Assembly: GCA_017541265.1 (NCBI GenBank)
Contig: JAFXZK010000085.1
Span: 1-50,500, forward strand
From: Bacteroidaceae bacterium
GTDB lineage: Bacteria; Bacteroidota; Bacteroidia; Bacteroidales; Bacteroidaceae
Direction: 5' to 3'
DNA: 50,500 bases
Shown: positions 1-50,500 of the stretch, piece after piece
How the letters are laid out: every line of letters starts with the position of its first letter
Position numbering within the stretch: position 1 is the stretch's first letter
Program-made: the position numbers and the translations under genes
The notes under the pieces: model-generated
What the model was told of the DNA's origin: nothing
Databases searched by the model: none
What the model saw: the letters and a program-made list of their open reading frames with translations, nothing else

Positions 1-331
1 CACTGTACCATTCAGCCGACGGGCTGGTGGTAGTGCCGGCGTAGATTTCTATCCGTTTGAAGTTTCCCACGGATGACTGAAAGACCAGTGTACCGTTCGA
101 CTCCATGTCGCCTTTCTCGACATTAATGTGTGTGTCCTTAAAGCCACGAATAGACAGAGTGATTCCGTCCTTATTGAAAACCTCAGCAACTCCATTATAG
201 TTTTTTGTAACATAATGATGGATTTCCATTGCCTGCATGGTGGCATAGTCCCAAACGATGGTCTTCGTACCTGCGTTGGCTGCCAATGTCGTGAACATGA
301 CAGCAAAAATAGCGAGTAAATACTTTCTCAT
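1..331 (-). CDS. Secreted protein of unknown function, 5' part only
   Basis: The frame starts with ATG at 331 and stays open to the window edge, so the 3' end is missing (about 110 codons seen). The first 20 residues, MRKYLLAIFAVMFTTLAANA, form a clear Sec signal peptide with a likely cut after ANA. The mature start, GTKTIVWDYATMQAME, followed by repeated short beta-strand-like stretches (GDMESNGTLVFQSSVGNFKRIEIY) suggests a surface or periplasmic beta-rich protein of a kind common in Prevotella. No family is recognised from this fragment. A TAnnTTTG promoter box lies at 364-357. The signal peptide and reading frame are seen directly; export is inferred. Confidence 0.75.
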   Translation of the reverse strand, partial: MRKYLLAIFAVMFTTLAANAGTKTIVWDYATMQAMEIHHYVTKNYNGVAEVFNKDGITLSIRGFKDTHINVEKGDMESNGTLVFQSSVGNFKRIEIYAGTTTSPSAEWYS

Positions 332-356
332 TCTACTGTGGATTAGTTTTTGCGAA

Positions 357-364
357 CAAAGTTA
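357..364 (-). promoter_or_regulatory. Bacteroidota -7 promoter box for the truncated secreted gene
   Basis: The minus strand reads TAACTTTG, matching the Bacteroidota -7 consensus TAnnTTTG, 26 bases before the ATG at 331. No convincing -33 TTG box is seen at the usual 19-21 base spacing. Confidence 0.5.
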
Positions 365-489
365 AACAGAAATCTTTAAATTACCTTCCACTTTTTGTTA
401 AACTGTGTTAATTTGCGGTTTTTTCCCTTCCCTTGCTTTAGTTAGGGGGAATTTCGGGGTATATTACCTCCCTTTTTTGTTAAACAAAA

Positions 490-663
490 AAAAGAGGGTG
501 TTTCAAAATAGGCACATCGCTCCGCTTCGAGCGAGGCCTGTAACCGTTCTATTCTCTCCTTGGAGGCAGGTACCACACTCGTGTTCGACACGATGCCGAA
601 GCCGTTTGGTGTCAGTACCAGATCGAGCGAAGGGATAGCGTTCAAAAATGCGTGGTCGGCCAC
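490..663 (-). pseudogene. Remnant of a phage structural-type gene (possibly DUF6712-like)
   Basis: The minus-strand frame encodes FLNAIPSLDLVLTPNGFGI followed by VSNTSVVPASKERIERLQ and ends near an AT-rich segment. The LDLVLTP-GFG-VSN pattern recalls small conserved proteins of Bacteroidales prophages (DUF6712, from memory). No proper start or full-length frame is present, and the piece is flanked by repeat-like DNA, so it looks like a decayed fragment. It follows a second remnant (744-1073) on the same strand, as expected if both come from one phage late operon. The family assignment is tentative. Confidence 0.35.
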
Positions 664-743
664 GATTTTTGAAAGTGAAGAATGAAGAGTGAAGAATTTC
701 TTGCGTCCCTACGATGGCAAGCGACAAGGCCGAGCGGCTACTG

Positions 744-1073
744 CTATTCATCATTTGATGGAGCGGAATTTTTATTAGACGAGACCAGCTTTGCGTCGCG
801 GTTCTCGTCCAATGTGGTCAGCATGATAAACGGACAATCCAGCTTCACGTCCTGCCATCCGTTATACCTTATTATTATATAATGGACGGTGAAGAGCAGG
901 TCGAGATACGGTTTCTGGAGGGCCTGGGCGATGGTGTACAGCTCACGTTTGTCGCTACCGCTGTTGTTGCTCTGGCTCTTGCCAGGCACAGAACCCACAA
1001 GGTTCGAATGAACGCGCATCGTGAAGTACACCGTAATTACCCTACCGCCATACGGTATAACAGCGACCGCCAC
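744..1073 (-). pseudogene. Remnant of a phage gene, possibly the portal C-terminal part
   Basis: An open minus-strand frame of 109 codons. From about residue 22 it reads like a real protein (HSNLVGSVPGKSQSNNSGSD, then KRELYTIAQALQKPYLDLLF) and it ends at its own stop, SAPSNDE. The order of polar then hydrophobic helices and the phrase PFIMLTTLDENRDAK recall Bacteroidales phage portal-type proteins, but this is recollection only. The first 20 residues do not look like a natural N-terminus, so I read it as a C-terminal fragment. It could also be an unrelated decayed gene. Confidence 0.3.
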
Positions 1074-1092
1074 ACGGTAGTCTGACTACCGC

Positions 1093-1119
1093 GAGGGTGT
1101 GTCAAAATGACACACCCTC
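1093..1119. repeat. Perfect 12-bp inverted repeat with AAA loop
   Basis: GAGGGTGTGTCA at 1093-1104 and its complement at 1108-1119 enclose a 3-base loop. The stem is followed by TTATTG rather than a long T-run, so it is a weak intrinsic-terminator candidate. The same arm, as AAGTGTGTCTAAATGG near 20368 and TTTTGACACACCTT near 20530, brackets the 22-bp repeat array at 20390-20522. The hairpin may therefore be two element ends lying side by side. Confidence 0.7.
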
Positions 1120-1365
1120 TTATTGCGTTTATGGGTAATGGAGGTAACTATCATCTGTTGCGGCAAAGGAAAGAATCGTCCTGCAATAGAGGGGAGTGGG
1201 TCGTGAAATTTTCCCGATTCTGACCCGTTTTCCTGGGCTTATTTGGAGCCGGACTGTGCCGCGGACGAAAATATCGCGATTTTGGGCGATTTACTATGTG
1301 GCTGTGCCTCACAGACTTAACACGACTGGCCGTCGTAAACTTTATGGAAAAAGAGGCAAAACAGC

Positions 1366-1453
1366 CTGTTGCAGGCCCCATCGTAGGCTGCGGAAATGCC
1401 TATCTCCGCCTGCTAAGTTGGCAAACTTCGCCTGTTAAGTTGACAAACTTCGC
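1366..1453. repeat. 22-bp-period repeat array D (four units)
   Basis: Four consecutive 22-base units start at 1366, 1388, 1410 and 1432, each beginning CTG. The last two (CTGCTAAGTTGGCAAACTTC and CTGTTAAGTTGACAAACTTC, each followed by GC) differ at two positions. The unit at 1388 carries a GCGGA/TCCGC inverted pair and the one at 1366 a CCTG/CAGG pair. The TTGGCAAACT core also occurs in the array at 20390-20522. It lies upstream of tex. Confidence 0.6.
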
Positions 1454-1661
1454 TGCCGGCGTTCAGATTTTCTCCATTTCGAACGACCCAATTACGCGTT
1501 TTTCCAAAATCTTTACAAAATTTTGCGTCGATTCGCGAACTACAGTTTGTAAAGGATTTGAATGTGTTTCTTGTGTTGTCATTTCAGGAGTTTATGAGTC
1601 GGCAACTTACAAGTTTTGGCATTTTTCTCACGGATTTATGATGTATTTCCCATTTTTTTCT

Positions 1662-1669
1662 TAACTTTG
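1662..1669 (+). promoter_or_regulatory. -7 promoter box of tex
   Basis: TAACTTTG matches TAnnTTTG and lies 22 bases before the tex ATG at 1692. It follows an AT-rich stretch with no strong -33 box. Confidence 0.55.
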
Positions 1670-1691
1670 CACTTCGAAGAAGTGACAATAT

Positions 1692-3839
1692 ATGAACTAC
1701 AACCTGATAGCTGAGCGAACTGGACTCAAGGAGAAATATGTGCGGCAAGTCGTGGATTTGCTGCAGGAAGGAGCTACTGTGCCCTTCATCAGCCGCTACC
1801 GCAAGGAAGCAACGGGCGGAATGACGGATGTGGAGGTGGCCCATGTGGCTGCAGAGCTCGATAATGTGACCGAGCTGGAGCACCGCAAGGAGTTCATTCT
1901 CACTACCATAGAGGCTCAAGGAAAGCTCACACCTGAACTTCGCGAAAGGATAGAAGCGTGTTGGGACGCGACAACGCTGGAGGACATCTACCTGCCATAC
2001 AAGCAGAAACGCCGCACACGCGCTCAGGTGGCTCGTGAAGCAGGCTTGGAACCTCTGGCAGACGCCATTATGAAGCAGTCGCCAAATGTGACTTTAGCAC
2101 AACTGGTTGCCAAAGTCTCCCCTTTAAGGGGAGATTTAGAGGGGTCTGTTCAAGGTGCCAAAGACATCATCGCGGAACGTGTGAGCGAGGACGAACGCGC
2201 CCGTCAGACCCTCCGCACGACTTTCTCGATTCATGCCGTGATACGCAGCAAAGTCATCAAAGGCAAGGATGCCGAGGGGCAGAACTATCGCGATTACTTC
2301 GACTGGCAAGAGCCTCTGAAGCGCTGCTCCAGCCATCGGTTGCTGGCAATGCGTCGAGGCGAGGCTGAAGGCATCTTGCGCGTTTCGATTTGTGTTGATG
2401 ATGAGCCTGCAATGGAGCGTGTCGCCCGCCAGTTCGTTCGTGGCAACAACGAGTGCAGCAAGGCTGTTCAGGAAGCTGTCGAGGACGGCTACAAGCGACT
2501 CCTCGAGCCAAGCATCAGCAATGAATTTGGTGCCTCGTCGAAGCAGAAAGCCGACGAGGAAGCCATCCGCATCTTTGTCCGCAACCTGGAGCAACTGCTG
2601 ATGGCGTCGCCCCTCGGACAGAAGCGCGTAATGGCTATCGACCCTGGCTTCCGTACCGGATGCAAGGTGGTTTGCCTGGACGCAGAAGGTAATCTGCTTC
2701 ATCATGATGTTATCTTCCCCCACCCTCCTCGCGCCGAACGGGTCAAAGCAATGTTGACCGTGCAGACACTCGTCGAGAAGTATGGCGTACAGGCCATCAG
2801 CATCGGCAACGGAACTGCTGGTCGCGAGACAGAGGACTTCGTCCGGCATCTTGATTTGCCTGATAATGTGGAGGTTTACAGCGTGAGTGAGGACGGGGCG
2901 AGCATCTACAGCGCAAGCGATATTGCACGCGAAGAGTTCCCCAACGAAGACGTGACCGTCCGGGGAGCGGTAAGCATCGGGCGTCGCCTGATGGATCCTT
3001 TGGCTGAACTTGTCAAGATAGACCCGTCGAGCATCGGCGTTGGGCAGTATCAGAAGGACGTGAATCAGACGGCACTTCGCAAGAGCCTCGAGGAAACGGT
3101 GGTCAGCTGCGTGAATCGCGTGGGCGTGAATCTCAACACGGCTTCGCAGTGGCTCCTCACATACGTCAGCGGCTTGGGACCTTCTTTGGCACAGAACATC
3201 GTCCGCTATCGCCGCGAGAACGGACCTTTCCGCTCACGTCGGGAACTGATGAAGGTGCCTCGTCTTGGAGCAAAAGCCTTCGAGCAGTCGGCTGGCTTCC
3301 TGCGTATCAAGGGCGGCAAAGAGCCGCTCGACAATAGCGCAGTCCATCCTGAACGCTACGAGCTGGTAGAGCAAATGGCTCACGACCAAAAGTGTTCCGT
3401 GGCAGAACTCATGGCTAATAAGTCATTGAGAGACAACATAGATATCCAACATTATGTAAGTAATGATGTAGGTTTGCCCACGCTTCGCGACATCATGCAG
3501 GAGCTTGATAAGCCAGGTCTCGACCCTCGTCAGCCGCTACAGGCTTTTGCCTTCGACGAGACGGTTCACGACATCAGCGACCTTCGCGAGGGAATGGTGT
3601 TGCCGGGTATTGTGACAAACATCACAAACTTTGGTGCTTTCGTTGATATTGGCGTACATGAGAAAGGATTGGTACACGTCTCGCAGCTTGCCGACCACTT
3701 CGTCAAAGACCCCACAACCGTTGTGAGCCTCCAGCAGCACGTCATGGTCTGCGTCGTCGGCATTGACTTGCAAAGGCAACGGATTTCGCTGAGCATGAAG
3801 CAGACCCCTTCTAACTCCCCCTCCGTAGGGAGTAATTAA
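1692..3839 (+). CDS. tex: Tex-family RNA-binding transcription accessory protein
   Basis: A 715-residue protein of normal Tex length. Tex proteins bind nucleic acid through a C-terminal S1 domain and act in transcription or RNA metabolism. Seen in order: an N-terminal helical region with ATVPFISRYRKEATGGMTD, a YqgF-like RNase H fold beginning VMAIDPGFRTGCK near residue 313, helix-hairpin-helix repeats near 481-550 (YVSGLGPSLAQNIVRYR), and an S1 domain from about 630 (GIVTNITNFGAFVDIGVHEKG). A CTCCCCTTTAAGGGGAG palindrome at 2117-2133 adds residues SPLRGDLEG in frame near residue 143. A second repeat copy supplies the C-terminal tail and stop. radA follows after 36 bases. Confidence 0.95.
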   Translation: MNYNLIAERTGLKEKYVRQVVDLLQEGATVPFISRYRKEATGGMTDVEVAHVAAELDNVTELEHRKEFILTTIEAQGKLTPELRERIEACWDATTLEDIYLPYKQKRRTRAQVAREAGLEPLADAIMKQSPNVTLAQLVAKVSPLRGDLEGSVQGAKDIIAERVSEDERARQTLRTTFSIHAVIRSKVIKGKDAEGQNYRDYFDWQEPLKRCSSHRLLAMRRGEAEGILRVSICVDDEPAMERVARQFVRGNNECSKAVQEAVEDGYKRLLEPSISNEFGASSKQKADEEAIRIFVRNLEQLLMASPLGQKRVMAIDPGFRTGCKVVCLDAEGNLLHHDVIFPHPPRAERVKAMLTVQTLVEKYGVQAISIGNGTAGRETEDFVRHLDLPDNVEVYSVSEDGASIYSASDIAREEFPNEDVTVRGAVSIGRRLMDPLAELVKIDPSSIGVGQYQKDVNQTALRKSLEETVVSCVNRVGVNLNTASQWLLTYVSGLGPSLAQNIVRYRRENGPFRSRRELMKVPRLGAKAFEQSAGFLRIKGGKEPLDNSAVHPERYELVEQMAHDQKCSVAELMANKSLRDNIDIQHYVSNDVGLPTLRDIMQELDKPGLDPRQPLQAFAFDETVHDISDLREGMVLPGIVTNITNFGAFVDIGVHEKGLVHVSQLADHFVKDPTTVVSLQQHVMVCVVGIDLQRQRISLSMKQTPSNSPSVGSN

Positions 3840-3871
3840 ATGGTAAATGGTAAATGATTAAATGGTAAATG
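3838..3871. repeat. AT-rich word array (AAATGGT) before radA
   Basis: The words AAATGGT and AAATGATT are repeated four times between the tex stop and the radA GTG start. Similar words recur at 5391-5415, before the permease, and at 46783-46820, before the ABC-F gene. Confidence 0.6.
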
Positions 3872-3875
3872 CAAG

Positions 3876-5264
3876 GTGGCAAAGGATAAGACAGTATATG
3901 TTTGCGACTATTGCGGACAGGAAAGCGTGAAGTGGATGGGCAAATGCCCTGCCTGCAACCGCTGGGGCACGATGAAGGAGATGAAGGTCCAAGCCTCCCC
4001 CATCCCCTCCAAAGGAGGGGTGAACCGTCTGAGCTTAACCCCCTCTCCTTTGGAGAGGGCCGGGGAGAGGCTACTTCTTCACGATATTGAGGCTGGTGCT
4101 GAGCCTCGCATGGATATGGGTGATGAAGAACTGAACCGTGTGCTTGGCGGAGGCTTGGTGCCGGGAAGCCTTGTGTTGCTTGGCGGAGAACCAGGCATCG
4201 GAAAGAGCACCTTGACCCTGCAGACCGTGCTTCGTTTGCAAGACCGACGCATCCTCTACATCAGTGGAGAAGAGAGTGCAAGGCAAATAAAACTTCGTGC
4301 GGACAGGCTCGGACCAACGAATGAGGGACTATATGTGCTTTGCGAGACATCACTCGAAAAGATATTTCAGCACATCGAGGAGATGCAGCCCGACCTCGTT
4401 GTCATAGATTCCATACAGACAATACAGACAGAAACGGTCGAGTCGTCGGCTGGTTCGTTGGCACAGATAAGGGAGTGTGCAGCGGCTTTGCTCAGGTATG
4501 CAAAGAGCGGAGGCGTGTCCATCCTGCTCATCGGTCATATAAACAAGGAAGGCTCGCTTGCTGGACCTAAAGTCCTGGAGCACATCGTGGATGTCGTCCT
4601 GCAGTTCGAGGGCGACCAGCATCACCTTTACCGCATCTTGCGAAGCATCAAGAACAGATTCGGAAGCACAAGTGAGTTGGGCATTTATGAGATGTGCCAC
4701 GATGGGCTTCGGCAGGTTAGCAACCCCAGCGAGCTGCTCCTGACGGATAATCGCGAAGGGCTTTCCGGCGTTGCCATATCCTGTTCCATCGAAGGCGTGC
4801 GGCCTTTCCTCATCGAGACACAGGCTTTGGTCAGCACGGCAGCCTACGGAACTGCCCAGCGTAGCACGACAGGCTTCGACGGACGGCGACTGAACATGCT
4901 CCTCGCGGTACTGGAGAAGCGCGTCGGCTTCAAGCTTGCCCAAAAGGATGTCTTCCTCAACATAGCGGGAGGCTTGCGCGTCACCGACCCCGCAATAGAC
5001 CTGAGCGTCGTGGCAGCGGTGCTTTCGAGCAATGGCGATATGCCCATAGAAGGTGATGTCTGCATGGCGGGCGAAGTGGGATTGAGCGGCGAGATACGCC
5101 CCGTCTCACGCATAGAGCAACGCATCACCGAGGCACAGAAGCTTGGCTTCCGTCGCATCCTCATCCCGTCGCATAACATGAAAGGACTCAACCCGAAGAA
5201 ATACGACATCGAACTGGTGCCTGTGCGGCGGGTCGTTGAAGCTGTGAGGGAGCTGTTTGGTTAA
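3876..5264 (+). CDS. radA: DNA repair protein RadA/Sms
   Basis: A 462-residue RecA-like ATPase that promotes branch migration in recombinational repair. It has an N-terminal zinc ribbon (CDYC then CPAC, residues 10-27), Walker A GGEPGIGKST at 103-112, the RadA-specific KNRFG motif (NRFGSTSELGIYEM), and a C-terminal Lon-protease-like domain. The start is GTG at 3876, because no in-frame ATG gives the conserved MAKDKTVYVCDYCG opening. About 26 residues (41-66, PIPSKGGVN to ERAGERL) come from a pair of GC-rich palindromes inserted between the zinc ribbon and the ATPase core, a linker that can accept extra sequence. Confidence 0.95.
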   Translation: MAKDKTVYVCDYCGQESVKWMGKCPACNRWGTMKEMKVQASPIPSKGGVNRLSLTPSPLERAGERLLLHDIEAGAEPRMDMGDEELNRVLGGGLVPGSLVLLGGEPGIGKSTLTLQTVLRLQDRRILYISGEESARQIKLRADRLGPTNEGLYVLCETSLEKIFQHIEEMQPDLVVIDSIQTIQTETVESSAGSLAQIRECAAALLRYAKSGGVSILLIGHINKEGSLAGPKVLEHIVDVVLQFEGDQHHLYRILRSIKNRFGSTSELGIYEMCHDGLRQVSNPSELLLTDNREGLSGVAISCSIEGVRPFLIETQALVSTAAYGTAQRSTTGFDGRRLNMLLAVLEKRVGFKLAQKDVFLNIAGGLRVTDPAIDLSVVAAVLSSNGDMPIEGDVCMAGEVGLSGEIRPVSRIEQRITEAQKLGFRRILIPSHNMKGLNPKKYDIELVPVRRVVEAVRELFG

Positions 5265-5269
5265 GACTT

Positions 5270-5395
5270 GTTCTGGCGGATTTGCAATCCGCCAGTAAAG
5301 AATATAAGCATTTGTAATGCGATACAAACATTATGTCGGGATTATAAATCCCTATAATCATAACGGTTGGATTGCAAATCCGACCGAACAAATGG
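5270..5395. repeat. Interspersed palindrome cluster (GGATTTGCAATCC family), copy 1
   Basis: This stretch between radA and the permease carries a chain of short palindromes: GGCGGATTTGCAATCCGCC, GCATTTGTAATGC, GGGATTATAAATCCC and CGGATTGCAAATCCG, in that order. A clearly related chain lies at 46605-46735. Related single palindromes lie inside the DNA methylase gene at 37311-37327 and 37768-37790. Confidence 0.75.
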
Positions 5396-5415
5396 TAAAT
5401 AGTTAAATGGTAAAC
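5391..5415. repeat. AT-rich word array before the permease start
   Basis: AATGGTAAATAGTTAAATGG followed by TAAAC, the same words as at 3838-3871. It ends 8 bases before the ATG at 5423. Confidence 0.5.
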
Positions 5416-5422
5416 AGATTAG

Positions 5423-6979
5423 ATGTTTAGTGTATATTTCGTAGCTTTCTGCCTGGTGTTCATGATATGGGCACTCATTGCAGACCGACTGAAGCCGGGA
5501 CTAATTTTGTTCTCGTGCGTCGTGATGATGCTTTGTGCTGGCATCCTCAGCCCAAAGGAGTGTCTGGAAGGCTTCTCCAACAAAGGTATGATTACCGTTG
5601 CCCTGCTCTTCCTCGTCAGCGAGGGTGTGCGAAGGAGCGGCATATTGGAGCGTATCATCCTGAACCTTTTGCCCAAGAAGAAGACCTCAGTTACAAGGGC
5701 CAATGCAAAGCTCCTGCCCACCATTGCCGCCTTGTCCGCCTTCCTCAACAACACGCCTGTGGTCGTCATCTTTGCCCCCATCATCAAGAATTGGGCAAGG
5801 AAGGTCGGCCTCTCGCACACGAAGTTCCTCATCCCGCTGAGCTATGCAACCGTCTTGGGTGGCATCTGCACCTTGATTGGCACAAGCACCAACCTTGTCG
5901 TGGACGGCCTCATTCAGGAATCAGGCAGAGAGGGCATGAGCATGTTCGAGCTTGGCAAGGTGGGCATCATCATCTGCGTGGCCGGCCTCGCGTACCTTAT
6001 ATTTTATAGTCACTATCTCTTGCCCGACAGTCGCGAAGGTGAAGTGGAAGAAGACGAGAAGGCAGAGGGCGTGCATCGCGTGGAGGTCGTGCTGCGAAGC
6101 CGCTTCAAAGGACTTGGGCAGAGCCTCCGCGAGTTCGACTTCTACCGCCAATACGGCGCAACCGTCCGCTCCATCCGCAGAGGCGGTGTGTTGCTCAGCG
6201 GCGACTGGATGAACATGCCTCTCGAGAACCACGACACGCTCCTGCTCGACACGGACGACAAGTTCGTGCAGGCTTACCATGAATCTTCTGCATTTCTTAT
6301 TTCCAGTTACGATGCCGACAACCAGCCACTCAACCACAAGAAACGCTACCTTGCCCTGTTCCTGCTTGCTTTTATGATAATCGGCGCAACTGTGGGCGAG
6401 CTGCCTTTCGTCAGAGAATTGGTGCCAGGCTTTAGGTTCGATATGTTCTTCTTTGTCTGTGTCACAACGGTCATCATGGCTTGGGCAAAGATATTCAATC
6501 CTCGCCGATACAGCAAGTACGTTAGCTGGGACGTGCTTGTCACCATCGCCTGTGCCTTTGCCATCTCGAAGGGGATGCAAAACTCAGGCTTTGCCGACCA
6601 GATAGCCGACCTCATCATTGCCTGTGCCGATGCTATCGGACAAACCGAGCACGGTCCCTACGCCATGTTGGCAATACAGTTCCTCATCACCAACCTCTTC
6701 ACCGAGCTTATTACCAACAATGCCGCCGCTGCGCTCTCCTTCCCTCTGGCTCTGGCAGTGGCAGAGAAGCTGGGTGTTGACCCGATGCCCTTCTTTATCT
6801 GCATCTGCGTGGCAGCCTCAGCAGCTTTCAGCACCCCCATCGGCTATCAGACGAACCTGCTCGTGCAAGGCATTGGCGGCTATCGCTTCACCGACTACAC
6901 AAAGGTCGGTCTGCCCCTGAACATCATCGTATTCATAATTAGCGTCTTTATAATTCCAATAATATGGCCAATAAAGTAA
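5423..6979 (+). CDS. SLC13-family permease with RCK_C domain, probable sulfate transporter
   Basis: A 518-residue inner-membrane transporter with about 11 hydrophobic segments. The duplicated SLC13/ArsB motif is visible: ALSAFLNNTPVVVIFAPII with LIGTSTNLVV in the first half, and LITNLFTELITNNAAAALSF with AFSTPIGYQTNLLV in the second. One TrkA/RCK C-terminal regulatory domain sits in the middle (about residues 205-290, RVEVVLRSRFKGLGQSLREF). Its last 16 bases overlap cysC, so the two are almost certainly co-transcribed and coupled. This supports sulfate as the substrate, as in other SLC13-cysC operons, but dicarboxylate uptake cannot be excluded from sequence alone. Confidence 0.85.
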   Translation: MFSVYFVAFCLVFMIWALIADRLKPGLILFSCVVMMLCAGILSPKECLEGFSNKGMITVALLFLVSEGVRRSGILERIILNLLPKKKTSVTRANAKLLPTIAALSAFLNNTPVVVIFAPIIKNWARKVGLSHTKFLIPLSYATVLGGICTLIGTSTNLVVDGLIQESGREGMSMFELGKVGIIICVAGLAYLIFYSHYLLPDSREGEVEEDEKAEGVHRVEVVLRSRFKGLGQSLREFDFYRQYGATVRSIRRGGVLLSGDWMNMPLENHDTLLLDTDDKFVQAYHESSAFLISSYDADNQPLNHKKRYLALFLLAFMIIGATVGELPFVRELVPGFRFDMFFFVCVTTVIMAWAKIFNPRRYSKYVSWDVLVTIACAFAISKGMQNSGFADQIADLIIACADAIGQTEHGPYAMLAIQFLITNLFTELITNNAAAALSFPLALAVAEKLGVDPMPFFICICVAASAAFSTPIGYQTNLLVQGIGGYRFTDYTKVGLPLNIIVFIISVFIIPIIWPIK

Positions 6980-7554
6980 TATACCCTATTTTCGACAAGA
7001 TGATGAGCCGCGAGGACAAAGAGGCGCTGCTACATCAGCGAGGCATTATGATATGGATGACAGGCTTGAGCGGCAGCGGCAAGAGCACCGTTGCCTGTGG
7101 CGTGGAGCGCGAACTCCACAGGCGTGGCATCCTCTGTCGCATCCTCGACGGCGACAACATCCGCACAGGCATTAACTCCAACCTCAGCTTCTCCGCAGAA
7201 GACCGACGCGAGAACATACGCCGCATCGCAGAGATAGGCAAGCTATTCGTTGAGACGGGTATTGTCACCATCGCTTGCTTTGTGTCGCCCACAAATGAAT
7301 TGCGGCAGATGGCACGCGACATCATCGGCGACAAAGACTTCCGCGAAGTTTATATCGCCACGCCTCTCGATGAGTGCGAACGCAGAGACGTGAAAGGCCT
7401 CTATGCCCGCGCCCGCCGTGGAGAGGTCAAGGATTTCACTGGCATCAGCGCTCCGTTTGAAGCTCCAACACACCCTGACCTCAGCCTCGATACAAGCCAG
7501 ATGACGCTCAAAGAGGAAGTGGAGGCAGTAGTGAAATTAATTACATGCGAATAA
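6964..7554 (+). CDS. cysC: Adenylylsulfate kinase
   Basis: A 196-residue APS kinase, which phosphorylates adenosine 5'-phosphosulfate to PAPS in sulfate activation. Walker A is MTGLSGSGKSTVACG. The family signatures LDGDNIRTGINSNLSFSAED, FVSPTNELRQMARDII and DFTGISAPFEAPTHPDL are all intact. It overlaps the upstream permease by 16 bases. The ATP sulfurylase genes (cysD, cysN) that usually follow are absent; a secreted glycosidase comes next. They are presumably elsewhere in the genome. Confidence 0.93.
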   Translation: MANKVIYPIFDKMMSREDKEALLHQRGIMIWMTGLSGSGKSTVACGVERELHRRGILCRILDGDNIRTGINSNLSFSAEDRRENIRRIAEIGKLFVETGIVTIACFVSPTNELRQMARDIIGDKDFREVYIATPLDECERRDVKGLYARARRGEVKDFTGISAPFEAPTHPDLSLDTSQMTLKEEVEAVVKLITCE

Positions 7555-7583
7555 CATGAAAGAAATGATATTAAGCACAGTCC

Positions 7584-7611
7584 TTGCTTATTCGATATTA
7601 TAGTAACTTTG
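7584..7611 (+). promoter_or_regulatory. Promoter of the GH27 gene
   Basis: A TTGC -33 box at 7584-7587 and TAACTTTG at 7604-7611 start 20 bases apart, the standard Bacteroidota layout. The ATG at 7641 follows 29 bases after the -7 box. The glycosidase is thus expected to be transcribed separately from cysC. Confidence 0.65.
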
Positions 7612-7640
7612 TTGTTGATTATTATAAAAGAGATAAAAAT

Positions 7641-10310
7641 ATGAAGCGTTTTCTTTTAGTTGCCAGCATACTTCTTAGTCATTCTTTTGCTATGCAAGCA
7701 CAAGTGGAAACACCTACAATGGGCTGGAGTTCGTGGAACACTTTTGCCGTTAACATCTCGGAAGACATCATCAAAGGACAAGCTGATGCCATGGTCTCTC
7801 AGGGTCTGAAGGATGTTGGTTACCAGTACATCAACATCGACGACGGCTTTCAGTATGGTCGCACATCGGATGGAAAGGTTCGCATACATCCGACTCGTTT
7901 CCCAAATGGGCTAAAGGTGGTGAGCGACTACATCCATTCCAAAGGATTGAAGGCTGGCATTTACAGCGATGCCGGAGACTGCACTTGCGGCAGTCTCAAC
8001 AATGGCGACACACAGAACACAAATGTGGGCTTCTATGGATATGAGCAAGTTGATGCCGATTACTACTTCAACGAGCTGGAGTTCGACTTCATCAAGGTCG
8101 ATTACTGCGGCGGCAATCATGCAGGGCTCAACGAGCAGGAGCAATACACCGCCATCCATAATGCAATCGTGAACACAGGCAAGGACGTTCGCTACAATCT
8201 GTGCCGATGGGCTTATCCCGGAACTTGGTGTCACGACATTTCTACCTCCTGGCGAACGACGGGCGACATCTACGACGGTTGGGAGTCCGTGAAGGGCATC
8301 ATCAATGAGAACCTCTACCTCTCGGCCTATTGCTACGACGGCTGCTACAACGACATGGACATGCTGGAAGTGGGACGCTCGATGTCGGAAGAGGAAGACA
8401 AGACGCACTTCGGCATGTGGTGCATCATGTCAAGCCCACTGCTCATCGGCTGCAACATGGCAACGCTCAGAGAACGCCCTCTCGCGCTCCTGAAGAACGA
8501 GGAACTCATTGCCCTGAACCAAGACCCGCTGGGACTGCAGGCGTACGTCGTGCAGCACATCGGTGAGACTTACGTTCTCGCGAAGGACATCCTCTCGCTG
8601 CACGGCAAAACAAGGGCTGTGGCACTCTACAACCCTTCCGACAGAGAGGAAGAGATGTGCATCAGCTTCAGCGAAGTTGACCTGGGTGGTCAGGTCATGG
8701 TGCGCGACCTCTTCGAGCACGAAGACATGGGAACGATGGAAGGAGCGCTGACAGTTGTCGTGCCGCCTCATGGCACCCGCATCTACAAGCTTCAGGCAGA
8801 GACGCGGTTGGAGCGTTACATCTATGAGGCAGAGACGGCCTTCCTGCACGACTATCAGGAGATATACAACAACCAAGCTGTTGGTTCGGCAATCTACGAA
8901 AAGAACTCATCAGCCAGCGGAGGTACTTTCGTTAGTTGGTTAGGAGGAAAGAGGAGCAACTCGCTCCTGTGGAAAGATGTTTATGTGATAGAAGAAGCTG
9001 ACTATACGGTTCACATCTGCGGCGCATCAGGTGAGAGCCGTTCCCTTGCCGTCGTACTGAATGGCGAAAAGGTTGGCAACGTCAGCATGATGACAAACAA
9101 CTGGAACACTTTCAAGGAGTACACCAAGACACTCCACCTCAACGCAGGCTCCAACAGCATCGAGCTTTACAATGAAAGCGGATGGATGCCGAACATCGAC
9201 TATATGAGCATCGAGAAGGCGGGCGAGAATACCATCATGACTCGTCGATTGGAAGAGACAGTCAAGCAGCTGGAGGTGATGGCTCGCAACATGCTTCTGC
9301 CCGACAAACTGCGACAGAACATCGAGACGCTGCTGGCAAGGGCAACATCAGGGAACCTCACAAACAATCAGATAAAGTCGCTGCTCACCCAAACCCAAAA
9401 CATGCAGAACACCATCAAGGATATTATGCCACTCTGCGAGGAATACCATTTTTGGAGGAGCTATGCCGACAAGAATGTGGCTGTAAGCCTGGAGTCAACG
9501 CCTCTGGAAACGCTCCTGTCAAGGATAGAAAGCAGCAGGAAAGCATTCTCGAACGCCACGGCTGAAACAGCTGTGACCAACGCACTGAAGACTCTGAAGA
9601 ATGCAGTAACCACATATCTGAAAGCAGATGGTGCCGCACCAAGGGAAGGAGAGTACCTCGACATGACGCTCTTCATCGCCAACTATGACTTCTCCACAAA
9701 AGACGGATGGGAAGGCGAACCTACCTATCGCAATGGATGTGGCGAGGAGTACAACAAGGCATTCGACCTCTACCAGACGCTCACGGACATGAAGCCAGGC
9801 GTTTATGTTGTGAAGTGTAACGCGCTATTCCGTCCTAAGGGAAATGACGGTGGAGCTGCCTATAGAGCAGGAACGGAAAACATTAAGGCTTACCTATATG
9901 TGAACAACAAGCAAGTGAAGGTGAAGTCGCTCTACTCGGAAGATTGGCCTGACGCATCATCATTTGGCTCTGTTGACAATCAGAATGGTTATCCGCATAG
10001 CATGCGAGCTGCAGGCATTCGTTTTGCAGAGGGATGCTACCAGAACAGCATAAAATACACGCTTTCCCAGACGGGAACGCTTCGTTTTGGACTTAAATGC
10101 AGCAGCTATACCGGCGCCCAATGGTGTTGCTTCGACAACTTTGCACTTTACTACCAAGCCCTACCCGACTTTTACGACGGAATAAACAGCCTCAAAGCAG
10201 ATCCCTCTCCGAGTAGAGGAGAGACATACGACCTGCAAGGTCGCAAAGTACCGAATGACAAGAAGACAAAGGGAATTGTGATTAGTGAAGGGAAGAAAGT
10301 GCTGCGCTAA
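7641..10310 (+). CDS. Secreted GH27 alpha-galactosidase with carbohydrate-binding and sorting regions
   Basis: An 889-residue protein. The ATG at 7641 is chosen because it opens a signal peptide (MKRFLLVASILLSHSFAMQA). The GH27 barrel follows (TPTMGWSSWNTFAVNISE, YINIDDGFQ). The nucleophile Asp lies in FDFIKVDYCGG and the acid/base Asp in SWRTTGDIYDGW. Next come the GH27 beta-domain, a CBM6/35-like sandwich (YEAETAFLHDYQEIYNNQAV), a helical linker, and a second galactose-binding-like domain (ANYDFSTKDGWEG). The extreme C-terminus, TYDLQGRKVPNDKKTKGIVI then SEGKKVLR, resembles a T9SS type A sorting signal. A repeat-derived PSPSRGE sits just before it. Its substrate is probably alpha-1,6- or terminal alpha-galactosides of plant or host glycans. 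Confidence 0.9.
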   Translation: MKRFLLVASILLSHSFAMQAQVETPTMGWSSWNTFAVNISEDIIKGQADAMVSQGLKDVGYQYINIDDGFQYGRTSDGKVRIHPTRFPNGLKVVSDYIHSKGLKAGIYSDAGDCTCGSLNNGDTQNTNVGFYGYEQVDADYYFNELEFDFIKVDYCGGNHAGLNEQEQYTAIHNAIVNTGKDVRYNLCRWAYPGTWCHDISTSWRTTGDIYDGWESVKGIINENLYLSAYCYDGCYNDMDMLEVGRSMSEEEDKTHFGMWCIMSSPLLIGCNMATLRERPLALLKNEELIALNQDPLGLQAYVVQHIGETYVLAKDILSLHGKTRAVALYNPSDREEEMCISFSEVDLGGQVMVRDLFEHEDMGTMEGALTVVVPPHGTRIYKLQAETRLERYIYEAETAFLHDYQEIYNNQAVGSAIYEKNSSASGGTFVSWLGGKRSNSLLWKDVYVIEEADYTVHICGASGESRSLAVVLNGEKVGNVSMMTNNWNTFKEYTKTLHLNAGSNSIELYNESGWMPNIDYMSIEKAGENTIMTRRLEETVKQLEVMARNMLLPDKLRQNIETLLARATSGNLTNNQIKSLLTQTQNMQNTIKDIMPLCEEYHFWRSYADKNVAVSLESTPLETLLSRIESSRKAFSNATAETAVTNALKTLKNAVTTYLKADGAAPREGEYLDMTLFIANYDFSTKDGWEGEPTYRNGCGEEYNKAFDLYQTLTDMKPGVYVVKCNALFRPKGNDGGAAYRAGTENIKAYLYVNNKQVKVKSLYSEDWPDASSFGSVDNQNGYPHSMRAAGIRFAEGCYQNSIKYTLSQTGTLRFGLKCSSYTGAQWCCFDNFALYYQALPDFYDGINSLKADPSPSRGETYDLQGRKVPNDKKTKGIVISEGKKVLR

Positions 10311-11092
10311 CAATTGCTTTCCCCCTCCACATAGCTCTCCAGGAAGAACTGTTCGCCGTCATAGACAGCGTATGTGAACTGCGTAACCCAGTCGCCAAGG
10401 ATGATGACACGAGTCTGGCGGTTGAGGGCAAGGTCGAGTTCTATGTGCCGATGCCCAAAAACGAAGAAGTTCACATCGGGATGCTCTTTCAGATATTGCT
10501 TGGCAAAGAGTACGAGCGGCTCTTTGTCCTCGCCCTGATAAGGCGGTTCTTTACCATTTGCATCTTCACAGTTATCAGGGCAATGCTTCAAGCGGCTGTG
10601 CTTTGCCCAATTTAGGCCGAACTTCATGCCGAAGTAAGGATGCAGCCAACGGAAAGCCCACTGGCAAGCCTTGTTGTGGAAGATGCCACGGATAAAGCGG
10701 AACTTCCAGTCTGTATCTCCAAGCCCATCACCATGAGCAAGATAGAATGTCTGGTCGCCTATCTCCAAGGTAAGGGCGGTGTGATGAAGAATCATTCCAC
10801 ATTCCTTCTCAAGATAGTCGAGGCACCAGATGTCGTGATTGCCCGTGAAGTAATGCACCTCGATGCCCATATCCGTCAGTTCGCTGACCTTTCCAAGGAA
10901 GCGGGTAAAGCCTTTCGGCACAACCGTTTGGTACTCGAACCAGAAGTCGAACATGTCGCCAAGCATGTAGATGGCTCCTGCCTTGCCCTTTATTTCGTCG
11001 AGGAAGCGCACCAAACGCCGTTCTTGCTCACGGCGGTGTGGAACGGCAAGACAGCCCAAATGGGCATCACTTATAAAGTAAACAGGTTTCAA
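10307..11092 (-). CDS. lpxH: UDP-2,3-diacylglucosamine diphosphatase (LpxH-type)
   Basis: A 261-residue metallophosphoesterase that releases lipid X from UDP-diacylglucosamine in lipid A synthesis at the inner membrane. All metal-binding motifs are present: SDAHLG, GDMFDFWFEY, GNHDIW, LAHGDGLG and FGHRHIE. The start is TTG at 11092, because no in-frame ATG precedes DAHLG and a stop lies a few codons upstream. The final 4 bases overlap the end of the convergent GH27 gene. The MIP18-family gene lies 27 bases upstream on the same strand, so co-transcription with it and radC is likely. Confidence 0.88.
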   Translation of the reverse strand: MKPVYFISDAHLGCLAVPHRREQERRLVRFLDEIKGKAGAIYMLGDMFDFWFEYQTVVPKGFTRFLGKVSELTDMGIEVHYFTGNHDIWCLDYLEKECGMILHHTALTLEIGDQTFYLAHGDGLGDTDWKFRFIRGIFHNKACQWAFRWLHPYFGMKFGLNWAKHSRLKHCPDNCEDANGKEPPYQGEDKEPLVLFAKQYLKEHPDVNFFVFGHRHIELDLALNRQTRVIILGDWVTQFTYAVYDGEQFFLESYVEGESNC

Positions 11093-11119
11093 CTTTGATT
11101 TTTTTATAATAATGAATAA

Positions 11120-11485
11120 TTATAGGAACCCAAGCTCCATCTTTGCTTCTTCGCTCATCATATCCTTATCCCATTCGGGTTCGAAGACGAGGTTAACCTC
11201 AACCTTATCGAGGCCGGTGATGGTCTCAAGCTTCTGCCGCACATCCTCCACGATAAAGTCAGCTGCAGGACAGTTGGGCGCGGTGAGAGTCATGTCGACA
11301 CTCAACGCCGTATTGTCTTCGCTAAGTTCGATGCGATAGATGAGTCCGAGGTCATATATGTTGACAGGTATTTCCGGGTCATAGACTGTCTTTAACACTT
11401 CGATGACCCGCTCCTGCATGACTAATTCAGGGTTCGTATCTCCTTCGCCTTTGGAGAGGATTGGGATGAGGTTAGAGTTTTCCAT
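11120..11485 (-). CDS. MIP18/DUF59-family Fe-S assembly protein (SufT-like)
   Basis: A 121-residue protein. The core runs VIEVLKTVYDPEIPVNIYDL, GLIYRIELSED, and TLTAPNCPAADFIVEDV, with the DPE-x-P and conserved Cys of the MIP18 fold. Family members help mature iron-sulfur proteins. The ATG at 11485 is used: earlier codons in the frame lie within radC and look non-homologous. The N-terminal extension (LIPILSKGEGDTNPE) coincides with a CTTTGGAGAGG palindrome-type repeat, so it is probably acquired sequence. It overlaps the upstream radC by 14 bases, indicating one operon. Confidence 0.85.
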   Translation of the reverse strand: MENSNLIPILSKGEGDTNPELVMQERVIEVLKTVYDPEIPVNIYDLGLIYRIELSEDNTALSVDMTLTAPNCPAADFIVEDVRQKLETITGLDKVEVNLVFEPEWDKDMMSEEAKMELGFL

Positions 11486-12152
11486 CTTCTTGATAACTGT
11501 AATAGTCATTGCCTGCAAAGATAACATGGTCCACGAAGCGGATATTGACTGCCTTGCAGGCTTCGGCAGCTTTCCTGGTGAGGTTGTCGTCTTCGCGGCT
11601 TGGATTAGTTCTACCGCTTGGATGGTTATGGCAGAGCACGACGGCAACAGCTTGTCCCAAAAGGGCTTCTCGCAGAAGACAGCGTACATCAACCGAAGTA
11701 CCTGCTATGCCGCCCCTGCTAAGCAGGACAGAGCCTTTGACCTTCATCCCTTGGTCGAGAAGCAACAAATGACATTCTTCGACGGTAAGGTCTTGCATTC
11801 GCGGCTTAAAGTACTCGAAGGCATCGGCGGAGGTATTGATGTGCATACGCTCTGGAAGGTTTTCCTTCAGGCGCTGGTTGGCAAGCTGACAGGCAGCAAC
11901 GATGGTCACAGCCTTTGCCTCGCCTATGCCGTCGTAGCGCATCAAGTCCTTGACGGAAGCCTTGCCCAGAGACATCAGGCTGTCCCCATAATCGGAGAGT
12001 ATAGTGCGCATGACATCTACTGCCGACTTGCCATGCACGCCACTACCAATGAGTATAGCCAGCAGTTCAGCCTTGCTCAGCGTTTCTGCACCGTTTGCAA
12101 GCAGCCTTTCTCTGGGGCGGTCTTCAGGAGCCCAGTTCTTGATTGTCTTCAC
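11472..12152 (-). CDS. radC: RadC-family JAB1/MPN-domain protein
   Basis: A 226-residue protein. An N-terminal helix-hairpin-helix-like region (LSKAELLAILIGSG, YDGIGEAKAVTIVAA) precedes a JAB/MPN metalloprotease-like domain with VVLCHNHPSGRTNPSREDD, the zinc-binding HxHPSG...D motif. The true biochemical role of RadC proteins is unsettled. The start is GTG at 12152, inside an AAAAGGTGAAG word array that also forms the spacer to the upstream glycosyltransferase. Confidence 0.9.
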   Translation of the reverse strand: MKTIKNWAPEDRPRERLLANGAETLSKAELLAILIGSGVHGKSAVDVMRTILSDYGDSLMSLGKASVKDLMRYDGIGEAKAVTIVAACQLANQRLKENLPERMHINTSADAFEYFKPRMQDLTVEECHLLLLDQGMKVKGSVLLSRGGIAGTSVDVRCLLREALLGQAVAVVLCHNHPSGRTNPSREDDNLTRKAAEACKAVNIRFVDHVIFAGNDYYSYQEDGKL

Positions 12153-12182
12153 CTTTTAACTTTTTAACCTTTTCACCTTTTA
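12149..12182. repeat. AT-rich word array (TTTTAACC/TTTTCACC) at the radC start
   Basis: Five runs of the type ACCTTTTAAC separate the glycosyltransferase stop and radC. Read on the minus strand, the array ends in AAAAGGTGAAG, whose GTG is the radC start. The same word appears at 34494-34525 and 45598-45632. Confidence 0.55.
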
Positions 12183-13304
12183 ATTGTAGAAGTTATTTTT
12201 GAAGGCTTGCAGTTCCTCGTTTTTGCCACAGACGCAACGGAGCCACCAGGCTCGGATGAATCCTGTGCCATAGCCGATGAGTTGGATGAAGCTTGCCCAG
12301 ATGGAGAGGAAGCCTATCTTTAGGCTTTTGTTTCGGATGGAGCTGTCCATGAAGACGAGCAATGAGAAAAGGAGCAGCGGAAGCAGGAACAATAACATTC
12401 CGAAGACGCCACCAATGATGCAAAACATCGGGCCGTTGACGCAAGTATATGGAGGTATCCTAAGCAATGCGACGAAGCCTAACAGAGCCAAGAGCAGGAA
12501 CAGGAGGGCAAAGAGCAGGCAGGCGAAGGTACCGACGGTGAAAAGCATCGGCAAGAGATGCACAAACTTCAGGCTGCCTGGATGACGCTTCATCAGGTTG
12601 ATACGGGCTATTCCTGAGTTGTGTACCTGTTTGAAGAACTTCCTAAAGTCCGTCCTGCGCTTGTGCCAAACCCATGCTTCGGGAAAGAGTCGGCAGTTTG
12701 CTCCGCTCTCGTAGATACGGATGCTCAGATCTATGTCTTCGCCGAAACGCATCGACGAGAAGCCGCCCAGTTGTCGGAAGAGGCTGCGACGAATGCCAAG
12801 GTTGAAGGAGCGCGGATAGAACTTCTTGTCCATCTGCTTCTTGCCGCCTCGGATGCCGCCCGTCGTCAGAAACGATGTCATGCTGTAGCTGATGGCTTTC
12901 TGCACAGGGGTGAAGCTGTCGTGTGCCTTGTCCGGCCCGCCCCAGGCAGAGACTCCCTCTAACTCCCCCTTAATGGGGAGAACATTATCTGAAAGTTCAT
13001 CTTCGACGGCTTGCAGATAACCTGGAGGCAGGACGCAATCGCTGTCGAGGAAGATGAGCCACTCGCCCTGGCTGTGCTCTGCACCGTAGTTTCTCGTTTG
13101 CCCCGGGCCGCTGTTCTCCTTCATGTAGTAGCGGAGCGGCAGCTTCCCGGCATAGCGGCGCACGACTTCTTCGCAGGGCAGGCTGGAACCATCCTCCACG
13201 ATGATAACCTCCATGTCCTTGTACGTCTGCAGCGTCAGGCTCTGGAGCAGTTCATCCACCTCGTCGGGACGATTATATACGGGAACTATGATTGAGTACT
13301 TCAT
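12180..13304 (-). CDS. GT2-family glycosyltransferase with C-terminal membrane segments
   Basis: A 374-residue protein with a GT-A fold: SIIVPVYNRPDEVDELLQSL, VEDGSS, and the metal-binding DSDCVLPPG. A later GEDIDLSIRIYESG is typical of processive or membrane GT2 enzymes. About four hydrophobic segments follow from residue 255. The likely role is making a cell-surface polysaccharide or glycolipid; donor and acceptor are unknown. A GC-rich palindrome at 12955-12982 contributes LPIKGELEGV in frame. Its start lies 1 base after the stop of the upstream methylase gene, so the two are co-transcribed. Confidence 0.88.
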   Translation of the reverse strand: MKYSIIVPVYNRPDEVDELLQSLTLQTYKDMEVIIVEDGSSLPCEEVVRRYAGKLPLRYYMKENSGPGQTRNYGAEHSQGEWLIFLDSDCVLPPGYLQAVEDELSDNVLPIKGELEGVSAWGGPDKAHDSFTPVQKAISYSMTSFLTTGGIRGGKKQMDKKFYPRSFNLGIRRSLFRQLGGFSSMRFGEDIDLSIRIYESGANCRLFPEAWVWHKRRTDFRKFFKQVHNSGIARINLMKRHPGSLKFVHLLPMLFTVGTFACLLFALLFLLLALLGFVALLRIPPYTCVNGPMFCIIGGVFGMLLFLLPLLLFSLLVFMDSSIRNKSLKIGFLSIWASFIQLIGYGTGFIRAWWLRCVCGKNEELQAFKNNFYN

Positions 13305-13305
13305 G

Positions 13306-14016
13306 TTATTTATTAATAAGGAAGATGGCTGGCATTTTACTCAGGTCGGGAAGCTGTGTGTTCTTCCATTCCGAGATGCGGAGGGTGCGGATGTATTCGT
13401 CTTTGGTTGTGATGCCGGCGGCGATGCAGAGGCGTGTTTGGGGGCGCAGGGCGGAAAGGAGCGCCTGGAACATCTTCTGGTTGCGATAGGGTGTCTCGAT
13501 GAAGAGTTGCGTCTGCCCTTCCGTCCAAGCTCGCGTTTCGAGAGCTTTCAGGCGTTTGGCGCGGTCGGCTGGGTCAACAGGCAGATAGCCGTTGAAGGCA
13601 AAGCTTTGTCCACCCAGACCGCTGCTCATCACAGCCATAATCATGCTGTTAGGCCCTACCAGAGGAACGACCCGCAAGCCTTCCCTTTGGGCTATGGCGA
13701 CAATGTCTGCTCCCGGGTCGGCAACAGCCGGACAACCTGCCTCGCTGATGACGCCGACGGGTTTACCTTCCCGAAGAGGTTGCAAGTTTTGGCTGAAAAG
13801 CTTCTCGTCTGCATGTTTGCCCATCTCGTAGAAGGTGCAGTCATCTATGGGGAACTCGCGGTCGGTCTTTCGTAGGAAGCGACGGGCAGAGCGGATGTCC
13901 TCCACAATGAAATGTCTGATGCCCATGATGACCTCGTGGTTGTACGCAGGCAAGACTTGCTCTATAGGCGTCTCGCCCAGCGTCACAGGGATTAAGTATA
14001 ATGCCGACTTCATCAT
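13306..14016 (-). CDS. SAM-dependent methyltransferase, RsmI/tetrapyrrole-methylase family
   Basis: A 236-residue protein of the TP-methylase superfamily. It keeps YLIPVTLGETPIEQVLPAYN, an SEAGCPAVADPG glycine loop as in RsmI (16S rRNA C1402 2'-O-methylation), and LVGPNSMIMAVMSSGLGGQS. It is shorter than classical RsmI (about 280 residues). Bacteroidota often carry this shorter form, so the rRNA role is an inference. Either of two adjacent Met codons (14016 or 14013) could start it. Confidence 0.82.
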   Translation of the reverse strand: MMKSALYLIPVTLGETPIEQVLPAYNHEVIMGIRHFIVEDIRSARRFLRKTDREFPIDDCTFYEMGKHADEKLFSQNLQPLREGKPVGVISEAGCPAVADPGADIVAIAQREGLRVVPLVGPNSMIMAVMSSGLGGQSFAFNGYLPVDPADRAKRLKALETRAWTEGQTQLFIETPYRNQKMFQALLSALRPQTRLCIAAGITTKDEYIRTLRISEWKNTQLPDLSKMPAIFLINK

Positions 14017-14119
14017 ATTGCGTCTTTACAAACTACACAAATTCTTATATGATTATCAGCTATCGTACCACAGAAAGAATGTCGTAACGGGAAACAACAG
14101 TCGGTCCCAGTCATAAGTC

Positions 14120-14200
14120 CCTGTTCTTGTCATCATAAGTACACGTTCTTATTACCATAAGTACACGTTCTTATCGCCATAAGTACAGGGACTTTTTATG
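14120..14200. repeat. 22-bp-period repeat array A
   Basis: Units start at 14120, 14142, 14164 and 14186, exactly 22 bases apart. The two central units, CACGTTCTTATTACCATAAG and CACGTTCTTATCGCCATAAG (each followed by TA), are nearly identical. The outer units are diverged, beginning CCTG and CAGG. ATAAG and CTTAT words make each junction an imperfect palindrome centred near the CACG. CACGTTCTTATTG is shared with the array at 38322-38409. Confidence 0.65.
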
Positions 14201-14253
14201 CTCTCTGCCAGACATCTGGAAATCAGGAACTTTTCTCCAGTGTTTTATCGTCC

Positions 14254-14294
14254 TTCTTGGATGCTCTAGTACCAAGGCGCGATTGTAGTCGCGG
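14254..14294. repeat. Dispersed 41-bp repeat, copy 1
   Basis: TTCTTGGATGCTCTAGTACC followed by AAGGCGCGATTGTAGTCGCG and G. A copy with two mismatches lies at 50365-50405. It contains the hairpin CGCGA-TTGTAG-TCGCG. Confidence 0.7.
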
Positions 14295-14350
14295 GACCGG
14301 GCTTTCTGCGTCTCTAAAGCTTTTGGGTGGTACGATAACGGATAGTTATT

Positions 14351-15715
14351 TTATATTATACTGTTCAATATCTCGTTGGGGGCGAGAAGTTGCTGTTCGC
14401 CCGTTGTCATATTCTTGAGCATGACCTTTCCAGCGGCCATCTCTGTCTCGCCGGTCATGGCGACGAAGGGGATGCTCTTCTGGTTGGCGTACTGCATCTG
14501 CTTCTTCATCTTGGCAGCATCAGGATAGATTTCGCAGCGGATGCCTTGTGCCCGTAGCTTGGCGATGACGGGAAGCGAGTAGGCCGTTTCCTTCTTGCCG
14601 AAGTTGATGAAGAGCACCTGTGTGGTTGTCGTGACGGCTTCGGGATAGAGGTCGAGTTGGTTCAGTACGTCATAGATGCGGTCGGCACCAAAGCTGATGC
14701 CCACGCCGCTTAAGCCTGGCATACCGAAGATGCCGGTCAGGTTGTCGTAGCGTCCACCGCCTGTAATGCTGCCGATCTCCACGTCCAGAGCCTTCACCTC
14801 GAAGATGCAGCCAGTGTAATAGTTCAGACCGCGGGCCAAAGTAAGGTCGAGTTCTATCTGATTATTCAGAGTATTCTGATTATTCAGAGTATTCAGAACC
14901 AGCTCCACTTCATCAATGCCCTTCTGCCCTATCTCGCTGCCTGCAAGTGCCTCTCGCATGGTAACTATCTTCTCGGCGTTCGTGCCGCTGAGGTTGATGA
15001 TGGGTTGGAGCTTCTGGATGGCTTCTTCGCTGATGCCGTCCTGCCGCAGTTCTTCATTGACTGCATCGAGACCAATCTTGTCGAGCTTGTCAATGGCAAC
15101 GGTGATGTCCACAATTTTGTCCGCTTCGCCAATCATCTCGGCAATGCCGCTTAGTATCTTGCGGTTGTTTATCTTGATGCAAACACGAATACCAAAGCGG
15201 CGGAACACTTCGTCGATGATTTGCATCAGTTCCACCTCGCAGAGCAACGAGTCGCTGCCCACGACGTCGGCGTCGCATTGATAGAACTCGCGGTAGCGTC
15301 CCTTCTGCGGACGGTCAGCACGCCAAACAGGCTGAATCTGATAGCGGCGGAACGGCAGCGCCAGTTCCTCGCGGTGCTGCACGACGTAGCGGGCAAAGGG
15401 CACGGTCAGGTCGTAGCGAAGCCCTTTCTCACAAAGCTGGGCAGCGAGATGACCTGTTGCGCCAGCGGCGAGGTCGTCGGGAGTGATGCCGCGCAGAAAG
15501 TCGCCGCTGTTCAGAATCTTGAAGAGCAGTTTGTCGCCCTCCTCGCCGTATTTGCCCATGAGGGTGGAAAGATTCTCCATGGCAGGCGTTTCTATCTGCT
15601 CGAAGCCGTAGAGGGAATAAACCTCGCGAATGGTATTGAAGATGTAGTTGCGCCGCGACATCTCCTGTGGGCCGAAGTCGCGTGTGCCTTTTGGTATGCT
15701 TGGTTTCTGTGCCAT
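14351..15715 (-). CDS. hisS: Histidyl-tRNA synthetase
   Basis: A 454-residue class II synthetase that charges tRNA-His. The ATG at 15715 starts the conserved [16 protein letters not shown]. Further signatures are [36 protein letters not shown] (motif 2) and [15 protein letters not shown] with GGGRYDNL (histidine-binding and motif 3 region). A perfect 18-bp tandem duplication at 14857-14892 encodes the repeated NTLNNQ in a surface loop before [11 protein letters not shown] full Bacteroidota promoter lies upstream at 15758-15789. Confidence 0.95.
14857..14892. repeat. 18-bp tandem duplication inside hisS
   Basis: TCTGATTATTCAGAGTAT occurs twice in direct succession (14857-14874 and 14875-14892) and adds six codons per copy in frame. 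A partial third copy (TCAGAACC) follows. Copy-number change would keep the frame. Confidence 0.8.
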
Positions 15716-15757
15716 ATATGTAGATATTACAATGTGCGATTTGACTGTTTTAAGTTG

Positions 15758-15789
15758 CAAATATACAATTAAAATTCGACATGGCAAAA
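15758..15789 (-). promoter_or_regulatory. Promoter of hisS
   Basis: On the minus strand, TTTTG (15789-15785) and TATATTTG (15765-15758) are separated by 19 bases, a textbook Bacteroidota -33/-7 pair, 43 bases before the ATG at 15715. Confidence 0.75.
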
Positions 15790-15805
15790 TAAAGGGTATA
15801 AGTTT

Positions 15806-16714
15806 TTAACCTTGCTCTGTAATTGCCTTGAAATATCCAACGCTTTCTGCAATGCCGATGAAAGGGTCGTTCATGTCCTTTTCATATTCAAGGCTTACTG
15901 AGCCTTTGTAGCCCACTTTGCGAAGCATTTTGACGAAAGCAGGAAAGTCGATGATGCCACGGCCAAGCTCGATGGCATGTCCTTCTTTTGTGGGAGCTGT
16001 GACGTCCTTGAGATGGATGTCGAAAACGCGCTTCGCATAACGCTTCAAGTCGCGAATCGAGTCACTGCCATAACGCAGGTTATGCCCGATGTCGAGACAC
16101 ATGCCAAGTCGTGGGTCGCGGTCTTTTACATCGTTCCAGATAGAGGTTGCATCGGGATAGAGTGTCATGTCGGGACCATGCAAGTGGATAGCATAGCGAA
16201 TGTTTGTCTCTTTGACCTTCTGCTCCACACGGTCGAGCACCTCGTAATTGGGTGTCGTATCGCCCCAAACTCCAGGAACGCCAACAATAAGGTCAACACC
16301 TACTCGCTGGGCGTATGCGAAGGCCTTGTCAACAGCCGCAACGTCTTTCATGTATATCGGGCCGACAGCATAGCCGATGACGTTTGCTGCTTCAAGTTTT
16401 GCCTTGAAGGCTGCAATCTGTTCCGCATCGGCATCAAGGGGTAAGTGAAAATCCTTGATGCAGAGATAGTGCACATCTATCTTCTTCATGAATGCAAGCG
16501 TGGTGTCGAGGTCAAACTTAACAAAGGTATAGCCTGCCATGCCAAGATGGAAGGAAGTACCTTCTGACCTATCCCGTGAAGAGGATGTTTTAATCGTTGA
16601 GTTATCGCTTTTGGGGGAAGTCTGCCCAAAAGCATCGAAAGGAATTACCAGCAATGCGGTGCCTGCCAAACTGCTGCGAAGAAATGTCCTGCGATTAACC
16701 ATATTCTGAACCAT
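15806..16714 (-). CDS. Exported sugar-phosphate isomerase/epimerase-like TIM-barrel protein
   Basis: A 302-residue protein of the AP-endonuclease-2-type TIM barrel family. The N-terminus NRRTFLRSSLAGTALLVIPF is a twin-arginine export signal, so the protein likely acts in the periplasm. Barrel metal ligands are suggested by RYAIHLHGPDMTLYPD, GMCLDIGHNLRYG, FDIHLKDV and SLEYEKDM (the E, D-H, H and E pattern). The sugar substrate is unknown; relatives act on sugars or inositols. ATG 16714 is used, but an ATG at 16702 just before NRRTF is also possible. A low-complexity KTSSSRDRSEGTS linker follows the signal. Confidence 0.82.
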   Translation of the reverse strand: MVQNMVNRRTFLRSSLAGTALLVIPFDAFGQTSPKSDNSTIKTSSSRDRSEGTSFHLGMAGYTFVKFDLDTTLAFMKKIDVHYLCIKDFHLPLDADAEQIAAFKAKLEAANVIGYAVGPIYMKDVAAVDKAFAYAQRVGVDLIVGVPGVWGDTTPNYEVLDRVEQKVKETNIRYAIHLHGPDMTLYPDATSIWNDVKDRDPRLGMCLDIGHNLRYGSDSIRDLKRYAKRVFDIHLKDVTAPTKEGHAIELGRGIIDFPAFVKMLRKVGYKGSVSLEYEKDMNDPFIGIAESVGYFKAITEQG

Positions 16715-16731
16715 TTATTATGAATGATGCA

Positions 16732-16739
16732 CAAAGTTA
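16732..16739 (-). promoter_or_regulatory. -7 promoter box of the Tat-exported isomerase gene
   Basis: The minus strand reads TAACTTTG, 17 bases before the ATG at 16714. It diverges from the defence-like operon promoter at 16794-16801. Confidence 0.5.
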
Positions 16740-16793
16740 ATGTTTTTTCTCCAATAAATCAGCATTCTTCTTTTATAATTCTTAATTTAATCG

Positions 16794-16801
16794 TATCTTT
16801 G
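16794..16801 (+). promoter_or_regulatory. -7 promoter box of the TIR/ATPase/DUF4435 operon
   Basis: TATCTTTG matches TAnnTTTG and lies 15 bases before the ATG at 16817. The leader is short and A-rich (GCAAAAAAAGAGAACC), favourable for start selection in Bacteroidota. Confidence 0.65.
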
Positions 16802-16816
16802 CAAAAAAAGAGAACC

Positions 16817-17344
16817 ATGAACACGCATAAAACTTATGTAGCCTACGATGCAACAGGCGTACTTGACCATGTAAATAGCAACCTTCGGACCTTCAAGCAA
16901 CTGCATGCCTGGCAGCGGATGCATCCAGATCGTTTCCACTTTCTGAACATGGACGTGATCAACTTCTCGTCCGAACACGATGACCTCGTTGACAGCACTG
17001 TCAAGAATTGGCTCCTTAGCGTCATGGAAAAGGCCGACAACCTATTGGTACTTGTTTCTCCTGTCACAAATGTGGAGAGTCCCATCCTTAACTGGCAAAT
17101 AAGCAAAGCCGTCAACCGATTTCATTTGCCGGTCATCATTGCCTACGTTGGAAAGCAACAGCTTAATGACAATGCCGTAGAGGATAATTGGAGCCGCCTG
17201 CCTAACAAGATACGCAAGTACATCGGCCGCGACTCGGCCCGCATGTGCCACATTCCTCTTACGCAAGACAAGCTTGAACGCGCCCTCGGCACATTCTCCG
17301 TCGGCGCACAGACATATCCCTGGAACTCAACAACAATTTTTTAA
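16817..17344 (+). CDS. TIR-like domain protein, gene 1 of a PARIS-like operon
   Basis: A 175-residue soluble protein. The segment KNWLLSVMEKADNLLVLVSP followed by VTNVESPILNWQISKAV and HLPVIIAYVG matches the second half of TIR-like (MTH538/DUF1863) domains. In that family S-x-x-x-W-x-E normally places the catalytic Glu of NADase TIRs. Here the position is Gln94 (NWQIS), so NAD cleavage is doubtful. ATG 16817 is chosen over upstream codons because it directly follows the promoter leader. The ATPase gene starts 8 bases downstream. I infer a sensing or scaffold role in a defence complex. The TIR assignment is by pattern only. Confidence 0.7.
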   Translation: MNTHKTYVAYDATGVLDHVNSNLRTFKQLHAWQRMHPDRFHFLNMDVINFSSEHDDLVDSTVKNWLLSVMEKADNLLVLVSPVTNVESPILNWQISKAVNRFHLPVIIAYVGKQQLNDNAVEDNWSRLPNKIRKYIGRDSARMCHIPLTQDKLERALGTFSVGAQTYPWNSTTIF

Positions 17345-17352
17345 GACAGACA

Positions 17353-18162
17353 ATGAACGGACAATACATTGAACGCATTGAGATAGAAGCTCTCTGGAAC
17401 GGGCGCAAGCACATCCGCTGGGACTTGCAGCCAGGTGTCAACATCCTGAGCGGTGTCAATGGTGTGGGCAAGAGCACGATACTCAATCGTGTCATCATGC
17501 ACCTCCTTGACATTAACAAAGAAGGACGCAAAAACGATGGTGTTCACCTCACATTCTTCCCCAAAGATGCGAAGTCTGTAGATTTCAATGTCATACGTTC
17601 CTTCGACCGGCCTATCCTTTCGAGCGACCTGATGAACAAGCTCACGGACACACAAATGCAGACAGAGCTTGATGTGCACATCTATCATCTTCAGCGCAAG
17701 TGGCTTGACTATCAAGTCAACCTGTCAAACCGCATGGTGGAACTCTTCACGAGCCAAGACCCGGAAGCCCCGGAGAAAGTGCGAGAGCTGGCAAACAAGA
17801 AGTCTCACTTTCAGGACATCGTGGACGACCTCTTCCGCGAGACAGGCAAGACCATCAAGCGCGACCAGAACGAACTATATTTTGACAACTACGGCGAGAC
17901 CATCTCCTGCTACAAGCTTTCTTCGGGTGAAAAACAGATGCTCATCATCCTGCTCACCGTCTTGGTGCAAGACAATAAGCCATTTGTTCTCTTTATGGAC
18001 GAGCCGGAAGTCAGCCTTCACGTCGAATGGCAGGAACGATTGCTTGACCTTATGGTTGACCTCAACCCCAACGTACAAATCATCCTCACGACACACAGCC
18101 CTGCCGTCATTATGAACGGATGGAGCGACAGAGTGACAGACGTGGAGGACATTGTGGTATAA
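17353..18162 (+). CDS. ABC/AAA-type ATPase (AriA/OLD-like), gene 2 of the operon
   Basis: A 269-residue ATPase with Walker A SGVNGVGKSTILN (residues 33-45), an ABC-type signature LSSGEKQ (189-195), Walker B FVLFMDEPE (211-219) and an H-loop TTHSP (246-250). This is the AAA_21/AAA_15 head found in OLD, AriA and Rad50-like proteins. Charged helices between about 100 and 170 probably form a short coiled insertion. It is smaller than typical PARIS AriA (from memory about 400 residues). Its 3' partner encodes a DUF4435 protein, the same pairing as AriA-AriB. DUF4435 starts 1 base after this stop, so the two are translationally linked. Confidence 0.85.
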   Translation: MNGQYIERIEIEALWNGRKHIRWDLQPGVNILSGVNGVGKSTILNRVIMHLLDINKEGRKNDGVHLTFFPKDAKSVDFNVIRSFDRPILSSDLMNKLTDTQMQTELDVHIYHLQRKWLDYQVNLSNRMVELFTSQDPEAPEKVRELANKKSHFQDIVDDLFRETGKTIKRDQNELYFDNYGETISCYKLSSGEKQMLIILLTVLVQDNKPFVLFMDEPEVSLHVEWQERLLDLMVDLNPNVQIILTTHSPAVIMNGWSDRVTDVEDIVV

Positions 18163-18163
18163 T

Positions 18164-19180
18164 ATGGCAAAGCGGCTGCAGGAACATCTAAACTCCACCT
18201 ATATCGAGCTTGCATCAAAGCTTCGGCCGAAAGATGCGGCACGGAAGGTCGTGGCATATGTCGAGAGTTACGACGACGTGTTCTTCTGGCGTTCCGTCCT
18301 GCAGGATTTCGAGACCGACAGGATAAAGTTTGAGGTGATGCTACCCTCGCGCCACACATTGAGCAAAGGCAAGAAGGCTGCCTTAATGAACCGCCTCGGG
18401 CCTTCCCTTGGCGACTTCATGGTTGCATGTGTGGATGCCGATTACGACTACCTTATGCAAGGTGCGACCGAGGTGAGCCGCAAGCTTCTTGGCTCTCCTT
18501 TCATTTTCCACACTTACGCCTATGCTATCGAGAACTACCAGTGCTACGCGCCTTCCCTGCACACAGCCTGCGTGATGGCAACGCTCAACGACCGCGACAT
18601 TCTGTCCTTCGAGGCTTTCCTCGAAGCTTACAGCCGCATCGTCTGGCCGCTCTTTGTGTGGAGCATCTGGGCGCACCGATACGGTCAGGCTGGCATTTAC
18701 AGCATCACCGACTTTGCCCAGACCGTCACCTTCCACGACATAAATCCCTGGCATCCCGAGAACGCTCTCGAACATCTGCGCGACCGCGTCAACAAACAGA
18801 TTGGATGGCTGCAACGTAAATTTCCAAAAGCAAAGGACACTTACCTGAAACTGCGCAAGACCATGCAGGAAGAGCTTGGCATTCTCCCAGCCGACACTTA
18901 TTTATATATACAGGGCCACGCACTGATGGACGGAGTTGTCCTGCCTCTCCTGACGCCAGTCTGCAACATTCTCCGCCGAGAAAGGGAGAAAGAGATTACC
19001 GGACTGGCACTTCACGGCAAGCAGAAGCAGACCGAGATGTCCGGCTACCATCACAGTCAGTCGCCCATCGACCTCATGCTCCGCAAAGGCGTTGCTTTTA
19101 AGCGGAGTGCCCCCTACCAGAAGCTTCGTGCAGACCTTGAGAAGCTCATCGAAAGAATCAGCAAACGCCTTCCTGCTTGA
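18164..19180 (+). CDS. DUF4435 TOPRIM-like protein (AriB-like), gene 3 of the operon
   Basis: A 338-residue protein. The opening KVVAYVESYDDVFFWRSVL and later DFMVACVDADYDYL fit the TOPRIM nuclease pattern: Glu34, then Asp91 and Asp93 of DxD. In PARIS, the DUF4435 partner AriB is the nuclease effector released by the ATPase. A similar toxic-effector role here is inferred. The C-terminal half is helical with basic patches. ATG 18164 is used; an upstream TTG at 18152 would overlap the ATPase stop. The last 23 bases overlap the end of the convergent pfkB-family gene, allowing antisense interference. Confidence 0.82.
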   Translation: MAKRLQEHLNSTYIELASKLRPKDAARKVVAYVESYDDVFFWRSVLQDFETDRIKFEVMLPSRHTLSKGKKAALMNRLGPSLGDFMVACVDADYDYLMQGATEVSRKLLGSPFIFHTYAYAIENYQCYAPSLHTACVMATLNDRDILSFEAFLEAYSRIVWPLFVWSIWAHRYGQAGIYSITDFAQTVTFHDINPWHPENALEHLRDRVNKQIGWLQRKFPKAKDTYLKLRKTMQEELGILPADTYLYIQGHALMDGVVLPLLTPVCNILRREREKEITGLALHGKQKQTEMSGYHHSQSPIDLMLRKGVAFKRSAPYQKLRADLEKLIERISKRLPA

Positions 19181-20351
19181 GGTACTTGTCGTAAAGTTCC
19201 TGCAGATAGGACAGCTTCTCGCCTTCCTTCTGTTCGAGGTAGGTGCCACCGTAGTAGAAGCAGGCAAAGCCTCCAGAGACAATGCCCCAACGGCAAGCCT
19301 CTTTTAAATTGAGCGAAGAGTGAAGCCCCTCACTTATCTGCTTTGCCAGAGAACCGATGACGCCGCCTGCGAAGTTATCGCCACAACCTGTGCTGTCGCC
19401 TTTGCGTCCTTGCTTCAACGCCTTGCCGACGGCTTCGGAAACAGGCATTGTCTGCTCCTTAACTTTGCCGAAGAGAGGGCTGTTTGCCCAAAGATGGACA
19501 TTATGGGCGCCGTTGGTGACGAGCACTGCCCCTGTCCCTTTCTCGCGGAAGAATGCAATAGCCGAAGGAATATCACAGCATCCACTGAGACGAAGCGCTT
19601 CCTCATGGTCAACAAGAAGCAGGTCGATGTACTGATAACTCTCGTCGCTCTCGCCCATCGGCCATCGTTCGCCCGGATGTTCCTTCTCGCTGAGGAAGTC
19701 ATATACGGTGTTGACTACGGTGATACGACCTTTTGCTTTTGCTTTCTTGAGCATCGCACATAGTCCACCATGAATGCGGGGCACGAGTGCCGTGCTGCCG
19801 AAGACGCAAATGTCACTATCGTAGAAACTGTCGTCCACTTCTTCTGGAAGATAATGCCACGATGCTCCGATGGTGTTCACGAAAGTCCTTTCGCCGTGAC
19901 CGTTGTCATAGTTCGGGTCAGAAAGCACACTTGTAGAGGCTGTCTCGCTGTCCCTTTGTATGCGATAATGGCTGAGGTCGAGCTTCGTCTGCTCCAGTTT
20001 CTGCAACAGCTCCTCCCCTACTCCATCGTCGCCTCGGCAGCCGTAGAAGCTAACGAGGCTTTCCTTAAAGGCAATCTGTGAGGCATTGATGAGCGCCACG
20101 ATGCAGGGGCCGCCGATGTTTTCCTTCTGAGGCGCACGTCCTTCGGTAAGCAAAGGCAGTATGTCTGACGCGAATGATTGGCCGGCAAAGTGTTCCAGCT
20201 CTTCCTCGAAGGTCAGCTTGCCGGGTTCAAGTCCGCCGTCGCCAGCCTTCTTGCTCAAGTATTTGCGGAAAGTTTCCGACTGGAAGTCAACGTGGTCATA
20301 AATGCGGTCGAGCAGGCAACAGCCTACTCCGCTGATACGAATCCTATTCAT
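19158..20351 (-). CDS. PfkB-family sugar kinase, probable fructokinase of the mannoside block
   Basis: A 397-residue ribokinase-fold enzyme. The catalytic anion-hole motif GDSTGCGDNFAGGVIG near the C-terminus is the PfkB signature (DTxGAGD variant with Ser and Cys). NIGGPCIVALINASQ and GCRGDDGVGEELLQ match the N-terminal GG region. At 397 residues it is longer than usual (about 310), with an extended N-terminal segment (residues 25-75). Upstream on the same strand are a D-lyxose/mannose isomerase, GH92 and an aldolase, so it probably phosphorylates fructose or a related ketose. A 22-bp repeat array lies directly before its start. Confidence 0.82.
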   Translation of the reverse strand: MNRIRISGVGCCLLDRIYDHVDFQSETFRKYLSKKAGDGGLEPGKLTFEEELEHFAGQSFASDILPLLTEGRAPQKENIGGPCIVALINASQIAFKESLVSFYGCRGDDGVGEELLQKLEQTKLDLSHYRIQRDSETASTSVLSDPNYDNGHGERTFVNTIGASWHYLPEEVDDSFYDSDICVFGSTALVPRIHGGLCAMLKKAKAKGRITVVNTVYDFLSEKEHPGERWPMGESDESYQYIDLLLVDHEEALRLSGCCDIPSAIAFFREKGTGAVLVTNGAHNVHLWANSPLFGKVKEQTMPVSEAVGKALKQGRKGDSTGCGDNFAGGVIGSLAKQISEGLHSSLNLKEACRWGIVSGGFACFYYGGTYLEQKEGEKLSYLQELYDKYLKQEGVC

Positions 20352-20389
20352 AAACTTTTATTTATAAAGTGTGTCTAAATGGACAAGAC

Positions 20390-20522
20390 ACGCTCCGTTT
20401 GGTTTTTCCCACACGTGGTAAAACCAAATTAGGCACGTTGTGTTGGCGAATGCAGCACGTTGCGTTGGCAAACTAGGCACGTCGTGTTGGCAAACTAGGC
20501 ACGCTGTGTTGGGTTGGAGTTT
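20390..20522. repeat. 22-bp-period repeat array B
   Basis: CACG words start at 20390, 20413, 20435, 20457, 20479 and 20501 (spacing 23, then 22 four times). The best units are CACGTTGCGTTGGCAAACTA and CACGTCGTGTTGGCAAACTA, each followed by GG. The array sits between the isomerase stop and the pfkB start. It is bracketed by inverted AAGTGTGTCTAAATGG and TTTTGACACACCTT. On the opposite strand its unit matches CACGCCTAATTTGCAAACAC of the array at 38322. Confidence 0.7.
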
Positions 20523-20555
20523 CTTTTCATTTTGACACACCTTCACTATAACTCC

Positions 20556-21233
20556 TTAAATTAGGAACTTCCCGTAGTCGGAACACAGGAGGTGCAGCGG
20601 TTCTTCATCCTCTTCGATTTCGGGGAAGCGGCCAACGGGTTCATAGAAACGGTTGTCGGTCGTGTCGTCGTTGCACTGGCTCACTTCGCCCACCATGACT
20701 TTGCCTTTACCGGGTTCGCCATAGAAGCGGTGATAGAGGTACTGCTCCATGCAGATGCTCTGACCTGGTTTAAGGATGACTTTGCCGCCTGGCTCCATCG
20801 TATGCTCTATGCCGTCGATGCGGTAATGCACATGCGTGTCGGCGAAGCCTTCGTTCTTGTCCGCATTGTAGAGTTCGATTACCAAGTTGCCGCCGCCACG
20901 ATTGATGATGTCTTCCATCTTCGACCAATGGAAGTGCATCGGCGTTTCCTGGTTCTCCTCCACAATCATAATCTTTTCTGCGTAGGGCTTCTTATCTACG
21001 CCATATTTGCCATTGCGTATCGTGAAGAGGAAGAGACCGCAACGCTTGAAGTCGCCCGAGCCGAAGTCTGTAATGTCCCAGCCAAGCATACGCTCCACAA
21101 TGTAGTCCACCTTGTTTCTGTTTGCCTTCCAGTCGGCAAGGCTCCACTCTGCCCATTCGGGCAACACGAACTGCCGCGAAGCCAAGAATGTCTTGGCCTC
21201 ACGGATGATTTGATTGATTTCGCTACGTTTCAT
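20556..21233 (-). CDS. D-lyxose/D-mannose ketol-isomerase
   Basis: A 225-residue cupin-fold enzyme of the D-lyxose isomerase family, which also interconverts mannose and fructose. Metal ligands are visible in TPMHFHWSKMEDIINRGGGN (two His and a Glu) and in MEQYLYHRFYGEPG. Residues near the N-terminus (QFVLPEWAEWSLADWK) are also typical. It is 20 bases downstream of a GH92 mannosidase, suggesting it turns the released mannose into fructose for the PfkB kinase that follows. Confidence 0.85.
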   Translation of the reverse strand: MKRSEINQIIREAKTFLASRQFVLPEWAEWSLADWKANRNKVDYIVERMLGWDITDFGSGDFKRCGLFLFTIRNGKYGVDKKPYAEKIMIVEENQETPMHFHWSKMEDIINRGGGNLVIELYNADKNEGFADTHVHYRIDGIEHTMEPGGKVILKPGQSICMEQYLYHRFYGEPGKGKVMVGEVSQCNDDTTDNRFYEPVGRFPEIEEDEEPLHLLCSDYGKFLI

Positions 21234-21253
21234 GATATATTGTTATATGTTAA

Positions 21254-23434
21254 TTATTTAAAGGTTTCTTTGTTTGGCTTGTTGCCCATCTTCAGTTCCA
21301 ACGTGCCGCCCGCCGTCAGTTGTTCGTGAGTGAGGAAAGGTTCTGTCAGAGGCTTGCCATTCAACTTGGCACTCTGGATGAACTTGTTTTCCGCCGAGAG
21401 GTCCTTTGCTTTGATGGTAAATGCCTTTCCGTCGGGAAGATGGATTGTTGTCTTTTCGAAGAAGGGACTGCCGATGGCGTAGGTTGTCGTGCCTGGTGTG
21501 ACGGGGAAGAAGCCCATCATAGAGAAGACCACGAAGGCCGACATGCCGCCGCCATCCTCGTCGCCCGGCATACCGAGATACGAGTCGATGAAGTAGGTGT
21601 CGATGAGGCTGTGGATGTACTTCTGCGTCTTCCAGGGCGCACCTACATAATTATATATATAAGGTATATGGAAGCTGGGTTCGTTGCCCATTTGGAACAT
21701 GCCCATGAGGCCTGTTGCGTCAGGCAGGACATTATAGAAGCGGAACTTGGCCGTGCCAACACCCATGTGGAAAAGCTCGTCGAGCTTGGCCTCCGCCTTC
21801 TCGTGTCCGCCCATCAGGGAGAAGAGTCCCTCCAGGTCGTGCTTCACGTCCCAGTTGAAGATGTAGGCGTTGTTCTCGGTGAAGTAGGCGCGTCCGTCGT
21901 GCAAGGGATTGAAGGGTTCTATCCACTCGCCCTTGTCGTCCTTTGGCCACATCATGCCTCGGTCGGTGCGGAAGACGTTGCGGTAGAACTTCGAGCGCTC
22001 TGTGAACAATGCCTCGTCGTCTGCCTTGCCCAGTATCTTTGCCATTTGCGCAATGCACCAGTCGGAGTAGCTGTTGACCGTTGTGATTGACACACTTTGG
22101 CGACGCTCCCAGTTGGGGTCGACCTCGGGAATGGTCTCTGGCTCGCCCGGATGCAGGGCTGGATAGTAGCCGTGGGCGTTGTAGAAGGTGTCGAGCGGTG
22201 TGGCTGGGCCTGTGTGCCACGGAAGCATGGAGCGTTCCAGCGAGTTCTTGCGGAAGCCTTCGTAGGCAGTCTCCAAGTCGAAACGCAGTCCCTTTGCCCA
22301 AGCGTCCAGCATCCAGACAGCTGCAAAGTTGCCTGTCATGGCTGCCCACTCGCCAGAAGTGAGGGCGAAGCGTGGCATGATGCCGCTCTCTTTATACATT
22401 TCAATGAGTGAGTTTATCTTCTGCACCTCCATGTCTGGGTTCAAGATAATGTGCAACGGCTCAAGTGCGATGTGCGTGTCCCACAGCCAGTTATCAACAT
22501 AGAAAGGCTCTTTCGCCTCATGTACCTTCCTGTCCCAAGCGCTGAAGAAGCGTCCATACTCATTGATATCGACCATGCGCTCCGAGCAACGATAGAGGGC
22601 TGTGTAGAAGGTACGCTTGTGGGCTTCCGTGCCGCCGCTTACCTCTATCTGCCCCAGGCGCTTTTCCCATGTATTCTTGGCTTCGTCCTTGACGCGATCG
22701 AAGTCAAATGTCGGAATTTCCCGCAGCATGTTGTCCTTCGCCTGTTCCTTGTCGATGTAGGAGATGCCGTAGCGCATCGTCACGACCTTCTTCCCATCTT
22801 CTGCTGTCAGCATCAGGTGCTTTGTGTCTTCTCCGGGGTAATGGATGTCGTGCATATCGCAGTCGAACTCGGCATAAAGGTAGGCAGTCATGTTCTCCTT
22901 GGTTTCTGGTCGGCCGAACGCTGCCGTGCCTGTCACAACGCGGTTGCCTTCGTGGTCATAGAAGCCGATGGGTGTGCGGCTGCGGAAACGCATAGGATGC
23001 TGTCCCTCGCCGTCGAAAGTCATACGGATGATGCCGCTTTTCTTGGCAGGGGTAAACTCGAAGGTCACGCCGTCAAGCTGTGCGTGATAGTAATGGGGAT
23101 GCGTCTCTTCGTTGTCACATACGCCTGGAGCCGACCACACGCTCTCCGGGGTGAGTGTGCAGAAAGGCATGAAGCCAAAGACCCAATGCCTCCGGTGGTT
23201 GGGCATTTGCAGGGCGAAGTCGTCTATCCAATCGTCGAGCATACTGCTTCGCAGGGGCACGAACCGCAGCATCTCGTTTGGCAGGTGTATGGTCTGCCTT
23301 GTGGTTTCCAGCAAGACACTAACGCCGCCGATGGTCGGATCGGCATAATCGGTCAGGGACTTCTTTGTGTCACCTCCGCAAGCAAATAGTGTAAGACAGA
23401 GGCCAAGTATCAAGGAAGAATATCTGAATGTCAT
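21254..23434 (-). CDS. GH92 alpha-mannosidase, lipoprotein
   Basis: A 726-residue exo-alpha-mannosidase of family GH92 (calcium-dependent, inverting). The lipobox LTLFACGG (Cys19) predicts a lipoprotein in the outer membrane or periplasm. Family signatures: an N-terminal beta-sandwich (VFGFMPFCTLTPESVWSAPG), FYTALYRCSERM, LWDTHIALEPL, GNEPSFHIPYIYNYVGAPWK, and MPGDEDGGGMSAFVVFSMMG, which holds catalytic and calcium-binding acids. It probably trims N-glycan or yeast mannan alpha-mannosides. Upstream DNA has a CGTTATTACGTTATTTCG word array. Confidence 0.92.
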   Translation of the reverse strand: MTFRYSSLILGLCLTLFACGGDTKKSLTDYADPTIGGVSVLLETTRQTIHLPNEMLRFVPLRSSMLDDWIDDFALQMPNHRRHWVFGFMPFCTLTPESVWSAPGVCDNEETHPHYYHAQLDGVTFEFTPAKKSGIIRMTFDGEGQHPMRFRSRTPIGFYDHEGNRVVTGTAAFGRPETKENMTAYLYAEFDCDMHDIHYPGEDTKHLMLTAEDGKKVVTMRYGISYIDKEQAKDNMLREIPTFDFDRVKDEAKNTWEKRLGQIEVSGGTEAHKRTFYTALYRCSERMVDINEYGRFFSAWDRKVHEAKEPFYVDNWLWDTHIALEPLHIILNPDMEVQKINSLIEMYKESGIMPRFALTSGEWAAMTGNFAAVWMLDAWAKGLRFDLETAYEGFRKNSLERSMLPWHTGPATPLDTFYNAHGYYPALHPGEPETIPEVDPNWERRQSVSITTVNSYSDWCIAQMAKILGKADDEALFTERSKFYRNVFRTDRGMMWPKDDKGEWIEPFNPLHDGRAYFTENNAYIFNWDVKHDLEGLFSLMGGHEKAEAKLDELFHMGVGTAKFRFYNVLPDATGLMGMFQMGNEPSFHIPYIYNYVGAPWKTQKYIHSLIDTYFIDSYLGMPGDEDGGGMSAFVVFSMMGFFPVTPGTTTYAIGSPFFEKTTIHLPDGKAFTIKAKDLSAENKFIQSAKLNGKPLTEPFLTHEQLTAGGTLELKMGNKPNKETFK

Positions 23435-23440
23435 GATTTC

Positions 23441-23482
23441 TGTTCGATATTTCGTTATTACGTTATTTCGTTATTACGACAC
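23441..23482. repeat. AT-rich word array before the GH92 gene
   Basis: CGTTATTACGTTATTTCGTT with a further TATTACG, preceded by CGATATTTCG, just upstream of the GH92 ATG. The word differs from those at other loci but has the same layout. Confidence 0.55.
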
Positions 23483-23506
23483 TATTATGCCACGTTTGCG
23501 GCCCGA

Positions 23507-24340
23507 CTATATTCTCCCGTCACTCTCAAAGAGGCGGATGTGTTCTGTAACAACTTCGCGCGATGCGTCTATCATCACCTGCTTCAGCGGCACATATTCC
23601 TCTTCGGGCTTTAGTGCAAGGCGTTCCTTAATGCGTTTCATGATGCCGCGCTGGATGGCTGTGGCGACGTTTATCTTGCAGATGCCGTTATGGATGCAGG
23701 CTTTGAAGTCCTCTACGCTCGTGCCGCTTCCGCCGTGCAAGACAAGCGGCAGACGGTTTGCCTCGTGTATTTCTATGAGGCGTTGGATGTTGAGCTGCGG
23801 GGTGTGGACGTAATGTCCGTGCAGATTGCCGATGGCTACAGCCAATGCATCGATACCCGTTTCATTCACGAAGCGCACAGATTCCTCCACGTCGGTGAAG
23901 ACATCCGCCGTGTCAACGCCGCAGTTGCCCACCTTGCCAAGCTCTGCCTCCATGTCAACGCCCGCGGCCTTAGCAATGCGCGTCACCTCTTTGCTCACAG
24001 CGACGTTCTCCTCAAAAGGCAGTGCCGCGCCGTCGAACATCACGGAAGTGAAGCCAAGCCGTATGGCTTTCACGCACGTTTCGAGGCTCTGCCCGTGGTC
24101 GAGGTGTACGCAAACAGGCACCGACGACCGCTTGGCAGCTTCGAGATAGAGCGGAGCCATCAGTTCCATTGGTGCTTCGGGGAACTGCACTTCCGCCAGT
24201 TGCAGGATGATGGGTGAACGCAATTCCTCGGCTGCCTCAATGGCACCCATCACGTTCTCCAAACTCAAACAATTGAATGCGCCAACGGCATAGTGCCGTT
24301 CGTTGGCGTCTTTCAGTATTTCACTTAGTGTTACAAGCAT
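23507..24340 (-). CDS. Class II ketose-bisphosphate aldolase
   Basis: A 277-residue zinc-dependent aldolase of the FbaA/KbaY/GatY family. Zinc ligands: VCVHLDHGQS, GNLHGHYV and VLHGGSGTS. The phosphate-binding GICKINVATAIQ is also intact. The family cleaves fructose-1,6- or tagatose-1,6-bisphosphate into triose phosphates. It is the promoter-proximal member of the mannoside block (aldolase, GH92, isomerase, kinase). The M23 gene ends 31 bases upstream, so the whole block may also be read from further up. Confidence 0.88.
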   Translation of the reverse strand: MLVTLSEILKDANERHYAVGAFNCLSLENVMGAIEAAEELRSPIILQLAEVQFPEAPMELMAPLYLEAAKRSSVPVCVHLDHGQSLETCVKAIRLGFTSVMFDGAALPFEENVAVSKEVTRIAKAAGVDMEAELGKVGNCGVDTADVFTDVEESVRFVNETGIDALAVAIGNLHGHYVHTPQLNIQRLIEIHEANRLPLVLHGGSGTSVEDFKACIHNGICKINVATAIQRGIMKRIKERLALKPEEEYVPLKQVMIDASREVVTEHIRLFESDGRI

Positions 24341-24371
24341 GTTTTATGGTATTTGGTTGGTTGATTATTTA

Positions 24372-25013
24372 TTACTCTATCTTTTCGGAAGTAAACTTCA
24401 GTGTACCGTTCTTCTGCTTCGTTACAACAAAGATTTGGCGGCGGAGGGTATGGTTGGCGTGGTCAAAGATACGTTCAGAATCAAAAGCCGTGCCTTTGAC
24501 ACGTGTCTCGAAATGCAGATGGTCTGTCGTTGCCCTGCCTGTACGTCCCTCTATGCCAACGGGTTCACCTGCGTGTAACCATTGTCCTACCTTGACGAGG
24601 TTGCGCGAATGGTGGCTGTAAAGCGTTTCCAGTCCGTTTGCATGACGCATGATAACGCAATAGCCATAGCCGTAATGAGGACCAGACAGGATGACTTCGC
24701 CAGGGAAAGCAGCACGGGTGGTGTCGCCTGCATGAGTCTTGATGTCCGTTCCCCCATGATGGCGTGCTCCGCCATAAGGACTGAGAAATTTTGCTCCGGG
24801 AAGCGGATAGCACCACTCCTCCTCTGTATAGTTGGCAAAGTTGATGGTGAACTGGTCACCATGAGCAAAGGGATCTTTAGCTGCTTCCACCTTCATCACC
24901 TGCCACTCGTCAATGTCAACAGGCTCATCGTCTTGAGCGAAAGCCATTGAACATTGACCATTGAATATTGACCATTGGACAAGAAGCAAGAGAAGAAGGC
25001 GTATCCTATTCAT
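24372..25013 (-). CDS. M23-family murein endopeptidase
   Basis: A 213-residue secreted peptidase with a lysostaphin-fold catalytic region: GGARHHGGTDIKT (zinc His and Asp), ETLYSHHSRNLVKVGQWLHA and TTDHLHFETRV (the HxH motif). It presumably cuts peptidoglycan cross-links in the periplasm. The signal peptide is odd: residues VQWSIFNGQCSMAFA are encoded by AATGGTCAATATTCAATGG-type AT-rich words like those found between genes elsewhere, so a repeat has become part of the leader. pgeF ends 18 bases upstream. Confidence 0.87.
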   Translation of the reverse strand: MNRIRLLLLLLVQWSIFNGQCSMAFAQDDEPVDIDEWQVMKVEAAKDPFAHGDQFTINFANYTEEEWCYPLPGAKFLSPYGGARHHGGTDIKTHAGDTTRAAFPGEVILSGPHYGYGYCVIMRHANGLETLYSHHSRNLVKVGQWLHAGEPVGIEGRTGRATTDHLHFETRVKGTAFDSERIFDHANHTLRRQIFVVTKQKNGTLKFTSEKIE

Positions 25014-25031
25014 TTTGAATTTTGAATTTAG

Positions 25032-25730
25032 TCATTTTGAATTGATAAAGATGCCGTTATAGTTTCGTCCTGTGTTGATGGTTTCGCGACGGGCACTATA
25101 GAAGTCCATAGAAGTTCGCGTGCAGGTACCTTCGACGAAAATGTCTTCAACGCCCAATTGTTCAAGAAGCCAGCGGTTTGCCTCCCAAAGGTCGATGTGC
25201 CAACGACCCCCCTCTATCTCCCCCGAGGGGGAGAAATGGAAGACCTCCCCTCGGGGAGGTTTGGAGGCTGCAATCCTTTCCATTGGGAATCCCTCTGCTT
25301 TGAAAGCCTCATAAACTTCATTGCCCACCTCGAACCATTCAAGGGAAATTCCAGGCCCAATAATGGCATGAATGTCGTCCGGGTAGACGGGCTTCATCTC
25401 CTTGATGGTCTTCTGCACAATGCGAGCTACTGTGCCTCGCCATCCTGCATGAACGGCTGCGACGATACGCTGCCTCGTGTCGTAGAGAAGGACAGGAATG
25501 CAGTCGGCTGTCTTGACGCAGACACAGAGATCTGGCTTGTCGGTAATAACGGCATCTGTTGCTTCCGGGCGACCAGCTTCCGTCACCCAAAGCACATTGT
25601 CCGAGTGAACCTGTCGGGGAAGAGCAAGGTCTTCGAGCCGTAGCTCCAAAGCCTCTACCCCACTGCTCTTGCCTGTAGTGAAAGCAGTGAGCCATGAGGG
25701 AGTATTATAGATGATGACATTATTCTTCAT
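25032..25730 (-). CDS. pgeF: Multicopper polyphenol oxidase-fold protein PgeF/YfiH
   Basis: A 232-residue DUF152-family protein. Hallmarks: [15 protein letters not shown] and [16 protein letters not shown], with the zinc-binding Cys and His. Members remove the wrongly added residue in peptidoglycan precursors (PgeF) or act as purine phosphorylases. The ATG at 25730 overlaps the upstream obgE stop by 11 bases. The segment [20 protein letters not shown] comes from paired GC-rich palindromes at 25207-25268 inserted in frame. Confidence 0.85.
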
Positions 25731-26892
25731 CCTCGTAGGTATAGTCTTCCAGTTCGTCCACATCTTCTATGGCATCGGCATCAAGGATTTCTATCTCCTC
25801 GTCTTCACCCTCGTCAAGCATCTCCTGACGGAAAGCGTTGATGTCTTTATTGCGATGGACAATACTCTCCTGCTGGGTAATGGCTGTAATTTTGTTGCTT
25901 TCGCTATTGAGAGCCGTCCAAAGGAGGTCTTTCAGTTCGCCCAAGCCGTTTCCTGTCACGGCGCTAATAAAGACGTGCGGCAGGTCGTCGGGCAAATCTT
26001 CCGAGAGCATCTGCTGCAGTTCATCGTCGAGGAGGTCGCTCTTCGTGATGGCAAGAACACGCTGCTTGTCGAGCATCTCGGGATTGAAGTTGCGCAACTC
26101 GCCGAGCAAGACTTCGTATTCGTGACGGATGTCGTCCGTATCGCCTGGCACCATGAAGAGCAGAAGGGAGTTGCGCTCGATATGCCGCAAGAAGCGAAGC
26201 CCAAGTCCACGCCCCTCGGAAGCGCCCTCGATGATGCCCGGAATGTCAGCCATCACGAAGCTTTGCCCGTCGCGATAGGACACAATGCCGAGCGATGGCT
26301 CCATTGTCGTGAAGGGATAGCCCGCTATTTTCGGCCTTGCGCTGGAAAGGGAACTGAGCAATGTGCTCTTTCCCGCATTGGGGAAGCCAACGAGGCCAAC
26401 ATCGGCAAGCAACTTCAGCTCAAGAATGACGGTGCGCTCCACCATCGGTTCGCCCGGCTGTGCATAGCGTGGAGCCTGGTTCGTGGCTGTGGCGAAGTGC
26501 TTGTTGCCCATGCCTCCGCGACCGCCTTTGAGGAGCATCACGACCTGCCCGTCATCGGTTACGTCGCAGATGTATTCACCCGTCTCAGCATCATACACGA
26601 CGGTGCCGCAAGGAACGTCTATGTAACGGTCTTCGCCGTCTGCGCCCGTGCTGCCGCTTGGTCCTCCGTTGCCTCCGTGACCTGCAAAGACGTGTCTTTC
26701 ATAGCGGAGATGCAGGAGTGTCCAGTAGTTGTGGTTGCCACGCAGATAGACATGACCGCCACGCCCGCCGTCGCCACCATCAGGTCCGCCCATCGGGACA
26801 TACTTGGCGCGGTGCATGTGCATAGAGCCTCTGCCGCCCTTGCCCGAGCGGCAGCATATCTTGACGTAATCTACGAAGTTGCTTTCAGCCAT
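25720..26892 (-). CDS. obgE: Obg GTPase
   Basis: A 390-residue ribosome-associated GTPase. It has the glycine-rich Obg fold ([34 protein letters not shown]), a G domain with [14 protein letters not shown] (G1), [11 protein letters not shown] (G2), [16 protein letters not shown] (G3) and TKSDL (G4), and an acidic C-terminal tail ([20 protein letters not shown]). It helps 50S maturation and stress control. The final bases overlap pgeF. Confidence 0.95.
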
Positions 26893-27004
26893 TGTGAATG
26901 GTTATTGGTTATTGAAGCCATTATGAATGGGTATTGGTTATGGATTATTGGTTATTGAGGCTTGTGAGGTTGGCTTCAATAACCTATAACCAATAACCTT
27001 TAAC
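26893..27004. repeat. Word-array hairpin between adk and obgE
   Basis: Repeated GGTTATTGGTTATTGA words on the left and CAATAACCTATAACCAATAA on the right can pair into a long hairpin. It fills the adk-obgE spacer, so it could end or slow adk transcripts. The left arm directly abuts the obgE start. Confidence 0.6.
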
Positions 27005-27008
27005 CATT

Positions 27009-27587
27009 TTATCTTACCTTATCGAGGAAAGCAAAGATGGAGGCGATCATGCCTTCCTTTGTGGGTGTGTCTGCCCAGCGGAAGGTGTGGCGGATGCCTT
27101 CGCGCTCGAACCAGTCAATCAGCGGAGCTGTCTGGTTCTGATATACTGCGAAACGCTTTTTGATGGTCTCTTCGTTGTCGTCCTCACGGCCTTGTTCCTT
27201 GGCGCGGCGAAGCAGGCGGAACATCAGGATGTCTTCTTCTACAACCAGCTCAATCATGATGCCCAGCTCGTGGCCGCGCTCCTCGAGCATCTTCTTCAAA
27301 GCCTCTGCCTGTGCAATGGTGCGGGGGAAGCCGTCGAAGATAACGCCTTTGCCTGCGGGCTGTGCGTCGTAGGTCTTGGCGAGAATCTCAATCATCAGGT
27401 CGTCAGGGATGAGCTGACCGTTGGAGATATAGCCTTGGGCAATCTTGCCAAGTTCTGTGCCGTTCTTGATTTCTGCACGCAGCACGTCGCCTGTGCTGAT
27501 GTGTCCCATGCCGTAGCGTGCTACAATCTCGTCGCTGTAGGTGCCCTTGCCTGAACCAGGCGCACCGAAAATGATAATGTTCTTCAT
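27009..27587 (-). CDS. adk: Adenylate kinase
   Basis: A 192-residue short-form adenylate kinase (no zinc lid). P-loop IIIFGAPGSGKGTYSDEI, GHISTGDVLRAEIKNGTELG, and the AMP-binding DGFPRTIAQAEAL are conserved. It balances adenine nucleotides. hpt lies upstream on the same strand. Confidence 0.95.
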   Translation of the reverse strand: MKNIIIFGAPGSGKGTYSDEIVARYGMGHISTGDVLRAEIKNGTELGKIAQGYISNGQLIPDDLMIEILAKTYDAQPAGKGVIFDGFPRTIAQAEALKKMLEERGHELGIMIELVVEEDILMFRLLRRAKEQGREDDNEETIKKRFAVYQNQTAPLIDWFEREGIRHTFRWADTPTKEGMIASIFAFLDKVR

Positions 27588-27599
27588 CTCTTTGTTCCT

Positions 27600-27747
27600 T
27601 TATTGAGGAGTTAAAGAAGTTAAAGAAGTTATCGCTCGCTATGCTCGCTGGGAAGTTAAAGGACAATACTTGTGGAACATGCTTTGTTCTTGATGCAAAA
27701 ACTATCGTCCTTTAACTTCTTTAACTTCCTCTAACTTCTTTAACTTC
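27600..27747. repeat. Word-array hairpin between hpt and adk
   Basis: GAGTTAAAGAAGTTAAAGAA on the left and CTTTAACTTCTTTAACTTCC with TCTAACTTCTTTAACTTCC on the right are complementary, separated by about 80 bases. The layout matches the 26893-27004 and 28906-29012 hairpins but uses a different word. Confidence 0.6.
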
Positions 27748-27751
27748 CATA

Positions 27752-28300
27752 TTATTGATTAATTATTGTATATATATCTTTTGTATTTCTGCCGAAGCTG
27801 TCGTAGTCAAGGCCAAAGCCAACCACGAAGTCGTCGGGAATCTCCTTGCAGCAGTACCGTACATTGAGCTTGACCTGCAGTTTGGTGGGTTTGAGCAGGA
27901 GCGTACAGATGTCGATGCTTGCGGGATTATGCCCCTTCAGCGTATCAAGCATGTGCGCCATCGTGAGGCCAGTATCGACAATGTCCTCTACGATGATGAC
28001 GGGACGTCCGGTGATGTCGATGTTGAGGCCAATCACTTCGCGAATAGTGCCCGTCGTGCTTGTGCCTTCGTATGAAGCAAGCTTGACAAAGGAAATCTCA
28101 CAGGGCAGGTCAATCTCTCGTAACAGGTCGGCAGCAAAGATGAAGGAGCCGTTGAGGACAGCCAGGAAGACGGGCTTCTTGCCTGCATAGTCGCGGTTAA
28201 TCTCGTCCGCAACGCGCTTTATCTGCTGTTTCAGTTCTGCCTCCGGGATTGAGATAGTGAAGTCTTTGTCCTTCACCCTGATAGTCTTTGGCTTTTGCAT
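27752..28300 (-). CDS. hpt: Hypoxanthine phosphoribosyltransferase
   Basis: A 182-residue purine-salvage enzyme. The PRPP-binding signature VIIVEDIVDTGLTMAHML is intact, and FLAVLNGSFIFAADLLREID and DFVVGFGLDYDSFGRN match the family. The ATG at 28300 fits the usual length; earlier codons overlap the Crp-like gene. Confidence 0.92.
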   Translation of the reverse strand: MQKPKTIRVKDKDFTISIPEAELKQQIKRVADEINRDYAGKKPVFLAVLNGSFIFAADLLREIDLPCEISFVKLASYEGTSTTGTIREVIGLNIDITGRPVIIVEDIVDTGLTMAHMLDTLKGHNPASIDICTLLLKPTKLQVKLNVRYCCKEIPDDFVVGFGLDYDSFGRNTKDIYTIINQ

Positions 28301-28310
28301 AGTATATAGA

Positions 28311-28907
28311 TTATTTCGAAGTTGTATGTGAACTTCCCGCGGCTCCACGAACACGGCTGAGTGTTTCCGGTGTCATCTGCAGGAAACTGGCAATGTGTAC
28401 CATCGGGGCACGCAGGATGATTTCGGGTTTCTCTCTGAGGAGACGGTCATAGCGTTCGGCAGCATTCTCGAAGCGCTGGCTGTCGGCATGTTCCTGGCTG
28501 CTGATGGCGACGTGCTCCAATATTTTACGATAAAGCATTTCCATCTCCTGATTACGTTCCATGAGGCGATGAAGGTCATCATAGGGAATGGCATAGAGCG
28601 TTGTATTCTCCAGCGCTTCGACAATGAGGCGGCTGGGTTCCTGCTTGAGAAAACTCTCAATGCAGAAGACGATACGCCCCTCGAAAGAGAAATGCTCGGT
28701 GACATCCTTTTGATTCTTGTAGTAGTACTGCCGCACCATTCCCTTCTCAACGAAGTAAAGGGCACTGCAAACCGTTCCCTCTTCCAAGATGGTTTCGCCT
28801 TTCTGGAACTTCATGGGGACAAGGATGCTCGCAAGCATCTCGACTCCCTGTGGGGTCATAGGGCAGTAAATGCGGGCTATTTCCCGTGCAATGTCTTTAC
28901 AATTCAT
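28311..28907 (-). CDS. Crp/Fnr-family transcription regulator
   Basis: A 198-residue protein. The cyclic-nucleotide-binding-type jelly roll spans about 25-120 (FQKGETILEEGTVCSALYFV, EKGMVRQYYYKN). The C-terminal winged helix carries PMVHIASFLQMTPETLSRVR as recognition helix. This is the short Bacteroidota version, usually without known ligand. The start codon lies within a CTATGAACTATGAA word array, where several ATGs compete. Targets are unknown. Confidence 0.85.
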   Translation of the reverse strand: MNCKDIAREIARIYCPMTPQGVEMLASILVPMKFQKGETILEEGTVCSALYFVEKGMVRQYYYKNQKDVTEHFSFEGRIVFCIESFLKQEPSRLIVEALENTTLYAIPYDDLHRLMERNQEMEMLYRKILEHVAISSQEHADSQRFENAAERYDRLLREKPEIILRAPMVHIASFLQMTPETLSRVRGAAGSSHTTSK

Positions 28908-29012
28908 AGTTCATAATTCATAGTTCATAGTTGTGTTCAGTTCATAGTTCATAGCAATTTATTCGCTTAGTTGTTACAAGGAACTCATAACTATGAACTA
29001 TGAACTATGAAT
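28906..29012. repeat. Word-array hairpin between lepA and the Crp-like gene
   Basis: ATTCATAGTTCATAGTT words on the left and CTATGAACTATGAACTATGA on the right form a long inverted repeat. The arm next to the Crp-like gene contains its start codon. Confidence 0.65.
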
Positions 29013-29016
29013 TAAC

Positions 29017-30891
29017 TCAGTCCAGTTTCAGCACGGCGAGGAAGGCTTTCTGCGGCACCTGCACGTTGCCTATCTGCTTCATGCGCTTCTTGCCGCGTTT
29101 CTGCTTTTCGAGGAGCTTGCGCTTGCGGCTCACGTCGCCACCGTAGCACTTCGCCAGCACGTCCTTGCGCACCTGCTTGACGGTCTCGCGGGCGATTATC
29201 TTGGCGCCGATGGCGGCTTGGATGGCGATGTCGAACTGCTGACGCGGCAATAGCTCCTTTAGTTTCTCGCACATCCTGCGGCCGAAGGTCTCGGCATTGT
29301 CGAAATGCGTCAGCGTGGAGAGGGCATCGACGGGTTCGCCATTGAGCAGTATATCCATCTTGACGAGCTTGCTCGGTCGGTAGCCTGCCTGATGGTAGTC
29401 GAACGAGGCATAGCCCTTAGAGATGCTCTTGAGCTTATCGTAGAAGTCTATGACTATCTCGCCCAGCGGCATTGCGTACTGCAGTTCCACGCGGTTGCCG
29501 CTGATGTATTCCTGTTTGAGCAGTTCGCCGCGCTTGCCCAGGCAGAGCGTCATGATGGGGCCGATGAAGTTGGCCGTCGTGATGACGGAAGCGTGTATGT
29601 ACGGCTCCTCGATGTGGTCGATGAGCGTCTGGTCGGGCATACCGCTTGGGTTGTGTACTTCGGTGCAACCCCCTTGCTTGTCATAGACGAGATAGGATAC
29701 GTTGGGCACCGTCGTGATGACATCCATGTTGAACTCGCGGTCGAGCCTTTCCTGAATGATTTCCATGTGCAGGAGTCCGAGGAAGCCGCAGCGGAAGCCG
29801 AAGCCGAGGGCTACGGAGCTTTCGGGCTGGAAGGTGAGGCTGGCGTCATTAAGCTGCAGTTTTTCGAGTGAGGCGCGGAGGTTCTCGAAGTCCTCTGTCT
29901 CGATGGGATAGACGCCGGCAAAGACCATCGGCTTCACCTCCTCGAAGCCCGAAATGGCTTCCTTGCAGGGGTTTTCAACGGTGGTTATCGTGTCGCCAAC
30001 CTTCACCTCCGTTGCCGTTTTGATGCCCGAAACGATGTAGCCCACGTCGCCGCAATGCAGCACCTGCCTTGGCACCATGTCCATCTTCAGCACGCCAATC
30101 TCGTCGGCCTTGTACTCCTTGCCTGTGTTGATGAACTGCACCATGTCGCCGCTCCGCAATGTGCCGTTGACAATCTTGAAGTAGGCGATGATGCCACGGA
30201 ACGAGTTGAAGACAGAGTCAAAGATGAGAGCCTGAAGCGGCGCCTTCTCATCGCCCTTGGGACATGGAATGCGCTCCACGACAGCACGGAGAATCTCTTC
30301 CACGCCCATGCCTGTCTTGCCGCTGGCACGGATGATTTCCTCGCGCTTGCAGCCAAGGAGGTCGACGATTTCGTCCTCCACCTCTTCGGGCATAGCGTTT
30401 GGCATGTCGCACTTATTGATAACGGGGATGATTTCCAGGTCGTGGTCGATTGCCATGTAGAGGTTGCTGATGGTCTGCGCCTGCACGCCCTGCGTGGCGT
30501 CGACAACGAGGAGCACCCCTTCGCAAGCCGCGATACTTCGGCTAACCTCGTAGCTGAAGTCCACGTGTCCCGGAGTGTCGATGAGGTTGAGGATATAAGC
30601 CCCCTCCTTCTCCCCCTTTGGGGGAGTGTCCAAGCTGAACTCCTTTTTAGCGGCCACAGAGCACTCCCCCAAAGGGGGAGCGGGGAGGGGGCTGTACTTA
30701 TACTCCATCTGTATCGCGTGGCTCTTGATGGTGATGCCGCGCTCCTGTTCCAGATCCATATCATCGAGCATCTGCCCCTTCGTCACGGCGATGGTCTTGG
30801 TATATTCCAGCAGGCGGTCTGCCAGCGTACTCTTGCCGTGGTCGATATGGGCGATGATGCAGAAGTTTCGTATGTATTCTTTGTTCGTCAT
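29017..30891 (-). CDS. lepA: Elongation factor 4 (LepA)
   Basis: A 624-residue translational GTPase; usual length is about 595-600. G1 is [10 protein letters not shown]2 [15 protein letters not shown]3 [12 protein letters not shown] and G4 NKCDMPNA. The specific C-terminal domain ends ERLDREF... to [20 protein letters not shown]. About 30 extra residues (66-97: [12 protein letters not shown] through [10 protein letters not shown]) lie between G2 and G3, encoded by two GC-rich palindromes at 30596-30692. The insertion is in frame and in the G domain itself. A TATCTTTG promoter box is at 30935-30928. Confidence 0.95.
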
Positions 30892-30927
30892 TCCTAATCC
30901 TTAATCCTTAATGCATATATTGCGGGA

Positions 30928-30935
30928 CAAAGATA
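30928..30935 (-). promoter_or_regulatory. -7 promoter box of lepA
   Basis: The minus strand reads TATCTTTG, 36 bases before the lepA ATG at 30891. Confidence 0.55.
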
Positions 30936-31033
30936 CAAAAAAAAATGAAGAATAAAGAATGAAGAATGAAGAATTAAAAGGAAAAATAAAAAAAACAAAC
31001 AAATCGAGGCAGAAGAACTTCCAAAGGAAGAGA

Positions 31034-32263
31034 CTAACCTCCACCCGACATGCGCTCCAGTATCATTCCAAGCTGATACGCAACAACTCCTTCGTGACAG
31101 GTAATGTCTGTCACCTGGACTAAAGCGCTTTCCCTGTCTTTGTTATAGCCGACAAAAAGGCGCAAGGCATCGTAATGGCGCAAATAGCGTTTGCCGTCTG
31201 ATTCGTCGATATATGTTAATCTGGTTAGCATCGTCTGCTTTAGTTCTCTGTACTCTGTTTTCTTCTCCCCTCTCATAATCTCATCGAAATATATCTTCTT
31301 GATATTAAGCGTCAGTATTTTCAGCCCCCTGGTATCGAAGCTTGATGATGCTTTGGCAGTTCTTTGCTCCAGACATTCCAATTGTGGATTGAACGTATAG
31401 CCTACGATGCTGCCGTCCATAATTTTCTGAATGATGGCATCAACAACAGACAAGGCGACAACAAACCACTCCTGCGGCTGGTGTTCTACTCCTTCATCAT
31501 CGAACACAGAAACCTGGAATTGTACGGGCTTCAGCAGTTGATGAATCAAGTCCTCGAACTTCTGTGAGTTCATGTTCACCACTTTATAGGTTGCTTCAAC
31601 CTTGACGGGAGCCATCAAGTAGGTGGGTTCGTGCTCTGCACCCGCGATGCGCTGCTCCACGCTGTCGGTCGTGAAGCCTATCTTATACAGATTCCTCACA
31701 GAACAGATGTCCGGGTTATCCGAAAGGGAGGACAGCACATAGATGTAGCCTGTCACCTTGTCAGCTGCGGCTATGTCCGAGTTATTGAAGAACTGGCTTT
31801 CTGTCTCTTCCTGCAATTCTGAAACGGCATAGCCGTCGCCCACTACGTTCTTGCGAAGTGTCTGCAAAAGGATGTCCGACTCTGTGCCGTTCTCATAGAT
31901 GCAACGTGTTCTGGCATCAGGCAGGAAATTACTGCTTTGCTTCAGTTTTCCTATCTGTTCCAGCAAAAGCATTTGTCCGCCGATAATATAGAACCTTCCT
32001 GCGGAAAGTGTTGCTGTCTTGTTGATTTTTACAAGTGAGCGTTTGCCGTCCTTTAGCTCCCGATGCACTTTGGCAAACAGGGGTTTGTAGTCTCCAAAGT
32101 TCTCGCACAATTTATGTTGAGCCACATAATCGGGTTTTTTCTTGGCTATTACCCTTCGCATATCCTGGGGGATGTCGAAGAGTTTTGCTTCCGTTTCGCT
32201 GACACCCAACAAAGGGTCATCCCAAATCGCTTCCAGCTCCTTGTTTATATCAACCTTATCCAT
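31034..32263 (-). CDS. GIY-YIG nuclease with C-terminal ASCH domain
   Basis: A 409-residue protein. The GIY-YIG (T5orf172/MUG113-like) domain spans about 170-270: TGYIYVLSS, NLYKIGFTTDSVEQRIAG (Arg205) and KFEDLIHQLL (Glu237), then QEWFVV. The C-terminus from about 315 (LKILTLNIKKIYFDEIMRGE, KKTEYREL) is an ASCH/PUA-like RNA- or modified-base-binding domain. The N-terminal KELEAIWDDPLLGV resembles the start of the small protein upstream. It is the last gene of the helicase operon. The inferred role is the DNA-cutting subunit of a restriction system; ASCH may read a modified base. Confidence 0.82.
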   Translation of the reverse strand: MDKVDINKELEAIWDDPLLGVSETEAKLFDIPQDMRRVIAKKKPDYVAQHKLCENFGDYKPLFAKVHRELKDGKRSLVKINKTATLSAGRFYIIGGQMLLLEQIGKLKQSSNFLPDARTRCIYENGTESDILLQTLRKNVVGDGYAVSELQEETESQFFNNSDIAAADKVTGYIYVLSSLSDNPDICSVRNLYKIGFTTDSVEQRIAGAEHEPTYLMAPVKVEATYKVVNMNSQKFEDLIHQLLKPVQFQVSVFDDEGVEHQPQEWFVVALSVVDAIIQKIMDGSIVGYTFNPQLECLEQRTAKASSSFDTRGLKILTLNIKKIYFDEIMRGEKKTEYRELKQTMLTRLTYIDESDGKRYLRHYDALRLFVGYNKDRESALVQVTDITCHEGVVAYQLGMILERMSGGG

Positions 32264-32292
32264 TTACTATTTGACGATTTACGATTTACAAT
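32264..32292. repeat. AT-rich word array at the GIY-YIG gene start
   Basis: TTTGACGATTTACGATTTAC followed by AATTTG, upstream of the GIY-YIG start. The same words occur at 39662-39735, before the glycosyltransferase. Confidence 0.5.
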
Positions 32293-32504
32293 TTGTTTCT
32301 TAATGCCATCATTGCTGCATACATCAACTTCTCTTTCAGGTTGCCATCTTTTCTTGGCTCACGTCCGTTCATAGCTATCCAATCATTCACTTCTGCCAGC
32401 TTCTGCTGCATCCTGTCACCTGCCGTAGCTGCCGCCACTTTGGGACGCACACCATCCAACAGCGGGTCATTGAATAATTCATACAGTTCTTTCCTTACAT
32501 CCAT
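32286..32504 (-). CDS. Small protein of the helicase/GIY-YIG operon
   Basis: A 72-residue protein, MDVRKELYELFNDPLLDGVR followed by a basic helical region (EPRKDGNLKEKLMYAAMMAL). I do not recognise a family. Its ATG comes 3 bases after the helicase stop and its own stop lies 22 bases before the GIY-YIG gene, so it belongs to the operon. The N-terminal KEL-DPLL-GV pattern is shared with the GIY-YIG protein, which suggests a common docking tag or that the two derive from one longer gene. Highly charged; probably soluble. Confidence 0.7.
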   Translation of the reverse strand: MDVRKELYELFNDPLLDGVRPKVAAATAGDRMQQKLAEVNDWIAMNGREPRKDGNLKEKLMYAAMMALRNKL

Positions 32505-32507
32505 ATC

Positions 32508-34472
32508 TTATTCTTCTATATCGAGTCCGCTCATTACACGACGTTTCTGGTTCTTTATCTTCTCCAACGCCACAGCCAGCTCCCTGGCCTTCGGGTCTGG
32601 GTCGTTCACGGAAGGCACTTTGCCATTATGTGCCGCCACATATTCCTTCAGAGGTCCTTTGAAGAGGATGATGGCTTGCTCCAAAGTCATATCGTACTTC
32701 TGCTCGGCTATGGTGTCTTGAATAATCTTCAGGGTCTTGGCATCAACAGACTTCGAGATGACTTCGTATGCTCTTTGGAAGGGATTGACAGAGTCAATCA
32801 AGTTGATGCTCAGCTTATCGATGTTGATGAACCTGTTGGACAGCTTTATCAGCCTGTTGCCCTCGCTTTCGGTAATGTCGTTGCCCTTTATGACGGTATC
32901 AAGCAAAACATGCTGGCGCACTTCCTCCACTTCTCCTTCTGTGAGGTCGGGGTAGCGTTCGCGTATCACTTTGGGTATGAGATGCTGTGTGATAGTCTCT
33001 GCTGTTGTCGAGCCGCTGAGTGCCTTCACCACCATATCGTCTTGCAGGATGGCAGCCTTCAAGTCGTCGAGCTGGCTTTCCACAATTGTTTGTGTCTTGA
33101 TGCCAGAAAGAGGCTTTAAGCCTTCCACCACAAGCGTATGCGATGGGTCATTCTCCCCTTCTTGGGAAGGGTCGGTGGCGGTTTTGAACTTCCAGCTCGG
33201 AGCCATCACTTGCTCCATGAGCAGCGAGGCGGTGATGGCTTTCAGGAAGTCGTTCACAGCCACCTTCACCTCTGCCTGCTCTGCCTCCGGCATTGCTATC
33301 ATGTTCACGAAGCGGGCTGTCGTCTTGCCCTCGCAGTCGCGCGTACATCTTCCTATTATCTGTATCACTTCTGTCAGCGATCCGCGCACACCAATGGTCA
33401 GGCACATCTCGCACCACTGCCAGTCGAAGCCTTCCTTGGCTGTGCCGAGGGCAATGATGATGTCCATGTCGTCGCGGCTCTTCATCTTCTGCAAGTAGGC
33501 CTGCACCATATTCCGCTCCTTTTGCTCGTCTTCCACAAGGTCGGCCACCTTCAGCATCCGTCCGTCCTCGGTCTTGACAAAGTAGATGCCTGTATCGATG
33601 TCCTTGTGGTCTATGGTGCCGATGGTCTTGATGATTTCCGATGTCTCCTGATACTTGCCCAAGCCTGTGGCAGCCCGTTGGTTCACGCTGGGAATGTGGA
33701 TGATGGTCTTCTTCCGTGTGTCGAGCACTTCGCCGATGTGGTCAAGGTAGGAACCATGATAGAAGTGATAGCCCTGAACGAGGTTCTTCAGATACCTGTA
33801 GCCGTTCAGCTGCTGGTAGTAGTTGTAGGTGATGGGGAAGAAGCGGGCTTCGTCCTCTGCTCGGAGCACAGGAATGCCGTCGCCCCGGAAGTAGCTGCCG
33901 GTCATTGCCACGATGTGTCCCGTTGAGTTGTTCATCACCCGCCGCACCACATCGCCCAGGTTCGAGCCGGCATCGGCGCTGGTATGATGAAACTCATCAA
34001 TAGCAAGCAGCACATCGTTGAAGGCGTCGTCCGGGAGTTCCTTCATGGCATTGCGAAGCGTAGCGTGGGCACAGACGAGCACTTTGGCGCTGTGCGAGAA
34101 GAACTCGATGAAGCGTCCCTTCTTGTCCTGCTCGTTCTTCACGTCTGTCAGGTTGAAGTAGGGCGCAACCTTCCAGTTGGCAAAGAAACCGCCCGAGACG
34201 AGGTCTGTGTCCTTGAACGATCTGCCGATGCTCTTCTCTGGTACAGCCACAATGACTTTCCTGATGCCCTGATGGGCGAGCTTGTCTAAAGCAATGTACA
34301 TCAAAGCACGGCTCTTGCCCGATGCTGGCGGAGCCTTGATGAGCAGAAATCTCTTGTCACGAGCCTTGTATGCCAAAGCCTGCATCTCGCGCATACCAAG
34401 TTCATCCGTTGCAGTGGCCTTGCCAGTTTGCAGGTAATGAATATCTACGATATTGTTGCTATTCTGTTCCAT
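32508..34472 (-). CDS. DEAD/DEAH-box superfamily 2 helicase of a restriction-like island
   Basis: A 654-residue protein with a RecA-like pair: Walker A IKAPPASGKSRAL (residues 45-57), box II AIDEFHH (157-163), motif III-like AMTGSYFRGD, and motif VI QIIGRCTRD (371-379). This is the type III/type I restriction-helicase architecture (ResIII-like), with a long C-terminal helical region. ATG 34472 is preferred to the GTG at 34490. Neighbours: a DNA methylase beyond the TA pair, a 72-residue protein and a GIY-YIG nuclease. A role in DNA translocation for restriction is inferred. Confidence 0.85.
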   Translation of the reverse strand: MEQNSNNIVDIHYLQTGKATATDELGMREMQALAYKARDKRFLLIKAPPASGKSRALMYIALDKLAHQGIRKVIVAVPEKSIGRSFKDTDLVSGGFFANWKVAPYFNLTDVKNEQDKKGRFIEFFSHSAKVLVCAHATLRNAMKELPDDAFNDVLLAIDEFHHTSADAGSNLGDVVRRVMNNSTGHIVAMTGSYFRGDGIPVLRAEDEARFFPITYNYYQQLNGYRYLKNLVQGYHFYHGSYLDHIGEVLDTRKKTIIHIPSVNQRAATGLGKYQETSEIIKTIGTIDHKDIDTGIYFVKTEDGRMLKVADLVEDEQKERNMVQAYLQKMKSRDDMDIIIALGTAKEGFDWQWCEMCLTIGVRGSLTEVIQIIGRCTRDCEGKTTARFVNMIAMPEAEQAEVKVAVNDFLKAITASLLMEQVMAPSWKFKTATDPSQEGENDPSHTLVVEGLKPLSGIKTQTIVESQLDDLKAAILQDDMVVKALSGSTTAETITQHLIPKVIRERYPDLTEGEVEEVRQHVLLDTVIKGNDITESEGNRLIKLSNRFINIDKLSINLIDSVNPFQRAYEVISKSVDAKTLKIIQDTIAEQKYDMTLEQAIILFKGPLKEYVAAHNGKVPSVNDPDPKARELAVALEKIKNQKRRVMSGLDIEE

Positions 34473-34493
34473 AACCAAATTATTTTTCACATC

Positions 34494-34525
34494 TTAACCC
34501 TTTAACCTTTTAACCTTTTAACTTT
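34494..34525. repeat. AT-rich word array (TTTAACC) in the helicase/TA divergent region
   Basis: Four TTTAACC words lie between the divergent helicase and antitoxin starts, immediately 5' of the antitoxin -7 box. The same arrangement (TTTTAACC words then TACCTTTG) occurs at 45598-45644. Confidence 0.6.
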
Positions 34526-34530
34526 TTTCG

Positions 34531-34538
34531 TATCTTTG
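34531..34538 (+). promoter_or_regulatory. -7 promoter box of the toxin-antitoxin operon
   Basis: TATCTTTG, 27 bases before the antitoxin ATG at 34566. The toxin lacks a separate promoter, as expected for an autoregulated TA operon. Confidence 0.6.
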
Positions 34539-34565
34539 CCTCCGAAAACATAAAACACTTGGAAT

Positions 34566-34805
34566 ATGACAGCATTACAATTAAATGCAGAACTCTTTCG
34601 CGAGTTAAGCATCATTGCCGAGGATGAGAGCTTGATGCAAAAAGCTGTGAAGTATCTCAAGAAGTTGACGGCTAAGAAACAAGCAATGGACGAGACAGAG
34701 TACTTGATGTCTTCGCCGGCTATGGCAGAGATTATTCGGCAAGGCCAGGAGGACATAAAGAACGGTCGAGGTCGGGTCATTAAGCTTGAAGATATATGGA
34801 AATAA
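34566..34805 (+). CDS. Antitoxin of a YoeB-type toxin-antitoxin pair
   Basis: A 79-residue protein, helical, with a C-terminal tail EIIRQGQEDIKNGRGRVIKL then EDIW of the type that covers RelE-fold toxins. The N-terminal part (TALQLNAELFRELSIIAEDE) is presumably the DNA-binding or dimerising half, but I cannot assign it firmly to the Phd/YefM or RelB class. The stop overlaps the toxin start by 10 bases (ATGGAAATAA). Confidence 0.78.
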   Translation: MTALQLNAELFRELSIIAEDESLMQKAVKYLKKLTAKKQAMDETEYLMSSPAMAEIIRQGQEDIKNGRGRVIKLEDIWK

Positions 34806-35065
34806 AGTTTCTTCCCAAAGCAGAGGAAGATTTGGAATACTGGAAGAAAACAGGCAACAAGCGTATCATGAAACGGATAACGACGTTGCTTGCAGATATC
34901 CTTGACCATCCCTTCACTGGAATAGGGAAGCCCGAACCCTTGAAAGGCAATCAGCAAGGTCTTTGGAACCGACGCATCACAGATGAGCACCGTCTGGTGT
35001 ATTCCATCAGCGATGGCATGATTTATGTCTATGTGCTTTCCTTGCGTTATCATTATTCTAAGTAA
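34796..35065 (+). CDS. YoeB/Txe-family mRNA-interferase toxin
   Basis: An 89-residue RelE-superfamily toxin that would cut mRNA in the ribosome. Family core: KPEPLKGNQQGLWNRRITDE followed by HRLVY and YVYVLSLRYHY, with the catalytic Glu, Arg and the C-terminal His/Tyr. The ATG overlaps the antitoxin stop. The gene ends 3 bases from the stop of the convergent methylase gene, so the TA pair is wedged tightly between methylase and helicase. Confidence 0.88.
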   Translation: MEIKFLPKAEEDLEYWKKTGNKRIMKRITTLLADILDHPFTGIGKPEPLKGNQQGLWNRRITDEHRLVYSISDGMIYVYVLSLRYHYSK

Positions 35066-35068
35066 CGG

Positions 35069-37852
35069 CTAATCTTTCTTTGTCATCTTTTCGTAGAGTT
35101 TGAAGAGACATTCCAGGCGGGCTTCGTCTGATGCGAAGGGATAGCCCGGATAGCAGCTTTCCACGATGTCGTCGAGGCGGGCGTGGGCTTCGCGCAAGTC
35201 CTGAGGCATCTTGTCTGGGTCGTAAAGCTCTGCCAAAGTCTTCTCTGGATAATACTCACGAGTTATCAGCACTTCCTCAGCCGCTGACTCTATCTCTTGC
35301 TTCTTCTCTTTAGAGACATTTGGGAAAGGGAAAGAGTTGTAACACAAATTTGAGGAATAGCTATAATCCTGTTTTAATCTTCCTCCAAATGTCCTAAACC
35401 ATATCATATGCATTAAAGATGACACAACACCAAAAACATAAGTACCGCCATTATAAACAGAGAAAGCTTTGTCTGATGTAACAGTTCCTTTTTCAAAAAG
35501 ACCTATTGGCACATACTTACGTCTTTCTGATGTAACTTGAGGAATATACACAAAGTCCTCATTCCTATAAGTTCGTTGAACAAATAAATAAGGTCTATCT
35601 GCATAAGCTTGTGTGCTGGGTGCGTCACTATTAGCTCTAAAGTCTGAGACTTTTCTTAACTTGTTCTCTAATTCGGGTATATTGCCAAGAGATTTATATT
35701 TTTCTTCTGTAATCCAAAAGCAATAACGTCTTAACCCTCTCATAAATTCAGCACCTCCAATGAAAGGCTTAATGACTCGCTCCAGTTGTGGATATTTGCT
35801 TATAATTTCTGCCTTCTCGTTCTCTTCCAACAATAAATTACCATCATCACGAGCCATACTTCCTTTACATATGTGAGGTAAGTCTGATATTGGTTCGGGC
35901 AGTCTTCCTATAGCAATATCATTGGCAGGCATCAGATAACCATTCAAGTGTTCGACAGTCCTTACTTGATTATCAGAGAAGAGTAAGATGTCTTTGTGTA
36001 CTAAAGAACTTATTCCCACTATTATGCAATAGACTCCTGCATTATACTTTGCGTTGTTGCTCCATTTGAAGGATTGGTGAGCAAATGAAATGTGCAGGTT
36101 CTTTGATAGCAATGGTTCCCAAAGCATAGACACTTGTTCTCCTTGACATATAGAGTTCGTACTTACGAAGGCAAATTGAGCCTTTGTATTCAAAATGTAT
36201 TTGCCACACTTATAGAACCAGCAAGCGATGTAGTCAAGGTTTTTATAGTTTTTGAATCCTCTAAATACAATAGCCATATCCTCTTTCTGATTCTTGTCTT
36301 GCCAAGCAGATCCCAAGTATGGCGGGTTGCCAAAGATAAACACTTCTTCGTCTGGGGTGTGTGGGCAGACGGTATTCCAGTCAAGGCGACAAGCATTGCC
36401 GCAGACGATTTGGGTGATATTCTTCAGGGGCAGGGCTTGGGTGTTGACGCCAAAGTTTTCGTTGAGCTTGGTGTTCATTTGATGCTCTGCCAGCCAAAGC
36501 GACAACATCGCCACTTCGTGAGGGAAGTCGAGCAATTCTATGCCATAGAACTGGCTCAACTGAATCACGCTCGCATCAACCAGTAGCAACTCACCTTGTG
36601 GCGTACACTTCTGCATCAAACGCAGGATGTCCATTTCGAGGAAGCGCAGGCACTTGTAGGTGATGATGAGGAAGTTGCCGCTGCCGCAAGCCGGGTCGAA
36701 GAACTTCATGCGGCTCATGCGCAGCAGCAAAGCCCGACATTTCTTGATGACAGGCTTCAAGTCCTCATAGAATTGTTTCTGCGAAAGTGCACCGACCTTG
36801 TAGAGCTGAAGCTTCTGCTCGTATTGCTCGTTCAGTTTGTTGTACTCGCCTCTTAACTCATCGAGGAACAATGGGTTGATGACCTTCATAATGTTAGGCA
36901 CAGAGGTGTAGTGCATTCCTTGGCTGGCGCGTTCCTCTGGGTTCACAACAGCCTGAATCATCGAGCCGAAGATGTCGGGGTTGATGTCCTTCCAATCCAG
37001 TTCGCCGCATTCCAGAATGAGCCGACGCGCCTTCATGCCCATCTTGGGAATCTGAATGTGCTTTGAGAAGAGTCCGCCGTTGACGTAAGGGAACTGCTTA
37101 ATGATACTGGGGATGTTCTGCTGACGGAAGGAAACATCCATGATGTTGAACGTCTCGTCGAGATAGTCTGTCAAATCCGAACCATCCTCCTTGGTGAAAC
37201 GCTTTATGGAAGAGGTAAAGAGCCCGTCCTCGAAGATGCCTGTGTCCTCGGCAAAGAAGCAGAAGAGCAGGCGGCTGATGAAGATGTTCAGGTCGTGCAA
37301 GTCTGTTTGAGGGGATTTGCAATCCCCGATTCGGAACGCATTGTAGCTGCGCAGCTCGTCGTGCAGCTTGGCCAGCTTCTCGGCAGCCTTGATGTCGGCA
37401 GGGCTTTCCTCCACATAATGCACACGCTCCACATCCATCAGAGGATAGAAGAAGGCGAAGTCCGAGGGCATTCGCTCCAGCTGGTTCTCGTAGGTGTCCT
37501 TCTCGCGAAGGTCGTAGGCGAGAAGTGTCTTGCCGTCGCTCACGGCAATAATCTTCGGTGCAGCCTTCAGGACCTGCGGGTCTCGCTTCAGCTGTTCCAG
37601 TCGTTCCGTCAGTCGGGTTGTGGGTGCTGACTGATAGCAGAAGAGGCCCTTGATGAGGAGTCCGTCGAAGGTCTTGAGTACACCCTTGCCTTCCTTGTAG
37701 CGCTCAATGTCGCGTTCGCTTTTGCCAAAGGAGTAGAGCAGTTGATACCCGATTTCGCTTGCATGTTCCGACGGATTTGCAATCCGTCGGCTGAACGTAT
37801 CGCTCAGTCGTGCTTCTATCTCCCTATAGCCAAGTTGCAGTTTCTTTGCCAT
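35069..37852 (-). CDS. Large N6-adenine DNA methyltransferase (type IIL/BREX-like class)
   Basis: A 927-residue protein. Motif I FFDPACGSGNFLIITY near residue 382 and motif IV NPPY near 505 mark an N6-adenine methylase. The N-terminal region (EIEARLSDTF to DGLLIKGLFCY) is where MmeI/YeeA-type enzymes carry a PD-ExK nuclease, but no intact D-x(n)-ExK is visible, so cleavage is likely supplied in trans. ATG 37852 precedes AKKLQLGYREIEARL. Two palindromes interrupt it in frame: 37768-37790 (IANPSE) and 37311-37327 (GDCKSP). The probable target-recognition part, 35330-36330, is much more AT-rich than the rest (32-40% against 53% GC in hand-counted lines). Confidence 0.88.
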   Translation of the reverse strand: MAKKLQLGYREIEARLSDTFSRRIANPSEHASEIGYQLLYSFGKSERDIERYKEGKGVLKTFDGLLIKGLFCYQSAPTTRLTERLEQLKRDPQVLKAAPKIIAVSDGKTLLAYDLREKDTYENQLERMPSDFAFFYPLMDVERVHYVEESPADIKAAEKLAKLHDELRSYNAFRIGDCKSPQTDLHDLNIFISRLLFCFFAEDTGIFEDGLFTSSIKRFTKEDGSDLTDYLDETFNIMDVSFRQQNIPSIIKQFPYVNGGLFSKHIQIPKMGMKARRLILECGELDWKDINPDIFGSMIQAVVNPEERASQGMHYTSVPNIMKVINPLFLDELRGEYNKLNEQYEQKLQLYKVGALSQKQFYEDLKPVIKKCRALLLRMSRMKFFDPACGSGNFLIITYKCLRFLEMDILRLMQKCTPQGELLLVDASVIQLSQFYGIELLDFPHEVAMLSLWLAEHQMNTKLNENFGVNTQALPLKNITQIVCGNACRLDWNTVCPHTPDEEVFIFGNPPYLGSAWQDKNQKEDMAIVFRGFKNYKNLDYIACWFYKCGKYILNTKAQFAFVSTNSICQGEQVSMLWEPLLSKNLHISFAHQSFKWSNNAKYNAGVYCIIVGISSLVHKDILLFSDNQVRTVEHLNGYLMPANDIAIGRLPEPISDLPHICKGSMARDDGNLLLEENEKAEIISKYPQLERVIKPFIGGAEFMRGLRRYCFWITEEKYKSLGNIPELENKLRKVSDFRANSDAPSTQAYADRPYLFVQRTYRNEDFVYIPQVTSERRKYVPIGLFEKGTVTSDKAFSVYNGGTYVFGVVSSLMHMIWFRTFGGRLKQDYSYSSNLCYNSFPFPNVSKEKKQEIESAAEEVLITREYYPEKTLAELYDPDKMPQDLREAHARLDDIVESCYPGYPFASDEARLECLFKLYEKMTKKD
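37311..37327. repeat. In-gene palindrome GGGGATTTGCAATCCCC
   Basis: A perfect 17-base palindrome in the methylase gene, giving RIGDCKSP at about residue 177. It is the same family as 5270-5395. Confidence 0.8.
37768..37790. repeat. In-gene palindrome with CCGACGGATT arms
   Basis: CCGACGGATT-TGC-AATCCGTCGG, with perfect 10-base arms, lies in frame at about residue 24 of the methylase (FSRRIANPSEH). Confidence 0.8.
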
Positions 37853-37901
37853 AGCGGTTGAGTTGAAGAAAGCGGACGGGATTCGTTCAGAAACGCAGAC
37901 A

Positions 37902-38066
37902 CCAGCCAAGCGCGCATAAAAAACGTGGACAGTTTATACTTATCCAACGTCTCAGGCGCTTGGCCGGTGCCCACTGTAACAGATAAGATAAACGCCCACG
38001 CTATCGCGTGAACGTCCACTTGTTATCCGTTACAGTCGTCTATTATGCGGCCAAGCTTAAGAGACG
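37902..38066 (-). promoter_or_regulatory. Nested inverted repeats in the methylase leader (possible attenuator)
   Basis: Pairs seen: CGTCTC 37948-37953 with GAGACG 38061-38066; GCTTGGCC 37958-37965 with GGCCAAGC 38049-38056; CTGTAACAGATAA 37974-37986 with TTATCCGTTACAG 38023-38035. The segment 37956-37967 can instead pair with 37902-37913 (CCAGCCAAGCGC, one mismatch). The two folds exclude each other. In the minus-strand transcript the second fold lies about 50 nt before the methylase ATG. Confidence 0.5.
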
Positions 38067-38153
38067 GTTTGAATAAAAAGCGTACGCTTCAGTTATTTAT
38101 CAGTAAGATATGAAGGGCGCCTCCGCTGAGGGTATACGTTGCCCTTTTGCTTG

Positions 38154-38161
38154 CAAAGGTA
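38154..38161 (-). promoter_or_regulatory. -7 promoter box of the methylase leader
   Basis: The minus strand reads TACCTTTG with a TTG about 20 bases upstream of it. It would start a leader of about 300 nt through the nested hairpins. Confidence 0.55.
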
Positions 38162-38321
38162 CAAAAACAATTCAAATTTCACAATTCATCGTTCATAATT
38201 ATTTCACAAGGGACGAAAATCCGCATGACTTCAAACCGACAATTTGTCAGACAAAATGCGGCGATGCTTTCTTTTTGCCATTTTTGCACACTATAAGAAA
38301 AGGGCTAAAAAGCTCCCGAGG

Positions 38322-38409
38322 CACGCCTAATTTGCAAACACAACACGTCTAAATTTCAATAAGTCCACGTTCTTATTGCCAACACAACACGTTCTTATTG
38401 AAAATTGCT
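38322..38409. repeat. 22-bp-period repeat array C
   Basis: CACG words start at 38322, 38344, 38366 and 38388, exactly 22 apart. Units: CACGCCTAATTTGCAAACAC, CACGTCTAAATTTCAATAAG, CACGTTCTTATTGCCAACAC and CACGTTCTTATTGAAAATTG (two more bases each). It mixes the words of array A (CACGTTCTTATT) and array B (CCTAATTTGC, CCAACACAA). Confidence 0.7.
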
Positions 38410-38675
38410 GCTGTTCTTTCGGGCAAAATTTCGCTCTTAAAAGTGTGCAAAATCGCGAAAATATACCTCATTTTGCAAAGTGAAGGTTTCAATCGGGCAA
38501 ATTGAGTGAAAAAGCGAGGCTTGTAACATGTTGATTTTCAATACATATTCGATTTAAGCACATTCTGTCGGAAAAATGACTAAAACCTTGCCTGAAGCCA
38601 TTTTCGTCGATTCTGGAGAGGATGGTGAAAATGCGCATGTAAGCAAATCTGCTGTTTTGCTTGCATTTTGTAAAG

Positions 38676-39662
38676 TCATAAGAAAACCGGCAATGCTCTC
38701 GACAACAAGGCAAAAAGAACGTAGCGCAGCGAATAGAATCGTAAAGGCAAGGGGAGTAAGCCCTCACGACGAAGCTCTTTCGTGCGGCAACGGAGTTCCG
38801 CGAAGCTGTGCGTCAGCGTCAAGGTTTTCTGCAGATAATCCACCGTAAGCTGCCTGATGCGACGTTCAAGCACAGGATTTTCCAAACGCTGTAACTCTCT
38901 GATGATAAAGTGTATATCGTTTAGTCTCTTTTGTATCTTTTCAGATGATTTGCTATGGGTTATCGTGCCTTCATGCTGACGGTAGAAGTAGGCCTTGACA
39001 CCAAGCTCGACGAGAGAGTCTGCCCTCAAGAGGAGTTGCGGCGTGAAAAGTTCGTCCTCGTGAAGAAGTCCAGGGCAGAACCTTAAATCGCCAAGTATTT
39101 CACGTTTGAAAGCATAGCCCCAGGCGGCTGCACGGAGGTTGCGGTGCAGGAGGAAGCCCCCTCCTTCTCCCCCTTTGGGGGAGTGTCCAAGCTGCACCTC
39201 CTGTAGTACTCCCCCAAAGGGGGCAATTGCCCGTTGATAGCGGAGCAATTGGGGAGCTTGCGAAGGAGGAAAGAGAGGGGGCTTTTGGGTCATCCGAAAC
39301 AGTATGACATCGGCACTCTCCCTCCGCACCTGTTCCAGCACGGCTTCGTAGGTAGCAGGGATGAGACAGTCGTCGGCATCGACGAACTGGATGTAGCGAC
39401 CGCTTGCAGCATCAATGCCTGTATTCCGCGCCACAGACAGTCCTGCCTGCTCCTGCCGGATTACTTTGAATTTTGTTCCGCCTGCGCCTGAGCTTTGCGA
39501 AGAATTTTGAATTTTGAATTGATTCTGGCTTCCGTCGTCCACCACAATAATCTCTGCTTCGCCATCGGCAAAGGGCAGCGCCTGAATGCTCTCCAGACAA
39601 GCCCGCAGGAAGTCCTCCGGCTCGTTGTGATATGTAACGATAAAAGAGATAAGGGGCAACAT
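38676..39662 (-). CDS. GT2-family glycosyltransferase (EpsJ-like)
   Basis: A 328-residue enzyme with a GT-A core: SFIVTYHNEPEDFLRACLES, VVDDGS, GLSVARNTGID and the DxD motif FVDADDCLIP. It presumably adds a sugar to a surface polysaccharide; specificity is unknown. Two repeat types invade it. The words AATTTTGAATTTTGAATTG encode QFKIQNSSQ near residue 47. A composite GC-rich palindrome pair at 39160-39290 encodes a stretch including PPLFPPSQAP and [21 protein letters not shown] box at 39747-39740 is its likely promoter. Confidence 0.86.
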   Translation of the reverse strand: MLPLISFIVTYHNEPEDFLRACLESIQALPFADGEAEIIVVDDGSQNQFKIQNSSQSSGAGGTKFKVIRQEQAGLSVARNTGIDAASGRYIQFVDADDCLIPATYEAVLEQVRRESADVILFRMTQKPPLFPPSQAPQLLRYQRAIAPFGGVLQEVQLGHSPKGGEGGGFLLHRNLRAAAWGYAFKREILGDLRFCPGLLHEDELFTPQLLLRADSLVELGVKAYFYRQHEGTITHSKSSEKIQKRLNDIHFIIRELQRLENPVLERRIRQLTVDYLQKTLTLTHSFAELRCRTKELRREGLLPLPLRFYSLRYVLFALLSRALPVFL

Positions 39663-39735
39663 ATAATTTACAATTTGACGATTTACAATTTACAATTTAA
39701 TTACAATTTGACGATTTACAATTTACAATTCTTCG
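39662..39735. repeat. AT-rich word array before the glycosyltransferase
   Basis: TTTACAATTTGACGATTTAC words repeat three times upstream of the glycosyltransferase start. They match the words at 32264-32292 and, on the opposite strand, at 39912-39945 before topB. Confidence 0.6.
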
Positions 39736-39739
39736 GCAA

Positions 39740-39747
39740 CAAAGGTA
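39740..39747 (-). promoter_or_regulatory. -7 promoter box of the glycosyltransferase
   Basis: The minus strand reads TACCTTTG. It is divergent from the topB box at 39856-39863, with a word-array hairpin between them. Confidence 0.55.
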
Positions 39748-39756
39748 CAAATAAAT

Positions 39757-39855
39757 TAAGAAAGAAGAATTAAGGAAGAAGAATTATTTCGTTTTTTTGT
39801 GCTGCTTTTCATCATTTAATTCTTAATTCCTCTTTCTTAATTCTTAATTCTTTTG
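39757..39855. repeat. Word-array hairpin in the glycosyltransferase/topB divergent region
   Basis: AATTAAGAAAGAAGAATTAA on the left pairs with TTAATTCCTCTTTCTTAATT on the right. Since both flanking genes point away, this hairpin cannot be a simple terminator for them. Confidence 0.6.
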
Positions 39856-39863
39856 TACCTTTG
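39856..39863 (+). promoter_or_regulatory. -7 promoter box of topB
   Basis: TACCTTTG, 84 bases before the topB ATG. The leader carries a CCCCTTAGGGG-type palindrome (39888-39912) and AAATTGTAAATTGT words. Confidence 0.6.
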
Positions 39864-39947
39864 CACTCAAATCGTAAATAACAAGGATCCCCTACCCCCC
39901 TTAGGGGGAACAAATCGTAAATTGTAAATTGTAAAATTGTAAATTAC

Positions 39948-41981
39948 ATGGTGGTATGTATTGCGGAAAAACCTTCTGTGGCGCGGGAGATTGCCAATGT
40001 GCTCGGTGCCAAGAGCCAGAGGGACGGCTACCTTGAGGGCAACGGATACCAGGTGACGTGGACGTTCGGGCACCTGTGCGAGCTGAAGGAACCGCACGAC
40101 TATACGCCGATGTGGAAGGCATGGAGCTTCAGTGCGCTGCCCATAATTCCGCCCCGATTCGGCATAAAGCTTAAACAGGACAAAGGCGTGGAGAAACAGT
40201 TCCACATCATCGAGGGACTCTTCCAGAACGCCGACGAAATCATCAACTGCGGCGATGCCGGGCAAGAGGGCGAACTCATCCAGCGATGGGTGATGCAGAA
40301 GGCTGCGGCTAAGTGTCCCGTGAAGCGTCTGTGGGTGAACAGCCTGACGGAGGAAGCCATCAAGGAAGGCTTTCAGACACTCAAAGACCAAAGCGCCTAT
40401 CAGGGACTCTACGAAGCCGGACTGATGCGTGCCATCGGCGACTGGCTGCTGGGTATAAACGCCACGCGACTCTATACATTGAAATACGCTGCCGGGAAGC
40501 GCCAAGTGCTGAGCGTCGGCAGGGTGCAAACCCCTACCCTCGCTCTTGTGGTCGCCCGACAGAGGGAAATTGACAACTTCGTGCCCCGTCAGTCGTGGGT
40601 GCTCTCTACGATGTACCGCGACACGAAATTCACCGCGATAGTGAGGGACGAAGAAGACCTACCCCAACCCTCCCTTAAAGGGAGGGAGTCCTCCCCCTTT
40701 AAGGGGGAGTTAGAGAGGGTCTTTGGGGGGAAGTCTTTTAAGCCTTTGGAATATGCCACGGAAGCCGAAGGCAACGCCGTTCTGGAATGCATTAAGGAAA
40801 AGCCCTTCACCGTTCTATCCGTCGAGAAGAAGAAAGGCACGGAGGCTCCGCCGAGGCTCTACGACCTGACAGGGCTTCAGGTGGACTGCAACAAGAAGCT
40901 GGGGCTTTCGGCAGAGCAGACACTCGGCATCATCCAGAGCCTCTACGAGAAGAAGGTCACGACCTATCCGCGCGTAGATACAACCTTCCTGCCCGATGAC
41001 GTCTATGCCAAGTGTCCGCAGACAATGAACGGCCTCTATCAAACAAAGTTCGCAGGCGTGGCTCCCTATGCAGACCTCATCCGCCCGCTCGGAGGTGGCA
41101 AGCCACTTCGCAAATCAAAGAAGGTGTTCGACAACTCGAAGGTGACCGACCACCACGCCATCATTCCTACAGGCACCATTCCGCAAAACCTAACAGAACT
41201 GGAGCAGAAGGTGTTCGACCTCGTGGCACGCTCCTTTATAGCTGTCTTCTATGATGACTGCAAATTCGAGACAACAACGGTTATGGGACAGACCCCCACT
41301 AACTCCCCCTTGCAGGGGGAGAATCAAGATGCAATAACGACCAGCTCGTCTCTCGAAAAAGAAGACAAGGGAGAGGCAGGGAAGGGATTCATACTCTTCC
41401 GCACAACGTGCAAGGTAATTATCGAGGAAGGGTGGAGAAAAGTACTGGCCGCCTCAAACTTATCTTCGCAAGGAGAGAACCAAGATGACTCTACTATAAG
41501 TTCCTCTCCCTACAAGGGAGAGGTCGGGAGAGGGTCTTTTGTAAAAGGCGAGAGCGGACCACACGTCCCGTTACTTTCCGAGAAGTGGACCACACCGCCG
41601 AAGCCCTATACCGACGCCACGCTGCTCCGGGCAATGGAAACGGCAGGCAAGACAGTCGAGGACGAGGAACTGCGCGACGCACTCAAAGAGAACGGCATCG
41701 GACGCCCGAGCACCCGTGCCGCCATCATCGAGACACTTATCCGACGCAACTACATCCGTCGCCAACGCTCCTCCCTGCACCCGACACAGACAGGCTTTGA
41801 ACTCGTTGACCTTATTCACGAGGAACTGCTCAAGAGCGCAGAGCTGACAGGCAGATGGGAGAAGAAGCTGCGACAGATAGAACGTCACGAATACGAAGCC
41901 CGAGCCTTCCTCGACGAGCTGAAACAGATGGTGTCGGACATCGTAATTTCTGTTATGAAGGAACAAAAGCCTGCCCCTTAA
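39948..41981 (+). CDS. topB: DNA topoisomerase III
   Basis: A 677-residue type IA topoisomerase. The TOPRIM opening VVCIAEKPSVAREIANVLGA, the acidic NCGDAGQEGELIQRW, and the active-site region TTYPRVDT with the catalytic Tyr are intact. No zinc-finger tail is seen, as in other TopB. Three in-frame insertions derive from GC-rich palindromes: about residues 238-258 (PSLKGRESSPFKGELE), 448-482 (SPLQGENQDAITTSSSLEKE) and 502-535 (SSQGENQDDSTISSSPYKGE). The last two are related to each other (QGENQD-TSSS), so one probably arose by copying the other. Confidence 0.94.
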   Translation: MVVCIAEKPSVAREIANVLGAKSQRDGYLEGNGYQVTWTFGHLCELKEPHDYTPMWKAWSFSALPIIPPRFGIKLKQDKGVEKQFHIIEGLFQNADEIINCGDAGQEGELIQRWVMQKAAAKCPVKRLWVNSLTEEAIKEGFQTLKDQSAYQGLYEAGLMRAIGDWLLGINATRLYTLKYAAGKRQVLSVGRVQTPTLALVVARQREIDNFVPRQSWVLSTMYRDTKFTAIVRDEEDLPQPSLKGRESSPFKGELERVFGGKSFKPLEYATEAEGNAVLECIKEKPFTVLSVEKKKGTEAPPRLYDLTGLQVDCNKKLGLSAEQTLGIIQSLYEKKVTTYPRVDTTFLPDDVYAKCPQTMNGLYQTKFAGVAPYADLIRPLGGGKPLRKSKKVFDNSKVTDHHAIIPTGTIPQNLTELEQKVFDLVARSFIAVFYDDCKFETTTVMGQTPTNSPLQGENQDAITTSSSLEKEDKGEAGKGFILFRTTCKVIIEEGWRKVLAASNLSSQGENQDDSTISSSPYKGEVGRGSFVKGESGPHVPLLSEKWTTPPKPYTDATLLRAMETAGKTVEDEELRDALKENGIGRPSTRAAIIETLIRRNYIRRQRSSLHPTQTGFELVDLIHEELLKSAELTGRWEKKLRQIERHEYEARAFLDELKQMVSDIVISVMKEQKPAP

Positions 41982-42038
41982 GAGAAGGTTTGGAAAGGTA
42001 GTAACAATAAAAAGCCGCCTTCGTACGTTATATATATA

Positions 42039-44360
42039 ATGAAGATTTTTCTGCGATATATACTTTTGGCAATTCTTGTCTCTGCCTGCACAGCGGAAGT
42101 GCATGTCAAGAAGGGCGACCAGTTCTATGCCATCGGCGAATACTACGATGCCGCCGCCGAGTACAAGAAAGCCTATTCCCGCACCCAAACGAAAGACAAG
42201 CAGAAGCGCGGACAGAGAGCCTGGAAGATGTCCGGGTGCTACCGCCGCATCAACTATACTTCGAAGGCTATCGGCGGCTACCAGAACGCCATCCGCTACG
42301 GCTATCCTGACTCCCTGGCTTATCTCTACCTTGGGCAGCTTCATCAAAAAAACGGCGACTACAAGAGTGCCATCAAAGCTTATAATGTCTTCCTTGAGAG
42401 TCATCCGACCGACACTTTGGCATTGAACGGCCTGAAAGGATGCGAACTTGCGCCCAAATGGAAGGACATGTTCTCGCTCTATAGCATCAAGAAGGAGCCG
42501 ATACTGACCAGCCGACGGAGCGACTTCTGCCCTGCCCTGCTTGGCGACGACGGCGACATGCTCTACTTCACCTCCACACGCAACGATGCGAAAGGCAACG
42601 AGATAAGCGGCATCACCGGCACCAAGAGCGCAGACATCTTCTTCAGCAGAAAAGACGACAAAGGCAAATGGGACCAACCCGAACCTGCCGAGGGGGAACT
42701 CAACAGCGAATATGAGGAGGGAGCCTGCTGCTTCTCGCCAGACGGCAAGACAATGTATCTGACGCGCTGCACCTACGACACAGACTATCCTCGCTATGCC
42801 CAAATCTATACAAGCGCCCGAAGCGACGCCTCCTGGAGCGCACCACAACTCCTGCCAATAAGCAAGGACACGCTCTCCAGCTTTGCCCATCCAGCCGTAT
42901 CACCCGACGGACACTGGCTTTACTTTACCAGCGATATGCCAGGCGGGCAAGGAGGCTTGGACATCTGGCGCATCGCCCTTACCGAGCACGGAATGGGAGG
43001 CGTGGAGAACGTCGGCTATCCCATCAACACGCCTGGCGACGAGATGTTCCCCGTCTTCCGTCCCAATGGCGACTTCTATTTCTCCAGCAACGGTCATGTG
43101 GGCATGGGAGGACTGGACATTATCAAAGGCAAGTGCGACAGCCTTGGCGTCTGGACGCTCGAGAACCTGAAATACCCCATGAACTCCAGCGGTGACGACT
43201 TCGGCATCACCTTCGACGGCATACACAACCGAGGCTTCTTCTGCACGAACAGAGGCGATGCACGAGGCTGGGACCACATCATGTCGTTCGAGCACCCCGA
43301 AGTCGTACAGTCCGTCAAGGGATGGGTTTATGAGAAAGACGGCTACGAGCTGCCCGAAGGACTTGTCTATATGGTAGGAAGCGACGGCACATACCTCAAG
43401 ATAAGCGTGCGTGGCGACGGCTCCTTTGAGCAAGAAGTGAAGCCAAAGGTCAGCTATATCTTCCTGGGTACCTGCAAGGGCTACCTCAACCACAAGGAAG
43501 AGCTGAGCGTCGATACCAGCAGCGTCAGCAAGGAATACACGCTTCAGTTCCCCTTGGCAAGTATCGAGAATCCCGTCCTCATCCGCAACATCTTCTATGA
43601 ATTTGATTCCGCAGAGTTGCTGGACAGCTCAACAATTGCGCTCGACAGCCTCGTTGTGCTCTTGAACGAGAACCCCAATGTCACTATCGAACTTGCGGCA
43701 CATTGCGACTTCCGTGGAGCTGACGAGTACAACGAGAAACTTTCTCAACGACGGGCAGAGAGTGTGGTGAACTATCTCATGGCACACGGCATCGACAGCC
43801 TCCGCCTCACGCCTGTCGGCTATGGCGAGAAGCGGCCGAAGATTGTGACGCGCAAGATTGCTGCCACATACGACTTCCTCAACGAAGGCGACACCCTGAC
43901 CGAAGCTTTCATCCTTGCCTTTGAGGACGAAGAGAAGCAGGAGATTTGTCACGCCTTGAACCGTCGAACCGAGTTTAAGGTGCTCAGAACAACTTACCGG
44001 CTCTTTGATGAACCGTCTGCCTCACCTGAAGCTCCGGCACAAGAGGAGGGAGATGAGGAGAAAGAAAAAGCTGATGCTCCGGACAAGCCAGACAGTGATG
44101 CTCCAGAGAAGATTGCAAGAGAAGGTGACACAAAGCCAGACGAGGCAAATAAGCCTGACGAAGAGAAAAAGCAGGCAGACAAGCCGGAACGTGAAACTGC
44201 CAGAAAGCGTGAGACTTCGAAACTATCTCCTGCCAGAAGGGAGGCTTTTGGGAAAAGGATGCCTTTAACCAAAGACGTGAAGGACGAGAAAGAGATAGAG
44301 ATAGAAAAGGAGAAGGAACGGGAAAGGCAGAAGGCAGAAGAGGAAAAGAAGGATGAATAA
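42039..44360 (+). CDS. porE: PorE-like T9SS outer-membrane lipoprotein (TPR, beta-propeller, OmpA)
   Basis: A 773-residue lipoprotein (lipobox ILVSAC, Cys17). Domains: TPR repeats about 20-135, a PD40/WD40-like propeller about 150-410 (PALLGDDGDMLYFTSTRNDA, SPDGHWLYFTSDMPGGQGGL), a carboxypeptidase-regulatory-like fold about 420-500, and an OmpA C-terminal peptidoglycan-binding domain about 510-640 (NIFYEFDSAELL, LAAHCDFRGADEYNEKLSQR). This order matches PorE, which anchors the type IX secretion machine to the wall. A charged tail of about 120 residues (repeated PDKPDSDAPEK, EEKKQADKPE, EKERERQKAEEEK) follows and is unusual. ABC-type export of GH27 with a T9SS-like tail fits a functional T9SS. 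Confidence 0.85.
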   Translation: MKIFLRYILLAILVSACTAEVHVKKGDQFYAIGEYYDAAAEYKKAYSRTQTKDKQKRGQRAWKMSGCYRRINYTSKAIGGYQNAIRYGYPDSLAYLYLGQLHQKNGDYKSAIKAYNVFLESHPTDTLALNGLKGCELAPKWKDMFSLYSIKKEPILTSRRSDFCPALLGDDGDMLYFTSTRNDAKGNEISGITGTKSADIFFSRKDDKGKWDQPEPAEGELNSEYEEGACCFSPDGKTMYLTRCTYDTDYPRYAQIYTSARSDASWSAPQLLPISKDTLSSFAHPAVSPDGHWLYFTSDMPGGQGGLDIWRIALTEHGMGGVENVGYPINTPGDEMFPVFRPNGDFYFSSNGHVGMGGLDIIKGKCDSLGVWTLENLKYPMNSSGDDFGITFDGIHNRGFFCTNRGDARGWDHIMSFEHPEVVQSVKGWVYEKDGYELPEGLVYMVGSDGTYLKISVRGDGSFEQEVKPKVSYIFLGTCKGYLNHKEELSVDTSSVSKEYTLQFPLASIENPVLIRNIFYEFDSAELLDSSTIALDSLVVLLNENPNVTIELAAHCDFRGADEYNEKLSQRRAESVVNYLMAHGIDSLRLTPVGYGEKRPKIVTRKIAATYDFLNEGDTLTEAFILAFEDEEKQEICHALNRRTEFKVLRTTYRLFDEPSASPEAPAQEEGDEEKEKADAPDKPDSDAPEKIAREGDTKPDEANKPDEEKKQADKPERETARKRETSKLSPARREAFGKRMPLTKDVKDEKEIEIEKEKERERQKAEEEKKDE

Positions 44361-44390
44361 CAAGCCTCAACCCCCAAACAGGCCATCAAC

Positions 44391-45023
44391 ATGAAGAAGT
44401 TTCTTTTTGCAGCAATACTGCTCCTCTTGGGTGTCGTTGCCTATTTCGGATTACAGAGATACACAAAAGACTTGCCCACTTCAACAGACAAACCAACGAT
44501 TGTCGATTTCGTGAATCTCATCATCTCCCAGGAAGATGTAGGTGAGGAATTCTATGAGATGAGAGGCAATTGGGAAAAATACCTGAATGGGCAGCCTCTT
44601 CCCGAGGACAGGTCCTTCATCGTTGATAAAGAGAACGGCTACATGCGCTACGATGCGAAGTTCGATGACGAGGGCGATGGGAGACCGAAATTCAGCCACT
44701 TCACAGAGTTTGGCTTGTGGGATTGTGACGACAGTCGATACAAACTTATTGTGGAGAATGTGGTTGACTTCTGCGATGGTGAACCTGTTGCCGGTCAGTT
44801 CTCTGGTATCACCTTATATAAATATAATGTAGAAACGCAGGAACTACAGTATGCCTCTGCCTATGACCTTGGTATAGAATTGGATTTCCCCGAAGACACG
44901 CGGCTTATCGTCACCAAACTTCTCAACAAGGAAAAGTCTATCGAATATGAGTGCTTTACTCCTTCAGACAAAGTCCTCATACGCTTGACCTGGAACGGTA
45001 GCAAGTTAGAGCAGGGAAAGTAA
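44391..45023 (+). CDS. Conserved-looking exported or membrane-anchored protein, unknown function
   Basis: A 210-residue protein with one N-terminal hydrophobic segment (FLFAAILLLLGVVAYFGL) without a clear cleavage site, so probably a membrane anchor. The rest is acidic and mixed (NLIISQEDVGEEFYEMRGNW, DKENGYMRYDAKFDDEGDGR). No family is recognised. It starts 30 bases after the porE-like gene and may be co-transcribed with it. Confidence 0.65.
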   Translation: MKKFLFAAILLLLGVVAYFGLQRYTKDLPTSTDKPTIVDFVNLIISQEDVGEEFYEMRGNWEKYLNGQPLPEDRSFIVDKENGYMRYDAKFDDEGDGRPKFSHFTEFGLWDCDDSRYKLIVENVVDFCDGEPVAGQFSGITLYKYNVETQELQYASAYDLGIELDFPEDTRLIVTKLLNKEKSIEYECFTPSDKVLIRLTWNGSKLEQGK

Positions 45024-45032
45024 CCTGCGCTC

Positions 45033-45518
45033 CTACCCTATCTGCATATCCTTGTCTGCAAAACGAAGGGGAAGCAACGGGCTAATACCTTCAGAGACGA
45101 GGACACCTTCCGTGCCATAGAGCAGGATGCGAATGGGAACCCCGTAGCGTTCCTCCACACCAGAGATAACTTGACGGCAAGCTCCGCAAGGCGAAATGGG
45201 CTGAGGCAAGAAGCGTCTGCCCTTCCTTGCTGCAATTGCAAGTGCCACAACGGGTTGGTCGGGATGCTGGGCACCTGCTGCAAAGAGCGCCGTACGCTCG
45301 GCACAAAGGCCTGATGGATAAGCAGCATTCTCTTGATTGGCTCCTCTGACAATGATTCCATTTTGGAGGAGCACCGCTGCACCCACGTTGAATTTGCTAT
45401 ATGGAGCATAGCTGCCTTCTGTGGCTTGCTTGGCAGCATCCACCAACTCACGTTCTTCTTCGCTCAGTTCAGCCATCTCGCAGATGTGAACAATGGCCTC
45501 TATCTTGCGTTCAATCAT
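45033..45518 (-). CDS. cdd: Cytidine deaminase
   Basis: A 161-residue zinc enzyme converting cytidine to uridine. Zinc and catalytic motifs GLCAERTALFAAG (Cys-Ala-Glu form) and SPCGACRQVI are present, with YAPYSKFNVGAAVLLQNGII upstream. Its promoter box (45570-45563) diverges from that of the glucosaminidase gene. Confidence 0.92.
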   Translation of the reverse strand: MIERKIEAIVHICEMAELSEEERELVDAAKQATEGSYAPYSKFNVGAAVLLQNGIIVRGANQENAAYPSGLCAERTALFAAGAQHPDQPVVALAIAARKGRRFLPQPISPCGACRQVISGVEERYGVPIRILLYGTEGVLVSEGISPLLPLRFADKDMQIG

Positions 45519-45562
45519 TGAAAATTGATTATTGAAAATTGAACATTATGTCAAATACAGCG

Positions 45563-45570
45563 CAAAGTTA
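45563..45570 (-). promoter_or_regulatory. -7 promoter box of cdd
   Basis: The minus strand reads TAACTTTG, 44 bases before the cdd ATG; the leader is made of ATTGAAAATTGA words. Confidence 0.5.
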
Positions 45571-45597
45571 CGAATAATTTTTCATTGTTCAATGCTT

Positions 45598-45644
45598 TTT
45601 AACCTTTTAACTTTTCAACTTTTCAACTTTTCTTCGTACCTTTG
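45598..45644 (+). promoter_or_regulatory. Word array plus -7 promoter box of the glucosaminidase gene
   Basis: TTTTAACCTTTTAACTTTTC words run directly into TACCTTTG (45637-45644), 10 bases before the ATG at 45655. The same word-then-box layout precedes the antitoxin at 34494-34538. Confidence 0.6.
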
Positions 45645-45654
45645 CGCCCGTATT

Positions 45655-46596
45655 ATGAAAAAACACATCCTTTTACTTCTGTTGCTCTTTGCCTCTCTCC
45701 TCCCACTAAAGGGTGTCGGGGGGTATGCTTTGGCACAGCGCACCAACCAGGCGTACTGGACCTACATTGACAAGTACAAGGATTGGGCAGTCGAGCAGAT
45801 GAAGCAGTACCACATCCCTGCAAGCATCACTCTGGCACAAGGTTTGCTGGAAAGCAATGCCGGGCGCAGCAGGCTGGCGACACAAGCCAACAATCACTTC
45901 GGCATCAAGGTTGGCGGCGGTTGGACTGGTCCCTATATCGTGCAAAGTGACGACCGTCCCAACGACAGGTTCCGCAAGTACAAAAGCGCACGCGAGAGCT
46001 ACATCGACCACTCGAAGTTCTTGCAGCAAAAGCGCTATCAAGGTCTCTATCGCCTCAATCCGACAGACTACAAAGGCTGGGCGCGAGGGCTGAAGGCAGC
46101 AGGCTATGCCACCAGTCCGTCCTATGCCGACGCACTTATCCGCGTCATCGAGATGTATAACCTGCATCAGTTCGACAAAGGCAAGTACAGCTCGTCGAAG
46201 AAGTCCCAGACATCCGTTCCTGCTGTTGCAGCGGATGACTTCTTCCAGCGCCACGTCATTTATCGCAACAACAAGAACTACTTCCTTGTCGTAGAAGTGG
46301 GCGACGATATGGCAACCATCAGTCAGAAGACGGGTCTGAGCCTGCGCAAGCTCTACAAGTACAACGACCTGCCGCGCGACTATGCCCCGACAGCTGGCGA
46401 CATCATTTATCTGAAAAAGAAGCGCAACTGCGCATCGCGCGAGTTCCGCAAGAACCCCATCCACATCGTCGAGGTGAACCAAAGCCTCTTCGACATCGCA
46501 CAGCTCTACGGCATCCGCCTGGAGTCGCTCTGCAAACTGAACAATTGGGACGAACCCCAAGCCGTTCAGGTGGGAGATATATTAAGGATAAGATGA
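45655..46596 (+). CDS. Secreted glucosaminidase with LysM repeats
   Basis: A 313-residue peptidoglycan hydrolase. The ATG at 45655 opens a signal peptide whose h-region carries LLPLKGVGG, derived from a GC-rich palindrome. The catalytic region (IPASITLAQGLLESNAGRSR, NNHFGIKVGG) is Flg_new/glucosaminidase-type with Glu in LLESNAG. LysM-like wall-binding repeats follow (FLVVEVGDDMATISQKTGLS, HIVEVNQSLFDIAQLYGIR). It acts in the periplasm. Confidence 0.9.
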   Translation: MKKHILLLLLLFASLLPLKGVGGYALAQRTNQAYWTYIDKYKDWAVEQMKQYHIPASITLAQGLLESNAGRSRLATQANNHFGIKVGGGWTGPYIVQSDDRPNDRFRKYKSARESYIDHSKFLQQKRYQGLYRLNPTDYKGWARGLKAAGYATSPSYADALIRVIEMYNLHQFDKGKYSSSKKSQTSVPAVAADDFFQRHVIYRNNKNYFLVVEVGDDMATISQKTGLSLRKLYKYNDLPRDYAPTAGDIIYLKKKRNCASREFRKNPIHIVEVNQSLFDIAQLYGIRLESLCKLNNWDEPQAVQVGDILRIR

Positions 46597-46604
46597 GGAC
46601 CCCC

Positions 46605-46735
46605 CCAGTTCTGGCGGATTTGAAATCCGACAGCCAGTATTAACATAAGCATTTGAAATGCGATAAAACATAAGTTGCGGGATTATAAATCCCCGTACTC
46701 CATACAGTCGGATTGCAAATCCGACCGAACAAGAG
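46605..46735. repeat. Interspersed palindrome cluster (GGATTTGCAATCC family), copy 2
   Basis: This chain parallels 5270-5395: TTCTGGCGGATTTGAAATCC, AAGCATTTGAAATGCG, GGGATTATAAATCCCC and GGATTGCAAATCCGACCG. The spacer order is conserved but the pairs have diverged. Confidence 0.75.
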
Positions 46736-46782
46736 GGAGAGATAATACGAATAAGGTAAAGACCCCTTACCCCCTTGACGGG

Positions 46783-46820
46783 ATTAAGTGGTAAATGGAA
46801 AATGATTAAATAGTAATTGA
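46783..46820. repeat. AT-rich word array before the ABC-F gene
   Basis: GGTAAATGGAAAATGATTAA followed by ATAGTAATTG, the same words as at 3838-3871, ending just before the ATG at 46825. Confidence 0.5.
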
Positions 46821-46824
46821 TTAG

Positions 46825-48447
<1,623 letters not shown>

Positions 48448-48506
48448 CAAGCCCTCGATTGGCATGTTTCTTGTAGCGACACAAGCAGACACATAATTAT
48501 TTTATT

Positions 48507-49094
48507 ATGAAAGAGGAAAAGAAAGAAGAAGAATTGAAAGAAACTCCAAAGAACACGGAGGATACTGCTCCTGAAACCGAACAAACCGAGAAAGAAGTCT
48601 CCCCTCGGGAAGATTTAGAGGGGGTCGCCGAACTGACGCCTGAGGAGCAACTCGAGGCAGCCAATGCTGAGATTGCAAGCCTCAAAGACCAGCTGCTGCG
48701 AAAGATTGCGGAGTTCGACAACTATCGCAAGCGCACCATCAAGGAGAAGACAGACCTTATCCTCAACGGAGGCGAGAAAACAATCGTCACAATCCTGCCT
48801 GTGCTCGACGATATGGAACGCGCCCTGAAGAATATGCAGAAGGCAGAAGACGTTAGTGCAGTGCTTGAGGGTGTCGAGCTTATCTATAAGAAATTCATGG
48901 ACATACTTGGCAAGCAAGGTGTCAGCATCATCGACACGAAAGAGGCCGACTTCGACGTTGACCTGCACGAAGCAGTTGCCCAGCTGCCAGCCCCGACACC
49001 CGAGCTGAAAGGCAAGGTGATGGACTGCACGCAGACTGGCTACAAGCTCAACGAGAAAGTCATCCGTCACGCACAAGTAGTAGTGGGAGTATAA
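48507..49094 (+). CDS. grpE: Nucleotide exchange factor GrpE
   Basis: A 195-residue DnaK cochaperone. The long N-terminal coiled helix (LEAANAEIASLKDQLLRKIA, EFDNYRKRTIKEK) and C-terminal beta wing (VDLHEAVAQLP, GKVMDCTQTGYKLNEKVIRH) are typical. The unstructured N-terminus includes VSPREDLEGVAE, from a CCCTCGGGAAG-type palindrome in frame. dnaJ follows after 3 bases. Confidence 0.95.
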   Translation: MKEEKKEEELKETPKNTEDTAPETEQTEKEVSPREDLEGVAELTPEEQLEAANAEIASLKDQLLRKIAEFDNYRKRTIKEKTDLILNGGEKTIVTILPVLDDMERALKNMQKAEDVSAVLEGVELIYKKFMDILGKQGVSIIDTKEADFDVDLHEAVAQLPAPTPELKGKVMDCTQTGYKLNEKVIRHAQVVVGV

Positions 49095-49097
49095 GTT

Positions 49098-50267
49098 ATG
49101 GAGAAAAGAGATTACTACGAAGTCCTTGGTGTCAGCAAGACAGCTACCGATGCCGAGATAAAGGCCGCCTACAAGAAGATGGCCATCAAGTACCACCCTG
49201 ACCGTAACCCCGGCAACAAGGAGGCTGAGGAGAAGTTCAAGGAGGCTGCCGAGGCATACGACGTGCTTCGCGACCCCGAGAAACGTCAGCGTTACGACCA
49301 GTTCGGCTTTGCAGGCATGAACGGACAAGGAGGCTTTGGCGGCGGAGCAGGCATGAGCATGGACGACATCTTCAGCATGATGAACGAGGTCTTTGGCGCA
49401 AGCTTCGGCGGAGGCTTTAGAGGCTTCAGCGGCGGCTTTGGCGGTTTCGGAGGAAGCGGCGGAGGCAGGCACGTCGAGAAAGGCTCTGACTTGCGCCTCA
49501 AGGTGCGCGTCAACCTGAAGGAAGTCGCAACGGGCGTCACCAAGAAGTTCAAGATAAACAAGTACGTCACCTGTCCGCATTGCAACGGCAGCGGCAGCGA
49601 GGACGGCAAGAAAGAGAGGTGCAGCAAGTGCAACGGCTCCGGCGTCACCTATCGCACCGTGCAGTCGATGTTCGGCAGAATGCAGACGCAGACAGAGTGC
49701 GAGGCTTGCGGCGGCACAGGCAGCATCATCCGCAACAAGTGCAAGCATTGCGGCGGACAAGGCATCGTCAAGGGAGAAGAGATTGTGGAGATAAAGATTC
49801 CCGCAGGCGTACAGGAAGGCATGGTGGTCAACGAAAGAGGCAAAGGCAATGCTGCCCGCTGGAACGGCGTGCCGGGCGACATACAAGTCTATATCGAGGA
49901 AGAGCCGCATCCGGAACTGCTCCGCGACGGGCAGAACCTCCAGTACCAACTCCTGCTTGACGTTCCCACGGCCATCCTCGGCGGCTCTGCCGAAGTGCCG
50001 ACCATCGACGGCAAGGTGAAGATAAAGATTGAGCCAGGCACACAGCCCGGCAAGATAATGCGTCTGCGCGGCAAAGGGCTTCCCGTCGTGCAAGGCTACG
50101 GCTACGGCACAGGCGACCTCATCGTGCAGATTGGCGTCTATATCCCCGAGAACCTGTCGCGCGACGAGAAGGAAGCCTTCGAGAAGCTCCGCACCAGCGA
50201 CAACATGAAGCCCGGTGCAACGGCCAAGGCAAGCTTCTTCCAACGCTTCAAGCGCATGTTCGAGTAA
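49098..50267 (+). CDS. dnaJ: Chaperone DnaJ
   Basis: A 389-residue Hsp40. The J domain carries HPD ([16 protein letters not shown]), then a Gly/Phe-rich linker, four CxxCxGxG zinc motifs ([32 protein letters not shown]), and the two C-terminal substrate-binding domains. It forms a two-gene heat-shock operon with grpE; dnaK lies elsewhere. Confidence 0.96.
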
Positions 50268-50275
50268 CCAGCACT

Positions 50276-50500
50276 GTGTTTTTCTTTAACATGTAATTGC
50301 CATGTAATAACCCATGTAATTCTCATATAATTATTAATGGTAATTCGTGGGCCATTGATGGCAATTCTTGGATGCTTTAGCACCAAGGCGCGATTGTAGT
50401 CGCGGAACGTGTTTTTCTTTAACATGTAATTGCCATGTAATAACCCATGTAATTCTCATATAATTATTAATGGTAATTCGTGGGCCATTGATGGCAATTC
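50276..50500. repeat. Tandem 133-bp direct repeat, running off the window
   Basis: Copy 1 is 50276-50408; copy 2 starts at 50409 and is identical by eye for its visible 92 bases. Inside, CATGTAATTGC, CATGTAATAACC and CATGTAATTCTC repeat about every 12 bases. Each full unit ends with the 41-base dispersed repeat (50365-50405 in copy 1). Confidence 0.85.
50365..50405. repeat. Dispersed 41-bp repeat, copy 2
   Basis: TTCTTGGATGCTTTAGCACC followed by AAGGCGCGATTGTAGTCGCG and G; two mismatches to 14254-14294. Here it forms the end of the 133-bp tandem unit. Confidence 0.75.

Follow-up and report, generated by a model that had tools for sequence, protein, structure and literature searches.

A PARIS-type ATPase-DUF4435 pair with the distribution of a core module in one Bacteroidales family, preceded in one clade by a probably non-catalytic ThsB-like TIR gene

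Introduction

PARIS is an antiviral system in which an ABC/AAA ATPase gene (ariA) is followed by a gene for a DUF4435 TOPRIM nuclease (ariB). In the Escherichia coli system an AriA hexamer holds three AriB subunits inactive; a phage trigger frees AriB, which dimerizes and cuts tRNA (PMC12409363). The published detection rule combines score thresholds for AAA_15/AAA_21 and DUF4435, and ariAB was reported in 5.2% of genomes (PMC9122126). The TIR proteins of Thoeris, ThsB, form the second point of comparison. The active-site residues of EcThsB2 are E89 and Y8, and despite its glutamate the protein is reported to have shown no NADase activity (PMC11204291). In Staphylococcus aureus Thoeris, the ThsB2 substitution E81Q disrupted immunity, while ThsB1 bound a phage capsid protein and mutations in the ThsB1 active site had no effect (PMC12578639). 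Non-catalytic sensing by a ThsB therefore has precedent.

Here we describe a locus in which genes of both kinds stand in a row. The window, meaning the whole stretch of DNA that was analysed, comprises 50,500 nt of a Bacteroidaceae bacterium (assembly GCA_017541265.1, contig JAFXZK010000085.1). A first-pass annotation made from its sequence had proposed a PARIS-like defence operon with an extra TIR partner. We arrive at a modified reading, to which we give a probability of about 0.55: a core ATPase-DUF4435 module of PARIS type, topped in one clade by a non-catalytic ThsB-like TIR protein.

Organization of the locus

Table 1. Features of the locus and its flanks, in window coordinates
Feature	Coordinates	Strand	Basis or remark
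hisS, beyond the xylose-isomerase-like gene	14351-15787		
Flank: xylose-isomerase-like TIM barrel gene, divergent from the operon	15806..16714	-	No PADLOC match
TATCTTTG, Bacteroides-type -7 promoter element (TAnnTTTG)	16794..16801	+	23 nt 5′ of the TIR start codon
TIR-like gene (ThsB-like, 175 aa)	16817..17344	+	ORF call, Pfam, PADLOC
AriA-like short ABC/AAA ATPase gene (269 aa)	17353..18162	+	ORF, Pfam, PADLOC; motif columns in 69 distinct sequences
DUF4435 (AriB-like) TOPRIM nuclease gene (338 aa)	18164..19180	+	ORF, Pfam, PADLOC
Flank: PfkB sugar kinase gene, convergent	19158..20351	-	No PADLOC match

The three-gene row annotated at first pass, with gaps of 8 nt (TIR-ATPase) and 1 nt (ATPase-DUF4435), was reproduced by ORF calling, Pfam and PADLOC (Table 1). 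All three genes lie on the same strand in the loci whose sequence was read, and over 29 linked loci, those with the TIR gene adjoining the pair, the gaps range from 2 to 92 nt and from -4 to 129 nt, respectively. The PfkB gene overlaps the 3′ end of the DUF4435 gene by 23 nt. Past it lie D-lyxose isomerase, GH92 and class II aldolase genes, which taken together with the PfkB kinase (19158-24340, - strand) suggest a sugar-use cluster. Pfam and PADLOC scans of ten window neighbours showed genes of metabolism or housekeeping, with no PADLOC match to a defence gene and no ThsA effector among them.

The promoter motif recurs. Of the 34 linked loci examined (from 58 linked genomes, with TIR-ATPase gaps of up to 331 nt in this set), 32 have the Bacteroides -7 consensus TAnnTTTG (PMC7366714) no more than 80 nt from the TIR start, against an expectation of 0.02 per stretch from the window average. 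It occurs in none of the 16 TIR-ATPase gaps of at least 45 nt. Immediately 5′ of the ATPase gene it was found in 0/47 genomes with a linked TIR versus 28/46 with an unlinked TIR (11/18) or no TIR (17/28); the 0/47 count is favoured because this stretch is in many cases part of the TIR gene itself, a bias of which the 0/16 long-gap count is free. Of the 19 unlinked TIR genes, 15 have it as well. These counts support a single promoter that would serve the TIR, ATPase and DUF4435 genes, as the first-pass annotation had supposed.

The three proteins

ATPase. The protein matches AAA_21 at 78.4 bits (threshold 27) and AAA_15 at 69.8 bits (threshold 32.1), and PADLOC assigns it to AriA with an E-value of 1e-61 (253-position model). 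By the published PARIS rule, with cut-offs of 32 for AAA_15 and 27 for AAA_21, both scores pass, and the adjacent DUF4435 also lies above threshold. Walker A (SGVNGVGKST, residues 33-42), the signature (LSSGEKQ, 189-195), Walker B (FMDEPE, 214-219) and the switch His248 are all present, in columns invariant or nearly so over 69 distinct sequences, those outside length limits having been dropped. The protein has 269 residues versus 464 in E. coli AriA, and the aligned C-terminal stretch begins at 188 versus 365; most of the length difference therefore lies N-terminal to that stretch, and so the triggers may differ. Core ATPases of only 223 aa, with the motifs kept, are encoded in one lineage, genomes G105 and G012 (L191 2612-3283 and L192 1781-2452), the shortening falling between Walker A and the signature.

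DUF4435 protein. The Pfam match scores 153.4 bits (E 1e-44) and the PADLOC match to AriB has an E-value of 3e-55, so that the AriA-AriB kinship claimed at first pass is borne out for both genes of the pair. Glu34 (18263-18265), Asp91 (18434-18436) and Asp93 (18440-18442), already picked out as residues of a TOPRIM nuclease, are invariant in 71/71 distinct sequences within the length limits applied. A single-sequence search for solved relatives returned none; in the predicted single-chain model AriB is the best fold match, and the fold is AriB/TOPRIM-like, in keeping with the TOPRIM geometry that had been anticipated. The pair thus has what PARIS requires in residues, an intact ATPase and the TOPRIM catalytic acids.

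TIR-like protein. Pfam identifies ThsB_TIR (PF08937) at 29.9 bits (cut-off 21.2) and PADLOC identifies ThsB (E 1e-24). The fold of the predicted model likewise matches ThsB; evidence of fold thus covers two of the three proteins, this one and DUF4435, both as single-chain predictions. A single-sequence search found no solved relatives, and a profile built from 22 TIR sequences was needed to reach three PDB matches, each of which has Glu opposite position 94. In the window Gln94 (CAA, 17096-17098) sits at this catalytic Glu position, and Tyr7 is retained. Over 73 distinct TIR sequences position 94 is Gln in 72, Met in one and Glu in none. The Met occurs in a linked TIR of genome G117 (L187 2763-3356) and is the second non-acidic residue seen there. 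In the alignment with EcThsB2 (8v6t), position 94 and Tyr7 fall on sequence positions 92 and 11, which a three-residue offset would make the active-site E89 and Y8. The TIR-like protein is probably non-catalytic; the first-pass suggestion that it senses or scaffolds is favoured over a role as an enzyme, because the catalytic Glu is missing.

Selection. Median dN/dS is 0.063 for the linked TIR (39 linked pairs), 0.118 for the ATPase and 0.073 for DUF4435. By this measure the linked TIR, the ATPase and DUF4435 are all under purifying selection.

Distribution of the pair and of the TIR gene

In the window's genus DUF4435 was found in 128 of 139 genomes, including all 18 with completeness ≥90% and contamination ≤5%. 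The histidyl-tRNA synthetase (HisRS), sought as a control in the same kind of search, was found in 127/139, one a weak partial match; the DUF4435 absences are therefore about what genome incompleteness gives. Across the family sample DUF4435 is present in 241 of 249 genomes and in all 22 genera, with 238 matches at E ≤1e-84. Of 192 locus records that leave 1 kb or more of room, 189 have the ATPase adjoining DUF4435, a count in which some genomes are represented more than once and from which contig-edge loci were dropped; the three exceptions all belong to another family, f103. In the order-wide sample, which includes the window's family, 22/295 genomes had a DUF4435 match.

Identity of DUF4435 to the window copy tracks HisRS identity (rho 0.67, n = 101). 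In distant members of the genus, however, DUF4435 is ~50-60% identical versus ~74-84% for HisRS: the gene is, on these comparisons, retained yet changing fast, at a pace that is high for a housekeeping gene. Neighbours recurring over 36 loci were an EamA transporter (10) and a SMUBP2-like helicase (10), named from Pfam, and dxs (8) and trkA (6), assigned by eye; we read no link to function from them. In a separate count one wrong-frame row (L150) was left out. In an annotated Bacteroides finegoldii record the neighbours of the pair are a DMT transporter, meaB and a mechanosensitive channel.

The TIR gene is found in 77/139 genomes of the genus. In 58 of these 77 it directly precedes the pair, the adjacency being deduced across contig ends for two of the 58; in the other 19 it lies at another site. 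The family sample yielded 13 TIR matches in 249 genomes: eleven from the window's genus, one relative at 44% identity and one weak 37-residue match. The outer flanks of the TIR-pair loci vary while the linkage of TIR and pair stays. In the TIR tree, which omits 8 of the 58 linked TIRs, the linked copies form one group with one change of state (50 linked and 19 unlinked rows; support 88/86). The pair tree holds 102 of the 128 DUF4435 genomes and four outgroup rows (26 genomes omitted, among them 4 of the 77 with TIR). All 73 of its TIR genomes fall within a clade of 84 (support 80), and the 18 genomes outside that clade are without TIR; TIR is absent from 11 of the 84, in a set of incomplete genomes. 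The two trees differ in the placement of one 14-genome linked group. TIR identity follows DUF4435 identity for linked copies (rho 0.93, n = 49), versus rho -0.68 (n = 14), and so no tracking, for unlinked ones.

Judged by sequence comparison, the ATPase-DUF4435 pair is near-universal, mostly single-copy and vertically inherited in the family, whether or not TIR accompanies it, and the TIR gene was added in one genus and is no defining member. The first-pass view of the locus as host-like and no obvious recent arrival agrees with the HisRS comparison and with the pair-tree clade. The idea of a triad that recurs beside further defence genes is not supported, given the near-universal, mostly single-copy pair and ten neighbours without a PADLOC match. 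Within the genus TIR adjoins the pair in most TIR genomes, a recurrence beyond chance. The annotation had itself named universal single-copy ATPase and DUF4435 genes without TIR as what would speak against it, and this is largely what the family sample contains.

A related family with the nuclease and mostly without the ATPase

Family f103, possibly Muribaculaceae, has DUF4435 in 59 of 60 genomes and 16/16 genera, counting as present several matches that contain a stop inside the matched stretch. An AriA-like ATPase was detected in 12/60 at E 1e-15 with a profile built from ATPases of several families; one match is weak, leaving about 11. An earlier ATPase search, run without a positive control, had given 0/11, and the later profile found true positives in this family. 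Where the ATPase is present it adjoins DUF4435 in six genomes (one at a contig edge) and lies apart in five, at ~150 kb in two, at ~51 kb in one and on other contigs in two. The nuclease residues Glu34, Asp91, Asp93, Asp95 and Glu123 are kept in all 26 f103 locus records compared; these come from 25 genomes, 19 of which gave no match to the ATPase profile. Examples of the f103 gene are L149 5889-7004 and L151 5835-6908.

The survival of a nuclease with an intact active site where the ATPase is missing points to an independent function of this nuclease, and since it persists without the ATPase, gating by the ATPase cannot be universal. A search for a partner replacing the ATPase found no neighbour group in more than 5 of 23 loci, with ORF picking crude enough to lose DUF4435 itself in 10/23. 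The median dN/dS of the f103 nuclease (0.41, 14 pairs) was left unused, the sequences being mostly distant with GC-rich third positions.

Accessory pairs and mobile elements

A second, accessory ATPase-DUF4435 pair (21-27% identical) occurs in 9/139 genomes of the genus, including that of the window; a tenth second match is weak. In these pairs a short AriA adjoins DUF4435, its length mostly 241-319 aa with single ORFs of 360 and 189 aa, and restriction or methylation genes (Pfam) stand beside 3/9, some neighbours of each having been scanned. The pair in the window's genome (L140 6572-8349; contig C11, ~46571-48348) encodes an ATPase of 303 aa and a DUF4435 protein of 288 aa, with a PADLOC match to AriB at E 1e-105. 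The ATPases of L140, L145 and L146 lack the simple Walker A pattern G....GK[ST].

In the DUF4435 tree the 20 copies of the family form one group (94/96), joined to two f103 rows (95/85), and all nine accessory copies lie apart from this core group. The tree is midpoint-rooted and therefore shows no direction of change. Pairs beside housekeeping genes were also seen in three other Bacteroidales families: in f96 before ruvB (L152, L153, L155), in f4 behind ftsH and cdsA (L156, L157) and in f53 near a RecN-like gene (L158), neighbours being Pfam-checked in one locus of each. The f96 genus concerned has a copy in 5/5 genomes. As the f96, f4 and f53 pairs cluster with the accessory copies on the tree, not with the core group, they are a separate story.

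DUF4435 had no match in phage records, and elsewhere gave one 24% match in viral contigs and hits to six plasmid records; TIR had no match in viral contigs. Two of the plasmid-labelled records, those from Bacteroidales, contain core DUF4435, NZ_OY725943.1 of B. finegoldii and OY726067.1 of Phocaeicola massiliensis (L280, L281). The former has the ATPase annotated beside DUF4435 and looks chromosomal, since it also contains rsmA and mgtE; the latter has no annotation under the DUF4435 match.

Proposed mechanism and alternatives

The reading that we prefer would work as follows. The ATPase and DUF4435 would constitute an old, vertically inherited core module of the family. By homology with PARIS, an oligomer of the AriA-like ATPase would hold the AriB-like nuclease inactive until a trigger arrives; the freed nuclease would cleave RNA (tRNA in E. 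coli PARIS), and this would slow or stop translation. By analogy with Thoeris, the non-catalytic TIR would be a sensor or adaptor feeding an extra signal, e.g. a phage protein, into the ATPase. Gating as in PARIS would be the simplest reading of the intact motifs. On what the module is for the evidence divides: f103 favours a cellular role, whereas fast evolution and kinship with PARIS favour immunity. A more speculative extension, which we think unlikely, makes DUF4435 a core TOPRIM ribonuclease of ancestral origin that has its own task in the cell in the window's family and f103, under the ATPase in the former and, after loss of the ATPase, alone in most sampled genomes of the latter. Mobile PARIS would then be its defence version, or the core pair a domesticated PARIS, with the dead TIR as phage input.

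The purpose of the pair could differ from this in two ways, each of which we regard as possible though on balance doubtful. The locus might be a genuine PARIS antiviral system that became fixed in the family, with phage as its only trigger and the TIR as a second phage sensor. The published rule identifies it as such, its nuclease has the AriB fold and its sequence changes fairly fast, and S. aureus ThsB1 binds a phage capsid protein (PMC12578639); a system of this kind is nevertheless hard to square with near-universal, mostly single-copy retention, with ten neighbours free of defence genes, with the persistence of the nuclease without the ATPase in f103 and with the missing DUF4435 match in phage records. 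Alternatively, DUF4435 might be a housekeeping nuclease of RNA or DNA processing (e.g. tRNA/rRNA maturation, quality control), with an ATPase that regulates it in one family and that another family can do without. RNase M5 is a TOPRIM enzyme of RNA maturation. The catalytic site of AriB resembles that of RNase M5 (PMC12409363), and f103 offers the further support of DUF4435 in 59/60 genomes versus the ATPase in about 11/60, with the catalytic acids kept in all 26 f103 locus records although most of the genomes behind them have no ATPase match. Against such a role stand the fast evolution of the gene and its presence in only 22/295 genomes order-wide, from which it follows that the function is not a general one.

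Two further alternatives concern the TIR gene. It could be an unrelated bystander that shares the promoter by chance, as the completeness of the pair without TIR in most of the family and the solitary TIR in 19/77 genomes would allow; we consider this improbable, for the linkage persists in 58/77 while the outer flanks change, the promoter motif lies 5′ of TIR and is absent from long TIR-ATPase gaps, and TIR is under purifying selection. The original proposal, an accessory, horizontally spread three-gene PARIS variant, has the domain content and the operon in its favour. It now seems very improbable, the pair being vertical and near-universal and TIR in the family sample being confined to the window's genus, the one 44% relative and the one weak match.

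If the preferred reading of a core module is true, ordinary detection rules would score genomes of a dominant gut family as PARIS though the pair behaves as a core gene, and counts of defence systems would be distorted. The distribution offers a natural series made up of the pair with TIR, the pair alone, the pair split and the nuclease alone. It lends itself to questions about the regulation of a TOPRIM nuclease by an ATPase, about the activity of such a nuclease when no phage is present, and about the way in which an inactive TIR can become part of another machine. The pair is carried by a named Bacteroides record and by uncultured Phocaeicola genomes, so that tests in cultured laboratory strains are feasible.

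Comparison with known systems

The main text of the PARIS survey contains no word beginning with Bacteroid- (PMC9122126), and its genome counts may include core pairs of the present kind. Our literature search brought up nothing relevant to PARIS as a core pair of Bacteroidales, or to any connection between PARIS and ThsB. This suggests that the locus is by its parts PARIS, already known, and that its core distribution and TIR addition are without match in the literature found.

Of Thoeris (EcThsB2 8v6t; 3hyn; 9uv0) the window has the ThsB TIR fold, and by the three-residue offset Tyr7 would be Tyr8 of EcThsB2; unlike ThsB of that system, the window-type TIR has Gln94 (Met once) and no catalytic Glu, and no ThsA lies adjacent among the ten neighbours. 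OLD-family and retron ATPase-TOPRIM proteins give a far weaker fold match than AriB, and here there are two separate genes. The short-AriA PARIS types of PADLOC (PDLC04164/PDLC04165) also have a short AriA adjoining DUF4435, but the copies of this type in the genus are sporadic (9/139), diverged and outside the core group. The closest system remains E. coli PARIS (PDB 8ux9, 8v45-8v49), with which the window shares the order of an ABC/AAA ATPase then a DUF4435 TOPRIM nuclease, the ATPase motifs, the catalytic Glu and Asp residues and the best fold match, AriB. The window differs from it in its ATPase of 269 rather than 464 aa. An accessory, sporadic distribution is typical of PARIS, if not strictly defining; the pair of the window is instead core (128/139 genomes of the genus, 241/249 of the family) and vertical, has TIR as its first gene in the window's genus, and in the related family f103 is represented by a nuclease without the ATPase.
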